From the NCBI RefSeq assembly GCF_014203355.1, contig NZ_JACHIR010000001.1, forward strand, positions 1,178,001 to 1,242,000: DNA of 64,000 nt, written 5' to 3'. Below the pieces are notes generated by a model. It was not told the DNA's origin. It ran no database searches and saw only the letters and a program-made list of their open reading frames with translations. Source of the DNA: Kutzneria kofuensis. Lineage in GTDB: Bacteria; Actinomycetota; Actinomycetes; Mycobacteriales; Pseudonocardiaceae. Of the stretch, positions 1-64,000 are shown in pieces. Each line of letters begins with the position of its first letter. Positions within the stretch are counted from its first letter, which is position 1. The translations under genes were made by a program, and so were the position numbers.

Positions 1-316
1 GGGTCTCCTCGACCTCGCGGATCGTCCGCACGAGGTCGTCCACCCTGGTCTTGTCGTGGTCGAACGCGATCATCGCCCACCCCAGCGCGGCGTTGACCTC
101 GACGGCGCGCACACCGTACGACTCGGTCAGGCGCTTCACCAGTTCGCGGGCCGCGTCTTCCGTGCCGGCTCGGTGAATGCCGTGGACCTCGACATAGGCG
201 CGGTCGCGGACGACACGCACCCGGCGGTCGACACCGGTCGGCAGGAATGCCCGAGCGGTGGTGACCGCGCCGCCGGCAACCTTCGACGCCAACCGGAACA
301 GCTGATTCAATGGCAT
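1..316 (-). CDS. N-terminus of a probable cation-transporting P-type ATPase (partial)
   Basis: About 105 codons are visible before the window edge. The start is the ATG at 316, two bases after the stop of the upstream gene, so the two are probably co-transcribed. The visible protein (MPLNQLFRLASKVAGGAV...) has an amphipathic leader and then a ferredoxin-like, HMA-type stretch (VRVVRDRAYVEVHGI, later EDAARELVKRL and LGWAMIAFD). This layout resembles the long CtpI-like actinobacterial P-type ATPases. No catalytic ATPase motif lies in the window, so the family call is an inference from the N-terminus only. Confidence 0.5.
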   Translation of the reverse strand, partial: MPLNQLFRLASKVAGGAVTTARAFLPTGVDRRVRVVRDRAYVEVHGIHRAGTEDAARELVKRLTESYGVRAVEVNAALGWAMIAFDHDKTRVDDLVRTIREVEET

Positions 317-318
317 GG

Positions 319-828
319 CTATTCCGATGGCTTTCCTGGCTTCGCCGGCTTTTCCGACACTGTGGCGTCCGGCTCTTTCCCGTGCTCGACCACCGTGCCC
401 GGCTTTTTCCCGTGCTCGGCCGCCATGGCGTCGGGTTCCTTCCCGACCATGGCGTCCGACTCCTTCGCCTGCTCGACCTGGCGCCGGATGGTCCGTTGCA
501 GCACGATCATCCCGGCCGCCGACACCACGACCACCGGCCATTCGACGATCTCGAACACCGCGAGCACCCCGAGCCCGGCGTAGTACGCCAACTGGGTGGG
601 CGGCGGCAGGGCCTCGCGCACCTTGTGCACCGCGGCCTCCATCTCCTGGCGGCCGATCGGCATGGAGAACTCGGGCAGCCGCCACTGCACGGTGGCGAAC
701 GGAAGGGTCAGCGTCCCCGCGTACCCGCTACCGCTCTCCTGGGCGTGAATTTCCACTTCGTGACCGGCGGCTCCGGTTTCCCGTCCCTTGCCCGAGGAGC
801 GCGCCCCCTTTGCTTCCACTGTCGTCAT
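319..828 (-). CDS. Hypothetical membrane-anchored protein upstream of the P-type ATPase
   Basis: The protein is about 169 residues, taking the ATG at 828 because GGGAGAGG lies just upstream; a longer form from 852 is less likely. The N-terminus is polar and charged, the middle (LPPPTQLAYYAGLGVLAVFE and on through WPVVVVSAAGMIVLQ) forms one or two membrane segments, and the C-terminus is a Lys/Pro/Glu-rich tail with repeated KEPDA/GKKPG units. It ends two bases before the ATPase start, so it may be a small partner of that pump. I do not recognise the family. Confidence 0.6.
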   Translation of the reverse strand: MTTVEAKGARSSGKGRETGAAGHEVEIHAQESGSGYAGTLTLPFATVQWRLPEFSMPIGRQEMEAAVHKVREALPPPTQLAYYAGLGVLAVFEIVEWPVVVVSAAGMIVLQRTIRRQVEQAKESDAMVGKEPDAMAAEHGKKPGTVVEHGKEPDATVSEKPAKPGKPSE

Positions 829-1287
829 CGCCTCTCCCATAAGAATGCGCAAATTTCAAGAAAATACGAAACTAACAGGCGTTGACAGAACGACGACGGG
901 GCCAATTGTGGCGCATTCGCGCCATTGGCGCGCTCATGCCCGGAGGCGGCACATCCACCGGACCCGTCTCTTTACCACCGCCGAGGGCCGCGGTGCCAGG
1001 GGCCGCGACAGTGGCCTCTTACTCGACCGCACTCTCTCCAGAGGAGACGGCGGCGGACCCACGCGAGGCCGTTGACCGTCAGAGGCTCGCCAGGACGGGC
1101 GATATGAAAGTTTCACAGTCCCGACGACCGGCCGCCATCGCAATGGATCCGTTTCGGGTGGCCCGCCGTGCACGTTCACATGGACTCGCACACAACGCTT
1201 GAAACGATCTTGGGCCTGCGATTCCATCACCGAAGATCATGCGGTGGCCGACACCTCATGTTCCCACAACCACGGGAGGGGATACCT
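829..1287. other. Intergenic region between divergent membrane-protein and cellulase genes
   Basis: About 460 bases without a convincing gene. It should hold the divergent promoters of the gene at 828 and the cellulase at 1288. The one clear site is the palindrome at 1105-1115, annotated separately. Confidence 0.5.
1105..1115. promoter_or_regulatory. TGAAAGTTTCA palindrome upstream of the GH5 cellulase
   Basis: This is a perfect 11-bp odd palindrome, about 170 bp before the cellulase start. GAAAnTTTC palindromes are known operators of glycan-utilisation genes in actinomycetes. A near-identical site, TGAAACTTTCA at 15443-15453, lies upstream of the GH44 gene, so the two secreted glycanases may share a regulator. 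The regulator itself is not identified. Confidence 0.5.
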
Positions 1288-2496
1288 ATGGCTTCAAGAG
1301 CAGGGAAGACCAGGGTCGTTTTCCTTGCCGCCATGGTGGCGGCCGCCGCATCCGTGTGCGGCTTGGCGAGTCAGACACCGGCCACGGCCACGGCGCAGTC
1401 GAGCGCCTCGCAGATCGTTGCCGACATGGGTGCGGGCTGGAATCTCGGGAACCAGCTGGAAGCCAACGCCAACGGGTATCCCAGCGAAACGGCATGGGGC
1501 CAACCGACCGTGACACAAGCCCTCATCGACAAGGTGAAGGCGGCCGGATTCAGGACGATCCGGATCCCGGTCTCCTACTTGAGGGACATAGGGCCAGGCC
1601 CGGACTACACGATCAGTTCCTCGTGGCTGAACAGAATTCAGCAGGTCGTCAACTACGCCTACAACCGCGGCCTGTACGTGCTGATCAACATGCATGGCGA
1701 CGGCTACAAGACCGTCAACGGGTCCTGGCTGATCTGCGACTCGTCCTCGCAGGCGACGATCAAGGCCAGGTACCAGAAAGCCTGGCAGCAGATCGCGTCG
1801 AAGTTCCAGAACTACGACCAGCACCTGATCCTGGAGTCCATGAACGAGGAGTTCGACGGACAGTACGGCCGCCCGACCCAGCCGTGCTACTCGAACATCA
1901 ACAGTTACAACCAGATCTTCGTGGACACCGTAAGGAAGGCCGGCGGAAACAACGCTTCACGGTGGTTGCTCATTGCCGGCTGGAACACGAACATCGATTA
2001 CACCGCGGGGAACTACGGCTTCACGCTTCCGACCGACAGGTATCGATCCCCCTCCGTTCCGGCCGGTGAACAGAGGATCATGATCTCCGTTCACTACTAC
2101 AGCCCGTGGGACTTCGCCGGGGAGGAGAGCGGCGCCATCACCCAGTGGGGCCGAGCGGCGACCAATCCGTCGAAAAAGTCCACCTGGGGGCAGGAGGACT
2201 ACCTGGATTCAGAGTTGAAGACGATGCACGACACCTTCGTCGTGAAGGGATATCCGGTGGTCGTCGGAGAGTACGGAGCGATCGACAAGTCGTCGTTCGA
2301 TTCGTCCAACAACAGGTATCGTGCCGACTTCGCGCGGGCCGTCGTGGCCACCGCCAAGAAGTACGGAGCAGCCACCGTGTACTGGGACAACGGCGCGAAC
2401 GGGCAGTACGGGTTCGGACTGTTCGACCGACGTTCCTCTACGGTGACCCACCAGGGCATCATCGACGCCATCATGAGCGGCGTCGGATCCAAATAG
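1288..2496 (+). CDS. Secreted GH5 family cellulase (endoglucanase)
   Basis: The protein is 402 residues. The ATG at 1288 follows GGGAGGGG at good spacing. Residues 1-37 are a Sec signal peptide (RKTR-type basic start, AAMVAAAASVCGLA core, ATA-type cleavage region). The mature protein opens with the GH5 signature MGAGWNLGNQLE. The catalytic acid/base is E187 in ESMNEE and the nucleophile is E328 in VVVGEYGA; H269-Y270 and W405-like aromatic segments fit the GH5 cleft. There is no separate cellulose-binding module. It hydrolyses beta-1,4-glucan outside the cell. It is monocistronic, with an inverted-repeat terminator just downstream. Confidence 0.93.
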   Translation: MASRAGKTRVVFLAAMVAAAASVCGLASQTPATATAQSSASQIVADMGAGWNLGNQLEANANGYPSETAWGQPTVTQALIDKVKAAGFRTIRIPVSYLRDIGPGPDYTISSSWLNRIQQVVNYAYNRGLYVLINMHGDGYKTVNGSWLICDSSSQATIKARYQKAWQQIASKFQNYDQHLILESMNEEFDGQYGRPTQPCYSNINSYNQIFVDTVRKAGGNNASRWLLIAGWNTNIDYTAGNYGFTLPTDRYRSPSVPAGEQRIMISVHYYSPWDFAGEESGAITQWGRAATNPSKKSTWGQEDYLDSELKTMHDTFVVKGYPVVVGEYGAIDKSSFDSSNNRYRADFARAVVATAKKYGAATVYWDNGANGQYGFGLFDRRSSTVTHQGIIDAIMSGVGSK

Positions 2497-2513
2497 CCCA
2501 CCCGTGACGAGAA

Positions 2514-2538
2514 GGCCCGGGACCGCCGGTCCCGGGCC
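2514..2538. terminator. Intrinsic terminator hairpin after the GH5 gene
   Basis: GGCCCGGGACC pairs with GGTCCCGGGCC around a 3-nt loop, between the ends of two convergent genes. It can stop transcription from both sides. There is no U-tract, as is common in actinomycetes. Confidence 0.7.
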
Positions 2539-2566
2539 GGCCGTCCCACTACCCCGGCCGCCGGCG

Positions 2567-3403
2567 TCAGGTGCCCAGTTCGGCGAGAAGCACCAGCACG
2601 TCCAGTGCGGTGTCGCGGATCCGAGAGCCGCGGTCACAACGCGGGTCGTAGCTGGCCAGCGTCGCCGAGGTGATGCGGGTCCGCTCGGCGATGCCGACGA
2701 GGATGCGACGGACGTCGTCGGCCAGCAGGCCACCGGGCGCGGCGAACGAATTCGCGGGCGCCAGCGAGGGGTCGTACACGTCGAGGTCGATGTGCACGTG
2801 GACGGCGTCGACGCGGGCGGCGAGTTCCGTCAGCACCGTCGACAGGCGGCCCACGTCGCGGGCCTGGTCGGGCGGCAACCAGGCGACATCCGAGCCTCGT
2901 AGCGCCGATTCCTCGGCGGGATCGAGACTCCGCGCGCCCACCAGCACCACGTTCCGCTCAGCGACGGGCACGACCTCGGGCACCGCGGCCGTCCAGCAAC
3001 GGCCGACCGCCATCGCCAGTGCCTGCCCGTCGAGAAAGCCGGTCGGCGAGGTCTCCGGCGTGTTGAAGTCGCCGTGCGCGTCGAACCACACCAGGCCGCC
3101 GCCGGCGAGCATGCCCACGGTGGAGTTGCAGTTTCCCGCCAGCAGCAACGGGAACTGGCCAGCCGCGCGTGCCGCGACGGCCTCGGCGGCGACCGCCCGC
3201 TGCAGCTCGAACGCGGTGGTGGTCTCCGACCGCCACCGCGAAGCTGCCTCCACCACACGCTCCCGCACGGTGTGGCCACGCTCGCGTAGCCGCGCGGCGG
3301 CACCGGCTCGCGCCAGCGCCAGCGGGCCGGACCCCATCCGCGCGTCCCGGTGGCCGGAGTCGTACGGAACCTCGATCAACCGCAGCGGAAGCCTCGCCGT
3401 CAC
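2567..3403 (-). CDS. Arginase/agmatinase/formiminoglutamase superfamily protein with a variant metal site
   Basis: The protein is 278 residues, GTG start at 3403. Ureohydrolases use two Mn ions held by GGDHS, DAHxD and DxDxxDP motifs. DAHGDFN (around residue 110) and HIDLDVYDPS (around residue 200) are present, but the first motif reads GNCNST in place of GGDHS, so the usual first His ligand is lost. The protein may bind one metal, or act on another substrate, or be a non-enzymatic homologue. It is convergent with the cellulase and not in an obvious operon. Confidence 0.8.
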   Translation of the reverse strand: MTARLPLRLIEVPYDSGHRDARMGSGPLALARAGAAARLRERGHTVRERVVEAASRWRSETTTAFELQRAVAAEAVAARAAGQFPLLLAGNCNSTVGMLAGGGLVWFDAHGDFNTPETSPTGFLDGQALAMAVGRCWTAAVPEVVPVAERNVVLVGARSLDPAEESALRGSDVAWLPPDQARDVGRLSTVLTELAARVDAVHVHIDLDVYDPSLAPANSFAAPGGLLADDVRRILVGIAERTRITSATLASYDPRCDRGSRIRDTALDVLVLLAELGT

Positions 3404-3490
3404 CGCACCAGTGTGCCGCGCTCCCGGTCAGCCCGCGCCGGCGAGCGGCCCGGCCGGCCATGTCCCCACACGTGGCCAGCCGCGCTGGCG

Positions 3491-4339
3491 TCAGTCGCGG
3501 ACCCGGGCGTCCGCCACGGGATGCGCGTCACCGGTGTCCGCGCCGAGGCCGGCGAGCAGGCGTAGGCCGTCCTCGGCGGGGCTACCAGGAGCCGCGGACA
3601 GCACCAGCAGCTCCATCCCCGACTCGTCCGGCAGCACGAAGTTCTCCTGGTGCAGTTCCAGCATTCCGACCAGCGGGTGCCGGTACGTCTTGCGGCCATG
3701 GGTGCGGGTGCGCACGTCCGCGCGGGCCCAGAGGCGGCGGAAACGCTCGCTGCCCATGGCCAGTTCGCCGATGAGCGAGGCCAGGCGGGGATCATCGGGG
3801 TACTTGCCGGCGGCCAGGCGCAGATGCCCGACCACGTCGAGCGTGCAGTGCTCCCACTCCGCGTACAGGCCGCGCTCGGCCTCCTCCAGGAACAGGTGCC
3901 GGGCGGTGTTCAGGCCCGGTATCGATCGCCCGTAGAGGAGCCGGGCCAGGCGGTTCCCGGCCAGCACGTCCAGCCGGTGGTCCATGATCAGCGCGGGCGC
4001 GTCGACGACCAGGTCGAGCACGCGCAGCAGCTCGGACCGGATCCGCCCGCCCGGCGCCTTGGCTCGGCGTTGACGCTGTCGGGCGAGCCGGCAGAGGTGC
4101 TCGCGTTCGGTCTCGTCGAGGCCGAGCACCCGGGCCAGCGCGTCGAGGACCTGCTCGGAGGGCTGCGTCGCACGGCCCTGCTCCAGGCGGACGTAGTAGT
4201 CGACGCTGACCCCGGACAGGTGCGCGACCTCCTCGCGGCGCAGCCCCTCGACCCGGCGGCGCCGGTCGACGGGAATGCCGACGGCCGCCGGGTCGACCCG
4301 GGAACGCCGGGTCCGCAGGAAGCCCGCAAGATCGTCCAC
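3491..4339 (-). CDS. XRE-family regulator with MmyB-like ligand-binding domain
   Basis: The protein is 282 residues, GTG start at 4339. The N-terminal helix-turn-helix is LRREEVAHLSGVSVDYYVRL (about residues 33-52). The rest, from about residue 100 (RVLDLVVDAPALIMDHRLDV, later LVGMLELHQENFVLPDE), is the MmyB-type PAS-like domain. In actinomycetes these proteins usually repress a divergent oxidoreductase gene. That arrangement is seen here: the quinone reductase starts 122 bp away on the other strand, so it is the probable target. Confidence 0.9.
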   Translation of the reverse strand: MDDLAGFLRTRRSRVDPAAVGIPVDRRRRVEGLRREEVAHLSGVSVDYYVRLEQGRATQPSEQVLDALARVLGLDETEREHLCRLARQRQRRAKAPGGRIRSELLRVLDLVVDAPALIMDHRLDVLAGNRLARLLYGRSIPGLNTARHLFLEEAERGLYAEWEHCTLDVVGHLRLAAGKYPDDPRLASLIGELAMGSERFRRLWARADVRTRTHGRKTYRHPLVGMLELHQENFVLPDESGMELLVLSAAPGSPAEDGLRLLAGLGADTGDAHPVADARVRD

Positions 4340-4461
4340 TCCCCCAGTATGGCCCCGGCGGTGAGCGCGAGGGTGGTCCTGCCGTTACCAGGAAGTCCCG
4401 TCCCTGAACGCCGGGCGTCGCCGCGGCCAGGATCGACAGCGTCCGATCCGAAGGAGTGACC

Positions 4462-5241
4462 ATGAAGACGCTGATCGTCTACGCCCACCCGGAGCCGATG
4501 TCGCTCAACGGCTCGCTGAAGGACCTCGCGGTGTCCACATTGGAGTCCGCAGGGCACGACGTGCGAGTGAGTGATCTGTACGCGATGAACTGGAAGGCGG
4601 TCGTCGACGCCGCGGACTTCGGCCCTCACGCCTCGACTCCGCTGGACGTCGTCCGGAACTCGGGGCGGGCCTTCGACGCCGGGACGTTGACCGCGGATGT
4701 CCTGGCCGAGCAGGAAAAGCTGCTGTGGGCCGACACCGTCATCTTCCAGTTCCCGCTGTGGTGGTACACGATGCCGGCGATCCTCAAGGGCTGGGTGGAC
4801 AGGGTGTTCACCTACCGCTTCGCCTACGGCGTCGGCGAGCACAGCGCCACCAAATACGGCGAGCGCTTCGGCGAAGGCACGCTGGCGGGCCGCAAGGCGC
4901 TCCTGTCGGTGACCACCGGCGGCCCGGAGTCGCATTACGCCGCCCGCGGGATCAATGGCCCCATCGACGATCTGCTGTTCCCGATCCACCACGGGATCCT
5001 GTACTACCCCGGCCTTGAGGTGCTGCCACCGTTCGTGCTGTACGGCGCCGACAAGATGACCGCCGAAGAGTACGCGGACGCCGCCAAGGCCTGGGAGCAG
5101 CGTCTGCTCACCCTGGAGTCGACCGAGCCGATCCCGTTCCGCCGGCAGAACTTCGGCGACTACGAGATCCCGTCGCTGCACCTCAAGGAGGGACTGGAAC
5201 CCTTGGGCCACACGGGTTTCCGGCTACACGTCCGCGGCTGA
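4462..5241 (+). CDS. NAD(P)H dehydrogenase (quinone), flavodoxin-like fold
   Basis: The protein is 259 residues. The ATG at 4462 follows AAGGAG with 5-nt spacing. The flavodoxin-2 fold is shown by KTLIVYAHPEP at the start (FMN/FAD phosphate loop), FQFPLWWYTMPAILKGWVDR (about residues 95-114) and SVTTGGPESHY (about residues 152-162), all typical of NQO1/MdaB-type reductases. It carries out two-electron reduction of quinones or similar electrophiles in the cytoplasm. It is divergent from the MmyB-type regulator, which probably controls it. Confidence 0.92.
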   Translation: MKTLIVYAHPEPMSLNGSLKDLAVSTLESAGHDVRVSDLYAMNWKAVVDAADFGPHASTPLDVVRNSGRAFDAGTLTADVLAEQEKLLWADTVIFQFPLWWYTMPAILKGWVDRVFTYRFAYGVGEHSATKYGERFGEGTLAGRKALLSVTTGGPESHYAARGINGPIDDLLFPIHHGILYYPGLEVLPPFVLYGADKMTAEEYADAAKAWEQRLLTLESTEPIPFRRQNFGDYEIPSLHLKEGLEPLGHTGFRLHVRG

Positions 5242-5293
5242 CCGGGTCGGGTGCGCCCGGCGGTCCCGCGTAGCTCCTTCGAGGTCGAGAAGG

Positions 5294-6445
5294 CTAACAG
5301 CGCCTTGCGCGTTCGTCGCGGGCAGACGTGCCGAGCAGTGCAGTGGCGGCATCGTGCAGCGCGAGGTGCAGCGTGGGGGCGGCCGTACCACCAAAACGGG
5401 CTCGCGCGGTCCCGGATTCGGCCCGGCGGGGATCTCCGCCGCCGGTGGACGGATAGTTCACGAAGCTCTCGACGCTCATGTCGGGGAGCACGAGCCAGGC
5501 ATAGGCCTGGTCGGGCTGGGCGGGTGGATTCCGGATCACCAGGCCGGAGCCGTTGAGCGGCTCGTAGGGCCCGGTCAGCGCGGGCGCGACGAAGCCGTAG
5601 AGCCCCGTCGGAGCGCTGCCCGCCGGATGGAAGGCCTGGCGGCTGGTGCAGAAGAACAGGTAGTACCGGCCCTGGTGGACGACGATGTGCGGCCGTTCGA
5701 TCTCGTGGTTGACGCCCTCGGAGACCAGGAGAGGTGGCAGCAGAGCCCAGCGTCCCGTGGCCGCGCCGGCGACCGCGACCGCACCCGTGAAGTGGCCGTG
5801 CCACGGCACGGAGGCCGCGACGAGGAGGTACTCGCGTCCATCCAGGGGGTCGCGGAACCAGCCGGGATCGCGGAAGGCCCTGATGCGTCCCGGGCCTCCT
5901 TCGACCTCGTCGGCCGGCAGGTACTGGCCCTCCCCGCGGAGCACAACGCGGTGCTCGACGTGTCGTTCGAGCTGGACGGCCTCGCCAACCGAGGTGAGCC
6001 GGGCCCGAGCCTCGACGACCCGTTGGTGAAACGTCGGGTGGGCCTCGCCACGCACACCGGCCGCGGTGTAGAAGATCGACACGGTGCCGTCGGGTCGGCG
6101 GACCGCGGACCCTGACCATTCGCGGCTGCCCGGGGACGTGCCGTCGGCGAACACGTCGCCGAGGTCGCGCCACCGCTCGCCGGTCCTCGCCAGCAACCGG
6201 ATGCGGGCGCGGTCATGGCGTTCCTCGGGATGACCGACGGCGGGTGCGGCCAGTGCCATCCACAGCTCGGCGCCGTGCACGACAGTGGTCGAGCCGTCCT
6301 CCTCCTGCACCGGCCACGAGTCCCAGACGTCGTGGTGCGGCAGCACACGTGGTTCGTGGCCGATGGCCGGAGCGGTGGTCGCCGGGTCCTCGGCGAGCCG
6401 GGCGAGATGGTCATGGGTCCATCGGGCGGTTCGGATCTCGGTCAG
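5294..6445 (-). CDS. GH68 fructosyl-enzyme (levansucrase/inulosucrase/beta-fructosidase type), apparently intracellular
   Basis: GH68 motifs are clear: VWDSWPVQ (nucleophile Asp), REWSGSA, FRDPGWF (stabilising Asp of the RDP motif) and EIERPH (acid/base Glu), followed by TGPYEPLNGSGLV. GTG at 6346 would start inside the conserved N-terminus. Reading upstream in frame gives a good GH68 lead-in (TEIRTARWTHDHLARL) back to a stop at 6460-6458, with no ATG/GTG/TTG. The best start is a CTG at 6445, preceded by AAGGG and five bases past the stop of the permease gene. The product would be 383 residues with no signal peptide, so it probably acts on imported fructosides inside the cell. Confidence 0.85.
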   Translation of the reverse strand: MTEIRTARWTHDHLARLAEDPATTAPAIGHEPRVLPHHDVWDSWPVQEEDGSTTVVHGAELWMALAAPAVGHPEERHDRARIRLLARTGERWRDLGDVFADGTSPGSREWSGSAVRRPDGTVSIFYTAAGVRGEAHPTFHQRVVEARARLTSVGEAVQLERHVEHRVVLRGEGQYLPADEVEGGPGRIRAFRDPGWFRDPLDGREYLLVAASVPWHGHFTGAVAVAGAATGRWALLPPLLVSEGVNHEIERPHIVVHQGRYYLFFCTSRQAFHPAGSAPTGLYGFVAPALTGPYEPLNGSGLVIRNPPAQPDQAYAWLVLPDMSVESFVNYPSTGGGDPRRAESGTARARFGGTAAPTLHLALHDAATALLGTSARDERARRC

Positions 6446-6449
6446 TGGA

Positions 6450-7274
6450 TCAGCCCTTCAGCGAGCCCTGCAGCAGGGCGGAGACGAACCGGCGCTGGAA
6501 GATCAGGAAGATGACGTAGGTCGGTGTCAGCACGAGCAGCGATCCGGCGCACAGCAGCGGGATGTCGGTCCCCCACTGACCCTGGAAGGCGCCCAGCGCA
6601 CCGGCCATGGTCCGTTGTGTCGGGTCGTCGACGAGGACGATCGCCAGGAGGAACTGGTTCCAGGTCCACAGGAACAGCAGGATCGCCAGGGACGAGATCG
6701 CCGGCATGGCCAGCGGCACGTGGATGCGCCAGAACTGCTGCCAGGTGTTGGCGCCGTCGATCTGGGCGGCCTCGGAGACGTCGCCGGGCATGGTGACGAA
6801 GTGGGCGCGCATCCAGAACACGCCGAAGGGCATGAACAGCCCGATGAGCGGCAGGATGATCGCCCATCTGGTGTTGAGCAGGCCCATGTCCCGGATCTGG
6901 TAGTACAGCGGCGTGATGATGCTTTCGTACGGCAGCGTCAGGCCGAGCACGAACATCAGGAACACCGGGCGGCGGCCCGCCATCTTCAGGTGGCCGACGG
7001 CGAAGCCGGCCATCGTGGCCAACAGCAGCGAGACGGGCACGACGCCGAGCACGATGAGCACGCTCGAGCCGAGCAGTTCGCCCATGTGCGCGGCCGTGAA
7101 GGCGGTCAGGAAGTTCTCCCAGTGGGGCTTGCTCGGCCACTCCAGGCCGGCCGGGTACGTGCCGGACTGGTGCAGCGCGGTGACGAACAGGCTCACGAAC
7201 GGCACGATCGTCGCCACCATCAGCAGGACGAGGAACACTCGCCCGGTCCACGCCTCGCGACGCTGGACGATCAC
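6450..7274 (-). CDS. Carbohydrate ABC transporter permease (MalG type)
   Basis: The protein is 274 residues. The GTG at 7274 follows GGGAGGAA and overlaps the previous stop as GTGA. It has six membrane segments and the MalG-type EAA loop EAAQIDGANTWQQFWRIHVP (about residues 180-200). It is one half of the membrane channel of a CUT1 sugar importer, together with the MalF-type permease just upstream. No ATPase subunit is encoded here, so a shared MsiK-like ATPase is expected elsewhere in the genome. Confidence 0.92.
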   Translation of the reverse strand: MIVQRREAWTGRVFLVLLMVATIVPFVSLFVTALHQSGTYPAGLEWPSKPHWENFLTAFTAAHMGELLGSSVLIVLGVVPVSLLLATMAGFAVGHLKMAGRRPVFLMFVLGLTLPYESIITPLYYQIRDMGLLNTRWAIILPLIGLFMPFGVFWMRAHFVTMPGDVSEAAQIDGANTWQQFWRIHVPLAMPAISSLAILLFLWTWNQFLLAIVLVDDPTQRTMAGALGAFQGQWGTDIPLLCAGSLLVLTPTYVIFLIFQRRFVSALLQGSLKG

Positions 7275-8218
7275 GATTCCTCCCTGGTGAGCCGCTGGAT
7301 CGGGAGCACACACACGAGCACCAGGACAACCAGCACCACCGCGAGCGCGGAGGCCACGCCGACCTGGCGTTCGACGAAGGCCCGGTAGTAGATCTCCAGC
7401 CCCGGGACCATCGTCGTGTTGCCGGGTCCGCCCTGGGTGGCGATGTAGATGATGTCGAAGCTGGCCAGGGCCGCGATGACCGTGACCGTGACGCAGACGC
7501 CGATCTCCTGGCGCAGGTTCGGCAGGGTGATCGAGAAGAACTCCCGCAACGGCCCGGCGCCGTCCAGCCGCGCGGCCTCGTACAGCGCCGGGTCGATCTT
7601 GCTCATGCCGGACAGCAGCAGCAGCGTGCACAGGCCCAGCAGCACCCAGGCGCCGATCACGCCGACCGACGGCAGGGCGGTGCCGAGGTCACCCAGCCAC
7701 GCCCGGGTCACGCCCTTGAGCCCGATCGCGGACAGCAGCTGGTTGACCAGACCGTCCGAGGACAGCAGCCAGCTCCACGCGATACCGGCGGCGACGAGCG
7801 GGATCACCTGCGGGATGAACAACACCGCCCGGGCGACGGCGGCGAGCCGGCTGGTGGCGATGCGCCGGATGGTGGCCGCGATCGCCAGGCCCAGCAGCAC
7901 CGGGATCCCGCTGAAGAACACGATCAGCTCGAACGCGTGCACGATCGTGCCGGACAGCTCCGGGTCGGTGAACACCCGCACGTAGTTGCCGAACCCGACC
8001 CATGGTGACGGGCCGATGCCGTCCCACTGGTAGAACGAGTACTGCACCGTCCGGACCATCGGCGCCAGCACGAACAGCGCGTAGGCCGCGATCGCCGGGG
8101 CGGCGAACAGCCAGGCGATCCACCGCTGACCGCGTCGCGGCGCCCGACGGGTGGCCTTCGCGGCCCCCGGCCGAACCCCGGCCCGTTCGGTCGACGGGGT
8201 CAGCGTCGCGCCGGTCAT
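7271..8218 (-). CDS. Carbohydrate ABC transporter permease (MalF type)
   Basis: The protein is 315 residues with a basic N-terminal tail and six membrane segments. The EAA loop is EAARLDGAGPLREFFSITLP. Its start is two bases after the stop of the binding-protein gene, and its end overlaps the MalG-type gene. It forms the channel of the same CUT1 importer. The operon order binding protein, MalF, MalG, GH68 suggests uptake of a fructose-containing oligosaccharide that the GH68 enzyme then cleaves. Confidence 0.92.
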   Translation of the reverse strand: MTGATLTPSTERAGVRPGAAKATRRAPRRGQRWIAWLFAAPAIAAYALFVLAPMVRTVQYSFYQWDGIGPSPWVGFGNYVRVFTDPELSGTIVHAFELIVFFSGIPVLLGLAIAATIRRIATSRLAAVARAVLFIPQVIPLVAAGIAWSWLLSSDGLVNQLLSAIGLKGVTRAWLGDLGTALPSVGVIGAWVLLGLCTLLLLSGMSKIDPALYEAARLDGAGPLREFFSITLPNLRQEIGVCVTVTVIAALASFDIIYIATQGGPGNTTMVPGLEIYYRAFVERQVGVASALAVVLVVLVLVCVLPIQRLTREES

Positions 8219-8219
8219 C

Positions 8220-9572
8220 TCAGCTCCCGACCTGGGTCTTGTAGTCGCTCTGCACCGACTGCAGCAGCCCCTGCGGGGTCTGCTGCCCCGCGAACAGCTT
8301 CTGCAGCTGCGGGGTCCAGCTCTTGGCGTAGATCGCGCCGGTGGCGTTGGCGATGAAGTCCATCGCGCCGTTGTCCTGTGCGATCCGGGCGCCGGCGGCG
8401 AGCGTCGCCGCGGTGACGGTGTCCTGCTCGACCGGGGGCATCGGCGCGTCGGCCGGTCCCATCGGGTGCGAGCCCCCGACCTGCACGGCGATGCGACGGG
8501 CGTCCGTGTTGGTCGCGACCCAGTTCAGGAAGACCGCGGCGCAGTCGGCGTGCTTCGCCTTGGCGGCGATGCCGACCGTGAGCGGCGCCGACATCGTGGC
8601 CACCTTGCCGCCGTGTTCGGTGGGCAGCGGGAAGAACCCGACCTTGCCGGCCATCTGCTTGTCGAGGTTTCCGGACTCCCAGTCGCCGTTGAACATGAAC
8701 AGTCCGTCGCCGGCCTGGAACTCGCTCATCATCTTGGCGTAGTCCATGGCGTTGGCGTCCGGGCTGAAGTAGCCCGCCCTGATCCAGTCCTGAAGGTGTT
8801 GTGCCGCCTTCTGGTTGGACGGGGTGTCGATGGTGGCGCCCGGCTTCTGGTAGATCCAGTCGTTGATCGGGCCCGGCTCGCCGTAGGCCGCCATCAGGTT
8901 CTGCAGCGGGAACGCGAATCCGCCGGTGGCCCCGCCGTTGAACTGGACGATCGGGGTGATGTTCGCCTGCTTGGCCTTCGCCAGCGCGGCGTCGAACTCG
9001 GCGAGCGTGGCCGGCGGGGTGGTCATCCCTATCCGCGCGGCGAGAGTCTTGTTGTAGAAGACGCCGGTGACGCTGAAGTTCAGTCCCATCGCGAACAGCG
9101 AGCCCGCACCGCGCGGGCCGCCGCCGGGCTTCATGCGCAGCTGCTCCAGCTGCGACGCGGGCCAGGAGTTCCAGCCGAACACTCCGGCGTACCCGTCGAG
9201 GTTCTTCAGCAGGTTGTCCTTCACCAGTTCGGAAACCTGCGGGAGCCGCATCAGGTCCGGCGGGTCGTCCGCCAGCACCCGCGGCGCGTTCTGGGTGATC
9301 ACCGCGAACTGGTCCTCGCGGATGTCCCACTTGACGTTCGGGAACTGCTTGGAGAACTCGTCGGTGAGCGCCTTCGCCATCGGGAAGCCGGTTTCGAAGT
9401 ACGCGCTCAGCGTGACCGGTTGCGTGCCGCAGGTCGGCTTCTCGGTGAGGGCCGCGCCCGTGTCGGTCGACTGTGCGCTGCCACTTCCCGGCCCGCCGCA
9501 GGCGGTCGCCAACGTCGCCGCCAGCACGACGACCGCGATCGCGCTTCTGCGGTGGCTGATGTGACGCGGCAT
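8220..9572 (-). CDS. Extracellular sugar-binding lipoprotein of an ABC importer
   Basis: The protein is 450 residues. The ATG at 9572 follows GAGGAG. A lipoprotein signal peptide ends in the lipobox LATAC, with the lipidated Cys around residue 25, followed by a Gly/Ser linker. The rest is a family 1 solute-binding protein (ETGFPMAKALTDEFSKQFP early, GDGLFMFNGDWES in the middle). It is first gene of the importer operon and lies downstream of the LacI-type operator at 9621-9638. The ligand is inferred to be a fructan or sucrose-like sugar from the GH68 partner. Confidence 0.93.
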   Translation of the reverse strand: MPRHISHRRSAIAVVVLAATLATACGGPGSGSAQSTDTGAALTEKPTCGTQPVTLSAYFETGFPMAKALTDEFSKQFPNVKWDIREDQFAVITQNAPRVLADDPPDLMRLPQVSELVKDNLLKNLDGYAGVFGWNSWPASQLEQLRMKPGGGPRGAGSLFAMGLNFSVTGVFYNKTLAARIGMTTPPATLAEFDAALAKAKQANITPIVQFNGGATGGFAFPLQNLMAAYGEPGPINDWIYQKPGATIDTPSNQKAAQHLQDWIRAGYFSPDANAMDYAKMMSEFQAGDGLFMFNGDWESGNLDKQMAGKVGFFPLPTEHGGKVATMSAPLTVGIAAKAKHADCAAVFLNWVATNTDARRIAVQVGGSHPMGPADAPMPPVEQDTVTAATLAAGARIAQDNGAMDFIANATGAIYAKSWTPQLQKLFAGQQTPQGLLQSVQSDYKTQVGS

Positions 9573-9620
9573 TGCGTCTCCTCGGTGTGCTCGTCGGAAC
9601 AGATCGACGTCGTGACGCCT

Positions 9621-9638
9621 TGCTAAATCGAGTTAGCA
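9621..9638. promoter_or_regulatory. LacI-family operator in the divergent promoter region
   Basis: TGCTAAATCGAGTTAGCA is an 18-bp inverted repeat with the central CG typical of LacI-family operators; only two base pairs break the symmetry. It lies 48 bp before the importer operon start and 30 bp before the LacI gene start, so it can repress both. The adjacent LacI-family protein is the obvious ligand. Confidence 0.8.
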
Positions 9639-9668
9639 GGGCTGAAGTGTTACGCTGCAGGCCAGCCG

Positions 9669-10811
9669 ATGTCAAGGAACACGCTGGGGGTCGCCTTGAG
9701 TCCACGACGGGTCACGCTCGCCGAGGTCGCCGAGCACGCCGGCGTCTCGCGCACCACGGCGTCGCTCGTGCTCGCGGGGCGGGCTCGTGAGCTGCGGATC
9801 TCGCAGAGCGTCGAGCAGCGGGTCGTCGAGGCGGCCAGGGAGCTGGCGTACCGGCCCAACGCCGTGTCCGTCGGGCTGCGCACCGGCACGAGCAGGACGA
9901 TCGGTTTCGTCTCGGACACCGTCGCCACGTCCCGCCTCGCCGGCGACATGATCAAAGGAGCCCTCGAAGCCGCGCGCGAGCAGGGCCTGATGCTGTTCAT
10001 CGGCGAGACGGAGGGGGAACCGGATCTCGAGCGCGGCCTGCTGCAGGCCATGCACGACCGCCAGGTCGACGGCATCATCTTCGCCTCGATGTTCACCCGG
10101 GCCGTCAAGGTGCCGGCGGCGTTGACGGCCGGTCCCGCCGTGCTGCTCAACGCGGTGCCGAAGCGGGCGTCGGCACTCCCGTCGGTCGTGCCGGACGAGG
10201 TCGAGGCGGGCCGCAGCGCCGCCCGAGTGCTGCTGGACGCGGGGCATCGCGACGGCATCCACGTCATCGGCGCGGGCCCCCGGATCCGCGACGTGCCCCC
10301 CGAGACCCTCGCCGGTGTCGAACGGCTCACCGGCATCAGCGAGGTTCTCGCCAGGGCGAAGGTGAAGATCGCCAGCGGCCACGTCTGCGCCGACTGGCAA
10401 CCGGAGTACGGATACGAAGCGACCCGCCGACTCCTGGAACACACCGGGCCACGCGCGCTGGTCTGCCTCAACGACCGACTCGCCGTCGGCGCTTACCAGG
10501 CGCTCGACGACTTCGGCCTCAAGGTGCCCACGGACGTCTCCGTCATCTCGTTCGACGACCACCCGGTCGCGAGCTGGATCCGCCCCAAACTCACCACTGT
10601 CGCGCTCCCCCACTACGACCTCGGCCGCAAGGCCGTTGAGGTGCTCCTCGCCGAGATCGACCGGAACCGTGAGGGAACCCCACCGCGGGGCGAGACATAC
10701 CGCGTGCCCATGCCGGTCCGAATGCGCGACTCCGTGGCCGAACCCGCCTCGACGGCCGGGAACGCACGGCCTTCCGGCGCGGACACGCCGTTCTCGCGCA
10801 CAACCTCGTGA
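9669..10811 (+). CDS. LacI-family repressor of the GH68/ABC importer operon
   Basis: The protein is 380 residues. The N-terminal HTH is VTLAEVAEHAGVSRTTASLV, followed by the hinge region LAYRPNAVSVGLR. A periplasmic-binding-protein-like sensor domain follows (TIGFVSDTVATSRLAGDMIK, later VSVISFDDHPVASWIRPKLT). It is divergent from the ABC operon with an operator between them, so it most likely binds an imported sugar and derepresses that operon. The ATG at 9669 has a weak RBS; an in-frame TTG at 9702 is an alternative start. The C-terminal tail after about residue 350 is longer than usual. Confidence 0.93.
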   Translation: MSRNTLGVALSPRRVTLAEVAEHAGVSRTTASLVLAGRARELRISQSVEQRVVEAARELAYRPNAVSVGLRTGTSRTIGFVSDTVATSRLAGDMIKGALEAAREQGLMLFIGETEGEPDLERGLLQAMHDRQVDGIIFASMFTRAVKVPAALTAGPAVLLNAVPKRASALPSVVPDEVEAGRSAARVLLDAGHRDGIHVIGAGPRIRDVPPETLAGVERLTGISEVLARAKVKIASGHVCADWQPEYGYEATRRLLEHTGPRALVCLNDRLAVGAYQALDDFGLKVPTDVSVISFDDHPVASWIRPKLTTVALPHYDLGRKAVEVLLAEIDRNREGTPPRGETYRVPMPVRMRDSVAEPASTAGNARPSGADTPFSRTTS

Positions 10812-11206
10812 AGGTCACGGCCCGGCCGCGGCTCGCGCGAGCGGACAGGGAACCATCCAGCCCTGGGCGCTGACTCCGAATGTCCACTGGGGACAGCCGC
10901 CTCCCGGCTTCCCCGTGTTTCGCATGTAACTTACGGCCGAGTCCGACCGTCCTCGCTCACCGTTCGGGCGGACCAGCACGGCCCCGCAACCCACGTCACC
11001 GCCCCTGATCAGCGGTTTGTCCCGCGCCGGATCTCCGCCGCGCCGACCCCGCCGAGGCGAGCCCACCACGCTCTTGACAGACGTGTTCGGGTTCATCACG
11101 TTACCCCGACGGAACCACTGATGTCCCTCTCGCGCTGGCAGCCGAACCGATCGGCTCATGCAGGCACAGCGCAGTCCGTGGGAAGCAACAGAAAGGCTTG
11201 ACGAAG
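10812..11206. other. Intergenic region upstream of the GH30 gene
   Basis: About 395 bases with no convincing gene. A possible -35 element TTGACA lies near 11074, about 130 bp before the GH30 start. No strong palindrome is visible, and the TGAAAnTTTCA site seen upstream of the GH5 and GH44 genes is absent. Confidence 0.4.
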
Positions 11207-13024
11207 ATGCCCAGAGCAAGTCTTCGCGCCCGTGTCGCCGGCGCCCTGGCCGGCGTACTCGGGATCTCGACGCTGGTGGCGGTGTCGGCGCCGCCCGCGT
11301 CGGCCGCCAACGAGGCCGTGCAGAAGTGGCTGACGACCTCGGACCTGAGCCAGCACCTGACGCAACAGTCCGATCTCGGCTTCTCGGGGTCGTCCGGTTC
11401 GGGAACCATCAGCGTCAATGACGCGCAGACGTTCCAGACCATGGACGGATTCGGCGCGGCGATGACGGACACCTCGGCCTGGCTGTTGTCCAACAAGCTG
11501 AGCGGCAGCGCGCACACGAACGTGATGAACGCGTTGTTCAGCCCGAGCCAGGGCATCGGCATCAGCTGGGTCCGCATTCCCATGGGCGCGTCCGACTTCT
11601 CCGCCACCGCGCAGCCGTACTCCTACGACGACAACCTGTCGGCCTCCACGGGCACGACGGTCGGCGTGGGTTCCGGCCGCTGCCTGGACGACACCGGCAA
11701 CCCGGCCAACGGCGTCCAGCAGTACATCTGGGACTGCACGAACGGCAGCGCGAACCAGCAGTACACCTACACCAGTGCCGGCGAACTGCAGGTCGCCGGC
11801 AAGTGTCTGGACGCCAACGCTCAGGGCACCAGCCCCGGCACCAAGGTGATCCTGTGGACCTGCAACGGCCAGGCCAACCAGAAGTGGACGCTCAACGTCA
11901 ACGGCTCCATCACCGGCGTGCAGTCCGGTCTGTGCCTGGACGTCGCCGGTGTGGGCACCGCCAACGGCAGCCTGGTCCAACTGTGGACCTGCAACGGTCA
12001 GACCAACCAGCAGTGGCGGCGGCCGGACCCGACGCTGGCGAACTTCTCCATCGCGCACGACCTCGGCTACATCATTCCCGACCTCAAGCAGGCCGCCGCG
12101 CTCAACCCGAACATCAAGTTCATGGCCAACCCGTGGAGCCCGCCGGGGTGGATGAAGTCGAACGGCCAGATGAACAACCTCAACAACGCCGCGACGCTGC
12201 TCACCACCAGCTACGGCCCGCTGGCGCAGTACTTCGTGAAGTTCATCCAGAGCTACGCGGCGCAGGGCGTGCCGATCTACGCGATCACCCCGCAGAACGA
12301 GCCGACCTACGGCACCGCCTACCCCGGGATGAACTTCAGTGAGCCGAACGAGGCGAACTTCGTCGCGAACCACCTCGGCCCGGCGCTGGCGCAGGCGAAT
12401 CTGTCGCCGAAGGTGCTCGGCACCGACTTCAACACCGACCAGCTGTACAACTACGCCGAGCCGCTGATCAAGGACGCCGGCGCCGGCAAGTACCTGGCCG
12501 GCACCTCCTGGCACTGCTACGCGGGCAACCTCGGCGCCCTGTCGACCATGCAGGCTGACGTGCCCGGCAAGGACAACTACGAGACCGAGTGCTCGGACGG
12601 CATCGATCCCCAGAACGCGATCGAGACCTTCATTCAGAGCAGCCGCAACTGGGCCCGGGCCGCGACGATGTGGAACATCGCGCAGGACCAGAACAACGGC
12701 CCGGTGATCCCCGGTGGCTGCAACGCCTGCACCCCGCTGATCACGATCAACCAGAGCACCGGCAACGTGACCTACAACGCCGCCTACTACTCGGTCGGGC
12801 ATTTCAGCAAGTTCGTCGTCCCGGGTGCCCGGCGCATCGCCTCGACCACCACGGGCAACCTCGACGACGTGGCGTTCAAGAACCCCGACGGCTCGATCTC
12901 GCTGATCGTCTACAACACGTCCGGCTCGACCCAGTCGTTCACCACGAGCTGGAACGGCCAGGCGTTCAGCGACTCGCTGGGCGCCCACGCCATCGCCACC
13001 TACAAGTGGACGTCGGGCGCGTGA
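11207..13024 (+). CDS. Secreted GH30 glycosidase with a ricin-B lectin domain inserted in the catalytic barrel
   Basis: The protein is 605 residues from the ATG at 11207. Residues 1-34 are a Sec signal peptide ending in ASAA. GH30 sequence starts at about residue 66 (ISVNDAQTFQTMDGFGAAMT), breaks at about 143 (YSYDDN) and resumes at about 274 (DPTLANFSIAHDLGYIIPDL). The intervening 148-272 is a complete ricin-type trefoil with three CLD repeats and QxW motifs (QANQKW, QTNQQW). The acid/base is E365 in ITPQNEP and the nucleophile E461 in ETECSDG. The C-terminal beta-domain is present. It probably cleaves beta-1,6-glucan, glucosylceramide-like or xylan substrates; the exact specificity is open. 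Confidence 0.92.
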   Translation: MPRASLRARVAGALAGVLGISTLVAVSAPPASAANEAVQKWLTTSDLSQHLTQQSDLGFSGSSGSGTISVNDAQTFQTMDGFGAAMTDTSAWLLSNKLSGSAHTNVMNALFSPSQGIGISWVRIPMGASDFSATAQPYSYDDNLSASTGTTVGVGSGRCLDDTGNPANGVQQYIWDCTNGSANQQYTYTSAGELQVAGKCLDANAQGTSPGTKVILWTCNGQANQKWTLNVNGSITGVQSGLCLDVAGVGTANGSLVQLWTCNGQTNQQWRRPDPTLANFSIAHDLGYIIPDLKQAAALNPNIKFMANPWSPPGWMKSNGQMNNLNNAATLLTTSYGPLAQYFVKFIQSYAAQGVPIYAITPQNEPTYGTAYPGMNFSEPNEANFVANHLGPALAQANLSPKVLGTDFNTDQLYNYAEPLIKDAGAGKYLAGTSWHCYAGNLGALSTMQADVPGKDNYETECSDGIDPQNAIETFIQSSRNWARAATMWNIAQDQNNGPVIPGGCNACTPLITINQSTGNVTYNAAYYSVGHFSKFVVPGARRIASTTTGNLDDVAFKNPDGSISLIVYNTSGSTQSFTTSWNGQAFSDSLGAHAIATYKWTSGA

Positions 13025-13113
13025 CGGCGTCCAACGTCAAGTAGTCCACGGCCGTCTGTTCGCGGCGGTGCCGGGCCGATCGATGTCGGCCCGGCGCCGC
13101 CGCGCCGGTTTGC

Positions 13114-15054
13114 TCAGGTGGGGGTACAGGTCAGCGTCGGTGATGCTGCCGCCCCGGTGGCCTGGATCCCGAAGGTGGTGCTGCCACCCACACCGATCGA
13201 GCCGTTCCACCCGGCGTCTGTGGCGACCACGCTGGTGGCGTTCTGCTTCAGAGTGGTGTTCCACGAGTTGGTGACCTGCTGGTTGCCGGGCCACGTCCAG
13301 CTGACCTGCCACCCGGTCATCGCCGTGCGGCGGTCGTTGGTGACGGTCACCGTCGCCACGTGTCCGGTGCCCCAGTCGCCGTTGACGTGCAGGCTCGCCG
13401 AGCACCCGGCCGCCGGCAGGACCAACAGCGTGATCGAATTCGCCGGGTACGTCGCGTCGACGTGGCCGTTGCTCACCTGGAGATCGCCGCCGCGCACGAT
13501 GGCGCCCAGATTGTCCGGGCTGTAGGTGTACCGCTGCGCAGCGGCGGCGTTGTCGAACCCGGCCACCGACAGCGGCGAGGTCAGGTCGCCGTCGGTCTTG
13601 TTGACGACCATGACGGTCAGCGCCTTGTCGGAGGAGCGCTGCGCCGCGTACACCGCCAGCTGGCCTTGGTCGGCTGCGGTCGCCGACACGCTGACGTCAC
13701 CGAACCGGCTGCCCGCGCCGTCGTAGTCGCGGTACATCCGGAACGCGTACGCACCCGGATCGGTCGGCTTGGGCTCGCCCCACATCGTGGCGAGGTCGAG
13801 GCCCTCACGTCCGAAGATGCCCAGGATGTCCGCCTCGGCCAGCGCGCCGTTGATGTCGTCCAGCGCGCCCCAGTTGTACTCGGTGATGGCGGTCTTGGTG
13901 CCGGGGTAGTACTGGGCGATCCACGACTTCATCGTGCGGATGAACTGCAGCGGCGGCGCGTTGACCCCGCTGGGGCCGATCCAGGACTCCTCGACGTACG
14001 TCGGATCCCACAAGGACCGGACGGACCGCAACCGCAACGCATTGGTCGCAGGGTCCTTGTCGCCGCTGATCTGCGGGTAGAAGTGCTGGTCGAAGTAGTC
14101 CAGGTAGCGCTTGCCGCCGTGGGCGTCGCTGTAGTCCTTCATGTTCTTGAGGTACCACTGGGAAAGGTTGAGCCCGCCGTGCGCGGCCGCATCGGCGCCC
14201 GGCCCGCAGCCGTCCAGCCCGGAGGCGACCCACTCGCAGTATCCCCAGCCGGACGGGCCGAGGACCGCCGCGCTGGGGTCGGCGGCCTTGATCGCCGCGG
14301 CGGCCGCGGTGCCCTTGCTGCCCAACTCGTCGTCGGAGACCGGATCGGGGTGCACGTCGCGATGCGTGCTGGACCACAACACCGGTTCGTTGTCGAGCTC
14401 GTAGATCGGCACGCCACCCTGTGCTGCCGTGCCGAACTGGTCCACCAGGTGCGACACCATCTCGCCGTCGAACGCCGCGTCCGCCCTGATCGAGCTGTCG
14501 GTGGGCACGCCGGTGAGGTTCTGCTGGTTGAGCTGGCCGTTGCCGCAGTTGGCGTCCCACTGGTCGAACTTGTCCTGCTGCGGGAACCGGGTCGCCGGGA
14601 AGCCGCAGGTGAACGGGTGTGACGACGGCGAGTCCTTGGCCACCCACCCGATCAGGGGCACGGTGACGACCGGCTTGATGCCGCGGTCGAGGTCGGACTT
14701 GACCACCCCTTCGACGGAGTGTTGGTCGTCGGCGACGATGTTCTCGAAGTACCAGTCACTGCCGGTGTTGTAGGTGTGGTTCTTGAAGTTGTAGCGGGTG
14801 GCCGCGTTGCCGCCCCAGCGCGCCACCGGCTGGCCGATCTCGGCGCTGAACGCCGGATCGCCGCCGTTCAGGCCGTAGATGTCGGGGCTGATCGCGTGGC
14901 GGGCGGCGGACACGTCCACCGACAGCGCGGGCCCGGCGGTCGCCGCCGCGGCTGCCGTGGCTGCTGGAGCCGCGACCATCATCGTCACGAGAGACGCCGT
15001 CACGCCGACAGCCGTGACCGGTTGCCGCTTCCGCCATCGCCGAGTACCCACCAC
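13114..15054 (-). CDS. Secreted GH44 endoglucanase/xyloglucanase with C-terminal CBM2
   Basis: The protein is 646 residues. The GTG at 15054 follows GGAGG at 5-nt spacing and opens a good signal peptide (RRWRKR, hydrophobic core, AAPAATAAAAA); a longer form upstream would bury this. The GH44 catalytic domain begins at SVDVSAARHAISPDIYGLNG. The acid/base is in YELDNEP and the nucleophile in AITEYNWG. The C-terminal ~100 residues, starting CSASLHVNGDWGTGHVATVT with conserved Trp residues, are a CBM2 cellulose-binding module. It is convergent with the GH30 gene, and its upstream region has a TGAAACTTTCA palindrome like that of the GH5 gene. Confidence 0.92.
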   Translation of the reverse strand: MVGTRRWRKRQPVTAVGVTASLVTMMVAAPAATAAAAATAGPALSVDVSAARHAISPDIYGLNGGDPAFSAEIGQPVARWGGNAATRYNFKNHTYNTGSDWYFENIVADDQHSVEGVVKSDLDRGIKPVVTVPLIGWVAKDSPSSHPFTCGFPATRFPQQDKFDQWDANCGNGQLNQQNLTGVPTDSSIRADAAFDGEMVSHLVDQFGTAAQGGVPIYELDNEPVLWSSTHRDVHPDPVSDDELGSKGTAAAAAIKAADPSAAVLGPSGWGYCEWVASGLDGCGPGADAAAHGGLNLSQWYLKNMKDYSDAHGGKRYLDYFDQHFYPQISGDKDPATNALRLRSVRSLWDPTYVEESWIGPSGVNAPPLQFIRTMKSWIAQYYPGTKTAITEYNWGALDDINGALAEADILGIFGREGLDLATMWGEPKPTDPGAYAFRMYRDYDGAGSRFGDVSVSATAADQGQLAVYAAQRSSDKALTVMVVNKTDGDLTSPLSVAGFDNAAAAQRYTYSPDNLGAIVRGGDLQVSNGHVDATYPANSITLLVLPAAGCSASLHVNGDWGTGHVATVTVTNDRRTAMTGWQVSWTWPGNQQVTNSWNTTLKQNATSVVATDAGWNGSIGVGGSTTFGIQATGAAASPTLTCTPT

Positions 15055-15384
15055 GGACGCCTCCACCCGATCCAGTGCGCGGACGTACTTGGATTGCCGA
15101 CAGGATGCTGGAGGACATGCGGCACCCGTCAAGTCGACCGCGACCGTCGACGGCAGGAGCCGGCCGCCGCTGCGATCGGAGAACGCCTGCCGCATCGACT
15201 CGTGAAAGCCGTTGCGCCTTAGGGCGTTTGGCCTACTGCTCCCCTTGGCGGCGCCGCGTCCTGTCGCAGGCGACCGGCCGAGCCTTGGCTCTACCACGGG
15301 AATCAGGCGCCAGTAGCGCGGCACGCCGGCCGCGTCACGCGCCGCCTTCCCGCCGGGGACGGCGGCGATTCGTTGCCCTGCTTT

Positions 15385-15409
15385 GCGGGTTCGACTCCTG
15401 CGCCCGGCA
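15385..15409 (+). other. tRNA 3'-end-like sequence (T arm plus acceptor strand)
   Basis: GCGGG, loop TTCGACT, then CCTGC form a canonical T arm (one G-U pair), followed by GCCCGGC and a discriminator A. There is no matching 5' half at the proper distance, so this is not a working tRNA. tRNA 3' ends are common attachment sites, and this one marks the start of the mobile zone. It could also be chance. Confidence 0.35.
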
Positions 15410-15442
15410 ATGACATCCCGGCAGGTCTGGAGGTGCTGGTAC

Positions 15443-15453
15443 TGAAACTTTCA
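15443..15453. promoter_or_regulatory. TGAAACTTTCA palindrome upstream of the GH44 gene
   Basis: A perfect 11-bp odd palindrome about 390 bp before the GH44 start. It differs from the site before the GH5 cellulase only in the central base. The distance is long, so it may act on another lost promoter. Confidence 0.4.
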
Positions 15454-15689
15454 CGGGAAGCGCGCTTGCCGCGCCACCACTGGGAGATGTCTGCTTGCCT
15501 ACGCCCACCCTGGCGGCGATCCAGTCCACCGCGACCGCCGACCAGCCCTCGGCGTCCAGGACAGTGATGTGAGGTTTCCTCCATTTCAGGCTCACCTGGC
15601 CGACCGAGCGGTCATCGCCGATCCCTGCCGAAATCCCTGCTTGTCTGCCGCATCGTCGCCCCCCACGTTGCTGTGGCGGCACCACAGCA

Positions 15690-15900
15690 ACGTCGCCAAG
15701 ATGTGGCGCCAGCCGAAGCCACCGTGCCCGCCGCCGATCAGCGACGAGATCATCGTGCTGATCGCCCGATTGGCGACGGAGAACCGGACCTTCGGGGTTC
15801 CGGAAGTCGGCCCATGGATCCAGCCTGCGGCGACGGGAGCGTTCAACGGGCACGGCAGGTGCTCGAAGGCCTGATCAACGAGTACGAACGAGCCGCGTAA
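15690..15900 (+). pseudogene. Relic of an rve-type integrase/transposase with internal deletion
   Basis: The frame reads KPPCPPPISDEIIVLIARLA and TENRTFG, matching the GRPPISDEI...LATENxxWGYRRI region of actinomycete DDE integrases. It then jumps, after a segment with PACGD, to the C-terminal end QVLEGLINEYERAA and a stop at 15898-15900. The central catalytic part is missing. A similar deletion product lies at 40662-40721, so this is a repeated decayed element rather than a working gene. Confidence 0.6.
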
Positions 15901-15922
15901 AACCACTGGTCAGCAACCGGTA

Positions 15923-16074
15923 GTCGTCCCCGCGCAGGCGGGGCTGTTCCGGCCCCCTTTTCCCGGGAGAGTGGAAGCGGGGGCGTCGTCCTCGCGCAGG
16001 CGGGGCTGTTCCGCTGGCCACCGAGGCAACCGGCTACTCTCCCGCGTCGTCCCCGCGCGAGCGGAACTGTTTCG
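15923..16074. CRISPR. Degenerate type I-E-like CRISPR remnant, three repeats and two spacers
   Basis: Three 29-bp repeats start at 15923, 15985 and 16046. The core is GTCGTCCCCGCGCAGGCGGG, followed by GCTGTTCCG. The second repeat has one change and the third about six, mostly in its 3' half, as expected for the degenerate end. Spacers are 33 and 32 bp (15952-15984 and 16014-16045). The GC-rich palindrome and the 61-62 bp period fit actinobacterial type I-E arrays. No cas genes are in the window, and the array lies between transposase relics. Confidence 0.8.
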
Positions 16075-16107
16075 CGGTGCGCACCGGCGGCACCTGGGGA
16101 GCGTCTC

Positions 16108-16240
16108 CTAGTTCTGGGAAGCCGTGCGGGAGATCATGATCGTGCTGGCGAGTAGGAGACCGCCGAGGAAGGTCAGGGCGTACTTGTCGTAGCGGGTGCC
16201 CAGTCCGCGCCACTGCTTGAGACGGTCGAACGCCCGCTCG
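16108..16240 (-). pseudogene. C-terminal fragment of an IS5-family transposase
   Basis: The frame reads ERAFDRLKQWRGLGTRYDKY and then ALTFLGGLLLASTIMIS to a stop at 16110-16108. This is the usual C-terminal end of IS5-group transposases, including the final DDE-region Glu and the RYDK motif. The rest of the gene is gone; a GNAT gene end follows directly upstream. Confidence 0.75.
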
Positions 16241-16249
16241 TTTGAAGCG

Positions 16250-16702
16250 CTAGAGGCTCACGGTCGCATCCGTCAGTTGAAAGCCGCGCGCGAGGGCCCA
16301 CCGCTCGCCGACACCGCCTCCCGTGACCCACCATCCCTCGACGGTGGTCCGCCCCTCGGCGCGCAACACCGGGAAAAGCGTGCGCAGGAAGTCGGTGCCG
16401 ATGCCCTGTCGACGTGCATCACCGTCATGTGCCCGATCACCGTGCCGGCCTGATACGCGAACCAGTGTCGGACGGTGTCGGCATCGGAACTGGGCCTGCG
16501 CAATCGGCCGATCACCGCCTCGTAGCTCGTGGCCGGCTCGTGTGGGCGGTCGATCTTCGCGCTCGCCACCGCCAGTTCGTAGTACTCCGCCAGCGCGGCC
16601 TCACCCGCCTGATCCAGGTTGCACGGCCTGATGTCGGCTTGCGACGCCACGACGATGATCGTCTCGTTGTTCCGCGGCGATATCCGCAAATTTCCACCGT
16701 AA
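16250..16702 (-). pseudogene. Frameshifted GNAT acetyltransferase, truncated by an IS5-family insertion
   Basis: The first part reads ISPRNNETIIVVASQADIRP on to DADTVRHWFAYQAGTVIGHM, typical of a GNAT domain. After MHVD the frame shifts near 16410. The second frame continues RQGIGTDFLRTLFPVLRAEG, the acetyl-CoA loop and following helix, to a stop at 16252-16250. The 5' end runs into the IS element at 16703. Both lesions make function unlikely. Substrate is unknown. Confidence 0.65.
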
Positions 16703-17578
16703 GAGCTCGTCTCACGTGGATCTTGCTCGGCCGCTGCCATGATCAGACGTTGTGACGGATGCGTTGTCGCAGCGGCTGGTGCCCGACGAGTTGTGGGCAC
16801 TGGTCGCGCCGTTGGTCCCACAGTTCACGCCGCGTCGGCAGGGCGGTGGGACGACGCCGGTGGACGACCGGGCGGTGTTCACCGCGATCGTGTTCGTGTT
16901 GACCAGCGGCTGCGCCTGGCGGCATCTACCGCCGTCGTTCGGGGTCACAGTGCCGACCGCGCACCGCAGGTTCACCGAGTGGACCAAAGCGGGCCTGTGG
17001 CCACGGGTGCATCGGGCGGTCTTGGACGAGTTGGGCGGCCAGGGCTTGATCGATTGGTCGCGGGTGGTGGTGGACGCGGCGGCGGTGCGGGCGAAAAAGG
17101 GGGATCGTTGACCGGTCCGAGCCCGGTCGATCGAGGCAAGCCGGGCTCGAAGATCCACGCGCTGTCCGACCGGGCCGGTCTGCCGTTGTCGGTGGCGGTG
17201 TCGGCGGCCAACACCAACGACGCCTACGGGCTCAAACCGTTGGTGCGGGCGATCCCCGCAGTGAAGTCGCGGCGTGGTCCCCGTCGGCGCAAGCCGGCGA
17301 AGTTGCACGCGGACAAGGCCTACGACATCAAGGAGTTACGGGCGTGGGTACGCGAGCAGGGGATCGCGGTGCGGATCGCCCGCAAAGACACTGAGTCCAG
17401 CGCGCGGCTGGGTCGGCACCGGTGGGTCATCGAACGCACGATCGCCTGGTTGTTCGGGTACCGCCGACTCGCGATGCGGTACGAGCGCAAGGCGAACCAC
17501 TTCTGCGCGTTCCTGACGTTGGCGGCGGCCTTGACTTGCTTCAAGAGGCTCGCCAAGGCCGCCACGTAAGACACCCTC
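16703..17578 (+). mobile_element. Complete IS5-family (IS427-like) element with TAA target duplication
   Basis: An 876-bp element. The ends are imperfect inverted repeats: left 16703-16719 (GAGCTCGTCTCACGTGG), right 17562-17578 (reverse complement GAGGGTGTCTTACGTGG). The 3-bp direct repeat TAA flanks it (16700-16702 and 17579-17581), as expected for this family. It holds one transposase gene in two frames. It sits directly against the left end of the IS701-family element. Confidence 0.88.
16752..17569 (+). CDS. IS5-family transposase, two frames joined by a probable -1 frameshift
   Basis: The first frame (16752-17111, 119 residues) begins MTDALSQRLVPDELWALVAP and ends VVVDAAAVRAKKGDR. The second continues in the -1 frame (GGSLTGPSPVDRGKPGSKIH) through the DDE core, HADKAYDIKELRAWV, to RHRWVIERTIAWLFGYRR and the end at 17569. 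The slippery heptamer A_AAG_GGG at 17096-17102 lies just where the frames must join. That fits programmed frameshifting, which is common in this group, so the element may still be active. The DDE residues are all visible when the frames are joined. Confidence 0.88.
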
Positions 17579-17581
17579 TAA

Positions 17582-18949
17582 TACGACAACGACAGGTCGT
17601 GATGTTGTCTCCGGTGGTGGCTAGCTCGGGCACGGGCCTGGCTAACCAACCGCCACCGTGACCAGTGCAGGATGTGATCGACGGTGTGGGCGGAACGGAC
17701 CACGACCCGGTTCCATAACCGGCGAACCTCGTTGACCGACAACGGGATCACGGTCTGACCATCGCCAGCAACGGAGCCCCCTTTTCAACGGTTGGCCGTG
17801 TGATCACCAGGAACGCCAACGCCGTCATCGACAGCGTGACGTGCCGGTACCACGCCTGGTAACCCCGCGCCTGGTAGTGATCCAGACCGGTCTCGTTCTT
17901 CGCCGTCTGGAAACACTCCTCGATCGCCCAGCGGCTGCCCGCGACACGAACCAGCTCCGCCAAGCTGGTATCGGCAGGCCCGAAACACACGTAGTAGGCG
18001 ATGTCGGTCGGATCGCTGACCGAACGCCGAGCCAGCAGCCAGTGCCCCCAACCCCGCCGGCGCAACGGCCGGATCTCCACCGCCGTCCAGTCCGACACCC
18101 GAGGGCCACGAACTCCGTCCCCGCAGCTGAGCCGCTGCCAATCTGCGTCCGCGACGTCCGCAATCATCCGCGCAACCCGGACCTTGGCCAAGTGCATCGA
18201 CACCACCATCGCCGACTTGGGCACCGCCACCACATGCGGGACGTCCACGGTCTCCAACCACAGCCGGAACTTCGTGTCCTGCCCGTACAACTCGTCGGCG
18301 GTCACCCATCCGAACGGCACCTCCGTCGCGAGCGCACGCTCGATCATCCGGCGGGCCAGCACCTGTTTGGTCGCGAACTCCACCTCGTCATCAATGCCAG
18401 CCGCCCGGCACCGGTCACGATCATCGGTCCAGTCCTTGGGCAGATACAACTCCCGATCAATCAGCGCACGACCGCGTGGTGAGGCATACGCCAGAAATAC
18501 CCCGATCTGCGAGTTCTCGATCCGGCCGGCAGTGCCCGAGTACTGCCGTGCGACTCCTGCGGAGTGGGCACCCTTCTTCAGAAAGCCGGTCTCGTCGACG
18601 ATGAGCACCCCCTGCTCACCGTCACCGATGCGTTCCACAACCGCGGCACGCACGTCGTCACGCAAGCCATCGGTGTCCCACGCGTAGAAGTTCAGCAACC
18701 GCTGCATGCCTTCCGGCCCCGCATCCCCGGCGGCCTCGGCCAGCGTCCACCCGTTCTTCCGCTCGATCTCGGCGAGCAATCCCTTGACATACCAGCGCAT
18801 CCGGCGCCGCGACTCCACTCGGGGGAACCTGCCGGCGAACCGGCCCAGAAACGCCTCGAAGCTCGCCGACCAGTCCGCCACCATCTCCGCCAACACAACA
18901 AGATCAACTACCAGAGTCCGGACCTAGATTACAACCTGTCGTTGTCGTA
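17582..18949 (-). mobile_element. Complete IS701-family element
   Basis: A 1368-bp element. Its ends are perfect 16-bp inverted repeats, TACGACAACGACAGGT at 17582-17597 and the reverse complement at 18934-18949. The right flank is CTAA; the left flank before the neighbouring IS5-type insertion reads GTAA, so the expected 4-bp duplication matches in three of four bases. The element interrupts an HTTM-like gene on the right. Confidence 0.85.
17748..18896 (-). CDS. IS701-family transposase
   Basis: The protein is 382 residues, full length for the family. DDE-type catalytic segments are visible: GVLIVDETGFLKKGAHSAGV (first Asp), VPFGWVTADELYGQDTKFRL (second Asp) and RVAGSRWAIEECFQTAKNET (Glu). 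The reading frame is intact and lies inside matched inverted repeats, so it may be functional. Confidence 0.93.
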   Translation of the reverse strand: MLAEMVADWSASFEAFLGRFAGRFPRVESRRRMRWYVKGLLAEIERKNGWTLAEAAGDAGPEGMQRLLNFYAWDTDGLRDDVRAAVVERIGDGEQGVLIVDETGFLKKGAHSAGVARQYSGTAGRIENSQIGVFLAYASPRGRALIDRELYLPKDWTDDRDRCRAAGIDDEVEFATKQVLARRMIERALATEVPFGWVTADELYGQDTKFRLWLETVDVPHVVAVPKSAMVVSMHLAKVRVARMIADVADADWQRLSCGDGVRGPRVSDWTAVEIRPLRRRGWGHWLLARRSVSDPTDIAYYVCFGPADTSLAELVRVAGSRWAIEECFQTAKNETGLDHYQARGYQAWYRHVTLSMTALAFLVITRPTVEKGAPLLAMVRP

Positions 18950-19240
18950 CTAAGCGACCAGTGAGAACGCTATCATGATCAGTCCGAAGCTCGGCAGACG
19001 CATGGCGACGATTATCGACACGTGCAGTGCGGCGACCAGAACAACGGCGATCGCCCGCATCCTGCTGCGGTCGATGACGGTCAGCGCTCTGGACAACTGC
19101 ACGGCGATGACCGACCAGGCGATGCTCCTGATCAGCCATGGTGTTTCCAGGGTGGGCAGAATCAGTCGGGAGGCGGAATGCTCAGGTAGGGGTCGTTGGC
19201 CGCGAAGTAGAAGGCGCCGCCGCCCCGTCATGCCGTTGAA
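18950..19240 (-). pseudogene. Fragment of an HTTM/SdpB-like membrane protein gene
   Basis: One frame reads GGAFYFAANDPYLSIPPPD, then a frame change leads to TPWLIRSIAWSVIAVQLSRA and VVLVAALHVSIIVAMRLPSF. This is the alternating pattern of HTTM (vitamin K carboxylase-like) proteins. The C-terminus ends at the IS701 border and the N-terminus is missing, so the gene is broken at both ends and frameshifted. Confidence 0.55.
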
Positions 19241-19367
19241 GTGCCTGAAGCACCAGCGCTCATCGGTCACGGGCGGCACTGAGAAACCCAGTCTGGAAAC
19301 GTAGCCGGTGCCGGGTTGCGGTGACCGCGCCTTCAAGGCCTCTCTGGCACGGCACAGGAGTCAGTGG

Positions 19368-19706
19368 TCATGCGGACCTCAGTGGCTGGTACGGCACTGG
19401 CACCCAGTGGGCCTCGCCGCCACGGAAGCGAATGCGTCCGACACCTGGGAAGGGAAGATGCGCGGCACAAACCGCCCACCCTCGGGTCTGGATCTCTCCC
19501 AAGAGGTGCTGCCGGGCAGCGCGAGCACCAGGTCGATCACTGTCGATGTCCATTGTCACGTGCGGGGCGCGCAGTTGAACGGTGTGGCAGTGCACGGTGT
19601 CACCCCAGAACAACAGTTGTTCCCCTTCATCGCCAACGAGATAGCCACTGTGACCAGGAGTGTGGCCGTGGAGATCGACTGCGATCACACCCCGGCTTGT
19701 CCCCAC
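19368..19706 (-). pseudogene. C-terminal fragment of an MBL-fold hydrolase
   Basis: The visible part starts VIAVDLHGHTPGHSGYLVGD, the third metal-ligand motif of metallo-beta-lactamase-fold lactonases, then reads DIDSDRPGARAARQHLL and AAHLPFPGVGRI, the last ligands. The N-terminal half with the HxHxDH motif is absent, so it cannot be active. It is a relic at the edge of the mobile zone. Confidence 0.65.
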
Positions 19707-19909
19707 GACAAAGCGATCCTCGCGTGCCTGAGCCGATCCCAGCTCACGCAGCTATCCAGCATCGTGAACGGCGACACCGGCGGGTTCAGTAACCGTCTGC
19801 TCGGCCGGTCGTCCCCCAGCGTCGACCACAAGATCCGGTCCGCCGTCCTTTCTGACGCCACCGCCCAGGCTCAGCGCGAACTGGAAACCGCCGTTGGTCT
19901 TGTCTGTGT
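19707..19909. other. Short non-coding or decayed stretch
   Basis: About 200 bases between the MBL fragment and the ISL3 relic. Both strands show open frames but nothing recognisable. Confidence 0.3.
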
Positions 19910-20305
19910 GATGTGGTTCTGGCTCGCTGAAAAGCACCGTCTCGTCCTCAAGTCCGTACTCGCGCACTGCCCAGAACTCGGCGCCCTCACCCGCCACGTC
20001 CGCTCCTTCGCGGACATGCTCGTCCATCGCCGAGGCGAGTGCTTTCGCAGTGGCTCATCGACATCCAGTCCGACGACCTGCCTCGGCTGCACAACTTCGC
20101 CACCGGACTCCAGCGCGACCTGGCCGCGGTGACCGCAGGACTCGCCCGGCCCTGGGACTCTGGCGCTGTCGAAGGCCACGTGAATCGGATCAAGATGCTG
20201 AAGCGCCAGACGTTCGGCCGCGCGGGATTCCGGTTGCTCCGCAAGCGCGTCCTGCTGTCATGACGGTCCGTGACCGCTCCACGGAATCTGAGCCAGAACC
20301 ACATC
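19910..20305 (+). mobile_element. Internally deleted ISL3-family relic with 16-bp inverted repeats
   Basis: Perfect 16-bp inverted repeats, GATGTGGTTCTGGCTC at 19910-19925 and its reverse complement at 20290-20305, bound 396 bp. Inside is only the C-terminal third of an ISL3 transposase: AHCPELGALTRHVRSFADML in one frame (to 20037), then DDLPRLHNFATGLQRDLAAV and SGAVEGHVNRIKMLKRQTFG in another (20039-20263). Both IR ends kept with the middle lost is the structure of a MITE-like derivative that could be moved by a full-length relative. Confidence 0.7.
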
Positions 20306-20504
20306 TCGCAACTCACCGGGCCCGACCGACCCGCGGGTTCGATCAGGGATGAGCGGATTCGCCGCAGGAGCTCAGCCCCTGCGGCACTGCTCATGTTCCA
20401 CTCCAACCCGAGCACTCCGGGCTACACAACGGAATCCGGTCGGTGACCGTTCGCCGCGGTCATCTGCACGCTAGCGCCCCCAGGACGTTGCGGTTCAGCT
20501 CTTG

Positions 20505-21572
20505 TCACCTCGCCCGCGGCGGTACCCTCCGGTACGCCACGGAGTGGTGTTGCACGTGCGGACGCCGGTCCGCCCCAGCGGTCAGCAGCCGGCCGACCGG
20601 GGCGTGCGACGAGTTGCCGGACGACTGCACGGGCACACCCGGCACGTCGTAGGTACGTAAGGTTTCGGCGGTGCGGAGCAGGTCGTCGGCGCAGCGGGAG
20701 AGGATCTCCGCGACGGCGGCGCGTCCGTGCGGTGGGACGCCGGGTGCGAGATCCCGCCAGTCCTCGATCCGGCGGAGCTGGGTGTGCAGTTGCTGGAGCA
20801 CGAGGCGGCCGACCTCGTTGAGGCGGAACGAAGGGTCGTTGCAGAGCACGTTGAACACCGACATGTGGTCGGCCTGCTTCACGTCGGAGCCGGTCGGCCC
20901 CGGCACGGCGTGCTGTGAATCGGCCCCGGGCACAGGATCTCGGCCTTCGGCGAGCCGGCGGCGCACATCCCGCGCGGTTCCGACGGAGATTCCAGCGCGA
21001 CGCGCGATCTCGCGGAGGGAGGCGCCCGGGTCGTCCCGGATGATCTGCGCGGCGACAGCGCGTCCGGCGGCCGTGCTTGCCGGGCGCACCCGACCATCCC
21101 GGCCGACCCTGGGCTCCGAGACGCCGCCCGTGTGCTCCCGACGCAGGTCGGCGACGACCTTGCCGCTGAGCCCGGCCAACACGGCGATCGCACGGTCGGA
21201 CATGTCGGGATGCGAGTGCAAGATCTTGACGGCGGCGCGCTTGCGGTCGTCACGGGTCAGCGGCAGCCCGTGGACGGTGTTGAGCTGGACGGCGAGCACG
21301 AAGGCGTCGCGCTCGTCGCCGTCGAACCACTGGGCGGTGATCGTGGTCCTGCCCCGTGCACGGGCGGCGAGCACTCGGTGCACGCCGTCAACGACGCGCA
21401 TGCTGTGCCGGTGCACCAGAATCGGCGGTAGGACGGTGTCGCACTCGGTGAGCACTCGGACGTGGTCGGGGTCGGCGCGCGACCGTGGCCCGTCACCTAG
21501 TACCAGGGCCGAGAGCTCCAGCTCCACCGTGGGCGCGCGGCGATGATCGGCTGCGGATTGCTCTGCTGACAT
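20505..21572 (-). CDS. cmlR: StrR-family pathway-specific activator of the chloramphenicol cluster
   Basis: The protein is 355 residues. The ATG at 21572 follows GGAGAGG. The N-terminal ParB/sulfiredoxin-like domain is visible (PPILVHRHSMRVVDGVHRVL, RDAFVLAVQLNTVHGLPLT). A central HTH follows (GASLREIARRAGISVGTARD). StrR proteins activate antibiotic clusters by binding GTTCGAcTG(N11)CAgTCGAAC-type sites. Such a site lies at 26427-26455, between the two main operons. By position and family this is the CmlR-type activator. It has its own transcript, ahead of the rest of the cluster on the left border. Confidence 0.88.
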   Translation of the reverse strand: MSAEQSAADHRRAPTVELELSALVLGDGPRSRADPDHVRVLTECDTVLPPILVHRHSMRVVDGVHRVLAARARGRTTITAQWFDGDERDAFVLAVQLNTVHGLPLTRDDRKRAAVKILHSHPDMSDRAIAVLAGLSGKVVADLRREHTGGVSEPRVGRDGRVRPASTAAGRAVAAQIIRDDPGASLREIARRAGISVGTARDVRRRLAEGRDPVPGADSQHAVPGPTGSDVKQADHMSVFNVLCNDPSFRLNEVGRLVLQQLHTQLRRIEDWRDLAPGVPPHGRAAVAEILSRCADDLLRTAETLRTYDVPGVPVQSSGNSSHAPVGRLLTAGADRRPHVQHHSVAYRRVPPRAR

Positions 21573-22041
21573 GGATCCTCTCCGGGTGTGGCGGTCGGCA
21601 GGCACCGGCGACGGCGCCTGCGGTCGGGAAGGGCCGCGGCGGCCGGCCCCACGGAGTCGTCTCGCTGCACAGTTGTTCGGCATCCCCCCTTGCGATCGGC
21701 CCTCCCCAGCCGCACCGGCTCGTCACGATCCGGCACCACACCTCCCGGCCACCCGATCGTCGCGAAACCCGCGGCGACGACCCGATCACAACCGGTGATC
21801 CCATGAATTTATCGTTGGTTTCCGGGTCAATCCAGGTTGTTCACAGCATGTGCCGGCATCCGGGCCTGTCCCGCTCGCGGGATGAACCTTCACAAACCGG
21901 CCATGACCTGCGTGTACACCCAAAAGCGCGGCCTACGGTGCCCGCCTCGTCACGCATCGGCCCCGTTTCGACCGCGGTTATCCACTACCGGGGGTCACCG
22001 CGAGCCCGTTCTCCGAGCTCACGGCCGGTGACAGCACACGC
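21573..22041. other. Intergenic region between cmlR and the cmlS terminator
   Basis: About 470 bases without a convincing gene. It should carry the cmlR promoter. I found no StrR-type inverted repeat in it, so cmlR may be controlled from outside the cluster. Confidence 0.4.
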
Positions 22042-22080
22042 CGGTGTCCGGCGGGAGGATGCACCTCCCGCCGGACACCG
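22042..22080 (-). terminator. Strong terminator hairpin after cmlS
   Basis: A 17-bp perfect stem (22042-22058 with 22064-22080) around the loop ATGCA. It lies about 20 bp past the cmlS stop and ends the leftward operon. Confidence 0.85.
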
Positions 22081-22101
22081 GCGCTGCGCCTGCGGTGCGG
22101 A

Positions 22102-23814
22102 TCAGACCTCGTACTCGACGCCGACGCCGCCGAAGTGCAGTCGGCCCTGGATGCGGACCGGCTCGCCGTCGGCGTTGTAGCCGGTGAGCAGGCCGGCTTC
22201 CATCAGCCGGGTGACCAGCTGCGCGCTGATCTCCTGCCGACCGACCGCGCCGAGGCGCTTGACCAGCGTCCGGTAGCCGAAACCCTCCTCGGCCATGTCC
22301 TGGAAGACCCGCCGGACGTCCTCGTCCATGGCGTACTGGGTGAGATCCCGGTCGCCGTCATCGGCCAGCACGTGCACCGGTGCCAGGCGCAGGCTCAACG
22401 GCTCGACCTTGTAGTGCGGCTTGAGCATCACCTTGCTCCCGGTCCAGACCAACCTGGTGATGCTGTTGAGCCGCTTGGTGAGCTCGGCGATCCACCGCAC
22501 GCGGGCGGCGTCGAGCTCGGATTCCGAGTACTCGTCACTGAGCTCCTGACGCTGGTGGCGGCCGATCCGGATCATCGTCGCCGCGCGGTCGTGGAAGTCC
22601 GACACCGCCTGATCGCCGTCCTCGTCGCCGGCCGACAACCGGTCGAACCACTGCTTGCGGGCCAGCCGCTGGTCGTCGGACTCGGTGATCCGGCGCTTGA
22701 GCCAGAACTCCGACTCCGGCTCGGTGAACGAGGCGAACGTGTAGAAGGAGGCGAGGAACTGGTGGTAGCCCTCATAAGCGTCCCGGTAGGAGCGGTTGTA
22801 CCAGGCGTGCACGGCGTCGGCCTCCTCCTGGTGCGCGCTCATCCGGTCGATCGCCGCGGCGGCGCTGACCGCCGACTGCGAGGCCAGGTGCACGCCCTGG
22901 GAGAACAACGGGTCGGTGAAGCACGCGGCGTCGCCGCAGAGGAAGTAGCGGTCGGCGGAGAAATGGCCGGCGTCGTAGGACCAGTCCTGCACGATGCGGA
23001 CCTGGTCGACCATCTCGGCGTCGCCGAGGATCTCCATCGCCCGCCTGGCCTTCGGCAGGGTGGCTCGGTAGAAGGCGTCCGCTCCCATCTCCCGCACCTC
23101 GGCCGCCCGCGACCGGTCGATCACGAGACCGACGCTGTAGAGGCCCTCCTTGACCGGGATCAGCCACACCCAGCCGTCGTCGAAGGTGATCGAGTACGTG
23201 GTGCCGCGCAGGTCGCCCTTGAACGGGTCGGTCAGCGCGAAGTAGGACCAGATGGCGAAGTTCTTGTAGAACTCGTCGTAGCGGCGCACGCCGAGCTGTC
23301 GGGACAGCGGCCCGCCGGAGCCGCCCGCGTCGATCACGTAGTCGGCGCTGACCTGCGAGGTTCGCTCGCCTTGGCGCAGCGCAAGGGTGACCCGGTCCGG
23401 CGCGGACAGGTCCACCGCGGTCACGGTGGTGGCCTCGTGCACCGGGATGCCCCGGGACCGGGCCTCGTCCATCAGCAGCTGGTCGAACTCCTCCCGTTTG
23501 ACCTGCACCGCGTGGTCGAACACCCACGGGGCGATCCGCGGCGCCGCGAACGAGAACGTCCACGGGGCCTGGTCCTGTCCCCACAAGAAGGTCGCCGACG
23601 GCTTCTTGACGAAGTCCGCCGCGTCGATCCGGTCCTGCAGCCCCAGCCGGTTGAGGATCGACATCGTGCCCGGCAGCAGCGATTCGCCGACCCGGTAGCG
23701 CGGGAAGGTGTCGCGCTCGTAGACCTCGACCTCGTGGCCGAGCTTGTCCAGGGTCAGCGCGGCCACGCAGCCCGCGGGCCCACCACCGATGACAGCCACC
23801 TTCGACCGTGCCAT
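22102..23814 (-). CDS. cmlS: FAD-dependent halogenase of dichloroacetyl formation
   Basis: The protein is 570 residues, the length of S. venezuelae CmlS. The FAD-binding motif is VAVIGGGPAGCVAAL at the N-terminus. K71 is the position of the halogenase Lys that carries chloramine. D277 in RIVQDWSYD matches the Asp that in CmlS is covalently linked to the FAD 8-alpha carbon. GDAACFTDPLFSQGVHLA follows. A C-terminal winged-helix-like part closes it, ending VGVEYEV. It chlorinates an activated acyl unit, probably twice, to give the dichloroacetyl group. It is last gene of the leftward operon. Confidence 0.95.
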   Translation of the reverse strand: MARSKVAVIGGGPAGCVAALTLDKLGHEVEVYERDTFPRYRVGESLLPGTMSILNRLGLQDRIDAADFVKKPSATFLWGQDQAPWTFSFAAPRIAPWVFDHAVQVKREEFDQLLMDEARSRGIPVHEATTVTAVDLSAPDRVTLALRQGERTSQVSADYVIDAGGSGGPLSRQLGVRRYDEFYKNFAIWSYFALTDPFKGDLRGTTYSITFDDGWVWLIPVKEGLYSVGLVIDRSRAAEVREMGADAFYRATLPKARRAMEILGDAEMVDQVRIVQDWSYDAGHFSADRYFLCGDAACFTDPLFSQGVHLASQSAVSAAAAIDRMSAHQEEADAVHAWYNRSYRDAYEGYHQFLASFYTFASFTEPESEFWLKRRITESDDQRLARKQWFDRLSAGDEDGDQAVSDFHDRAATMIRIGRHQRQELSDEYSESELDAARVRWIAELTKRLNSITRLVWTGSKVMLKPHYKVEPLSLRLAPVHVLADDGDRDLTQYAMDEDVRRVFQDMAEEGFGYRTLVKRLGAVGRQEISAQLVTRLMEAGLLTGYNADGEPVRIQGRLHFGGVGVEYEV

Positions 23815-23871
23815 CTCACGCTCTCCCTACGTTTGTCCTCGTGTCGCACCGGGATCCGCCCCGGGCAGCGG

Positions 23872-25248
23872 TCAGTCCTGGTCGGGCCGCGGGCGCAGCC
23901 GCGTTTTCTTCAGCCGTTCGGACATGCCGATGGCGTCGACCACGGCGATCTTCGACGGGATCTTGAACGGCTCCACTCGGCCGGTCAGGAACTCGCGCAC
24001 ATGCGCCCGCGCCTGCGCCCGGCTCAGCTCACCGGCCGGTTTGACGTCCACGCACACCGCCTGCCCGGTGAGGGCGTTGGGCCGGCCGTAGACCACGCAG
24101 TCCTCGATCAGCGGGCTGGTCAGCAGGATCGACTCCAGCTCGAGCGGCAGCAGCTTCTCGCCACCGACGTTGATCATCTCCGTGGCCCGGCCGCGGATCC
24201 GGATGTAGCCGTCGCCGTTCTCCTCGACCAGGTCTCCGGTGCGGAACCAGCCGTCATCGGTGATCGCGTCCGAGTCGTGGTTGAGGTAGCCGAGGAACTG
24301 GGTGTCGCTCTTGAGCTCCAGTTGGCCGTCGACGACGCGGTAGCGGGTGCTGTCGTCGGCGATCCGGAAGTAGGTGCTGGAGGACGACTCGCTGGCGGTG
24401 GCGGCGATGCCGGTCTCGCTGGTGCCGAACGTCTGCAGCAGCCGCACGCCGGGGAAAGCGCCGTTGACCCGGGCCAGCAGCTCGTCGGACATCGGCTCGG
24501 TGCCGTATGTGATGAGCCGCAGGCTGCTCATGTCGTGTCGCTCGTGGTGCCCGCCGACCAGGATCAGGTTGAGGAACGTCGGACTGGCCGGTAGCACCCG
24601 GATCTTGTGCCGTTGCACCAGTTCGCAGATCTCCTCCGGCGTTCGCCGGGCCGGCAGCACCGCCGTGCTGCCGGCCAGCAGCGCGCTCAGCAGCGAGTTG
24701 ACACCACCGATGTGGTCGAACATCAGCACCATCAACATGTTCAGCGACAGTGCGCCACGGGGACGCTTGGCCAGTTTCTGCGCCACCAGCGCGTCCAAGT
24801 TGTGCAGGATCGCTTTGGGTTTGCCGGTGCTGCCACTGCTGAGCAGCACCAGGCCGGCCGCGTCGTCCGCGACGAGCCGGGTGAAAGCCGCGGCTCGCTC
24901 ACCACCGCCCTCCAGCGGCTTGACCTCGGCAGCTCCGTCGCCGGTGCGCACGGTGAACCGGGGGCCGCAGGTCTCGCGCACGGTGTCCACGGCCGACGGT
25001 GTCGCGTTCACCAGCGGCACCACGGTGTTGCGGCCGAGGTAGAGCGCGAACAGCGCGGCAATGGAGTCGGCGGAGAAATCTCCTTGTAGCAGAACAGAAT
25101 CGTGCTGCTCGACACCTGCGGCGTCGAGCTGCTCGCGCACTGCTCGCACCCGGGCCATCAGGTCGGCGAAGCTGTGGGCGACGTCGTTCTCCCACAGCGC
25201 CGTCCGCTCGCCGAAGCCGGTCAGCCGGTCCAGGAACGCCTCGCGCAC
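23872..25248 (-). CDS. cmlK: Adenylate-forming acyl ligase of the dichloroacetyl arm
   Basis: The protein is 458 residues, GTG start at 25248 two bases after the SDR stop. ANL-superfamily motifs are present: LVLLSSGSTGKPKAI (P-loop), LLQTFGTSETG, DDGWFRTGDLVEENGDGYIR and the C-terminal hinge. The C-terminal domain ends KIAVVDAIGMSERLKKTRL with the catalytic Lys candidates. It activates the small acyl chain as AMP ester and probably loads it on CoA or on the neighbouring carrier protein. Operon order carrier, SDR, ligase, halogenase supports a joint role. Confidence 0.9.
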   Translation of the reverse strand: MREAFLDRLTGFGERTALWENDVAHSFADLMARVRAVREQLDAAGVEQHDSVLLQGDFSADSIAALFALYLGRNTVVPLVNATPSAVDTVRETCGPRFTVRTGDGAAEVKPLEGGGERAAAFTRLVADDAAGLVLLSSGSTGKPKAILHNLDALVAQKLAKRPRGALSLNMLMVLMFDHIGGVNSLLSALLAGSTAVLPARRTPEEICELVQRHKIRVLPASPTFLNLILVGGHHERHDMSSLRLITYGTEPMSDELLARVNGAFPGVRLLQTFGTSETGIAATASESSSSTYFRIADDSTRYRVVDGQLELKSDTQFLGYLNHDSDAITDDGWFRTGDLVEENGDGYIRIRGRATEMINVGGEKLLPLELESILLTSPLIEDCVVYGRPNALTGQAVCVDVKPAGELSRAQARAHVREFLTGRVEPFKIPSKIAVVDAIGMSERLKKTRLRPRPDQD

Positions 25249-25249
25249 G

Positions 25250-25948
25250 TCAGTTCACCCCTCCCAGGAAGATCGTCTCGCCGGTGACGAAGGCCGACTT
25301 CTCGCCGATCAGGAACTCCACCGGCCCGGCCAGGTCGGCGGTGGTGCACAGGCGGTTGATCGCCTGCCGGGCGACGAGCCCGTCGATGCGCTCGCGCGGC
25401 ACCGTGCGGGTCAGCACCGTGCTCACCGGCGGCACACCGAGGCCGTTGACCCGGATCCCCTGGTCGGCCAGCTCCTTGCTCATCACCCGCACCAGTTGTT
25501 CGACCGCGGCCTTGCTGGCCGAGTAGGCGAGGTGCCCGTCGAGCGCCCACGGCACCGCGACGGAGGAGAGCGTGAGGATGGCCGGGCTGGGGTGCTCGGA
25601 TCGGCGCAGCAGCTTCACCGCCTCGCGGCAGCAGTTGAGCACCGCGAAGAAGTTCAGGTCGAACAGCCGCCGGGTGGTCTCCTCGGGCGTCAGCATGAAA
25701 TGGTTCATCACCGACGTGCCGGCGTTGTTGACCAGGGCGTCGAGATGGCCGTGAGCGCCGCGCAGGGCGCGGAACAGCGCCTTGACCTGGCCGCCGTCGG
25801 TCAGGTCGACCTGATGGTGGTGGTAGCGCTCGTGCTCGACGACGCCCGGCTTGCGACTGCACCCGATGACCTCGTGTCCGCCGGCCAACAGGTGTTCGGC
25901 CAGCCCGCGGCCGATGCCCGTCCGAGTCCCGGTGATCATGACCTTCAT
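25250..25948 (-). CDS. cmlJ: SDR oxidoreductase, probable aldehyde-to-alcohol reductase
   Basis: The protein is 232 residues, ATG at 25948. The NAD(P) motif is MITGTRTGIGRGLAEHLL, NNAG is at about residue 83, and the catalytic Ser-Tyr-Lys is in LTLSSVAVPWALDGHLAYSA SKAA (Tyr then Lys four residues on). CmlP's R domain releases an aldehyde, and an SDR is expected to reduce it to the primary alcohol of chloramphenicol. Assignment as cmlJ rests on family and position in the cluster. A role elsewhere in the pathway is possible. Confidence 0.85.
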   Translation of the reverse strand: MKVMITGTRTGIGRGLAEHLLAGGHEVIGCSRKPGVVEHERYHHHQVDLTDGGQVKALFRALRGAHGHLDALVNNAGTSVMNHFMLTPEETTRRLFDLNFFAVLNCCREAVKLLRRSEHPSPAILTLSSVAVPWALDGHLAYSASKAAVEQLVRVMSKELADQGIRVNGLGVPPVSTVLTRTVPRERIDGLVARQAINRLCTTADLAGPVEFLIGEKSAFVTGETIFLGGVN

Positions 25949-25959
25949 CGCCCGACCCG

Positions 25960-26265
25960 CTACGACGCCGCGACGACGAGCCGGAGCTCCTCCTCGGCGA
26001 AGTCGATGAGCCGACGGACGCTGCTGAACGGGCTGATGCGCCGGGACACCGCCTTCTCCGAGGCCAGCGCCACCTCGACGTCGAACTCGTCCTCCAGCTT
26101 CTCCTCGACCAGGGCGAGGAAGCCGACCAGGTGCATCGACTCGAAGACGCCGGCGTCGCCGTAGAGGCTCAGGTCGAGGACGTTGTCGGTGGGGATCTTC
26201 TCCTCCCGCGCCTCGTTCAGCTCGTCGATCGCGGAAACAATGATCTGCAGTATGCGGTCGTTCAC
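25960..26265 (-). CDS. Stand-alone acyl carrier protein with FESM instead of DSL
   Basis: The protein is 101 residues and is the first gene of the leftward operon. It has the four-helix carrier-protein pattern. The likely phosphopantetheine Ser is in GDAGVFESMHLVGFLALVEE, where the usual D-S-L reads E-S-M. The C-terminal helix is LIDFAEEELRLVV. It probably carries the acetyl or dichloroacetyl unit between the ligase (cmlK), halogenase (cmlS) and the condensation-like acyltransferase. That would explain a free carrier next to these genes. The function is inferred from context. Confidence 0.85.
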   Translation of the reverse strand: MNDRILQIIVSAIDELNEAREEKIPTDNVLDLSLYGDAGVFESMHLVGFLALVEEKLEDEFDVEVALASEKAVSRRISPFSSVRRLIDFAEEELRLVVAAS

Positions 26266-27575
<1,310 letters not shown>

Positions 27576-27580
27576 CGACC

Positions 27581-28732
27581 ATGACCGCACCCGCCCTACG
27601 CCCGCAGGCCCTGGCCGTCCGCGACATATACAGCTTCCTGCGTGACCTCGGCCTCGACTGCGACGTCAACCCGTGCGCCGCCGCGCTGGGTGTGCTCGCT
27701 GCCGAACGCGCGGCGAACCTCTCCGTCGTCGAAGGGTTCCTCCGTGAACTGGGCGTCACCGCAGCGCTGGCCGACCTTCTCGACATTCCCGAGCCGTCCG
27801 TGCGGATCACCTGCGCGGTGCACGACACCGTCCTGTCCGGCGGGCCCGACGACCTGGCCGAGGTGGCAACCGCCTATCACAACGCCCACCCGCTGCGGCT
27901 GGACGAAGCCGTGCATGTCGCATTCTGGCCGCACGTCGACGGTGGCCACCTCGTCTTCACGAAGTTCAACCACATGGTCGTCGACCTCTCCGACGTCGTG
28001 GCCCTGCTGCCGCAGCTACGGGCGTACCTGCGCGGGGAACCGGTCAAGCGGCCGGGCCACCGCTACCGCGGCCATGCCGCCGCCTTGGCCCGCTACGCCG
28101 ACCTGCCTGCCGCGGATCTCGACGAGGTGCAGCGCGAGCTGGGCGACCTGCCCACGCCCGGCACGCCCGGTGTGCCAACGATCTCACGGTGCTCCGAGCG
28201 CTGGCTCGAGATGCGCTCCGGGATCTCCTTCGACGACCTGCTGGCTGCGGTCACCGCCACCGCGCTGCGGGTGCTCGGCGGCGGGCTCGTGTTGCAATAT
28301 CCGTTCTCCCGCTGGGACTTCGCGCGGATCGGCGGCTACTTCGTCGAGATCCGCCCGCTCGTGGTACGCGGCGACCGCGCCGGCGAGTACACGGCCGAGC
28401 ACTTCGCCCGGACCCGGCAACGGCTGGAGGGCCTCGGCCGCTACACGATGTCCGACCTGACCACGTTCGCCACCGCGTTCAGCCGGGGCCGGATGCCTCG
28501 GCTCGTCGTCTCCGACACCACCTTCATGCGACCGGAGCCGCGGCACTGGACGTGGGTGCGGGTACGCAGCGAGCGCGCGTTCGAGGACCTGAAGTTCCTC
28601 GCCGACCGGTCGTTCCCCGGCCCGCCGCTGATGCGGCTGCAGTACAAGAGCCGTTTCCTCGGCGACGACGCCGCGCAGGACATCCTCACCGAACTCGAGC
28701 AGCGGATTGGAGTTTCCCGTGCGACTGCCTGA
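27581..28732 (+). CDS. Condensation-domain-like acyltransferase, probable dichloroacetyl transferase
   Basis: The protein is 383 residues. The ATG at 27581 follows AAGGGG. It looks like a shortened NRPS condensation domain: the active-site motif HHxxxDG appears as NHMVVDL in LVFTKFNHMVVDLSDVVALL, and the later SRWDFARIGGYFVEIRPLVV and LVVSDTTF segments fit the second half. It likely N-acylates the NRPS-bound or released amine with dichloroacetate. Its stop overlaps the cmlP start by 14 bases, so the two should be made in step. I leave the symbol blank because I am not certain of the S. venezuelae name. Confidence 0.8.
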   Translation: MTAPALRPQALAVRDIYSFLRDLGLDCDVNPCAAALGVLAAERAANLSVVEGFLRELGVTAALADLLDIPEPSVRITCAVHDTVLSGGPDDLAEVATAYHNAHPLRLDEAVHVAFWPHVDGGHLVFTKFNHMVVDLSDVVALLPQLRAYLRGEPVKRPGHRYRGHAAALARYADLPAADLDEVQRELGDLPTPGTPGVPTISRCSERWLEMRSGISFDDLLAAVTATALRVLGGGLVLQYPFSRWDFARIGGYFVEIRPLVVRGDRAGEYTAEHFARTRQRLEGLGRYTMSDLTTFATAFSRGRMPRLVVSDTTFMRPEPRHWTWVRVRSERAFEDLKFLADRSFPGPPLMRLQYKSRFLGDDAAQDILTELEQRIGVSRATA

Positions 28733-31451
28733 CCTGCTCAGCGGCGCGTTCGCGCGTCACACCGACCGGGTGGCGCTGCGCTGCGCCGACCAGGAGTGGA
28801 CCTACGCGGCCCTGGACCGGGTCACCGGCGCGCTCGCCGCCCGTATCGGCCGGGAGTGCCCGGCCGGCCGTCGGGTCCTTGTCGTCGGCGAGCACACGGC
28901 CGAGGCGGTCGTCTGGGCGCTGGCCGCGCTGCGCAGCCACGCCGTGTACACCCCGACCAACCCGGGCCTGCCGGCCGAGCGGCTGGCCGAGTCCGCTCGG
29001 GTGGCCGGCGCGGGCCTGGCGGTCTGCTTCGATGACGAGGGGGTGGCCAAGGCGGCAGCCGCCGGCGTGCCGGCGCTCGACACCAGGCGGATCGACCTCG
29101 ACGAGGCCGGCGAGCAGGCCACCCCCGCCTGCGACTCGCCGATCGCGTACTCGATCTTCACCTCGGGCTCCACCGGACGGCCCAAGCTGGTCGACGTCGG
29201 ACACGGCGGCCTGCTCAACCTGTGCCGATCGCTGCGGCGGCTGCTCGACATCCGCCCCGGCGAGGAGGTCCTGCAGTTCGCCTCGCTGTCCTTCGATGCC
29301 TCGATCACCGAGATCGTGGCCGCGCTGCACGCCGGCGCCACGGTCGCGGTGCCGGCCCGCGAGCAGCACTCATGGCTGGGCGCGGTCTCCCGGCATCTGG
29401 CCGAGCACGGCGCCGACCTGATCATGGTGCCGCCGTCGGTGTACGCCCGCCTCGGCGACCAGGCGCAACGGCGGGTCCGCAAGGTCCAGTTCGCCGGCGA
29501 GGCCCTGGGCAAGGCGGAGTTCGAGACCGCGGTGCGGCACAGCCTGGTCTTCAACGCCTACGGCCCCACCGAGGCGACGGTCTGCTTCTCGATGGCCGCG
29601 ATGACCGAGTTCGGCGCCACCATCGGCACGCCGATCGACGGCTTCACGGCGCTGGTCCGTGACCCGGAGACCGGCGACCTGGCCGACTCGGGTGTGGGCG
29701 AGCTGGTCATCGTCGGCGACGGCGTGGCGCTGGGCTATGTCGGCGGCGATCCCGACGAGCAGCGGCGGTTCAGCGAGGTGGAAGGCCGGCGCGCCTATCG
29801 CACCGGCGACCGTGTCGCGCTCGACCGCGCTGGCCTGACGTACATGGGCCGCGTCGACGAGCAGATCAAGCGCCTCGGCCACCGGGTCAACCTCGCGCAC
29901 GTCGAGTCGGCGCTGGCCGTGCACCTGTGCGTGCCGGTGGCGATGGTGCAGCTCGGCGACGAGCTGGTACTGGCCACCACGACCGCGCGCGGCGGGGTCG
30001 ACGCGGTGATGGCGCGGCTGCGGCAGCTGCTGCCGGCCTGGGAGGTGCCCGACCGCGTCGCGGTCGTGCCGGACTTTCCCTTGGCCACCAGCGGAAAGCT
30101 GGACAAAGGGGCGCTGGGGGACCTGTTGTCGGCCGACACCGAGGCCCCGGCGGCAGCCGCGGGCGGTACGGAGCTGCGCCGGGTGCTCGACGTCGTCACG
30201 GAGGTGCTCGGCGCCGAGGTCGCCCCGGAGGGGTCGATCTTCGATGCCGGCGCCAGCTCGCTGGCGATGATGCGCATCCAGGTCAAGCTGACCGAGGTCT
30301 ACGGCCAGCAGGCGGTCGAGGCCGCGTTCGACGCCATGGACTACGACTTCGTCCCCACCGATTTCCTCAAGCACGTGCGCGGCGAGGAGGTCACGCGCGA
30401 GGCGTCGGCCACCGAGCTGGCCTACCGGCAGGCCACCGCCGAACTCGCCGAGCTGCGCGCCGAACTGCCGCTGCTGCGCCGTGCCGCCCCGGCCGGCCCG
30501 GGCCTGGTGCTGGTGACCGGCGCGTCCGGCTTCATCGGCGGCCACGTGCTGGAACGGCTGCTGGCCGAGGGCCGCCGAGCGCTGGTGGTGAGCACCGGGA
30601 CCGCCCAGCGACTGCGGACCGCGCACGCCGCCCGTTTCGGCCGCCCCTCCGCCGAACTCGACGAGGTCGAGGTCATCGACTATCCGGAGCTCGCGCGCCG
30701 GGTCGAGCAGGGTTCCGGCCCGGCCGTCGACGCCGTCGTGCACTGTGGCTATGAGGTCAACCACCTGCTGCCGCTGGACCGGCACATGAACGCCAACGCC
30801 CGCACCACGGCGCTGGTGGCACGCGCCGCCGCCGCGTTCGGCGCCCGCTCGTTCGCGTTCCTGTCCGCGGCCTCGGCCGGCGAGCGCTTCACCGACCTGT
30901 CGGCCGAGGCGCTGGCGGCGGTCGGCGACCCGTACTCACGGTCGAAGCTCGTCTGCGAGGCGTACGTTGAGACGCTGGCCACCATCGGCTGCCAGGTCGC
31001 GAGCTACCGGGCCGGCCTGGTCTACGGCCACGGCCCCGCCGACACCGCTTTCCTGCGCCAGGACTGGTTCTCCGCGCTGCTGAACCTGTCCGCCCGGCTG
31101 CGGGCCATGCCCCGCCTGGACGGCCTGGTGCCGATCTGCGACGTGCAGCTGGTGGTCGACGCGCTGCTCGCCGGTCTGCACCGGGCGCCGGCCCGCTCGC
31201 AGGTCGTCGTGCACCGCACCTACGGGCTCGACGACCTGCTGGCGACCGCGGGCCTCACCGCCGACGACGTCGTCGACATCACCGAGTGGTTCGACTTGGC
31301 CCGCGACAGCGGCGCCGACCCCCGGGTGCTCGCTGCGACCCAGGCCGCGCTGGGCGGCCGCGGCTGGCGGGAGGCGCGCCGCGAGACCGACCGCGAGCTG
31401 CTCGCCGACCTGCTGGCCCTGCTCGGCGCCGCAACCGCGGTCGGCGTCTGA
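28719..31451 (+). CDS. cmlP: Monomodular NRPS, A-T-R architecture
   Basis: The protein is 910 residues from the GTG at 28719, preceded by GGAG at 6 nt. The A domain (about 1-470) shows IFTSGSTGRPKLV, FASLSFDASITEI with the amino-group Asp, VFNAYGPTEAT, YRTGDR and TSGKLDK. The T domain is at about 490-560, with Ser in DAGASSLAMMR. The R domain (about 590-910) is an extended SDR, with VLVTGASGFIGGHV and YSRSK. There is no condensation domain, as in known CmlP. It loads L-p-aminophenylalanine, presents it to CmlA and releases it reductively. Confidence 0.96.
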   Translation: MRLPDLLSGAFARHTDRVALRCADQEWTYAALDRVTGALAARIGRECPAGRRVLVVGEHTAEAVVWALAALRSHAVYTPTNPGLPAERLAESARVAGAGLAVCFDDEGVAKAAAAGVPALDTRRIDLDEAGEQATPACDSPIAYSIFTSGSTGRPKLVDVGHGGLLNLCRSLRRLLDIRPGEEVLQFASLSFDASITEIVAALHAGATVAVPAREQHSWLGAVSRHLAEHGADLIMVPPSVYARLGDQAQRRVRKVQFAGEALGKAEFETAVRHSLVFNAYGPTEATVCFSMAAMTEFGATIGTPIDGFTALVRDPETGDLADSGVGELVIVGDGVALGYVGGDPDEQRRFSEVEGRRAYRTGDRVALDRAGLTYMGRVDEQIKRLGHRVNLAHVESALAVHLCVPVAMVQLGDELVLATTTARGGVDAVMARLRQLLPAWEVPDRVAVVPDFPLATSGKLDKGALGDLLSADTEAPAAAAGGTELRRVLDVVTEVLGAEVAPEGSIFDAGASSLAMMRIQVKLTEVYGQQAVEAAFDAMDYDFVPTDFLKHVRGEEVTREASATELAYRQATAELAELRAELPLLRRAAPAGPGLVLVTGASGFIGGHVLERLLAEGRRALVVSTGTAQRLRTAHAARFGRPSAELDEVEVIDYPELARRVEQGSGPAVDAVVHCGYEVNHLLPLDRHMNANARTTALVARAAAAFGARSFAFLSAASAGERFTDLSAEALAAVGDPYSRSKLVCEAYVETLATIGCQVASYRAGLVYGHGPADTAFLRQDWFSALLNLSARLRAMPRLDGLVPICDVQLVVDALLAGLHRAPARSQVVVHRTYGLDDLLATAGLTADDVVDITEWFDLARDSGADPRVLAATQAALGGRGWREARRETDRELLADLLALLGAATAVGV

Positions 31452-31488
31452 CCACTCCCCCGTCCACACCCGAGCGAGAAGGAATGCC

Positions 31489-36333
<4,845 letters not shown>

Positions 36334-36337
<4 letters not shown>

Positions 36338-37557
36338 GCGCCGGCGACGGTCGGGGCACGGCCGCCGTCCGCGAGTCGCCGGTGGCCGCCGTACGCGCGG
36401 CGATGGCTGCGCGCACCGCCCGGCAGCAGCCGTCCTGGCCGGACCAGGCCGCGCTCGACCGCGTGGAGTCGGAGCTGGCCGACCTGCCCGCGCTGACCAC
36501 CGAGGACGAGGTCGTCGATCTCGCCCGCGGCATGGCGCTGGTCGCCGAAGGGGCCGGGCTGCTGCTGCAGGGCGGCGACTGCGCCGAGCGTTTCCACGAG
36601 GCAGTGCTCGACGTGATCCGACACAAGGTCGACCACCTGCAGGGGCTGGCCGCGATGATGCGCGCCGGCAGCGGGCTGGCCGCGGTGGCGGTGGGCCGGC
36701 TCGCCGGGCAGTACGGCAAGCCCCGCTCGTCCCCGTTCGAGCCGGATCCGGACGAGGCCGGGCGGATGATGGCCAGCTACTGCGGCGATGCCGTCAACGA
36801 CCCCGCACCCGACCCGGTGTCACGTGTGCCCGACCCTCGCCGACTTCGCACCGCCTACGACTGCTCGCAGATCGTGCTGCGCGAAGTGCGGCGCTCGTGG
36901 TACGGCAAACCGTTGCAGGAGCGGGTCTACGTCGCGCACGAGATGCTGCTCGTGCCCTACGAGCGCCCGCTGGTGCGGGCCGGCGTGCGTGGGGCGTTCA
37001 GCGCCGCCACCCATTTCGGCTGGATCGGCGAGCGTACCCGTGAACTCGACGGCGCCCACCTGGCCCTCGCCACGGGCGTGCACAACCCGGTGGGCGTGAA
37101 GGTGGGCCCGACCGCGTCCCCGGACGACGTGGTGGCCCTGACCCGCGCGCTCAACCCCGACGGCATCCCCGGACGGCTCAGCCTGATCGTGCGCCACGGG
37201 GCCAAGGACGTCGAGCGGCTGCTGCCGCCCCTGGTGTCGGCGGTGGCCCGGCACGGCGCACCGGTGGTGTGGCTGTGCGATCCGATGCACGGCAACGGGA
37301 TCAAGCTGCACGGCGTGAAGACACGACTGATGGACGCCATGCTCGCCGAGGTGGCCGCATTCGCGCGGGTGCTGACCGCGCACGGTCAGCGTCCGGCCGG
37401 TCTGCATCTGGAGCTGACCCCGGACCCGGTCACCGAGTGCGTGTCCAGCCGGGTGACCGAACCGTCCTTTCCGGACTACCGCTCAACCTGCGATCCGCGG
37501 CTGAATCCCGAACAGTCCGCGACGCTGATCGCGCACTTCCTCGACCGGCTGCCCTAG
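36334..37557 (+). CDS. cmlE: Class II (plant-type) DAHP synthase
   Basis: The protein is 407 residues. The ATG at 36334 overlaps the previous stop as ATGA; longer in-frame extensions upstream run through the cmlC-D gene and are not real. Class II motifs are clear: [42 protein letters not shown] and [12 protein letters not shown]. It makes DAHP from PEP and erythrose 4-phosphate and so feeds extra shikimate flux into the antibiotic. It lacks the long regulatory N-terminus of some class II enzymes, so it may be free of aromatic feedback. It ends the rightward operon at a strong hairpin. Confidence 0.95.
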
Positions 37558-37571
37558 CCCCTGCCCTCGGC

Positions 37572-37615
37572 CGCCCGACGACTGGGGCCGGCGCACCGGA
37601 CCCAGTCGTCGGGCG
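37572..37615. terminator. Bidirectional terminator between cmlE and cmlF
   Basis: A 15-bp perfect stem, CGCCCGACGACTGGG (37572-37586) with CCCAGTCGTCGGGCG (37601-37615), and a 14-nt loop. It separates two convergent genes. Confidence 0.85.
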
Positions 37616-37619
37616 CCGG

Positions 37620-38813
37620 TCAGACCACGGGGGCCTGTTCCGGAGACCGCGCGTTCCCGGCGCCCGCCTTGCCCCTGCCGGCCAGCAGCGCCGCCGCACC
37701 GACCAGCAGAGCCACCGCGACCAGTGCGGCACTCACCAGCAGGGGCGAGCGGAAACCGGCGCCGACGCCGATGGCCACACCGCCCAGCGCCGGCCCCGCC
37801 GCCGCGCCCACGTTGAGCGCGGCGGTCGCGAAACCGCCGGCCAGCGTCGGGGCGCCGGTCGCCGAGTAGAAGGCCTGCGTGATGAGGGTCGAGCCCACCG
37901 CGAACGAGAGCGTGCCCTGGATGAACATGAAGATGAAGCCCACCACCGGAATGCCCGCGGTGAGGGCGAACAGCAGCCAGCCGGCGAGCAGCGCGACCGC
38001 GCCGACGCCCAGCAGCCGCATGGGGTTGCTGTCGGCGAACTTGCCGCCGATGGTCACGCCCGCGAACGAGCCGAGGCCGAACAGCAGCAGCGCCAGCGGC
38101 ACCCACGCCGCCGCCAACCCCGCCACGTCGGTGACCACGGGGGCCAGGTACGTGAACGAGCAGAAGGTCGCGCCGTTGACCAGGGCGCCCAACACCAGCA
38201 CGACGACCAGCCGCGGGGTCCGCAGCGCCCGCAACTCGTGCAGAGCGCTCGGCGCGTTCGGGTCGGGTGCGGCACCGGGGACCGCGCGCAGGATGGCGAC
38301 GACCGGGGGGACGGAAAGGATGGCCACGGCCCAGAAAGCCGCCCGCCAGCCCCACAGCTCGCTGATGAACGCGCCGGCGGGGACGCCGACGATGCACGCG
38401 ATGGTGACGCCGCTGAGCAGGATCGACGTGGCCTTGCCCTTGGCGGTCGGCTCGACCATGGACGTGGCGGCCGCCATGCCGACCGCGAGGAAACCGGCGT
38501 TGGCCAGCGCGGCGACCACCCGGGTGACGAACAGGACGGCGAAGCTCCCGGTCACCGCCCCGATCACGTGCATCAGCAGGAATGTGACCAGGAAGACCAG
38601 TAGCGCGGTGCGACGCGGCCAGCGCAGGCTCAGCATCGCCACCAGCGGCGCGCCGACGATCATGCCGACGGCAAAGGCAGAGGTCAGCGACCCCGCCGCC
38701 GGGATCGACACGGTCAGTTCCTGGGCGATGGTCGGCACCAGCCCGGACAGCATGAATTCCGACATCCCCTGGGCGAAGACCGCCAGCGCGAGGACGTATA
38801 TGGCGAATGGCAT
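37620..38813 (-). CDS. cmlF: MFS chloramphenicol exporter / resistance protein
   Basis: The protein is 397 residues with 12 membrane segments. The ATG at 38813 follows GGAG. The N-terminus MPFAIYVLALAVFAQGMSEF and segments such as TRVVAALANAGFLAVGMAAA, LSGVTIACIVGVPAGA and GSTLITQAFYSATGAPTLAG closely resemble the known actinomycete Cml-type chloramphenicol efflux proteins. Lying next to the biosynthetic genes, it probably exports the product and gives self-resistance. No chloramphenicol-modifying enzyme is seen nearby. Confidence 0.94.
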   Translation of the reverse strand: MPFAIYVLALAVFAQGMSEFMLSGLVPTIAQELTVSIPAAGSLTSAFAVGMIVGAPLVAMLSLRWPRRTALLVFLVTFLLMHVIGAVTGSFAVLFVTRVVAALANAGFLAVGMAAATSMVEPTAKGKATSILLSGVTIACIVGVPAGAFISELWGWRAAFWAVAILSVPPVVAILRAVPGAAPDPNAPSALHELRALRTPRLVVVLVLGALVNGATFCSFTYLAPVVTDVAGLAAAWVPLALLLFGLGSFAGVTIGGKFADSNPMRLLGVGAVALLAGWLLFALTAGIPVVGFIFMFIQGTLSFAVGSTLITQAFYSATGAPTLAGGFATAALNVGAAAGPALGGVAIGVGAGFRSPLLVSAALVAVALLVGAAALLAGRGKAGAGNARSPEQAPVV

Positions 38814-39147
38814 GACAAAGCTCCACTACGGAGTGAAAAGTGCGTGGTCAGCACCGTCCGACCCGCGCGGCCCTGAGACCGGCGGATGCAACGGAAGCCC
38901 GGAACGAGGAAGTCTCGAGACGGTGGCGAGTGCCGCGCACTGCCCGGCGCCACAACGGCGGCCCGGGTCAGGACAACGTCGGCGTCGAGGAGGACGCGAC
39001 CGCGGAGAACGCCACCGGAGAGGTCCGGTGGCTACCTACTGGCTGCCTCGGGGCTGGACATGACGAACAACATAGCAACGCCTTTTCGCCGCTGTCCATC
39101 CGGTTCACCGTGATCGTCGACTCCCGTTCCACAGAGAAAGGCCACTC
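38814..39147. other. Divergent promoter region of cmlF and cmlN
   Basis: About 334 bases with no convincing gene. It should carry promoters for the exporter and the antiporter. I found no second StrR-type inverted repeat here. Confidence 0.4.
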
Positions 39148-40401
39148 GTGCTCCCGCTGAACACGCTGGGATTCCTGATCGCGCTGGCGGTGGTGCTCGC
39201 CGCCGCGCAACTGGCCGGCGCGTCGGCCGGACGGCTCGGCCAGCCGCCGGTCGTCGGCGAGATCGTCGCCGGCATCCTGCTCGGTCCGACACTGCTGTCC
39301 GGGGCCGTGCCCAGGGCGTTGTTCCCGGCCGACGTGCGACCGGGGCTGACCGCACTGGCCGATGTCGGCGTGGCGGTGTTCATGTTCGTCGTCGGCCTCG
39401 AGCTCGACCACCGGACGCTGCGAGGACGACGGGGCGCCGCAGCCGGAGTGGCAGCCATGTCGATGGCCCTGCCGTTCGGCCTCGGCTGCCTGCTCGCCTT
39501 GGCCCTGATGGCCGGACACGAGCACGGCAGCTCGCCGGCGGCTTTCGTGCTGTTCTTCGGCGCGGCCATGTCGATCACTGCTTTTCCCGTGCTGGCAAGG
39601 ATCCTGACCGATCGTGGCATGCAGCGCACCGCCGTCGGCGGGCTTGCCATGACGGTCGCGGCGATCGGCGACGTGGTCGCGTGGTGCCTGCTCGCCGGGG
39701 TGTTGGCCGTCACCGGCCACCATGCCCTGTGGCAGATCACGCTCGTGCTGCCCTTCGTGGCGATCATGCTTTTCGCCGTGCGCCCGCTGCTGGGCCGGCT
39801 CGCTGCAGCACATCTCCGCGCCGGCCGCCCACTGTCGGCAGGCGCACTGGTTGGCGTGGTCGTGCTCGCCGTCGTCTCCGGCGGCATCACCGAGTGGCTC
39901 GGCCTGCACTTCATCTTCGGCGCCTTCCTCGCAGGCGCTGTCATCCCGCGCCGCGGCACCGAGGCACTGCGGGAGGAGATCATCAGGCGGATCACCCCGC
40001 TGGGCTCCGTTTTGCTGCCCGTCTACTTCACCGTGGCCGGCTTCGGCGTCGATCTGTCCACAATGGACGTGGCCGCGCTCGGCGAGTTCGCCCTCATCGT
40101 GCTAGTGGCCATCTGCGGCAAGTTCCTCGGCGCCTACACCGGCGCCCGGGCCTGTGGCCAGAGTCCCCGACACGCCAGCGTGCTCGGCGTGCTCATGAAC
40201 ACCCGCGGCCTGACCGAACTCATCATCCTCGGCGTCGGCCTACAGGCCGGCTTGTTGGACACCTCGTTGTACTCGCTGATGGTCGTGATGGCCGTGGTCA
40301 CTACCGCGATGACCGGCCCGCTGCTGCGCCTGTGCTACCCCAGCCGGATACAGGACGCAGACCTGGCCGCGACCAGAAAGCTCACCACGACCGCCCACTG
40401 A
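39148..40401 (+). CDS. cmlN: Cation:proton antiporter (CPA2 type) of the chloramphenicol cluster
   Basis: The protein is 417 residues from a GTG at 39148, preceded by GAAAGG. About 12 membrane segments are predicted. The Kef/NapA-type signature is seen in GQPPVVGEIVAGILLGPTLL, LEHRTLRGRRG-like loops (here LDHRTLRGRRG), GLHFIFGAFLAGAVIPR and MNTRGLTELIILGVGLQAGL. A Na+/H+ antiporter gene is a known member of the S. venezuelae cluster (cmlN). It may support export by keeping the proton gradient, or act in product export itself. It is the right border of the cluster. Confidence 0.9.
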   Translation: MLPLNTLGFLIALAVVLAAAQLAGASAGRLGQPPVVGEIVAGILLGPTLLSGAVPRALFPADVRPGLTALADVGVAVFMFVVGLELDHRTLRGRRGAAAGVAAMSMALPFGLGCLLALALMAGHEHGSSPAAFVLFFGAAMSITAFPVLARILTDRGMQRTAVGGLAMTVAAIGDVVAWCLLAGVLAVTGHHALWQITLVLPFVAIMLFAVRPLLGRLAAAHLRAGRPLSAGALVGVVVLAVVSGGITEWLGLHFIFGAFLAGAVIPRRGTEALREEIIRRITPLGSVLLPVYFTVAGFGVDLSTMDVAALGEFALIVLVAICGKFLGAYTGARACGQSPRHASVLGVLMNTRGLTELIILGVGLQAGLLDTSLYSLMVVMAVVTTAMTGPLLRLCYPSRIQDADLAATRKLTTTAH

Positions 40402-40513
40402 CGGTCCACAGTAGACCTGCATTCTGCCGAGAGCCTGCGGGTGCCCGATACTCGGCCATGGGCGTTGACCAGGGGTGACGGCAGGCGGATCGCGTTCGGC
40501 ATGATCGGCGGTC

Positions 40514-40735
40514 GTGGCCTTGCGACTCGTGTACCTGATCTTCTGTCGACTCCCGTCCTGGACAGCCCTGCCCGTCCGCTCGGACCGCCAAGACGTGGAG
40601 ATTCTCGTACCGCGCCATCAACTGGCCGTCTTACGCACGCTCCTACGCTGGCACGCCGATCTGCGGGGTTCCGGAAGTCGGCCTTCGTATCTGACCTGCG
40701 GCGACGGACACGTTCAACGGGCCGGGCATGATCGC
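40514..40735 (+). pseudogene. Deleted rve-type integrase copy (N-terminus joined to a distal part)
   Basis: It begins MALRLVYLIFCRL and EILVPRHQLAVLR, the standard N-terminus of these actinomycete integrases. It then jumps straight to a segment about 83% identical over 58 bp to that in the relic at 15793-15850. It has the same internal deletion as that relic, so they look like copies of one deletion derivative. Confidence 0.6.
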
Positions 40736-41019
40736 CAGCCATGGCGCCGCGTCTGCTCTACCTGATCTTCTTCAGGCTTGTGGGCCTGATGGTGTTGCTC
40801 AGCCGCTCGTCGAAGTCCAAGGACATCGATGCGCCTGCCGCCCACGGGGCCGCGGCTACACCGGCTGGTCACCCCGGGCACGATCCTTCGCTGGCACCGG
40901 CGCCTGGAAGCCGCGAAGTGGACCTAATGACTCGTGAACGACCGCCGGTGACGCCTCTGAGTTACCCAGGGCGGTAGACCTGCGTCCAGGCCGGCGCACT
41001 GGTTGGTCGTTCTGGATGG

Positions 41020-41395
41020 TCGAGTGCGAGCAGGACGCCTTAAGTGGACCATGGCAGCAGCCTTCTTGGTGTAGACCGGCGCCTCTCGCCTCGACATCCT
41101 CCTCACTCGTTCCGTTGACGCCTGGCGATACCTCGGGCCACGAGCCCTCCAGCTAAGACCGCGCCGACAACGGAACCGGAGGTGGTGGTGGCCAGCACGG
41201 TCGCCACCGCCTCGTTGATCAAGATGGTCGTCGTGATTCGAGCCCGTCCGCACGGAGGACACCTCGTTGGCCGGGAGCCGCATGAGCTCTTCGTCGAGAC
41301 CGGTGCCCGCGCGGATCGCTGGGATCGTGAACGGCTCAATCGGAGGTCAGGCCATAGAGCCTCGTCATTAGGGCGCCGCGCGTTCTCACCAGGGT
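41020..41395 (+). ncRNA. Candidate bridge RNA of the IS110 element
   Basis: Target loop: stem 41026-41039 (GCGAG, AGG, CGCC with two 1-nt bulges) pairs with 41078-41089. It encloses AAGTGGACC (41042-41050), identical to the left target flank 40916-40924, and GTAG (41071-41074), complementary to the right target CTAC (42707-42710). Donor loop: ATCGGAGGTC (41339-41348) is identical to the element's right end (42698-42707), and GTCATTAG (41364-41371) is the reverse complement of its left end CTAATGAC (40924-40931). Flanking pairs CTGG/CCAG and GAACG/CGTTC can close it. Both left guides end in C and both right guides in AG of the CT core. The ends of the RNA are not determined. Confidence 0.8.
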
Positions 41396-41438
41396 CTCGT
41401 TGACCAGCACAAACAGCCAGTTCGAGGAGAAACACAGA

Positions 41439-42686
41439 GTGAAGGTGTTCTGCGGGATCGACTGGGCCGAGGACCACCACGACGTCGCCCTGATCGACGC
41501 CGACGGCGGTCTGGTGGCCAAGCGTCGCATCGGCGACTCCGCCATGGGGTTCGCCGAGCTGATGACGATGCTCGCCGACGCCGGCGACATCGCCGAGGCC
41601 CCGATCCCGGTCGCGATTGAAACCCCGCGCGGCCTGCTGGTTTCGGCCCTGCGCCAGACCGGCCGCCGCGTCTACGCCATCAACCCGATGGCCGTCGCCC
41701 GCTATCGCGAGCGCCACACCGTCGCCCGCAAGAAGTCCGACCACGTCGACGCCATGACGCTGGCCAACATCCTGCGCACCGACGCTCACGCCCACCGGCC
41801 GCTGCCCGCTGACAGCGACCTCGCCCGCGCCGTCGCAGTGCTCTCCCGTGCCACCCAAGATGCCACCTGGCGTCGCACCCGCGCCACCCAGGAACTGCGG
41901 GCAGTGCTGCGCGAGTACTACCCAGGGTTCCTGGCCGCCTTCGCCAAGGGCACCGTCACCAACCTGGCCAGCCCAGAGGCCCGCGCCGTCCTGGCTCTCG
42001 CGCCAACCCCAGCGGCCGCAGCAAAGGTGACGAAGACACAGTTGGCCGCCGCACTACGCAGGGCCGGCCGCCAGCGCGGCATCGAGGATCTGGCCCTCCA
42101 GTTATGCCAAGCCCTGCGCGCCGAGCAGCTGCGACAGCCACCTGCCGTCGAGGACGCGTTCGGCAGTCAGGCCCTCGCTCTGCTCGGCACCCTGAACGCC
42201 GAGTGCGCCGCCGTCGATCAACTCAGCCAGACCACCGCGGAACTGTTCCAACAACACCCCGACTACGCCGTGATCACCAGCTTCCCTGGCCTGGCTGACC
42301 TATCTGGAGCCCGGGTGCTCGGCGAGATCGGCGATGACCGCAGCCGGTTCGCCGACGCCCGCGCGCTCAAGGCATACGCCGGCTCCGCACCGGTCACGAG
42401 GGCATCCGGACGCAGCATCTCGATCACCCGCCGCACCGTGAAGAACGACCGGCTCAACGCCGCCGGGTTCCTCTGGGCCTTCGCTGCGATGGCGAAGACC
42501 GGGGCGCCCCAAGAGCACTACCGGCGTCGCCGAGAACGCGGTGACCGACACGCTGCCGCCTTGCGGCACCTGTTCAACCGCTTCCTCGGCCAGCTCCACC
42601 ATTGCCTACAGACTGGAGAGCACTACGACTCGATCAAGGCGTTCGGGCCGATCGACGACACACCCGCCCAGGCCGCCGCAGCTTGA
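41439..42686 (+). CDS. IS110-family recombinase (DEDD RuvC-like plus Transposase_20)
   Basis: The protein is 415 residues. The GTG at 41439 follows GAGGAG at 9 nt and gives the usual N-terminus MKVFCGIDWAEDHHDVALID with the first DEDD Asp. KKSDHVDAMTLANILRTDAH holds the later acidic residues. The C-terminal domain ITSFPGLADLSGARVLGEIG and AYAGSAPVTRASGRS carries the catalytic Ser candidate. It recombines DNA under guidance of the bridge RNA. The frame is intact, so the element may be active. Confidence 0.93.
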   Translation: MKVFCGIDWAEDHHDVALIDADGGLVAKRRIGDSAMGFAELMTMLADAGDIAEAPIPVAIETPRGLLVSALRQTGRRVYAINPMAVARYRERHTVARKKSDHVDAMTLANILRTDAHAHRPLPADSDLARAVAVLSRATQDATWRRTRATQELRAVLREYYPGFLAAFAKGTVTNLASPEARAVLALAPTPAAAAKVTKTQLAAALRRAGRQRGIEDLALQLCQALRAEQLRQPPAVEDAFGSQALALLGTLNAECAAVDQLSQTTAELFQQHPDYAVITSFPGLADLSGARVLGEIGDDRSRFADARALKAYAGSAPVTRASGRSISITRRTVKNDRLNAAGFLWAFAAMAKTGAPQEHYRRRRERGDRHAAALRHLFNRFLGQLHHCLQTGEHYDSIKAFGPIDDTPAQAAAA

Positions 42687-42899
42687 CACTTAGCGAGATC
42701 GGAGGTCTACCCACACCGGCGCGGGCGTCCGCCCGTCGACGACGCGATCGCAGGGCTGATCGAACGGATAGCCACGGAGAACCACGGCTGGGGCTACAAG
42801 ATCGCTCCGTTGTGGACTGTTGAGCGGTTTCTCGGCATCCGCAACGGAAGGCCGTTACGGGCCTGGGCCCGGTAGCGTTGTACGAGGTGTCATCAAGGT

Positions 42900-43200
42900 C
42901 GACGGCGACCTCGTCGGCGACTCGTTCGACGACGCCGCCGAGAACCTATCGCCGGCCACCAAGACCGAGCTGATCTGCTGGCCCGGCAACGCCTTCGCCA
43001 CTCGCCCCGAGGCCGACCCGGCGATCTTCGCGCTACATTGACGGTTGGTATCGCCCCCGGCGGATTCCAGCAAGGGCTCGACGGCCTGTCTCCCGACGAG
43101 TACGAGGAGGCATGGGGTGTCCGGCAACGGACGGACTCGGCTACGATCCCAGACGAATCCCGATAACCAGGTCTCCAGCGAAGCAAAGCGGGGGAACCTC
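42900..43200 (+). pseudogene. C-terminal relic of an IS3/IS481-type DDE transposase, frameshifted
   Basis: One frame reads VIKVDGDLVGDSFDDAAENL and KTELICWPGNAFATRPEADP AIFA, then a frame change gives IDGWYRPRRI and, after another, QGLDGLSPDEYEEAWGVRQ. These match the end of IS3-type transposases (WYNPRRxHSxLGxLSPxEYE). At least two frameshifts are present. Confidence 0.6.
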
Positions 43201-43586
43201 ATCACCACCGCACTGGTGGCAGTGCCCTGACGCCGGACGTCGCCACCGGGGACCACTCGCACCACTGGCCACCGACATGCCGCGGCAGACATCGGTTCAT
43301 CATCCGCCCCGTGCTACGGAAAGGGGTTACTGTTCCGTTGACGTTCGATGGCCATTGTCGGCACCGCGCCTCCTTCTGCCGTTCCACCACGCGGGGTTGC
43401 TGCCGCATCCTTGATCGCGGCGTTTGTCGGCTGTGCCGGTTTGCTGCCGATGTGGAGGTTGGTGCCGTGCCTCGCGGAAGGTCACAGTGAACGCATCGTG
43501 GCAGCTGGTGGCCACGGTGCACGGCTCCGGCTCGCGGCCTGGATGACACCATCGAACGTGAGGTCTGTGATGTCGGGTATTCGGGT
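43201..43586. other. Non-coding stretch upstream of the tandem regulators
   Basis: About 386 bases. No frame on either strand resembles a known protein. It should hold the promoter of the regulator operon. Confidence 0.35.
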
Positions 43587-45926
43587 ATGAGGTCGTCGCA
43601 GCTCAATGGCAATCTTCCCGCCGACGTCACCAGTTTCGTGGGCCGTCGCAGGGAGGTCTCCGAGGCGAAGCGGCTGCTGTCGAGCACTCGGTTGTTGACA
43701 TTGACCGGGGTCGGCGGGGTGGGCAAGACCCGGCTGGCATTGCGGGTGGCGGCCGGGGTGCGGCGGGCGTTCACCGACGGGGTGTGGCTGGTCGAGCTGG
43801 CCGCGTTGCAGGACCGCGCGCTGCTGGAGCAGACGGTCGCCGACGCCGTGGGGCTGCGGGACCAGTCCGCGCGGTCGCCGCGGGAGATCGTGGTCGGTCA
43901 CCTGCGGGACAAGCAGGCGCTGCTGGTGCTGGACAACTGTGAACATCTGGTGGACCGGTGCGCGGGCCTGGCGGCCGACCTGCTCCCGGCGGCGCCGGGT
44001 GTGCGGATCCTGGCCACCAGCCGGCACGCGCTGTCCACGCCGGGCGAGCACATATTCTCGGTGCCGCCGCTGCCGCTGCCGGATCCCGAGCGCCCGCCGC
44101 AGCGGGGGAAACTGGTCGGCAACGAGGCGATCCACCTGTTCGTGGAGCGAGCCACGCTCGTGCGGCCCGGCTTCGACGTCACCACTGGCAATCACGCGAC
44201 GCTTGCCCGGATCTGCCGCCGGTTGGACGGGCTGCCGTTGGCGATCGAGTTGGCCGCGGCACGGTTGCGGGCGCTCTCGCCGGAGCAGATCCTGGCCCGG
44301 TTGGACGACCGGTTCCGTCTCCTGCGCGGGGGCAGCCGTGTGGTGCTGCCCCGGCATCAGACGCTACGGGCGGTGGTGGACTGGAGCTACCAGCTGTGCT
44401 CACCGCCGGAGCAGGCCCTGTGGGCGCGGGTGTCGGTGTTCGCCGGCGGGTTCGATCTCGACGCGGCGGAAGCGGTGTGCGCCGGGGACGGCATCGCCCG
44501 GGACGGGGTGCTCGACCTGGTGGCCGGGCTGGTCGACGAGTCGATCCTGATCAAGGAGGACGCGGACCAGGCTCTCCCGGTCCGGTACCGGCTGCTGGAG
44601 ACCATCGCCCACTACGGGCGGGACGTCCTGCGGGCGGCCGGTGGGGAGGCGGTGCTGCGTCGGCGGCACCGGGACTACTACCTGGATCTGGCCGAGCGCG
44701 GCGAGGCCGAGTGGTTCGGCCCGACCCAGCTGGAAGTGTTCGCCCGGACCCGGTGTGAGCACGCGAATCTGCGCCGCGCCCTGGAGTACTGCCTGACCAT
44801 GCCTGATGAGTCCCGGGTCGGGCTGCGGATGGCCGCGGCCCTGTACTTCTACTGGCACTGCGGGCACGTGGCCGAGGGCCGGCATTGGCTGGACCGGGCA
44901 CTGGCGGTGGACACCGAGTCGAGCAGTGCCCGGGCTGTCGCCCTGTGGAGCAACGCCCACCTCGCCGTCCTGCAGGGGGACATCTCCACCGGCACGGCCA
45001 TGGCGCAGGAGTCCCGGGACTGGGCCCAGTTGCGGGGCGACGCGAGTGTCCTGGCGTACGCCATCTCCATGCTGGGGGTCGCCGCAGTGTTCGGCGGCGA
45101 CCTACCGCGCGCGCAGGCTCTGCTGGAGGATGCCCTGGCACGCTTCGAGGCCCTCGGCGAACTGAACACCACCGTGATCATCGCCTATGTCGGGTTGATC
45201 TTGGGAGCAGCTTTCCAGGGGGATCTCGGCCGTGCGGTCACGCTGGGCGAGCACGCCCGCGCGCTCTGCGAACGGCACGGCGAGCAGAGGGGCTGGGCCC
45301 TGACGTTCTACGCTCTCACCCTCGCCGAATGGAAGCGGGGCGAGTTGGCGCTGGCGAGCACGTACGCCAAGGACAGCCTTCAGGTCATGCGCGCCTTCGA
45401 CGACACCTTCTGCATGGTGCTGATGGTCGAACGGCTGGCCTGGATCGCGGGCACGGCCGGCGAGGGCGAGCGGACCGCCGTGTTGCTCGGCGTGGCGCAC
45501 CAGATCTGGCCTCTGGTCGGCGGCCGGCCCCTGATGGGCTCCCCGCACTACCTGGCCGCGCGCGAGGCGTGCGAGCGACAGGCCCGCTGCGCCCTGGGCG
45601 ACCGCGCGTTCCAGGCCGCGTTCGACCGTGGCACGGCACTCGACCTCGACCAGGCCATCGTCTACGCCCTCGACGAGAAACCCGGGCCCGATCCCTCGGC
45701 CGCCACCGCGGCCGGTACCGCGGGCACGTCGTTGACTCGTCGGGAGCGGCAGGTCGCCGAGTTGGTCGCGGAGGGACTGTCCAACAAGGAGATCGCGGCC
45801 CGGCTGGTGATCGCTCAGCGCACCGCCGAGGGTCACGTGGAGCGCGTCCTGGCCAAGCTCGGCTTCACCAAGCGCACCCAGCTCGCCGCCTGGATCGTCG
45901 AAGAGCGAAAGGGCCGGGGCCGGTGA
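43587..45926 (+). CDS. Large ATP-binding TPR regulator with C-terminal LuxR HTH
   Basis: The protein is 779 residues. The N-terminal NB-ARC-like ATPase shows Walker [20 protein letters not shown] (about residues 35-50) and Walker [11 protein letters not shown] (about residue 112). Central and C-terminal regions are TPR-like helices from about residue 350. The last 65 residues are a LuxR HTH ([20 protein letters not shown]). It starts with an unusual SLRR-free head, [20 protein letters not shown], typical of this subfamily. It probably senses a ligand and activates nearby or distant genes. It overlaps the next regulator by four bases. Confidence 0.9.
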
Positions 45927-48088
45927 GGACCGGTGTGAGATCACCACGGCCGGTGGGCAACCTGCCGGGCGAGGTGACCAGTTTCGTGGGCCGCCGCAGG
46001 GAGGTCGCCCAGGCTGTGCGGCTGCTGCGGCGGGCGCGGCTGCTCACGCTGACCGGGGTCGCCGGGGTTGGCAAGACCCGCCTGGCCCTGCGAGTGGCCG
46101 TTCGGACGCGCGAGGCGTTCCCGGACGGGGTGTGGCTGGTCGAGCTGGCCGCGCTCACCGACGAGAAACTGTTGGCCCCAACGGTGGCCGACGCCCTGGG
46201 CATCCACCATCAGCAGGGCCAGCGGTCCACCACGCAGACGCTGGCCGACTACCTGGCCGACAAACGGCTGCTGCTGGTGCTGGACAACTGCGAGCACCTC
46301 CTCGACCCGTGCGCGGTGCTGACCAGCCGGCTGCTGCGGGCGACCACGGGAGTGCGGATTCTGGCCACCAGCCGGCAAGCTCTGGGCACGGCCGGGGAGC
46401 ACCTGCTGGAGGTGCCTCCGCTGCCCGTGCCGGATCTCGGACAGCCCGTGATCCCGCGCGCCCTCACACGGGGGGAGGCGGTGCGGCTGTTCGCCGAACG
46501 GGCCGCGCTGGCCCGGCCGGGGTTCGCGGTCGATGCCGGTAACCGGGCGACGGTGGTGCGGATCTGCCACCGGCTGGACGGTATCCCGCTGGCCATCGAA
46601 CTGGCGGCGCTGCGGGTTCGGGCCATGCCGGTCGCCGAGATCCTGATCGGGCTGGACGACTACCTGGGGTTCCTGAGCACCGGCAGCCGGGTCGCGGTCC
46701 CGCGGGCGCAGACGCTGCGGGCCGCGATCGACTGGAGCTTCGCCCTGTGCTCCTCGCTGGAGCAGCAGCTGTGGGCCCGGGCCTCGGTGTTCGCCGGCGG
46801 GTTCGACCTGGACGCGGCCGAGGTGGTCTGCGGCGGGATGGGCATCGCCTGCGAGGACGTTTTCGATCTGGTGGCCGGGCTGGTGGACAAGTCCGTGCTG
46901 ACCGTGGTCCCCGACGAGACCGACGTCCGCGCGCGGTACCGGATGCTGGAGGCCATCCGCCAGCACGGCCAGGAACGGCTGGCCTCCTCCGGCCACCTGA
47001 TGGTGGTGCGCGCGCGGCACCGCGACCACTACCGCCAGTTGGTCATGGGGGCGGAGCGGGAGTGGCTGGGGCCGAACGAGCTGGTGTGGTTTGCCCGGCT
47101 GCGCCGCGAGCATCCCAACGTACGGGCCGCACTGGAGTTCTGCCTGACCGAACCCGGCCAGGCCCGGGCCGGGCTGGAGATCACCGCCGCCCTGTGGCAC
47201 TACTGGATCCGCTCCGGCTCGCACACCGAGGGCCGCTACTGGCTCGACCGGGCCCTGGAACTGGACCCGCAGCCCAGCCCGCACCGAGCCATGGCCCTGA
47301 AAGCCAGTAGCTGGCTCGCCCTGCTGCAGGCCGACATGGCCACCGCGCGGTCGCAGCTGGAACAGGCCCAGGGCGTGGCGCACCAGGTGCGCGACGAGCC
47401 CACTCTCGCGTACACCACGCTGGGCTTCGGGGTGGTCGCGTTCTTCGAGAACGACGTGCACCGCGCGGTCCCGCTCCTCGAAGACGCCCTCGCTCGCCAT
47501 CAGGCGCTCGACGACCCGGACGGCGTCTGGCTCGCCTTGTTCTATCTGACCTTGACCTCTGTGGCCCTCGGCAACCCGGGTCGCGCGATCGCCTTCAGCG
47601 AGGAATGCCTGGCCCTGTGCGACAGTCGGGGTGCGTCCTCGTCCAGGAACTACGCGCTGTGGGAGCTCGGCCTCGCCCGGTGGCTGTCCGGCGACCGGCA
47701 GGAGGCCAGCACACTGATCCGCGACGGGATCCCCGCCGCACTGCGCATCGGTGACCGGTGGGTTGTCGCGCACTACCTGGAGACGCTGGCCTGGATCGCG
47801 GGAACCGACGGCCAGCACACCCGCGCCGCCCGACTGCTCGGCGCGGCCCACACGACCTGGCGCTCCATGGGGGCGCCGCCATCCGGCCCGAGGTACCTTG
47901 CCTCCGTCCACAACCGCTGCGAGCAGCAGGCCCTCAGCGCTCTTGGGGACGAGCGGTTCGCAGCGGCCTTCCAGCACGGCACCCGCTTCACCCTCGACCA
48001 GGCCATCGGCTACGCCCTCGACCAGACCAGCGAACTGACGACACAGTCCGGCCCGCACCGACAGCCACCGACCCACGGGCCTGCCTGA
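45923..48088 (+). CDS. Paralogous NB-ARC/TPR protein lacking the LuxR HTH
   Basis: The protein is 721 residues from the GTG at 45923, overlapping the previous stop as GTGA. It is colinear with the preceding regulator: [20 protein letters not shown], Walker [19 protein letters not shown], Walker [12 protein letters not shown], and TPR-like repeats. It ends [11 protein letters not shown], with no helix-turn-helix. The pair looks like a tandem duplication in which the second copy lost its DNA-binding end. It could act as a partner or antagonist of the first, for example by forming mixed oligomers. Confidence 0.88.
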
Positions 48089-48104
48089 CCTTCAGGCAAC
48101 GGCC

Positions 48105-48325
48105 GGGTTCGGTCAGGATGATGGTTTCGACGAGGTCCATCGCCAGGATCGCCTCGCCTTGGGAGCACAGGATGTCCGTCCACGTGACGGTCGTCCGGAG
48201 CGGGCTGGGGGTGCCGTCAGTCTTGACGATCTCCCACATGGTGCGGCGACCGTGATGCCGAGCAGGGCGGGTTCGCCGCGGATGCGCCGGTAGCCCCAGG
48301 ACGGTCCCGGTTGCCTGCGGGGTTC
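48105..48325 (-). pseudogene. rve-type integrase relic
   Basis: Reading leftward: GPSWGYRRIRGEPALLGITV, then a short deletion, VKTDGTPSPLRTTVTWTDIL and CSQGEAILAMDLVETIILTE. This is the WGYRRIxGEL...FLxSQAxAILAxDFxE region of the same integrase family as the relics at 15.7 and 40.7 kb. Both ends are missing. Confidence 0.65.
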
Positions 48326-48402
48326 CAAAAGTCAGTCAGCAGCTCTGACCAGCAACGCAGGCACCACAACAACCTGGGGAGAGCCCGACGCGCCCAGCCA
48401 CC

Positions 48403-48678
48403 ATGACGCCCTTGGCCCTGCTCGACCGCGTGCTCGACGACCAGCGCCGGACCCGAAACGCCGTCAGGCTGCTGGCCATTGCCGGCGTTGCCGCCGGCGT
48501 CATGCTGGCCGTCGTGGTCACCGTGCTCGTGTTCGTCATCGATCTCGTGCCGAGCCCGGCGTCGGCGGGTACCACGATGATCGGGGGTGGTGCATCCCGC
48601 CGCGTCGGCGTAGGACAGAGTCGGGGCGATTACACCGCCGGTGTGAAGTCCGCTCCAGGGGACGAGGCTGGCGTGTAG
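48403..48678 (+). CDS. Possible small membrane protein
   Basis: The frame gives 91 residues: a charged N-terminus (LALLDRVLDDQRRTRNAVRL), one membrane segment (AGVAAGVMLAVVVTVLVFVI) and a Gly/Ser-rich tail. There is no clear ribosome-binding site. Similar short single-span proteins occur in actinomycetes, but I do not recognise a family. The tail may be out of its original frame. Confidence 0.4.
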   Translation: MTPLALLDRVLDDQRRTRNAVRLLAIAGVAAGVMLAVVVTVLVFVIDLVPSPASAGTTMIGGGASRRVGVGQSRGDYTAGVKSAPGDEAGV

Positions 48679-48826
48679 ACGCTGCGCTGGTAGCCGCCGC
48701 CGTCAGGCAGCTCCCGCCACACCTCTGTGTAAGGCCCGAACCTACACGCGAAGTCACGCCACGTTGTTGTCGCGGTTCGCGAGCCCCTCCACCGGCCGCT
48801 GTCGGAGGGGTGATGTGATTCAAGGG

Positions 48827-49411
48827 TCAGGCGTCCGGACCGGGAAGCCCCGGCACCCGCGGCCCGCAGTAGAAGTCGACCGCGTTGTCGCCCGTATTGG
48901 AGCGTCGGATGAGGGCGGCGTTCGGCCCCTTGCAGATCGGTGCCGGGTCCCCGAAGGGGATAGGCGAGGTTGGGATGGTGCTCACCGAGTCGACGATCAC
49001 GTTGGACGGGGACAGCAGGGCGATGCTGAACCGTTCGGGCAGCGTGAAGCCGGTGAAGTACTCGTCGACGGTCGGGCCGCTGTAGCCCAGCGGGTTGACC
49101 ATCAGGTAGACCTGGCCGGGCTGCAGGATCGTGCCCGGTGGGATCGCGGCCACCTCGAAGATCTGGGACCGGCTGGGCGCGAACTCGACCTTGAAGTTGC
49201 CCAGGTCCTGCGGGACCTGGCTGAGGTTCTTGATCTGGATGTACTGGTCGGCGGCGCCGGCGGGGCCGTGGGTGGCGATCTGGTCGAACACGAAGGTGGA
49301 GGACTTCTGCACGCTCGCCATCGACCGCGCCGCCGCGGACGCGGCGGCATCGGTGATCAGCGAGAGCGCGACGATACCCGCTGCAACGAAGGCGATAACG
49401 GAACGCCTCAT
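48827..49411 (-). CDS. Secreted protein, probable lamin-tail domain (LTD)
   Basis: The protein is 194 residues from the ATG at 49411; an ATG six bases upstream (49417) is also close to GAGGAG. Residues 1-28 are a signal peptide (RRSVIAFVAAGIVALSLITD). The rest reads FVFDQIATHGPAGAADQYIQ and IKNLSQVPQDLGNFKVEF, then PPGTILQPGQVYLMVNP, the beta-sandwich pattern of LTD proteins (EYIEIxNxSxxxxDLxGxxL). It probably acts outside the cell in binding. The role is unknown. Confidence 0.75.
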   Translation of the reverse strand: MRRSVIAFVAAGIVALSLITDAAASAAARSMASVQKSSTFVFDQIATHGPAGAADQYIQIKNLSQVPQDLGNFKVEFAPSRSQIFEVAAIPPGTILQPGQVYLMVNPLGYSGPTVDEYFTGFTLPERFSIALLSPSNVIVDSVSTIPTSPIPFGDPAPICKGPNAALIRRSNTGDNAVDFYCGPRVPGLPGPDA

Positions 49412-49808
49412 GATCATTTTCTCCTCGTTCGCATCGAAGAGGGGCGGCGGTGCACCTGACGGGCGGCGAACGATCAGCGGCCACCGTCCACGATTCTTGA
49501 ATAGCGTGACCCGTCGCCAGTCATGCTTTATCCAAGGATTGCCGACTGGCCGGTTTTGGTAAAAGAGGCCAAATGATTGGCCCCCGCCAGGATGGACGGC
49601 CTGTCGTGACTGAAGATGGTTGAAACTGCGTCCGCAGAGATTGCCCAAATGACGTGATCTCACCGAGATTCTCGCGTTGAACACAGTGGATACGTGCGAG
49701 CTGCGCGGACAGGCTGGTCACCGACGAGCCGAACCCCGTGAAGATGGCCGGGGAGCCCCGGGTAAGACTGGATTTGCGAAGATCAATTCCGAGCCGTGAT
49801 CACGTGTC
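49412..49808. other. Intergenic region upstream of the LTD protein
   Basis: About 397 bases without a recognisable gene. It should carry the LTD gene promoter. Confidence 0.35.
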
Positions 49809-50160
49809 GTGCCACACTCGACGTGCCCCGCGAACTGGCTCGGTACCTTTCGGCTCCTGCGGGCCGAACGCCGCCGTCGCGGCACTCGCACGAACTCCAG
49901 GGCGCCGACCTGCTTCTGGCAGGCGGTGCTGGGTCTGCGCAGGCTCCGCCAGAACGCCGATGCCACCACACTCGTCCGCGACCACGGCACCTCCCGTGCC
50001 ACGGGCTATCGCTACCTCGACGAGGTGATCACGGTGCTCGCCCAGCAGGCGCCGGACCTGCACGACGCTCTCCAGCACGCCAAGGACGAGGGCGCGACCC
50101 ACCTGATTCTCGAGGGCAAAGTGTTCTCCTGCGACCGCTACAGCGAGAAGACCACCAGCG
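49809..50160 (+). pseudogene. N-terminal half of an IS5-group (DDE_Tnp_4) transposase
   Basis: The frame reads TCFWQAVLGLRRLRQNADAT, RDHGTSRATGYRYLDEVITV and LILEGKVFSCDRYSEKTTSA. This is the HTH part and first catalytic Asp region (here Glu) of a common actinomycete IS5-group transposase. After EKTTS the match stops and integrase-like sequence begins. Confidence 0.65.
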
Positions 50161-50460
50161 CCCTATGCCGAAGGTCACACGCCGCCGATCCTGCCGTGGT
50201 TCACCTTCAACGAGGGCCGGCACACGCACGCCTCATGGCTGGTGTCTCCGAGGTGGGGCGGCGCGCACGGCTAGGACAGAAGAGGAAAGAGATCGGTCGG
50301 GTCTACGACAACGTGACGCCGGAGATGCGCCAACAGATCCTCGAGGTGCTCGAGGCGCGGTGACTGGCCTCGCTGAGAGCACTGCGGCCGCACGAGCTCG
50401 GGAAGCTCGTGTCCTGGTTTCCACACGTTCGGGCAAGTCTCGACGCGTTGCCCTGGGATG
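50160..50460 (+). pseudogene. C-terminal relic of a tyrosine-recombinase integrase next to tRNA genes
   Basis: One frame gives EGHTPPILPWFTFNEGRHTHASWL, with the HxxH-type HTHASWL of tyrosine recombinases, written here as two parts. The next frame continues RLGQKRKEIGRVYDNVTPEM and RQQILEVLEAR, the catalytic-Tyr helix and C-terminus. The rest is gone. It lies about 200 bp from a tRNA cluster, the usual place for such integrases. Confidence 0.6.
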
Positions 50461-50517
50461 CCGCGTGATGGCCCCATCGCCATCTCATCGCCATTTGATC
50501 TTCCCGGAACGCGAAAA

Positions 50518-50542
50518 ACGGCCGACGAAGATCGTCGGCCGT
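50518..50542 (-). terminator. Terminator of the tRNA cluster
   Basis: ACGGCCGAC (50518-50526) pairs with GTCGGCCGT (50534-50542). On the minus strand it is followed by TTTTT. It lies just after the last tRNA of the leftward cluster. Confidence 0.85.
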
Positions 50543-50567
50543 AGTTCTCACCAGCATATATAACTGG

Positions 50568-50639
<72 letters not shown>

Positions 50640-50640
50640 G

Positions 50641-50712
50641 AGGCGGAGACGGGAATCGAACCCGTGTACAGGGCTTTGCAGGCCCTTGCCTAAGCCACTC
50701 GGCCACTCCGCC
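50641..50712 (-). tRNA. tRNA-Cys (GCA)
   Basis: 72 nt. The acceptor GGCGGAG pairs with CTCCGCC, discriminator U as usual for Cys. The anticodon loop is CTGCAAA with GCA. It lies between tRNA-Gly and tRNA-Val in one leftward cluster. Confidence 0.95.
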
Positions 50713-50770
50713 GTTTTCCCGGATGGTACTCCGGGAACATCGACCCGAATGACGAGGGGCCGTTACCCGA

Positions 50771-50843
50771 GCGGACGACGAGACTCGAACTCGCGACCCT
50801 CACCTTGGCAAGGTGATGCGCTACCAACTGCGCTACGTCCGCA
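50771..50843 (-). tRNA. tRNA-Gly (GCC)
   Basis: 73 nt. The acceptor GCGGACG pairs with CGTCCGC, discriminator U. The anticodon loop is TTGCCAA with GCC. It is the first tRNA of the cluster. Confidence 0.95.
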
Positions 50844-51008
50844 TGCGACTTCGGGAGTGGATCTCCGCAAGTGAACCCTCTGGTTCATCTCCCGGTTGGG
50901 ATCCGTTCTCCGTGGTGCTGGTGAAACCTTATCCGATGGCCCCACTCTGGATCAAATCGGGGGTCGGCTAACGACATCGCCGCAGGTCAGGAGCGGTGTA
51001 GACGGGGT

Positions 51009-51434
51009 TCAGCTCATGTCGTTGGAGATCAGGTGCGTGAGCGCCTGGTCGACGTTGACCCAGAGGTGCTCGTTGCCGGGGACGACCACGTCGTAGGTTC
51101 TGTCCAGGAAATCGGCGAGCTCCTCGGAGGCGGCCTCGAAGGTGGCGTGCCCGGACGGCGAGTTGAGCTCGATCACCACGACCTCGGGGTCGTCGGTGGC
51201 GGGCTTGATCCGGACGTCGCCGTCGCCGGCCTCGGCGATCAGCCCGTCCGCGAGCAGGTCCCGGGCATACACCCACTCCACCCAGCCGGCGCGCCCGGTG
51301 CGGAAGGCGGCGACCACGGCGTACGGGTCGCGGGTGTCGTAGCGGAGCTCCACCTGGACGGGCACCGCGGGTGTGCGCGGGGCGAGCAGGTCGAACACCG
51401 CCGTCGAGCGGAGCGTCACGTGGTCGTTGCGCAT
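51009..51434 (-). CDS. ssgB: SsgA-family sporulation/cell-division protein (SsgB-like)
   Basis: The protein is 141 residues, ATG at 51434 after AGGG. SALP features are clear: VPVQVELRYDTRDPYAVVAA, AGWVEWVYARDLLADGL and VVIELNSPSGHATFEAASEE. SsgB marks division sites and recruits FtsZ in sporulating actinomycetes. Non-Streptomyces filamentous actinomycetes usually have one SsgB-type copy. The gene lies beside the tRNA cluster and is transcribed alone. Confidence 0.9.
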   Translation of the reverse strand: MRNDHVTLRSTAVFDLLAPRTPAVPVQVELRYDTRDPYAVVAAFRTGRAGWVEWVYARDLLADGLIAEAGDGDVRIKPATDDPEVVVIELNSPSGHATFEAASEELADFLDRTYDVVVPGNEHLWVNVDQALTHLISNDMS

Positions 51435-51674
51435 CGTCGTTACCCTTCTGCTCCCTTCCCGGCCAGCAAACGACCGAGCTCCTCAGTTGTGACGCCGAAG
51501 TGAGGAACACCGCTCGCGGAGACGACCTACTTCACCCGTCCGGGCCAGATCAGTACCTCTGGGCAACCGGTCGATCACTCTCCGTGAACCCTTCTGTTCG
51601 GCGACCCCCATCTTGCTGGGTTTAACCTGAACCCGGTACCGCATGTTGCGCGAATGTTGGACGTGAGGATTTCC

Positions 51675-52310
51675 GTGGTGGCTGACGCGCCCGTCCCACC
51701 GGCCAGGTCCGCCGCGGCCGACGCCGAACTGGTTCGCCGCGTCGCGGGCGGCGACCAGGAGGCCTTCGCCCAGCTGTACGACCGGTACTGCCGGCAGGCC
51801 TACTCGCTGGCCCGACGGGTCTGCGTCGACCCGGAATTCGCCGAGGACGTCGTGCAGGAGGCGTTCCTGGCCGTGTGGCGTGCCCCGGGGCGGTTCGACC
51901 CGAGCCGCGGCGGCTTCGCCTCCTGGCTGCTCACGCTGGTGCACCACCGCGCGGTCGACGCCGTGCGGCGGGAGGCCGTGCAGCGCAGGCGGAACCTGCC
52001 CGGGATCGACGAGGTCGCCGAGCGGCTCGTGCCGCCCGGCCCCGGCGCCGACGACCAGGCGCTGGTCGGCGTCGTCGGTGGGCAGGTGCGGGAGGCGCTC
52101 GGGCGGCTGCCCGACGAGCAGCGCGAGGTGATCGCGCTCGCCTACTTCGGCGGTTACACCCAGTGCGAGGTGTCCGCGCTGACCGGGCTGCCGCTCGGCA
52201 CCGTCAAGTCGCGGACCTTCGCGGGGATCAGACGGTTGCGGGGGCTGCTGTCGTCACTGCTCGGCGACGGCGACGAGGCGACCGGCATGCGGACGGAGGT
52301 GCAGCGGTGA
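51675..52310 (+). CDS. sigK: ECF sigma factor, SigK family
   Basis: The protein is 211 residues from the GTG at 51675, preceded by GAGG; an in-frame ATG at 51654 lacks a good site. Region 2 has DAELVRRVAGGDQEAFAQLY and EFAEDVVQEAFLAVWRAPGR. Region 4 has RLPDEQREVIALAYFGGYTQ and LPLGTVKSRTFAGIRRLR. It is paired with the RskA-type anti-sigma gene, which overlaps by four bases. SigK-type factors commonly control envelope or redox responses. Confidence 0.92.
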   Translation: MVADAPVPPARSAAADAELVRRVAGGDQEAFAQLYDRYCRQAYSLARRVCVDPEFAEDVVQEAFLAVWRAPGRFDPSRGGFASWLLTLVHHRAVDAVRREAVQRRRNLPGIDEVAERLVPPGPGADDQALVGVVGGQVREALGRLPDEQREVIALAYFGGYTQCEVSALTGLPLGTVKSRTFAGIRRLRGLLSSLLGDGDEATGMRTEVQR

Positions 52311-53101
52311 ACGCCGCGAAAGGCGACGGGCGCTGCCCGAACGAGGAACTGGCCGTCGGCTGGGCGCTGCGCGCACTGGAGCCTGATGACGAGCACGCCG
52401 TACGGGTCCACCTGCCGGGCTGTCCCCTGTGCCAGGAGACCGTGCGGTCCACCGAGCAGGTGACCGCGCTGCTGGGCGGGTCCGTGCCGCAGGAGGAGCC
52501 GCCCGCGCGGCTGCGGCAGAAGGTTCTCGGCGCCGTCGCCCGCACGCCCCAGGAGGCGTACGAGCCGCTGCCGTTCCGGATCGGTTCCTCCCTGTCCGAG
52601 GCCCCCGACCGGCCCGCCGAGATCGTCGGGCATCCGCGGCCCCGCAACCGGGTCGCGCAGCTCGCCGCCGCCGCGGTCGTCCTCGTGCTCGCCGTCGCCG
52701 TCGGCGTGCTCGGCTGGCAGGTCAGCCGGCTCGACGGGCAGCAGCAGGTCCAGGCACAGGTCCTCGCCGTGCTCGGCGATCCCGCCATGCACCGGACCGT
52801 GCTGCGGGAGAGTGACGGGCAGGAGGCCGCCGTGCTGCTGTCCACCCCCGACTCCGCCGCCGTCATGCCGCTCGGGCTGCGGCCCAACAACGCCGCCGAC
52901 CACACCTACGTCGTCTGGGGGCTGTCCACCGGCACCCCAGTCGCACTCAGCTCGTTCGACGTCAACGGCGCCACCGCCCAGCTGCTGGCGTGGAACAGCG
53001 CCGCCGCCCAGCACCAGAAGTTCGCCATTTCCCTCGAACCCGGCCGGGCCCTGCCGGCCAAGCCGTCCGACGTCATCGCCAGTGGTGAGGTGACCAGCTG
53101 A
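52307..53101 (+). CDS. rskA: RskA-type anti-sigma factor with zinc motif
   Basis: The protein is 264 residues from the GTG at 52307. The N-terminal anti-sigma domain has the HxxxCxxC zinc motif in RVHLPGCPLCQETVR (about residues 33-47). One membrane segment follows at about 121-140 (AAAAVVLVLAVAVGVLGWQV). The extracellular domain is the usual RskA C-terminus (LRPNNAADHTYVVWGLSTGT). It holds the SigK-like factor inactive at the membrane until regulated proteolysis. Confidence 0.92.
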   Translation: MNAAKGDGRCPNEELAVGWALRALEPDDEHAVRVHLPGCPLCQETVRSTEQVTALLGGSVPQEEPPARLRQKVLGAVARTPQEAYEPLPFRIGSSLSEAPDRPAEIVGHPRPRNRVAQLAAAAVVLVLAVAVGVLGWQVSRLDGQQQVQAQVLAVLGDPAMHRTVLRESDGQEAAVLLSTPDSAAVMPLGLRPNNAADHTYVVWGLSTGTPVALSSFDVNGATAQLLAWNSAAAQHQKFAISLEPGRALPAKPSDVIASGEVTS

Positions 53102-53463
53102 GCACGCTACGCACCATCCGACGCATCGGGACCGCCATCGCCGGCTTCGCCGTGCTCGCGCTCGGCATCGTGCTCATCCCCTACCCCGGGCCCGGCTGGC
53201 TCGTCGTCTTCGCCGGCCTCGCCATCCTCGCCACCGAGTTCGCCTGGGCCGGCCGCGTCCTCAAGTTCGCCAAGGCCCGCTACAACCAGTGGACCGCCTG
53301 GCTCCGCCGCCAGCCCCTGCCGCTGCGCCTGCTCGTCCTCGCCGCCACCGGCCTCGTCATCCTGGCCACCCTCTGGCTGCTCGGCGTGTTCTCCCTGGTA
53401 GCCGGCTGGTTCGGCATCCACAACCCGCTGTTGGACCCCCCGTTTTCGCGTCTGGTGGGGTGA
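53098..53463 (+). CDS. TIGR02611-family small membrane protein
   Basis: The protein is 121 residues if it starts at CTG 53098, seven bases after GAGG and overlapping the anti-sigma stop. The only alternative in frame, GTG at 53152, would cut into the first membrane segment (GTAIAGFAVLALGIVLIPYP). The family signature PYPGPGWLVVFAGLAILATE FAW is plain, and a second pair of membrane segments follows. The function is unknown. It is probably co-transcribed with sigK-rskA. Confidence 0.8.
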   Translation: MSTLRTIRRIGTAIAGFAVLALGIVLIPYPGPGWLVVFAGLAILATEFAWAGRVLKFAKARYNQWTAWLRRQPLPLRLLVLAATGLVILATLWLLGVFSLVAGWFGIHNPLLDPPFSRLVG

Positions 53464-53512
53464 TGTTGTAAGGTAGTTCCATCACCGCGAGAGCGGGGAA
53501 CACAACTCCAAA

Positions 53513-53584
53513 GGGCGATTAGCTCAGGGGGAGAGCGCTTCGTTCACACCGAAGAGGTCACTGGTTCGATCCCAGTATCGCCCA
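53513..53584 (+). tRNA. tRNA-Val (CAC)
   Basis: 72 nt. The acceptor GGGCGAT pairs with ATCGCCC. The anticodon loop is TTCACAC with CAC, and the T loop is TTCGATC. The acceptor and T arms are nearly identical to tRNA-Val(GAC) at 50568-50639. Confidence 0.95.
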
Positions 53585-53593
53585 CAGGAAATG

Positions 53594-53626
53594 AAAGGCC
53601 CCTGACCAGCATGGTCAGGGGCCTTT
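53594..53626 (+). terminator. Terminator after tRNA-Val (CAC)
   Basis: A 14-bp stem, AAAGGCCCCTGACC with GGTCAGGGGCCTTT, and the loop AGCAT. It lies ten bases after the tRNA. Confidence 0.9.
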
Positions 53627-53739
53627 CACATGCCCCGGGGTACCGGGTGTGCCCGGATCCCGCGTACTCCTTGATCACTCCACCGAGGGGTCGCGTCCGC
53701 AGGCGCCTGCGGGCCTTCAGACCGGTTGCGGCACAGGGT

Positions 53740-54110
53740 TGCATGGGCCGATCACCCGCACGCAGTGGGCATTCATGCGCGGAGCCTGGGCGCATTGGAC
53801 AGCACCTTCATCTCCTCGGCTTCGAAGACAGCGTCGAAGGAGTCGGCGTACTTGCTGTCCCGGTCGCGGAGAACGAAGCGCAGGGACTCGACACGGCTAC
53901 CCGGGTTACGGGCCTGTTGGGACACCCACTGCGTGGTCGGATGCGCGGTGACGCGCGTGATGTGGAGCTTGCGGGTGCGATGCTGCAGAAACGCCAGCTT
54001 CCTGAGTGCGGCCGCGGTAGGCGGGCCCTGCGCACCGGCGTCGAGCGGCGGCGGCAGTAGCGACGACAACGCGGCCAGCCGGAATCGGTCTGCTGGCTCA
54101 CAGCGGATCC
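53740..54110 (-). pseudogene. rve-type integrase relic with internal deletion
   Basis: Reading leftward: RFRLAALSSLLPPP (N-terminal region), then, after a deletion, RKLHITRVTAHPTTQWVSQQ ARN and LRFVLRDRDSKYADSFDAVF EAEEM, the catalytic core. It ends at RAMNAHCVRVIG. These match the integrase family seen at 15.7, 40.7 and 48.2 kb. Both ends and the centre are damaged. Confidence 0.7.
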
Positions 54111-54620
54111 GACCATGGACCTGGGCTGTGCGCCCAGCCGCCACCGCAGGGATGACTTCGCGAGTCCCACAGGCAGTGCAGTTCGCCGGCGCGCAGCTGC
54201 GCCAGCGCCATCCGGCACGTCGGGATCGCCGTCTCCTCGACGGAGATGATCGATGCTCCTGCCGGTGCGACGTGTCGTCAGCTCAGGGGTTGGGTCCCAC
54301 AGCTTCACTGGTAACCGACAAAACCTCACCGCTTGGTTGACCGGAAGTCGGTACGGTCTGCCAGCCGAGGCAGCGTGCGACTGTCATCCATGGATCGCCA
54401 TTGGCGCACTGCCGCCGAGCGCGGCCCTGGTGCGAGGCGTGCTCGCTGACAGCAGGGATGCGATGGTCGGGCCAACCCCGGGAATTATGTCACCTTATCG
54501 GGGGCTGAAAGTCCGGTTGACCGTAACCTAGCGTGTGAGTGACGGGCGTGTCCCGTGATCATCGCGGTGGCAGTCCGGCAGCGTGGCTGACGCCTTCATC
54601 TGCCGTTCAGCGGAGAAGAC
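54111..54620. other. Non-coding stretch before the phosphotransferase
   Basis: About 510 bases. A leftward open frame (54110-54329) has no recognisable match. The rest should hold the phosphotransferase promoter. Confidence 0.35.
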
Positions 54621-55544
54621 GTGCACAGTCCCCACCCCAGCCGGAACTGCCCCCAGATCCTCCGGCCCGCACTGGCCACGGCGGAGGCGGTGCTGGCCGG
54701 CGCCTGCCATCGCGCCGGCGTCGACCACACCGGCGCCCGTCTGGTTCAGCTGGTGGGCAACGCGGTGTTCCAGCTCGCGCGCGCCCCGATCTTCGTGAAG
54801 ATCATCCTCAATGCGGGACTGCGGTATCGCGCCGAGAACTCGGTGGCGGCTGCCAGGCTGCTGGCCGATCACGGCGTGCCAGCCGTGCGGCTGGCCCCGG
54901 TGGCCTGCGCGCAGCCAGTGCACCTCTACGGATGCACAGTCACGTTCTGGAAACGCGTACCCCAGGCCGGCCCGCCGGCCGGGAGCGGTGAGTTGGCCAA
55001 GCTGCTCACCCAGCTGCACACGATCCCGACCGACCCCTCGCTGCGGCGATGGGACCCGATCGCTGACCTGCGTGCGCGCATCGCCGCAGCCGCCGACATC
55101 AACGTCGAGCAACAGCGGTGGCTGCGGTCGCGGTGCGAGCGGCTCGCGGAGGACCTGACCGGGATGCGGTACCGGCTGCCACGGGCCGTCATCCATGGCG
55201 ATGCCCGACCGGCCAACCTCATCAACACCCGGACCGGTCCGGTGGTGTGCGATCTGGACACCGTCTGTGTTGGCCCAGCCGAATGGGACCTGGTACCCAT
55301 GGCGGTCGGTGCGCTGCGGTTCCGCGGCCACCACGCCGCCTATCGCGAGCTGGTCGATCTCTACGGGTATGACGTCACCACCTGGGGCGGCTTTGCCACC
55401 CTGCGGCGGGTGCGCGAGTTGAAGCTGGTGGCCGTGGCCGTGCCGATGGCCGCGGGCAACCCGAGGATCCACAGTCAGTTGCGCCACCGACTCCGGACCC
55501 TGCGCGAGGGCGCGGACGCAGCGTGGTGGACGCCGTACCGGTAG
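54621..55544 (+). CDS. Aminoglycoside-phosphotransferase-family kinase
   Basis: The protein is 307 residues from the GTG at 54621, preceded by GGAG. The Brenner motif AVIHGDARPANLINTRTGPV (catalytic Asp and Asn) and the metal motif VVCDLDTVCVGPAEWDLVPM are both intact. The N-lobe is short, with the Lys in PIFVKIILN. The family phosphorylates aminoglycosides, choline, homoserine and other alcohols, so the substrate cannot be named. It is not related to the chloramphenicol 3-O-phosphotransferase fold, and it lies 14 kb from the cml genes. Confidence 0.85.
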   Translation: MHSPHPSRNCPQILRPALATAEAVLAGACHRAGVDHTGARLVQLVGNAVFQLARAPIFVKIILNAGLRYRAENSVAAARLLADHGVPAVRLAPVACAQPVHLYGCTVTFWKRVPQAGPPAGSGELAKLLTQLHTIPTDPSLRRWDPIADLRARIAAAADINVEQQRWLRSRCERLAEDLTGMRYRLPRAVIHGDARPANLINTRTGPVVCDLDTVCVGPAEWDLVPMAVGALRFRGHHAAYRELVDLYGYDVTTWGGFATLRRVRELKLVAVAVPMAAGNPRIHSQLRHRLRTLREGADAAWWTPYR

Positions 55545-55557
55545 TCGGCGGCGGCGG

Positions 55558-56292
55558 CTACCGGCGGCCTCCGCCCGGCTCGGGCCTGACCCTGTGTGCG
55601 GAGGCCAGGATGCTGGCGGCGAGGTCGGTCAGTTTGCGGTTGCTGTTCTGCGAGGCCCTCCGCAAGATCGCCAACGCGGTGTCGGGGTCGCACCCGCGCT
55701 GGGCCATGACAACCCCGACGGCCTGGTCGACCACCGCGTGGCTGACCAGGGCCTGATCCAACTGAGCGATCATCGCGGCCTGGGCGGCGCCGTGGATCGT
55801 CGCACCCAGCAGCGCCCCGATGTGCTCGGCGGTCATCTGGATCGCCAACCGAATCTGCGGATCGGACACGACGGGCTCCCGGCTGTACAGGCCCAATGCC
55901 CCGACCGCCTCGTGTGTCGCCCGCAGCGGGTGCCAGTAGACGCTGCGCACCCCTTCGGCCCGTAGCCACTCCAGGTCCCATCTGCTCTCACTGGCCACGT
56001 CGGTCACGGTGACCGGTGTTCGGCTGTGTAGACAGGCCCGGCCCGGCCCGTACTCGTGGCTGTCCTTCAATCTCGCGCTCAACGTACCGGGGGTCTGCGA
56101 GGATACCTCGGTTATGGCCTGGCCGGCCCGGTCAAGGGTCACCGCGACCAATGGCCGCTGCGGCAGCATCTGCGCGGTGGTGTCGGCGGTGCGCCGCAAC
56201 GCCTGTGCCGTATCGGTGGTGCACAGCAACAGCGTGGTCAGCTCACGCAGGCCGGCGGCCAGATCCTCGTACAGGCGTGGATGTTCGGGCAC
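55558..56292 (-). CDS. GAF-ANTAR antitermination regulator 1
   Basis: The protein is 244 residues from the GTG at 56292, preceded by AAAGGAG. The GAF domain is about 15-165 (RPLVAVTLDRAGQAITEVSS, YWHPLRATHEAVGALGLYSR). The C-terminal ANTAR domain reads HAVVDQAVGVVMAQRGCDPD and TALAILRRASQNSNRKLTDL, with the conserved Ala and aromatic positions. ANTAR proteins bind paired RNA hairpins and stop transcription termination. It faces the next two genes. Confidence 0.9.
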   Translation of the reverse strand: MPEHPRLYEDLAAGLRELTTLLLCTTDTAQALRRTADTTAQMLPQRPLVAVTLDRAGQAITEVSSQTPGTLSARLKDSHEYGPGRACLHSRTPVTVTDVASESRWDLEWLRAEGVRSVYWHPLRATHEAVGALGLYSREPVVSDPQIRLAIQMTAEHIGALLGATIHGAAQAAMIAQLDQALVSHAVVDQAVGVVMAQRGCDPDTALAILRRASQNSNRKLTDLAASILASAHRVRPEPGGGRR

Positions 56293-56583
56293 AGTTGCTC
56301 CTTTCCGGATCATGCGGGAGTCGCAGGCGCGTCGACAGTGGCTGCCCTCGCTTGCCAAGGCGGCCTGATGGACACGCCCAGCCAAGCATGTGTCACATCG
56401 CGCGGGATACCGCCGGATTGCCGTGCGGGGACAGGGAACTATGACTCGAATCCAAACCCGGGTCGGTGACGCATGCGTGTCGATGGCGATCTGTGGACAC
56501 CCGGCACGGACCATGCCGCTTCTGGCGTGGGTCACAGCCGCGTAGGCTCGGTTCGTCGAGACAGTGGCGGAAAGGTGGCTGCT

Positions 56584-57297
56584 ATGTCGATGGATGGCCG
56601 CAGGTGGCAGGTCTTGGCCGCGATTGTCGGCAATGGGGGTCTGATCAATGCGGTCGACACGGCGCGTCGGGTGTGCGAGTACAGCGCTCGGCGCGTCGGC
56701 GCGTCGGACTCGGCGATCAGTTTGATGTCGTCGACCAGCGTGGTCCACGTAGTGGCCGCCATCGGCGACCACCACGGGGTTCTGCCGGACACGCAGTTCA
56801 CTCTGGGGGAAGGGCCGTGTCTGGACGCCTACCGCACGTGCGAGGTCGTGGCCGTCTCCGACCTTGAGCAGCTGGATCCGTCTCGCTGGCCCGGGTTCAG
56901 CGTTGTCGCGCTGGAGGCCGGTGTCCGGTCGGTCACCTCGATACCGTTGCAGGCCTGCGGGGCGGCCATCGGCAGCCTGGACCTGACCTGGGGCACACCA
57001 GCTGTGCTTGCCGACGACGCGCTGACCGACCTGCTGCTGGCCGCCGAAGTGGCGACCAACGCGATTCTGCTGCTGCAGTCCAGTTCGGACGGTCAGGACC
57101 AGTTGGCCGGGCTCCTCGGCGACGACGGTCGCGGGTCGATGGCGGTGCACCAGGCCACCGGATTCCTGTCCTCACAACTGGACATCACACTCGACGACGC
57201 GCTAGCGCTGCTGCGCGCCCACGCGCTGGCCAATGGTCGCTCGCTGTACCAGCTCGCCCGCGACATAGTGGCGGGCACTGTGAGGTTAGAGCCATGA
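56584..57297 (+). CDS. GAF-ANTAR antitermination regulator 2
   Basis: The protein is 237 residues from the ATG at 56584, near AAAGGTGG. The GAF domain spans about 20-165 (LMSSTSVVHVVAAIGDHHGV, GEGPCLDAYRTCEVVAVSDL). The ANTAR domain ends it (AVHQATGFLSSQLDITLDDA, LALLRAHALANGRSLYQLAR). It overlaps the next gene as ATGA, so the pair is one operon. Confidence 0.9.
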   Translation: MSMDGRRWQVLAAIVGNGGLINAVDTARRVCEYSARRVGASDSAISLMSSTSVVHVVAAIGDHHGVLPDTQFTLGEGPCLDAYRTCEVVAVSDLEQLDPSRWPGFSVVALEAGVRSVTSIPLQACGAAIGSLDLTWGTPAVLADDALTDLLLAAEVATNAILLLQSSSDGQDQLAGLLGDDGRGSMAVHQATGFLSSQLDITLDDALALLRAHALANGRSLYQLARDIVAGTVRLEP

Positions 57298-58067
57298 CCC
57301 AGATACCCGAGCCGGCCGATCTGGCCGACAGCGCCCTCGGCCGCTCGGCGGTTTTGGCCCAGGCGCTGGCCGAACTGACCAACACGCTGGTCCGCCAGTT
57401 CGATGTCGTCGAGTTCCTGCACAAGCTCACCACCTACGCCGTGCTGCTGGCCGGGGCGAACGCGGCCGGCGTCGTGCTGGCCGACACCCACGGCGACCTG
57501 CATGTGATCGCGTCCTCGACCGAGCAGACTCGGTTGCTGGAACTGTTCGAGGTCCAGGGTGCCCAGGGCCCGTGCCTGGATGCCTATCGGGCCGCGGCGG
57601 CTGTGCAGGCCAGCGGGACCGCGGCGGCCGAACAGTGGCCGCAGTTCGCGCCCGCCGCGTTCCAGCTCGGTTTTCAGACGATGGCGGCGGTGCCGCTAGC
57701 TCTGGAAGACGAGAGCATCGGCGCGCTGAACCTGCTCCACGTCAGCAAACAGCCTTTCACCGACGGTGAACTGTTCACCGCGCGCGCCATGGCCGACATC
57801 GCCGCGATCGGCCTGTTGCAGGAGCGAGCGCTGCGCGAATCGCGGATGCTCAGCGCGCAACTCCAGCACGCGTTGACGTCACGGATCGACATCGAGCACG
57901 CCAAAGGCGCCATCGTGCACCAGATGGGTCTCACGCCCGACGAGGCCTTCGAGCTGATCCGCCAGTACGCCCGCCGCACCAAACGAGGGCTGGTCGATGT
58001 GGCACACGACATCGCGAGCAAGCGCCTCACCGCCGCAGACCTTGCCCCCCGAACCGACCATGCCTGA
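57294..58067 (+). CDS. GAF-ANTAR antitermination regulator 3
   Basis: The protein is 257 residues, overlapping the previous gene by four bases. The GAF domain is about 30-185 (NAAGVVLADTHGDLHVIASS, GAQGPCLDAYRAAAAVQASG). The ANTAR domain reads DIEHAKGAIVHQMGLTPDEA FELIRQYARRTKRGL. It resembles its upstream neighbour and may form a heterodimer with it. Confidence 0.9.
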   Translation: MTQIPEPADLADSALGRSAVLAQALAELTNTLVRQFDVVEFLHKLTTYAVLLAGANAAGVVLADTHGDLHVIASSTEQTRLLELFEVQGAQGPCLDAYRAAAAVQASGTAAAEQWPQFAPAAFQLGFQTMAAVPLALEDESIGALNLLHVSKQPFTDGELFTARAMADIAAIGLLQERALRESRMLSAQLQHALTSRIDIEHAKGAIVHQMGLTPDEAFELIRQYARRTKRGLVDVAHDIASKRLTAADLAPRTDHA

Positions 58068-58189
58068 TCGTGTCCGTCAATTCCTGGCGGTGGTCAGGTC
58101 CGGCGGCGCGATCCCGCCTGAGCGTGAACGCCGGTGGCCCCGCCCTGCAGCTTGGATTTTAGGAGTCGTCGCAACACCCGACCAGCGGG

Positions 58190-58370
58190 AACGCGATGGA
58201 CGTCGAGATCCGCAAGGACCGCTCACCCCACGCAGGCAAGAAACCGGCCCGGGAACCGGCCGCCTACCTTGATCTTGTGAGCAAGGGCGTGAGCAGCCGG
58301 GAAGGCGACCTGATCATCGGCAAGGACAACAAGTCCGCCATCGGCACACTGGTCGAACGCGCTCGGGCGC
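58190..58370 (+). pseudogene. IS30-family transposase relic
   Basis: One frame reads YLDLVSKGVSSRE, the N-terminal HTH of IS30 transposases, joined directly to EGDLIIGKDNKSAIGTLVER, the start of the catalytic domain. The middle is deleted and the end missing. Confidence 0.55.
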
Positions 58371-58529
58371 TGCGGCGCACCCCCGGCTGGTGCTCGTCGC
58401 TTCACCGCGCAACGCCCCATCCCCCATTGAACGCCGGCCGCCACCTGTGGCATCAGGCGGCCACTAGACCGCGGTGGCAAGATCGCCTGCCGAGGTCGAG
58501 CTGGCAGGCCAGCCTACGGGAGGATTGTC

Positions 58530-58958
58530 ATGGGTATTCGTTACACCGGTCCGTACGCGCAGCAGGTCGACGACCACGAGGGGCAAGCCGCGCGCAAGCT
58601 CGCCGATGGCACGGTCAGCGCGGAGTGGACCGAGGAGACCACCTCACTGCACGGCTTCGTCGCCGCATGTTCGTGCGGGTGGCGCGCGGAAGACGAACAC
58701 CCGGCGACGGAGGTGGGCAGGGAAGCGGCGGAAGCGCAGTGGAACACCGAGCACCTGAGTCCGCTGATCGAGGCCGCCCGCGCCGCGTGGGACACCTGGC
58801 CCGAGGAGTTGGTCGGGTTGGCGCGGTATGTGCGGGACCGGATGCACGCGCAGGACGCCGCGGAGGCATTGCGGATCCTGGACCAGATGGTGGCCGATGT
58901 GGACTACCGACGCCGGACCGTCACGCAGCTCGCGGCTCAGCAGGAGCCCCTGGCCTAG
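58530..58958 (+). CDS. Hypothetical protein with CSCGW motif
   Basis: The protein is 142 residues, ATG at 58530 after GGGAGGA. It is mostly charged and helical. A CSCGWRAEDEHPATE segment (about residues 48-62) resembles small actinomycete proteins with a Cys pair followed by Gly-Trp. There is no membrane segment. I do not recognise the family. It lies between the ANTAR genes and the repeat region. Confidence 0.65.
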   Translation: MGIRYTGPYAQQVDDHEGQAARKLADGTVSAEWTEETTSLHGFVAACSCGWRAEDEHPATEVGREAAEAQWNTEHLSPLIEAARAAWDTWPEELVGLARYVRDRMHAQDAAEALRILDQMVADVDYRRRTVTQLAAQQEPLA

Positions 58959-59116
58959 CGGGCCACCCCGAGTCCGAGCAGGTCAGCGGCGCACGCGCGT
59001 GACGCCGGAGCACATATACGTCACCCGTCCGAGGAAATCTATGCTGGCTGGGGTAGACATTCGGTTGTGGGTGCGTGTAGTGTTCTGGCCAGCGCGAGAG
59101 AGAAAACGTCAGATGG

Positions 59117-59541
59117 CACGGGAGATGACGAACTACCCGTGGAGCACAGGTAAGACGGTCAGGCGCATCGGAGCCGATCACGGTACGGGGTTCCGGTAGA
59201 TGGCCAAGGACTGTTGCTCCTGCTGAGCAGATACGCCAGGGCTCAGCGGCAACGGTCGTAGCATGGAACGCAAGAGGAATCGACGCGGGAGATGACGAAC
59301 TACCCGCAAGCAGTGGCTGGACGATCACCCGCCGGAGCGATCAGTAAAGGCGCTCCGGCGGGTGACCGAAGCAGTGAGCCGAAGGGGACCAGATCGTTCA
59401 TCCGGTCCCGTGCGGTGACATCAGGTCAGAAATGCACAAGGTACGACAGTAGGACGCGGGAGATGTTCGACCACCCGCGAGTCTGAGATGAAGTGCAGGA
59501 CGGTCAGGTGCGCCGGAGCCGATCAGTGGAAGGGGTTCCGG
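59117..59541 (+). ncRNA. Three tandem two-hairpin units (candidate structured RNA)
   Basis: Hairpin 1 of each unit: 59117-59141 (CACGGG/CCCGTG), 59285-59307 (GCGGG/CCCGC), 59455-59479 (CGCGGG/CCCGCG). The stems differ but stay paired. All loops are 13 nt: AGATGACGAACTA in the first two, AGATGTTCGACCA in the third. Hairpin 2: 59169-59195, 59325-59365 (15-bp stem) and 59513-59541, with CCGGAGC-type stems closing loops that begin GATCA. Hairpin 1 starts are 168 and 170 bp apart. The compensated stems argue for RNA function. A short peptide frame (REMTNYP-like) also runs through hairpin 1, so a coding origin is not excluded. Confidence 0.6.
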
Positions 59542-59906
59542 TGGGTGACCAGCGGCATCAGGTGCTGGGCCCGAATCAGGTTAGGGGTTCCAGGCATGAT
59601 CGCCGCGAGAGGACAAGCACGACAGTCACACAGTTGTTCAGCACGTGTTGATGGCAGTACAGCAAGTGCAAGTGGCAGTACAGGTAATGCACATCAGGTA
59701 GTCAGAGGAGAAGGGAAGGGTTACACGCCGTCGGATCGCCCGCTCCAGGCTGTGTCGCGCCGGACGGGTACCGCAGTCCCATCGGAATGGAAGGTGGTCT
59801 TCGGTTACGCATACGCGATCCCCGCAGGTTCTGCCTCTCAGGCGGGTCACGCGGATAACGGAAGCCGGCCTTACGACCGGTTGATGGTGATGAAACCCGA
59901 ACCCCT

Positions 59907-59937
59907 GGGGCCCCGGCGCTACATGCGCCGGGGCCCC
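59907..59937 (+). terminator. Terminator-like hairpin directly upstream of the MerR gene
   Basis: A 13-bp stem, GGGGCCCCGGCGC with GCGCCGGGGCCCC, and the loop TACAT. It ends 18 bases before the MerR ATG and 9 before its ribosome-binding site. There is no U-tract. It could be an attenuator or could mask translation. Confidence 0.65.
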
Positions 59938-59955
59938 TCGTGATGCGGAGGCGCG

Positions 59956-60288
59956 ATGATCCCAGACCAGCGAGACACGGCCGGTGCGGGTGCGGCCGAC
60001 AAGTTCGACGATGAGCACTACCCGGCCTACACGATGGGCCGGGCCGCCGAGATGCTCGGCACCACCGCGGGATTCCTGCGCAGCCTGGACGAGGTGAACC
60101 TGATCGAGCCGCAACGCTCGGCCGGCGGCCACCGTCGCTACTCCCGCTACCAGCTGCGGATCGCCGCTCGCGTGCGGGAACTGGTTGACCAGGGCACCGC
60201 CTTGGACGCGGCCTGCCGGATCATCACCCTGGAAGACCAACTCCACGAAGCCCAACGTGTCATCGCCGAACGAGACGACCAACCCTGA
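59956..60288 (+). CDS. Short MerR-family regulator
   Basis: The protein is 110 residues, ATG at 59956 after GGAGG. The winged HTH reads YTMGRAAEMLGTTAGFLRSL and SAGGHRRYSRYQLRIAARVR. A short C-terminal coiled coil follows (RIITLEDQLHEAQRVIAERD) for dimerisation. There is no separate sensor domain. The long structured region and hairpin just upstream suggest control at the RNA level. Confidence 0.88.
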   Translation: MIPDQRDTAGAGAADKFDDEHYPAYTMGRAAEMLGTTAGFLRSLDEVNLIEPQRSAGGHRRYSRYQLRIAARVRELVDQGTALDAACRIITLEDQLHEAQRVIAERDDQP

Positions 60289-60339
60289 CCACAGCTCCAG
60301 GATGGTCGGACGAGGGTGTTGCTGAGGGCGGTCGTAGCG

Positions 60340-60480
60340 GTCGGCGCCATCACAGGTCGGCCTCAGCAACTGTTCGCCCCGACGCGGCGCGGCCCCGGTG
60401 CGGTCGATGACCGTTGTAGTGCTGGACGTACTCGGCGAGCACGGTGTCCAGATGTTCGGCGTGGTCGGCGCCCTCATCGC
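60340..60480 (-). pseudogene. C-terminal relic of a DDE integrase
   Basis: Reading leftward: HAEHLDTVLAEYVQHYNGHR PHRGR. This matches the final catalytic Glu region and C-terminus of the common actinomycete integrase (HLRxVLAEYVxHYNxHRPHR). Everything before it is missing. Confidence 0.6.
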
Positions 60481-60688
60481 GATCCCCGTCGCCGCGGCGG
60501 CCTTGTCGCTGGCCGAGGAGGTTCTCTACCCGCGCCTCGACCGCGCGTGACCGGAACCGGTCGATATCACCCGCGGAGGTGTAGTGTTGCCGGTACCGGG
60601 AGCATCTCGCGTGTGGGCAGTCAGGCCGACGCCGTCCCCGGGGAACTCCCATGTCGGTCGTGACGCGGCCGGGGACAAGGAGACCGAC

Positions 60689-60990
60689 ATGAGGTCGGGT
60701 CCGTTCGTCCGCCAGATCCAGCACCAGATCAACATCGGGCCGGTGAAGTCCGATTCGGTCGACGGCGGTTGGTGGCCGAGGTCGCGCGAGTTGGCGGCGG
60801 AACCGCCGTCGTCGACCAAGCCCCTTGGCGTCCGGTCCAGCTGGATCCGGGCCACTGGGCTGCGTTCGCGGTGAAGGTCAGGGCAGCCGGCCCGCCTCCC
60901 GTGCCGCGCTGTGTCCGATGTCCCGGCAGGCTCCGCGCGCACAGGAAAACGCTGCCGGAGCGACGCGATCGCGACGGTCCGAGGGCGACG
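60689..60990 (+). pseudogene. Probable DUF5994-family gene, frameshifted
   Basis: The ATG at 60689 has a good RBS (AAGGAG). The frame gives SVDGGWWPRSRELAAE, the usual DUF5994 signature, then meets an early stop at 60874. Another frame continues with WRPVQLDPGHWAAFAVKV. The protein would be 61 residues as it stands. Similarity is based on a short motif only. Confidence 0.4.
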
Positions 60991-60992
60991 GC

Positions 60993-61232
60993 ATGGTGAC
61001 CGGGGCTGTCCACTTCAGACTGTTGCCGTGTCTGGGCGGCGAAAGCCGGAGGCAGGTTCTGACGGGATCCGCGAACACGACACCCGACACGAATTCCGCC
61101 GCGGTCGTCTGCCCTGTGTGCCCGCATCCGGCCGAGACGCACGACGAGATCGGCGCGAGGTACTGCGCCGCGACGGCCGCCGGCAAGTTCGACCGCGGAT
61201 GTGTCTGTGTCACGGGCACATCAGCCCGGTAG
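60993..61232 (+). CDS. RGCVC-family small Cys-rich protein
   Basis: The protein is 79 residues, ATG at 60993 after GAGGG. The family core is plain: VVCPVCPHPAETHDEIGARY, CAATAAGKFDRGCVC. The Cys pattern (CPVC, YC, RGCVC) suggests metal binding. It is widespread in actinomycetes, with unknown role. It ends 7 bp before the GCS2 ligase start, so both are probably in one operon. Confidence 0.8.
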   Translation: MVTGAVHFRLLPCLGGESRRQVLTGSANTTPDTNSAAVVCPVCPHPAETHDEIGARYCAATAAGKFDRGCVCVTGTSAR

Positions 61233-61239
61233 GCCGGCC

Positions 61240-62385
61240 GTGGCGCCGGCCGCCGAAACGTGGTGCACGATTGGCGTCGAGGAGGAGTTCCTCCTGGTGG
61301 ACGCCGTGTCCGGAGGTGCCGTACTCGGCGCGCCCGACATGCTGCGGCTGATCGAGGACGAGCCGGCCATCACTCAGGAGTTCATGCGGTACCAGATCGA
61401 GACGGCCACCCCGGTCTGTGCCGGACTCGGCGAGGTCCGTGCGGAACTGGGCCGGCTGCGTGGCCTGCTCGCGGGCGCGGCCGACCGCGTCGATTGCGTG
61501 CTCGTGGCCGCCGGCGTGCTGCCGTTCGACGCCCCGCCCGCACTGGCCGCGGTCACCGACGAGCCGCGCTATCGGGAAATCGTCAATCGGTTCCCGGCAC
61601 TGCTGTCCTCCGCCGGGACGTGTGGGTGTCACGTGCACATCGGCGTGCCGTCACGCGAGCTCGGCGTGCAGGTGCTGTCGCGGCTTCGACCGTGGCTGCC
61701 GCAGCTACTCGCGATCAGCGCCAACTCGCCGTTCGCGCTCGGACAGGACACCGGCTGGGACAGTTGGCGGCACCCGATGTGGTCGCGGTGGCCAACCGCA
61801 CGCCCGCCGGAGATCTGGGCCGACGCCGGCCAGTACGACGCTGCCGTGCGCAGTCTCGTCGACAGTGGCGCCGCCATGGATCCGCGCGGTGTGTACTGGC
61901 ACGCCCGACTGTCGCCGCGGTATCCGACGGTGGAGGTGAGGATCGCGGACGTCTGCCTCTCGGCGGACGATGCGGTGCTGCTGGCCGGACTGGTGCGGGC
62001 GTTGGTGGCGACCGCGGTCGCGGAGTTCCGCGAAGGCCGGCCGGCGCCGGCCGTGCCCACAGTCACGATCGCGGACGCGCTGTCCGCCGCCGCCCGGCAC
62101 GGCCTCGGCGGACCCGGCATCGACGTCCGCTCCGGCGAGGTCAAGCCGCAGCAACAATTGTTCCTGGATCTGCTCGACCATGTGCGGCCCGGACTGGACA
62201 TCACCGGTGACACGGACGAGGTCGAACGGCTCGCCGCCGGCGTCGTGCTCGGCGGCACCGGGGCCGACCGGCAGCGGGAGTTACGCACCGCCTCGGCCAC
62301 GACGGGTGAGTTCGTCGTGGCCCTCGCCGACACGACCGCGGAGAGCCGAGCAGCGCAGCTCACTGTCGACGGCCACGGCTGGTGA
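61240..62385 (+). CDS. GCS2-family carboxylate-amine ligase (YbdK-like)
   Basis: The protein is 381 residues from the GTG at 61240. Family motifs are IGVEEEFLLVDAVSGGAVLG, SSAGTCGCHVHIGVPSRELG, LLAISANSPFALGQDTGWDS and YPTVEVRIADVCLSADDAVL. Relatives ligate glutamate with cysteine or other amines using ATP. The true substrate is unknown. Its neighbour is the RGCVC gene upstream. Confidence 0.9.
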   Translation: MAPAAETWCTIGVEEEFLLVDAVSGGAVLGAPDMLRLIEDEPAITQEFMRYQIETATPVCAGLGEVRAELGRLRGLLAGAADRVDCVLVAAGVLPFDAPPALAAVTDEPRYREIVNRFPALLSSAGTCGCHVHIGVPSRELGVQVLSRLRPWLPQLLAISANSPFALGQDTGWDSWRHPMWSRWPTARPPEIWADAGQYDAAVRSLVDSGAAMDPRGVYWHARLSPRYPTVEVRIADVCLSADDAVLLAGLVRALVATAVAEFREGRPAPAVPTVTIADALSAAARHGLGGPGIDVRSGEVKPQQQLFLDLLDHVRPGLDITGDTDEVERLAAGVVLGGTGADRQRELRTASATTGEFVVALADTTAESRAAQLTVDGHGW

Positions 62386-62893
62386 TTCCGGTCGGGGCCG
62401 CTGTGCCGAACGGTCGCGCGTGCGGCACAGCCTGCGGGCTACGCGGTCGTCTTCCCCGGCATTCGAGCGGTTCGTTGACGGACACGACCGTGCCGTCCAG
62501 ATCGGCGACATCGGACAGCCGCGGCAGCGACCGGAGCGGGCAACGGGTTTCCGGTGACCAGATGAACGAAATCGCTTTTACCGCACCATCTTTCCCCGTC
62601 AGACGCCCAACGGTGGGCGGACCGGACCGCGGCCGGGGAATCCACAGTGGATGGACGGGCCGGCACGGGCGTGGCGATCGGATCCGCCGGTGAGACACTC
62701 GAACCAGTTGCCCGGAGAGTCCGCGGCAGAGGTGATGGCGAGCGACGGCACCCGACGTGAACGTAACCCACGACGTCGGCGACCCCTGGAGTCATGTCCC
62801 GCCGCCGCGGCCGGAACTTTTCCGGATCGCGGGGCGTTGTGCGGAGGACGGTACGCGCCCGTGTCGGCCGTCCCGCTCGAGCATCGGAAACAC
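62386..62893. other. Intergenic region upstream of the desaturase
   Basis: About 508 bases. Open frames on both strands show no recognisable protein. It should carry the desaturase promoter. Confidence 0.35.
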
Positions 62894-63928
62894 ATGACGT
62901 CGATCGACCGAGGACCGGCCGCCACACGACACGGCACCGATTTCGCGGAGCTGTCCCGTGTGATCAGGCAACACGGCCTGCTCGACCGCCGGCGCCGCAG
63001 CTATTTCGTGAAGTTCGCGGTCAACGCGGCACTGCTGGCCGCGGGCTGGGCGGCGTTCGCCGTGCTAGGCTCCTCGTGGTGGCAGATCGCGACCGCGGCC
63101 TTCCTGGCTCTGGTGCACACCCAGCTCGCCTTCATCGGTCACGATGCCGGCCACAAGCAGATCTTCATCAGCAAGCGGGCCAACGACGTCATCGGCCACC
63201 TGCACGCCAGCCTGATCGGCATGAGCTACGGCTGGTGGCTGGGCAAGCACAATCGCCATCACGCCAATCCCAACCACGAGGACGAGGACCCGGACATCCA
63301 GATCTCGGTGCTGGCCTTCACCGGCGAGCAGGCCGCCGCCAAGCGCGGCGTCGTCCGCTGGCTGACCAGGTACCAGGCCGTACTGTTCTTCCCGCTGCTG
63401 ACGTTGGAGGGGCTGGGCCTGCATCTGGCGGGCGTCAAGGCCGTGTGGCGGCGTCAGGTGAGGGCGTTCTGGCTGGAGGGGGCGCTGCTCGTGGCGCATG
63501 CCGCCGGCTACCTGGCGGCGGTGTTCTGGGTGCTGCCCCCGCTGCACGCGCTGGTGTTCATCGCGGTTCACCAGGGCCTGTGGGGTGTCTACATGGGATG
63601 CTCCTTCGCTCCCAACCACAAGGGCATGCCCACCGTGCCGGCCGGGCAACGGCTGGACTTCCTGCGCAAGCAGGTCCTGACCTCCCGCAACGTGCGCGGC
63701 GGCCGCGTCGTCGACTTCCTGCTGGGCGGCCTGAACTACCAGATCGAGCACCACCTGTTCCCCAACATGCCGAGGGCGAACCTGCGCCACGCCCAACCCC
63801 TCGTACAGCAGTTCTGTGTGCGCAACGGCATTGCGTACAGCCAGACCAGCGCCCTCGGTTCCTATCGACAGGTGCTGAGCCACCTGCACGCCATCGGCGC
63901 GCCACTGCGCCGGACGAAAGGCAAATGA
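62894..63928 (+). CDS. Membrane fatty-acid desaturase
   Basis: The protein is 344 residues from the ATG at 62894; the ribosome-binding site is weak, and an upstream in-frame GTG is possible. The three His boxes are FIGHDAGHKQIF, KHNRHHANPNH and NYQIEHHLFPNMPR. Four membrane segments lie between them. It is of the front-end/delta type (QxxHH in the third box). It inserts a double bond in membrane-lipid acyl chains using a diiron centre and ferredoxin or cytochrome electrons. It overlaps the next gene by four bases. Confidence 0.93.
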   Translation: MTSIDRGPAATRHGTDFAELSRVIRQHGLLDRRRRSYFVKFAVNAALLAAGWAAFAVLGSSWWQIATAAFLALVHTQLAFIGHDAGHKQIFISKRANDVIGHLHASLIGMSYGWWLGKHNRHHANPNHEDEDPDIQISVLAFTGEQAAAKRGVVRWLTRYQAVLFFPLLTLEGLGLHLAGVKAVWRRQVRAFWLEGALLVAHAAGYLAAVFWVLPPLHALVFIAVHQGLWGVYMGCSFAPNHKGMPTVPAGQRLDFLRKQVLTSRNVRGGRVVDFLLGGLNYQIEHHLFPNMPRANLRHAQPLVQQFCVRNGIAYSQTSALGSYRQVLSHLHAIGAPLRRTKGK

Positions 63929-64000
63929 TCATCACTCAGACGATCACAGCCGTGCCGACAGTGGACGGCCGCACGCCCGTGCACACCGTCCGGTTCAGCC
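63925..64000 (+). CDS. Start of an unidentified gene co-transcribed with the desaturase (partial)
   Basis: The ATG at 63925 overlaps the desaturase stop as ATGA. Only 25 residues are visible (MIITQTITAVPTVDGRTPVH...). An electron-transfer partner would be a natural neighbour, but nothing visible proves it. Confidence 0.5.
   Translation, partial: MIITQTITAVPTVDGRTPVHTVRFS

Follow-up and report, generated by a model that had tools for sequence, protein, structure and literature searches.

The left end of the IS110 element described here very probably acts as a multi-target bridge RNA, in which tandem target loops share one donor loop. Read directly from the DNA, the support consists of the predicted loops and guides, the donor match, covariation of guides with targets, and two loops of one element that fit two different sites. 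A large part of the IS110 group, of which IS117 is the classic member, would use exchangeable tandem target loops that share a donor loop. On the same reading, one recombinase would home to several unrelated addresses, several of which are transposase genes of other elements. We judge it likely that these two statements hold together.

The element was found in a window (the whole stretch of DNA that was analysed) of 64 kb from Kutzneria kofuensis. It is 1785 bp long, counting both CT cores (40924-40925 and 42707-42708); a CT core is also what the preliminary description of this DNA had proposed. The genome contains three copies with identical interiors and different flanks. Common to the flanks of all three is AAGTGGAC^CT^A[CT]CC[AG]CACCGG, which lies in homologous genes reading ..KW^TYPHR..; the longest open flank, to the right of the second copy, encodes an integrase core (Pfam rve_3). 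The features used below are as follows, with scores from the covariance model R1.

40900..40923, + strand, left target flank, inside a gene reading ..AAKW^TYPHR.. (by eye)
40924..42708, + strand, IS110 element with both CT cores
40926..41438, + strand, left end 5' of the gene, proposed multi-loop bridge RNA
40943..41003, + strand, target-type loop 1 (R1 23.8 bits; fold z -3.6)
41027..41088, + strand, target loop 2, whose guides fit the occupied insertion site (R1 31.9 bits; guide match 13.1)
41042..41050, + strand, left target guide AAGTGGACC, equal to left flank plus core C in all three copies
41067..41074, + strand, right target guide TGGTGTAG, within which GTAG pairs with the target
41110..41169, + strand, target-type loop 3, guides about GGCGATACC / CAGCTAAG (R1 20.1 bits)
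41251..41312, + strand, target-type loop 4, proximal (the ancestral position), guides about TCGTTGGCC / TCGTCGAG (R1 29.4 bits)
41323..41385, + strand, donor loop, which holds ATCGGAGGTC and GTCATTAG (R1 12.7 bits)
41339..41348, + strand, left donor guide ATCGGAGGTC, identical to the right end at 42698-42707
41364..41371, + strand, right donor guide GTCATTAG, reverse complement of the left end CTAATGAC at 40924-40931
41439..42686, + strand, IS110 recombinase with a GTG start (PF01548 2e-34, PF02371 7e-13, NF033542 8e-51)
42683..42688, + strand, TTGACA, 17 nt before a TCTAAT that is formed only at the right-left joint in the circle

The recombinase belongs to the Pfam families DEDD_Tnp_IS110 and Transposase_20 and to the NCBIfam family 'IS110 family RNA-guided transposase'. 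This assignment, like the promoter-like joint, also fits the bridge-RNA reading. The same genome carries eight copies (L004-L011) of a second, distant IS110 element (29-31% identical), with nearly equal scores.

The features of an IS110-group bridge-RNA element are largely present. Both PF01548 and PF02371, a long left end 5' of the gene, and the CT core were found, together with a fitting target loop (with a short right guide), a fitting donor loop, and guides that change with the targets. The four guide segments proposed earlier, AAGTGGACC, GTAG, ATCGGAGGTC, and GTCATTAG, each match or pair with their own DNA partner exactly. The left flank reads ...GAAGTGGAC plus core C, matching AAGTGGACC, and GTAG at 41071-41074 pairs with CTAC of the right flank. 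What differs is the arrangement. The preliminary description had proposed a two-loop bridge RNA as in IS621, and its logic holds while its layout does not. There are four target-type loops and a donor loop in place of a single target loop adjoining the donor loop, and the target is matched by a loop other than the canonical, proximal one. The multi-loop arrangement is a different layout from the single loop, not a different mechanism.

A covariance search had been suggested for this region. The Rfam search returned no RNA family above the gathering score in the left end, and it was the purpose-built model R1 that found the four target-type loops and the donor loop. (A match to Rfam Ms_AS-4 below threshold, 36.6 bits against a gathering score of 50, lies on the minus strand at 42280-42362, inside the recombinase gene.) R1 was built from 41 loops selected for fitting their own flanks; window loop 2 belonged to this training set, and window loops 1, 3, and 4 and the IS117 loops were left out of it. 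Loops that fit their flanks share a common frame: ..GACGCCT, the left guide, a hairpin GGGCC..GAGCCCT, a right guide ending in AG, and ACCGGCGC... In the 41 aligned loops, all eight consensus pairs show at least one two-sided compensatory change. The window, 48 + 59 + 22 loci, and L248 (IS117) were scanned with R1, and loop counts refer to these. Across the 64-kb window the four target-type matches scored 20-32 bits and the donor loop 12.7; the next best match reached 11.8 bits. The stem closing target loop 2 is present as described earlier, and its length is not the 12 bp given then but greater, with five interrupted runs and 22 pairs in the minimum-energy fold (z = -4.0). Loops 3 and 4 and the donor loop, when cut out, fold no better than shuffles.

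Guide matches were scored with 1 for a match, 0.5 for a wobble, and -0.3 for a mismatch; the score and the cut-offs were chosen by us, and the null targets, taken from other elements, are partly related to one another. Against these, 1 of 96 other targets is as good for window loop 2 as its own (that of L104, 14.2 versus 13.1, with the left guide shifted). At the same insertion site, 47 of 96 other targets fit equally well for loop 1 and 93 of 96 for loop 3; loop 4 misfits, with 74 of 96 as good. A control over the whole left end gave 2 of 36 other targets with equal scores. The right target guide pairs over only 4 bp, the fourth of which is a G-U pair in the second copy; many relatives reach 6-8. 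Taken alone, the target match in the window is only moderately strong, and the case rests on the family-wide result. Loop 2 (41027-41088) is the predicted working guide of the element and would have directed all three copies to their present site. That at least one of loops 1, 3, and 4 is active as a candidate alternative guide is quite possible, if somewhat doubtful; candidate further sites for copies of the element read GGCGATAC^CTTAGCTG and TCGTTGGC^CTCGACGA.

Relatives were collected as 80 loci from genome contigs, with more from 390 family genomes and 394 class genomes, and further ones from regions of multi-copy genomes, plasmids, and one genome. A search of 396 genomes with the L023 protein gave no new multi-copy genome. 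In blastn, similarity of the window to most close relatives begins at about 41200-41230 and continues to the right end; by this comparison, conservation within the left end covers the 3' part and not the 5' part. Ends were called for 168 of the 174 relatives at ≥40% identity, after the rule for element ends had been widened to admit left ends CTACTTA, and the other six were excluded. For most relatives both ends can be predicted from the donor guides: as the donor loop spells them, left ends usually begin with CTAAT and right ends finish in GGAGGTCT or a GGATGTCT-like sequence. Since the ends are set by the donor loop, the flanks test the target guides independently, and the flanks fit.

Guides change together with flanks among the relatives. 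The finding named beforehand as a refutation, relatives that keep AAGTGGACC at other targets, did not materialize; their guides differ and fit their own flanks. L014, for example, has guides GGGTGTCCC/CCTGATAG and the target GGGTGTCC^CTATCAGC, and in another relative the guides CTCAAGCGC/CGATGTAG fit the target CTCAAGCG^CTACATCA. None of 97-98 other targets was as good for L014, nor for L019 (CCGTCCCTT/TCTATCAG), L048 (TGGCCCTCC/TCTCTGAG), or L122 (TGCCCGATT/TTTGGAAG). Two of 111 targets, with truncated flanks, were removed before the family summary. In a single-loop subgroup (L066, L067, L069, L082, L137, and L141), the best match to the left flank (GATTTCACC-like) lies well 5' of the sole R1 loop, as if the left guide sat outside it. 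Downstream of the L019 element there is a second run of loop-model matches (L019:4359-4586), which may belong to the left end of a further copy at the edge of the contig.

The layout follows the relationships of the recombinases. Below 50% identity, R1 detects a single target loop per relative, immediately 5' of the donor loop and at a distance of 158-197 nt from the gene; this is the IS621 layout. Above 50%, 57 of 78 distinct left ends still show a loop in this proximal slot, and additional loops are placed 286-589 nt ahead of the gene. Among distinct left ends with at least one R1 match, the window and IS117 excluded, those at ≥51% identity have one distal loop in 51 cases, two in 17, three in 5, four in 1, and none in 4; below 51%, 27 of 28 have no distal loop, the exception being L120 at 50.995%. 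In the protein tree (a quick method with a midpoint root), one branch with an SH-aLRT of 100 parts 27 rows, none with distal loops, from 75 rows, 73 of them with distal loops. The guides of the proximal loops of L035, L054, L070, and L113 resemble distal-loop guides, as expected if extra loops arise by duplication.

At ≥51% identity it is mostly the distal loops that fit the targets. This set has 81 distinct pairs of left end and target; 14 with untrusted ends were excluded and 67 kept. The best-fitting loop is distal in 65 of the 67 and proximal in two. For the 65 distal cases, at most one of about 100 other targets is as good in 47, two to four in 10, and five or more in 8; both proximal cases fall in the last class. 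The proximal loop rarely fits the flanks at all (5 of 51 at the level of at most one). Sixteen of the well-fitting elements have more than one distal loop; 10 of these use the first, 4 the second, 1 the last of three, and 1 the last of four. Below 51% identity, 5 of the set of 28 have untrusted ends; in the remaining 23, the single loop fits at the level of at most one in 10 and of two to four in 7, five fit worse, and one is distal (L120). The proximal loop was also considered as a self-targeting guide. This was dropped: in the first 45 of 81 elements, which gave 30 proximal and 64 distal loops, the best scores of proximal loops inside the element were no higher than those of distal loops.

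One pair of elements gives the only direct case of two well-fitted targets for identical left ends. L023 and L024 of Trebonia kvetii, both 1848 bp long, have the same 565-nt left end, and only one base, within the gene, distinguishes them. The target of L023 is TGGTACCC^CTTGTCCG, inside a DDE_Tnp_4 transposase gene, and the loop that fits it is -551 (15.7; none of 98 other targets as good). For L024 the target is GACATCAC^CTTCGACG, inside a Mutator-type transposase gene, and the fitting loop is -348 (16.5; none of 96 as good). Swapped between the two sites, these loops score no more than background (8.2 and 7.7). At the L024 site a further loop, -486, reaches 11.4, above all 96 controls and far under 16.5. 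Another candidate second-target case, L129/L022, was rejected; the left flank is common to both. Four copies in the genome G133, whose left ends are nearly identical and have a single distal loop, lie at sites that share little beyond TC^CTTTC. Loops thus tolerate mismatches, and diversity of sites alone is no proof of several loops. In several cases the target is a transposase gene that belongs to another insertion sequence (DDE_Tnp_4 for L023, the Mutator family for L024, rve_3 for the window copies), and the L101 target reads, by eye, like an IS21-type gene.

IS117 has published integration sites; a search of the literature on them found PMC2194683 alone. In A. pretiosum, an IS117 vector went to site A in 9 of 12 cases and to B, C, and D once each (PMC2194683). 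Sites A, C, and D gave one consensus and B another, and two groups were distinguished in 2007, with AG or TAG at the crossover (PMC2194683). We located IS117 (L248) in an 8.6-Mb genome with the primers from that paper, three of them exact and the fourth at 14/20. Amplicons A-D were read from the genome G057, which contains all four published primer pairs exactly. The IS117 recombinase is 59.5% identical to that of the window, and R1 finds in its left end loops at 38.4, 37.5, 33.8, and 31.6 bits, three distal and one proximal, and a donor loop at 20.8.

In this comparison the guides were fixed and the insertion points were placed inside the amplicons by us. Loop 3 (GTTTCCCC/CTGTCAAG) fits amplicon A at CGTTTCCC^CTTGAGCC (1 of 300 shuffles as good), C at GTATCCCC^CTTGACCG (0 of 300), and D at AGTTTCCC^CTTGACGC (0 of 300). 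Loop 2 (TCCGACC/CCCGATAG) fits amplicon B at CTCCGACC^CTATTGGG (0 of 300) and also the native site CCCCGACC^CTATCGGG. Of the remaining loops, loop 1 comes closest, in amplicon C, where 19 of 300 shuffles are as good. When 191 other loops were tried on the IS117 sites, only IS117-like sisters with the same guides were equal, plus L197 on the native site; in a looser scan, at any place in the amplicon, 5, 1, 1, and 4 of the 191 were equal in A, B, C, and D. With the insertion points placed in this way, the experimenters' split of A, C, and D from B would follow from two IS117 loops. CTT sites share only CT with the CTA joint of IS117 and CTA sites share three bases, which, we infer, fits the AG and TAG groups.

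Some loops that are idle in their own element fit the target of a different one. L100 -311 and L016 -296 fit the target of L015, L036 -417 fits that of L198, L198 -562 that of L199, and L152 -403 that of L215; both L200 -517 and IS117 loop 1 fit that of L048. The full list has 14 rows, among them near-variants of one target (L046/L108, L040, L030/L033/L051). L015 has borderline ends, and its target was admitted by hand with an end score at the cut-off; the list also includes rows for L016, whose own target is without firm assignment, and L201, whose left flank is likewise so.

The evidence has to be weighed against simpler readings. The window could contain an ordinary single-target bridge RNA, the other loops being functionless fossils of earlier guides that were replaced by a new loop. 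Several observations in the window speak for this. Only loop 2 fits the site; loop 1 has a weak inner hairpin with two broken model pairs and no counterpart in L014 (0 of 61 identical columns), and looks partly decayed. Loop 3 is identical to that of L014 in 35 of 61 columns, versus 99 of 210 for spacers, and its predicted site has one match (at ≤2 mismatches) in its own genome versus six for a backward control, so not above it. By eye, L039 and L060 seem to carry eroded versions of loop 3. Conservation of idle loops was compared in seven pairs chosen by us. Some are better kept than spacers (59/61 versus 142/218 in L215/L248, 56/61 versus 151/224 in L201/L215, and 52/61 versus 172/218 in L020/L032), and idle loop 2 of L036/L198 is not (31/61 versus 199/293). 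What the fossil explanation handles poorly is that L023/L024 and IS117 each fit two loops, and we consider it unlikely.

That the extra loops are structural or regulatory (in recombinase binding or the timing of transcription) and merely resemble target loops is, in our judgment, distinctly unlikely: in most elements the distal loops match the flanks, and they differ from target to target. This explanation could still hold for the proximal loop, which is conserved but only very rarely matches the flanks. Chance matches in GC-rich sequence deserve mention; the guides are short, the window right guide has its four pairs, and the target of L104 fits the window loop better than its own. Against this stand the controls with targets of other elements and with shuffled amplicons, and the donor guides that match both ends in most relatives. 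We regard chance as extremely improbable, and for the family as a whole it is already refuted.

Under the preferred reading, that of a multi-target bridge RNA, one transcript would start from a promoter present only in the excised circle, with TTGACA in the right end and TCTAAT across the joint. The joined ends of the window element read TTGACA-N17-TCTAAT, and among relatives whose right ends could be used, 66 of 72 and 23 of 24 have TTGAC at a fixed spacing of 18-19 nt, counted to the core. A promoter across the joint of IS110 circles has been reported (PMC11208160). The transcript from the joint would cover all tandem target-binding loops and then the one donor-binding loop. Each target loop, with its own pair of left and right guides, would bind a recombinase dimer and pick a different genomic address, and the single donor loop would hold the joined ends of the element. 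In the synaptic complex of IS621, one RNA molecule supplies the target loop and another the donor loop, and in vitro it is enough to provide the two as separate pieces (PMC11208158). Separation of a distal loop from the donor loop is therefore no obstacle. In one part of the family, the extra loops would have arisen on the 5' side of the ancestral one, and they would since have been gained, lost, and re-guided.

If this is true, the bridge RNA is naturally modular, with loops that are added, swapped, and kept in reserve. The secondary sites and the two classes of IS117 sites, an old puzzle, would become a readable code, and the site choice of many elements of Streptomyces and Pseudonocardiaceae would be predictable from sequence. 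It would also be a natural guide array for RNA-guided recombination and a blueprint for multiplexed bridge recombination.

In IS621 (Durrant 2024; Hiraizumi 2024), as proposed here, the RNA lies in the left end 5' of the recombinase, the core is CT, the target and donor loops each have a left and a right guide, and a promoter is formed at the circle joint (PMC11208160; PMC11208158). The RNA of IS621 is about 177 nt long with one target loop; the window left end is about 510 nt long with four target-type loops. IS117, the minicircle of Streptomyces coelicolor, is of the IS110 family and, like the window element, has an array, with three distal loops, a proximal loop, and a donor loop; its two classes of integration sites were published with no link to an RNA in the text of PMC2194683 available to us. 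The seekRNA of IS1111/IS110 elements is likewise an RNA from a long non-coding region that selects the target, and, unlike here, several target loops are not mentioned in the accessible part of PMC11187229, which notes the unexplained lack of a consensus for IS621 sites. Tandem or several target loops in IS110 bridge RNAs were not described among the matches listed in the literature search, preprints aside, nor did a search for these terms within PMC11208160 find tandem target loops. In these papers, as far as their text was available, a bridge RNA has one target loop and one donor loop.

The recombinase does not qualify as the Tas effector of a TIGR-Tas array: it scores 26 bits against NF052498, far below the cut-off of 100, and passes the cut-offs of the IS110 models. 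TIGR-Tas arrays serve DNA targeting, not recombination. Their likeness to the present loops is the tandem array itself, there composed of guide units read by a Nop-domain protein (PMC12045711). If our reading is true, the IS110 side would offer an array-like form to compare with the TIGR guide arrays.
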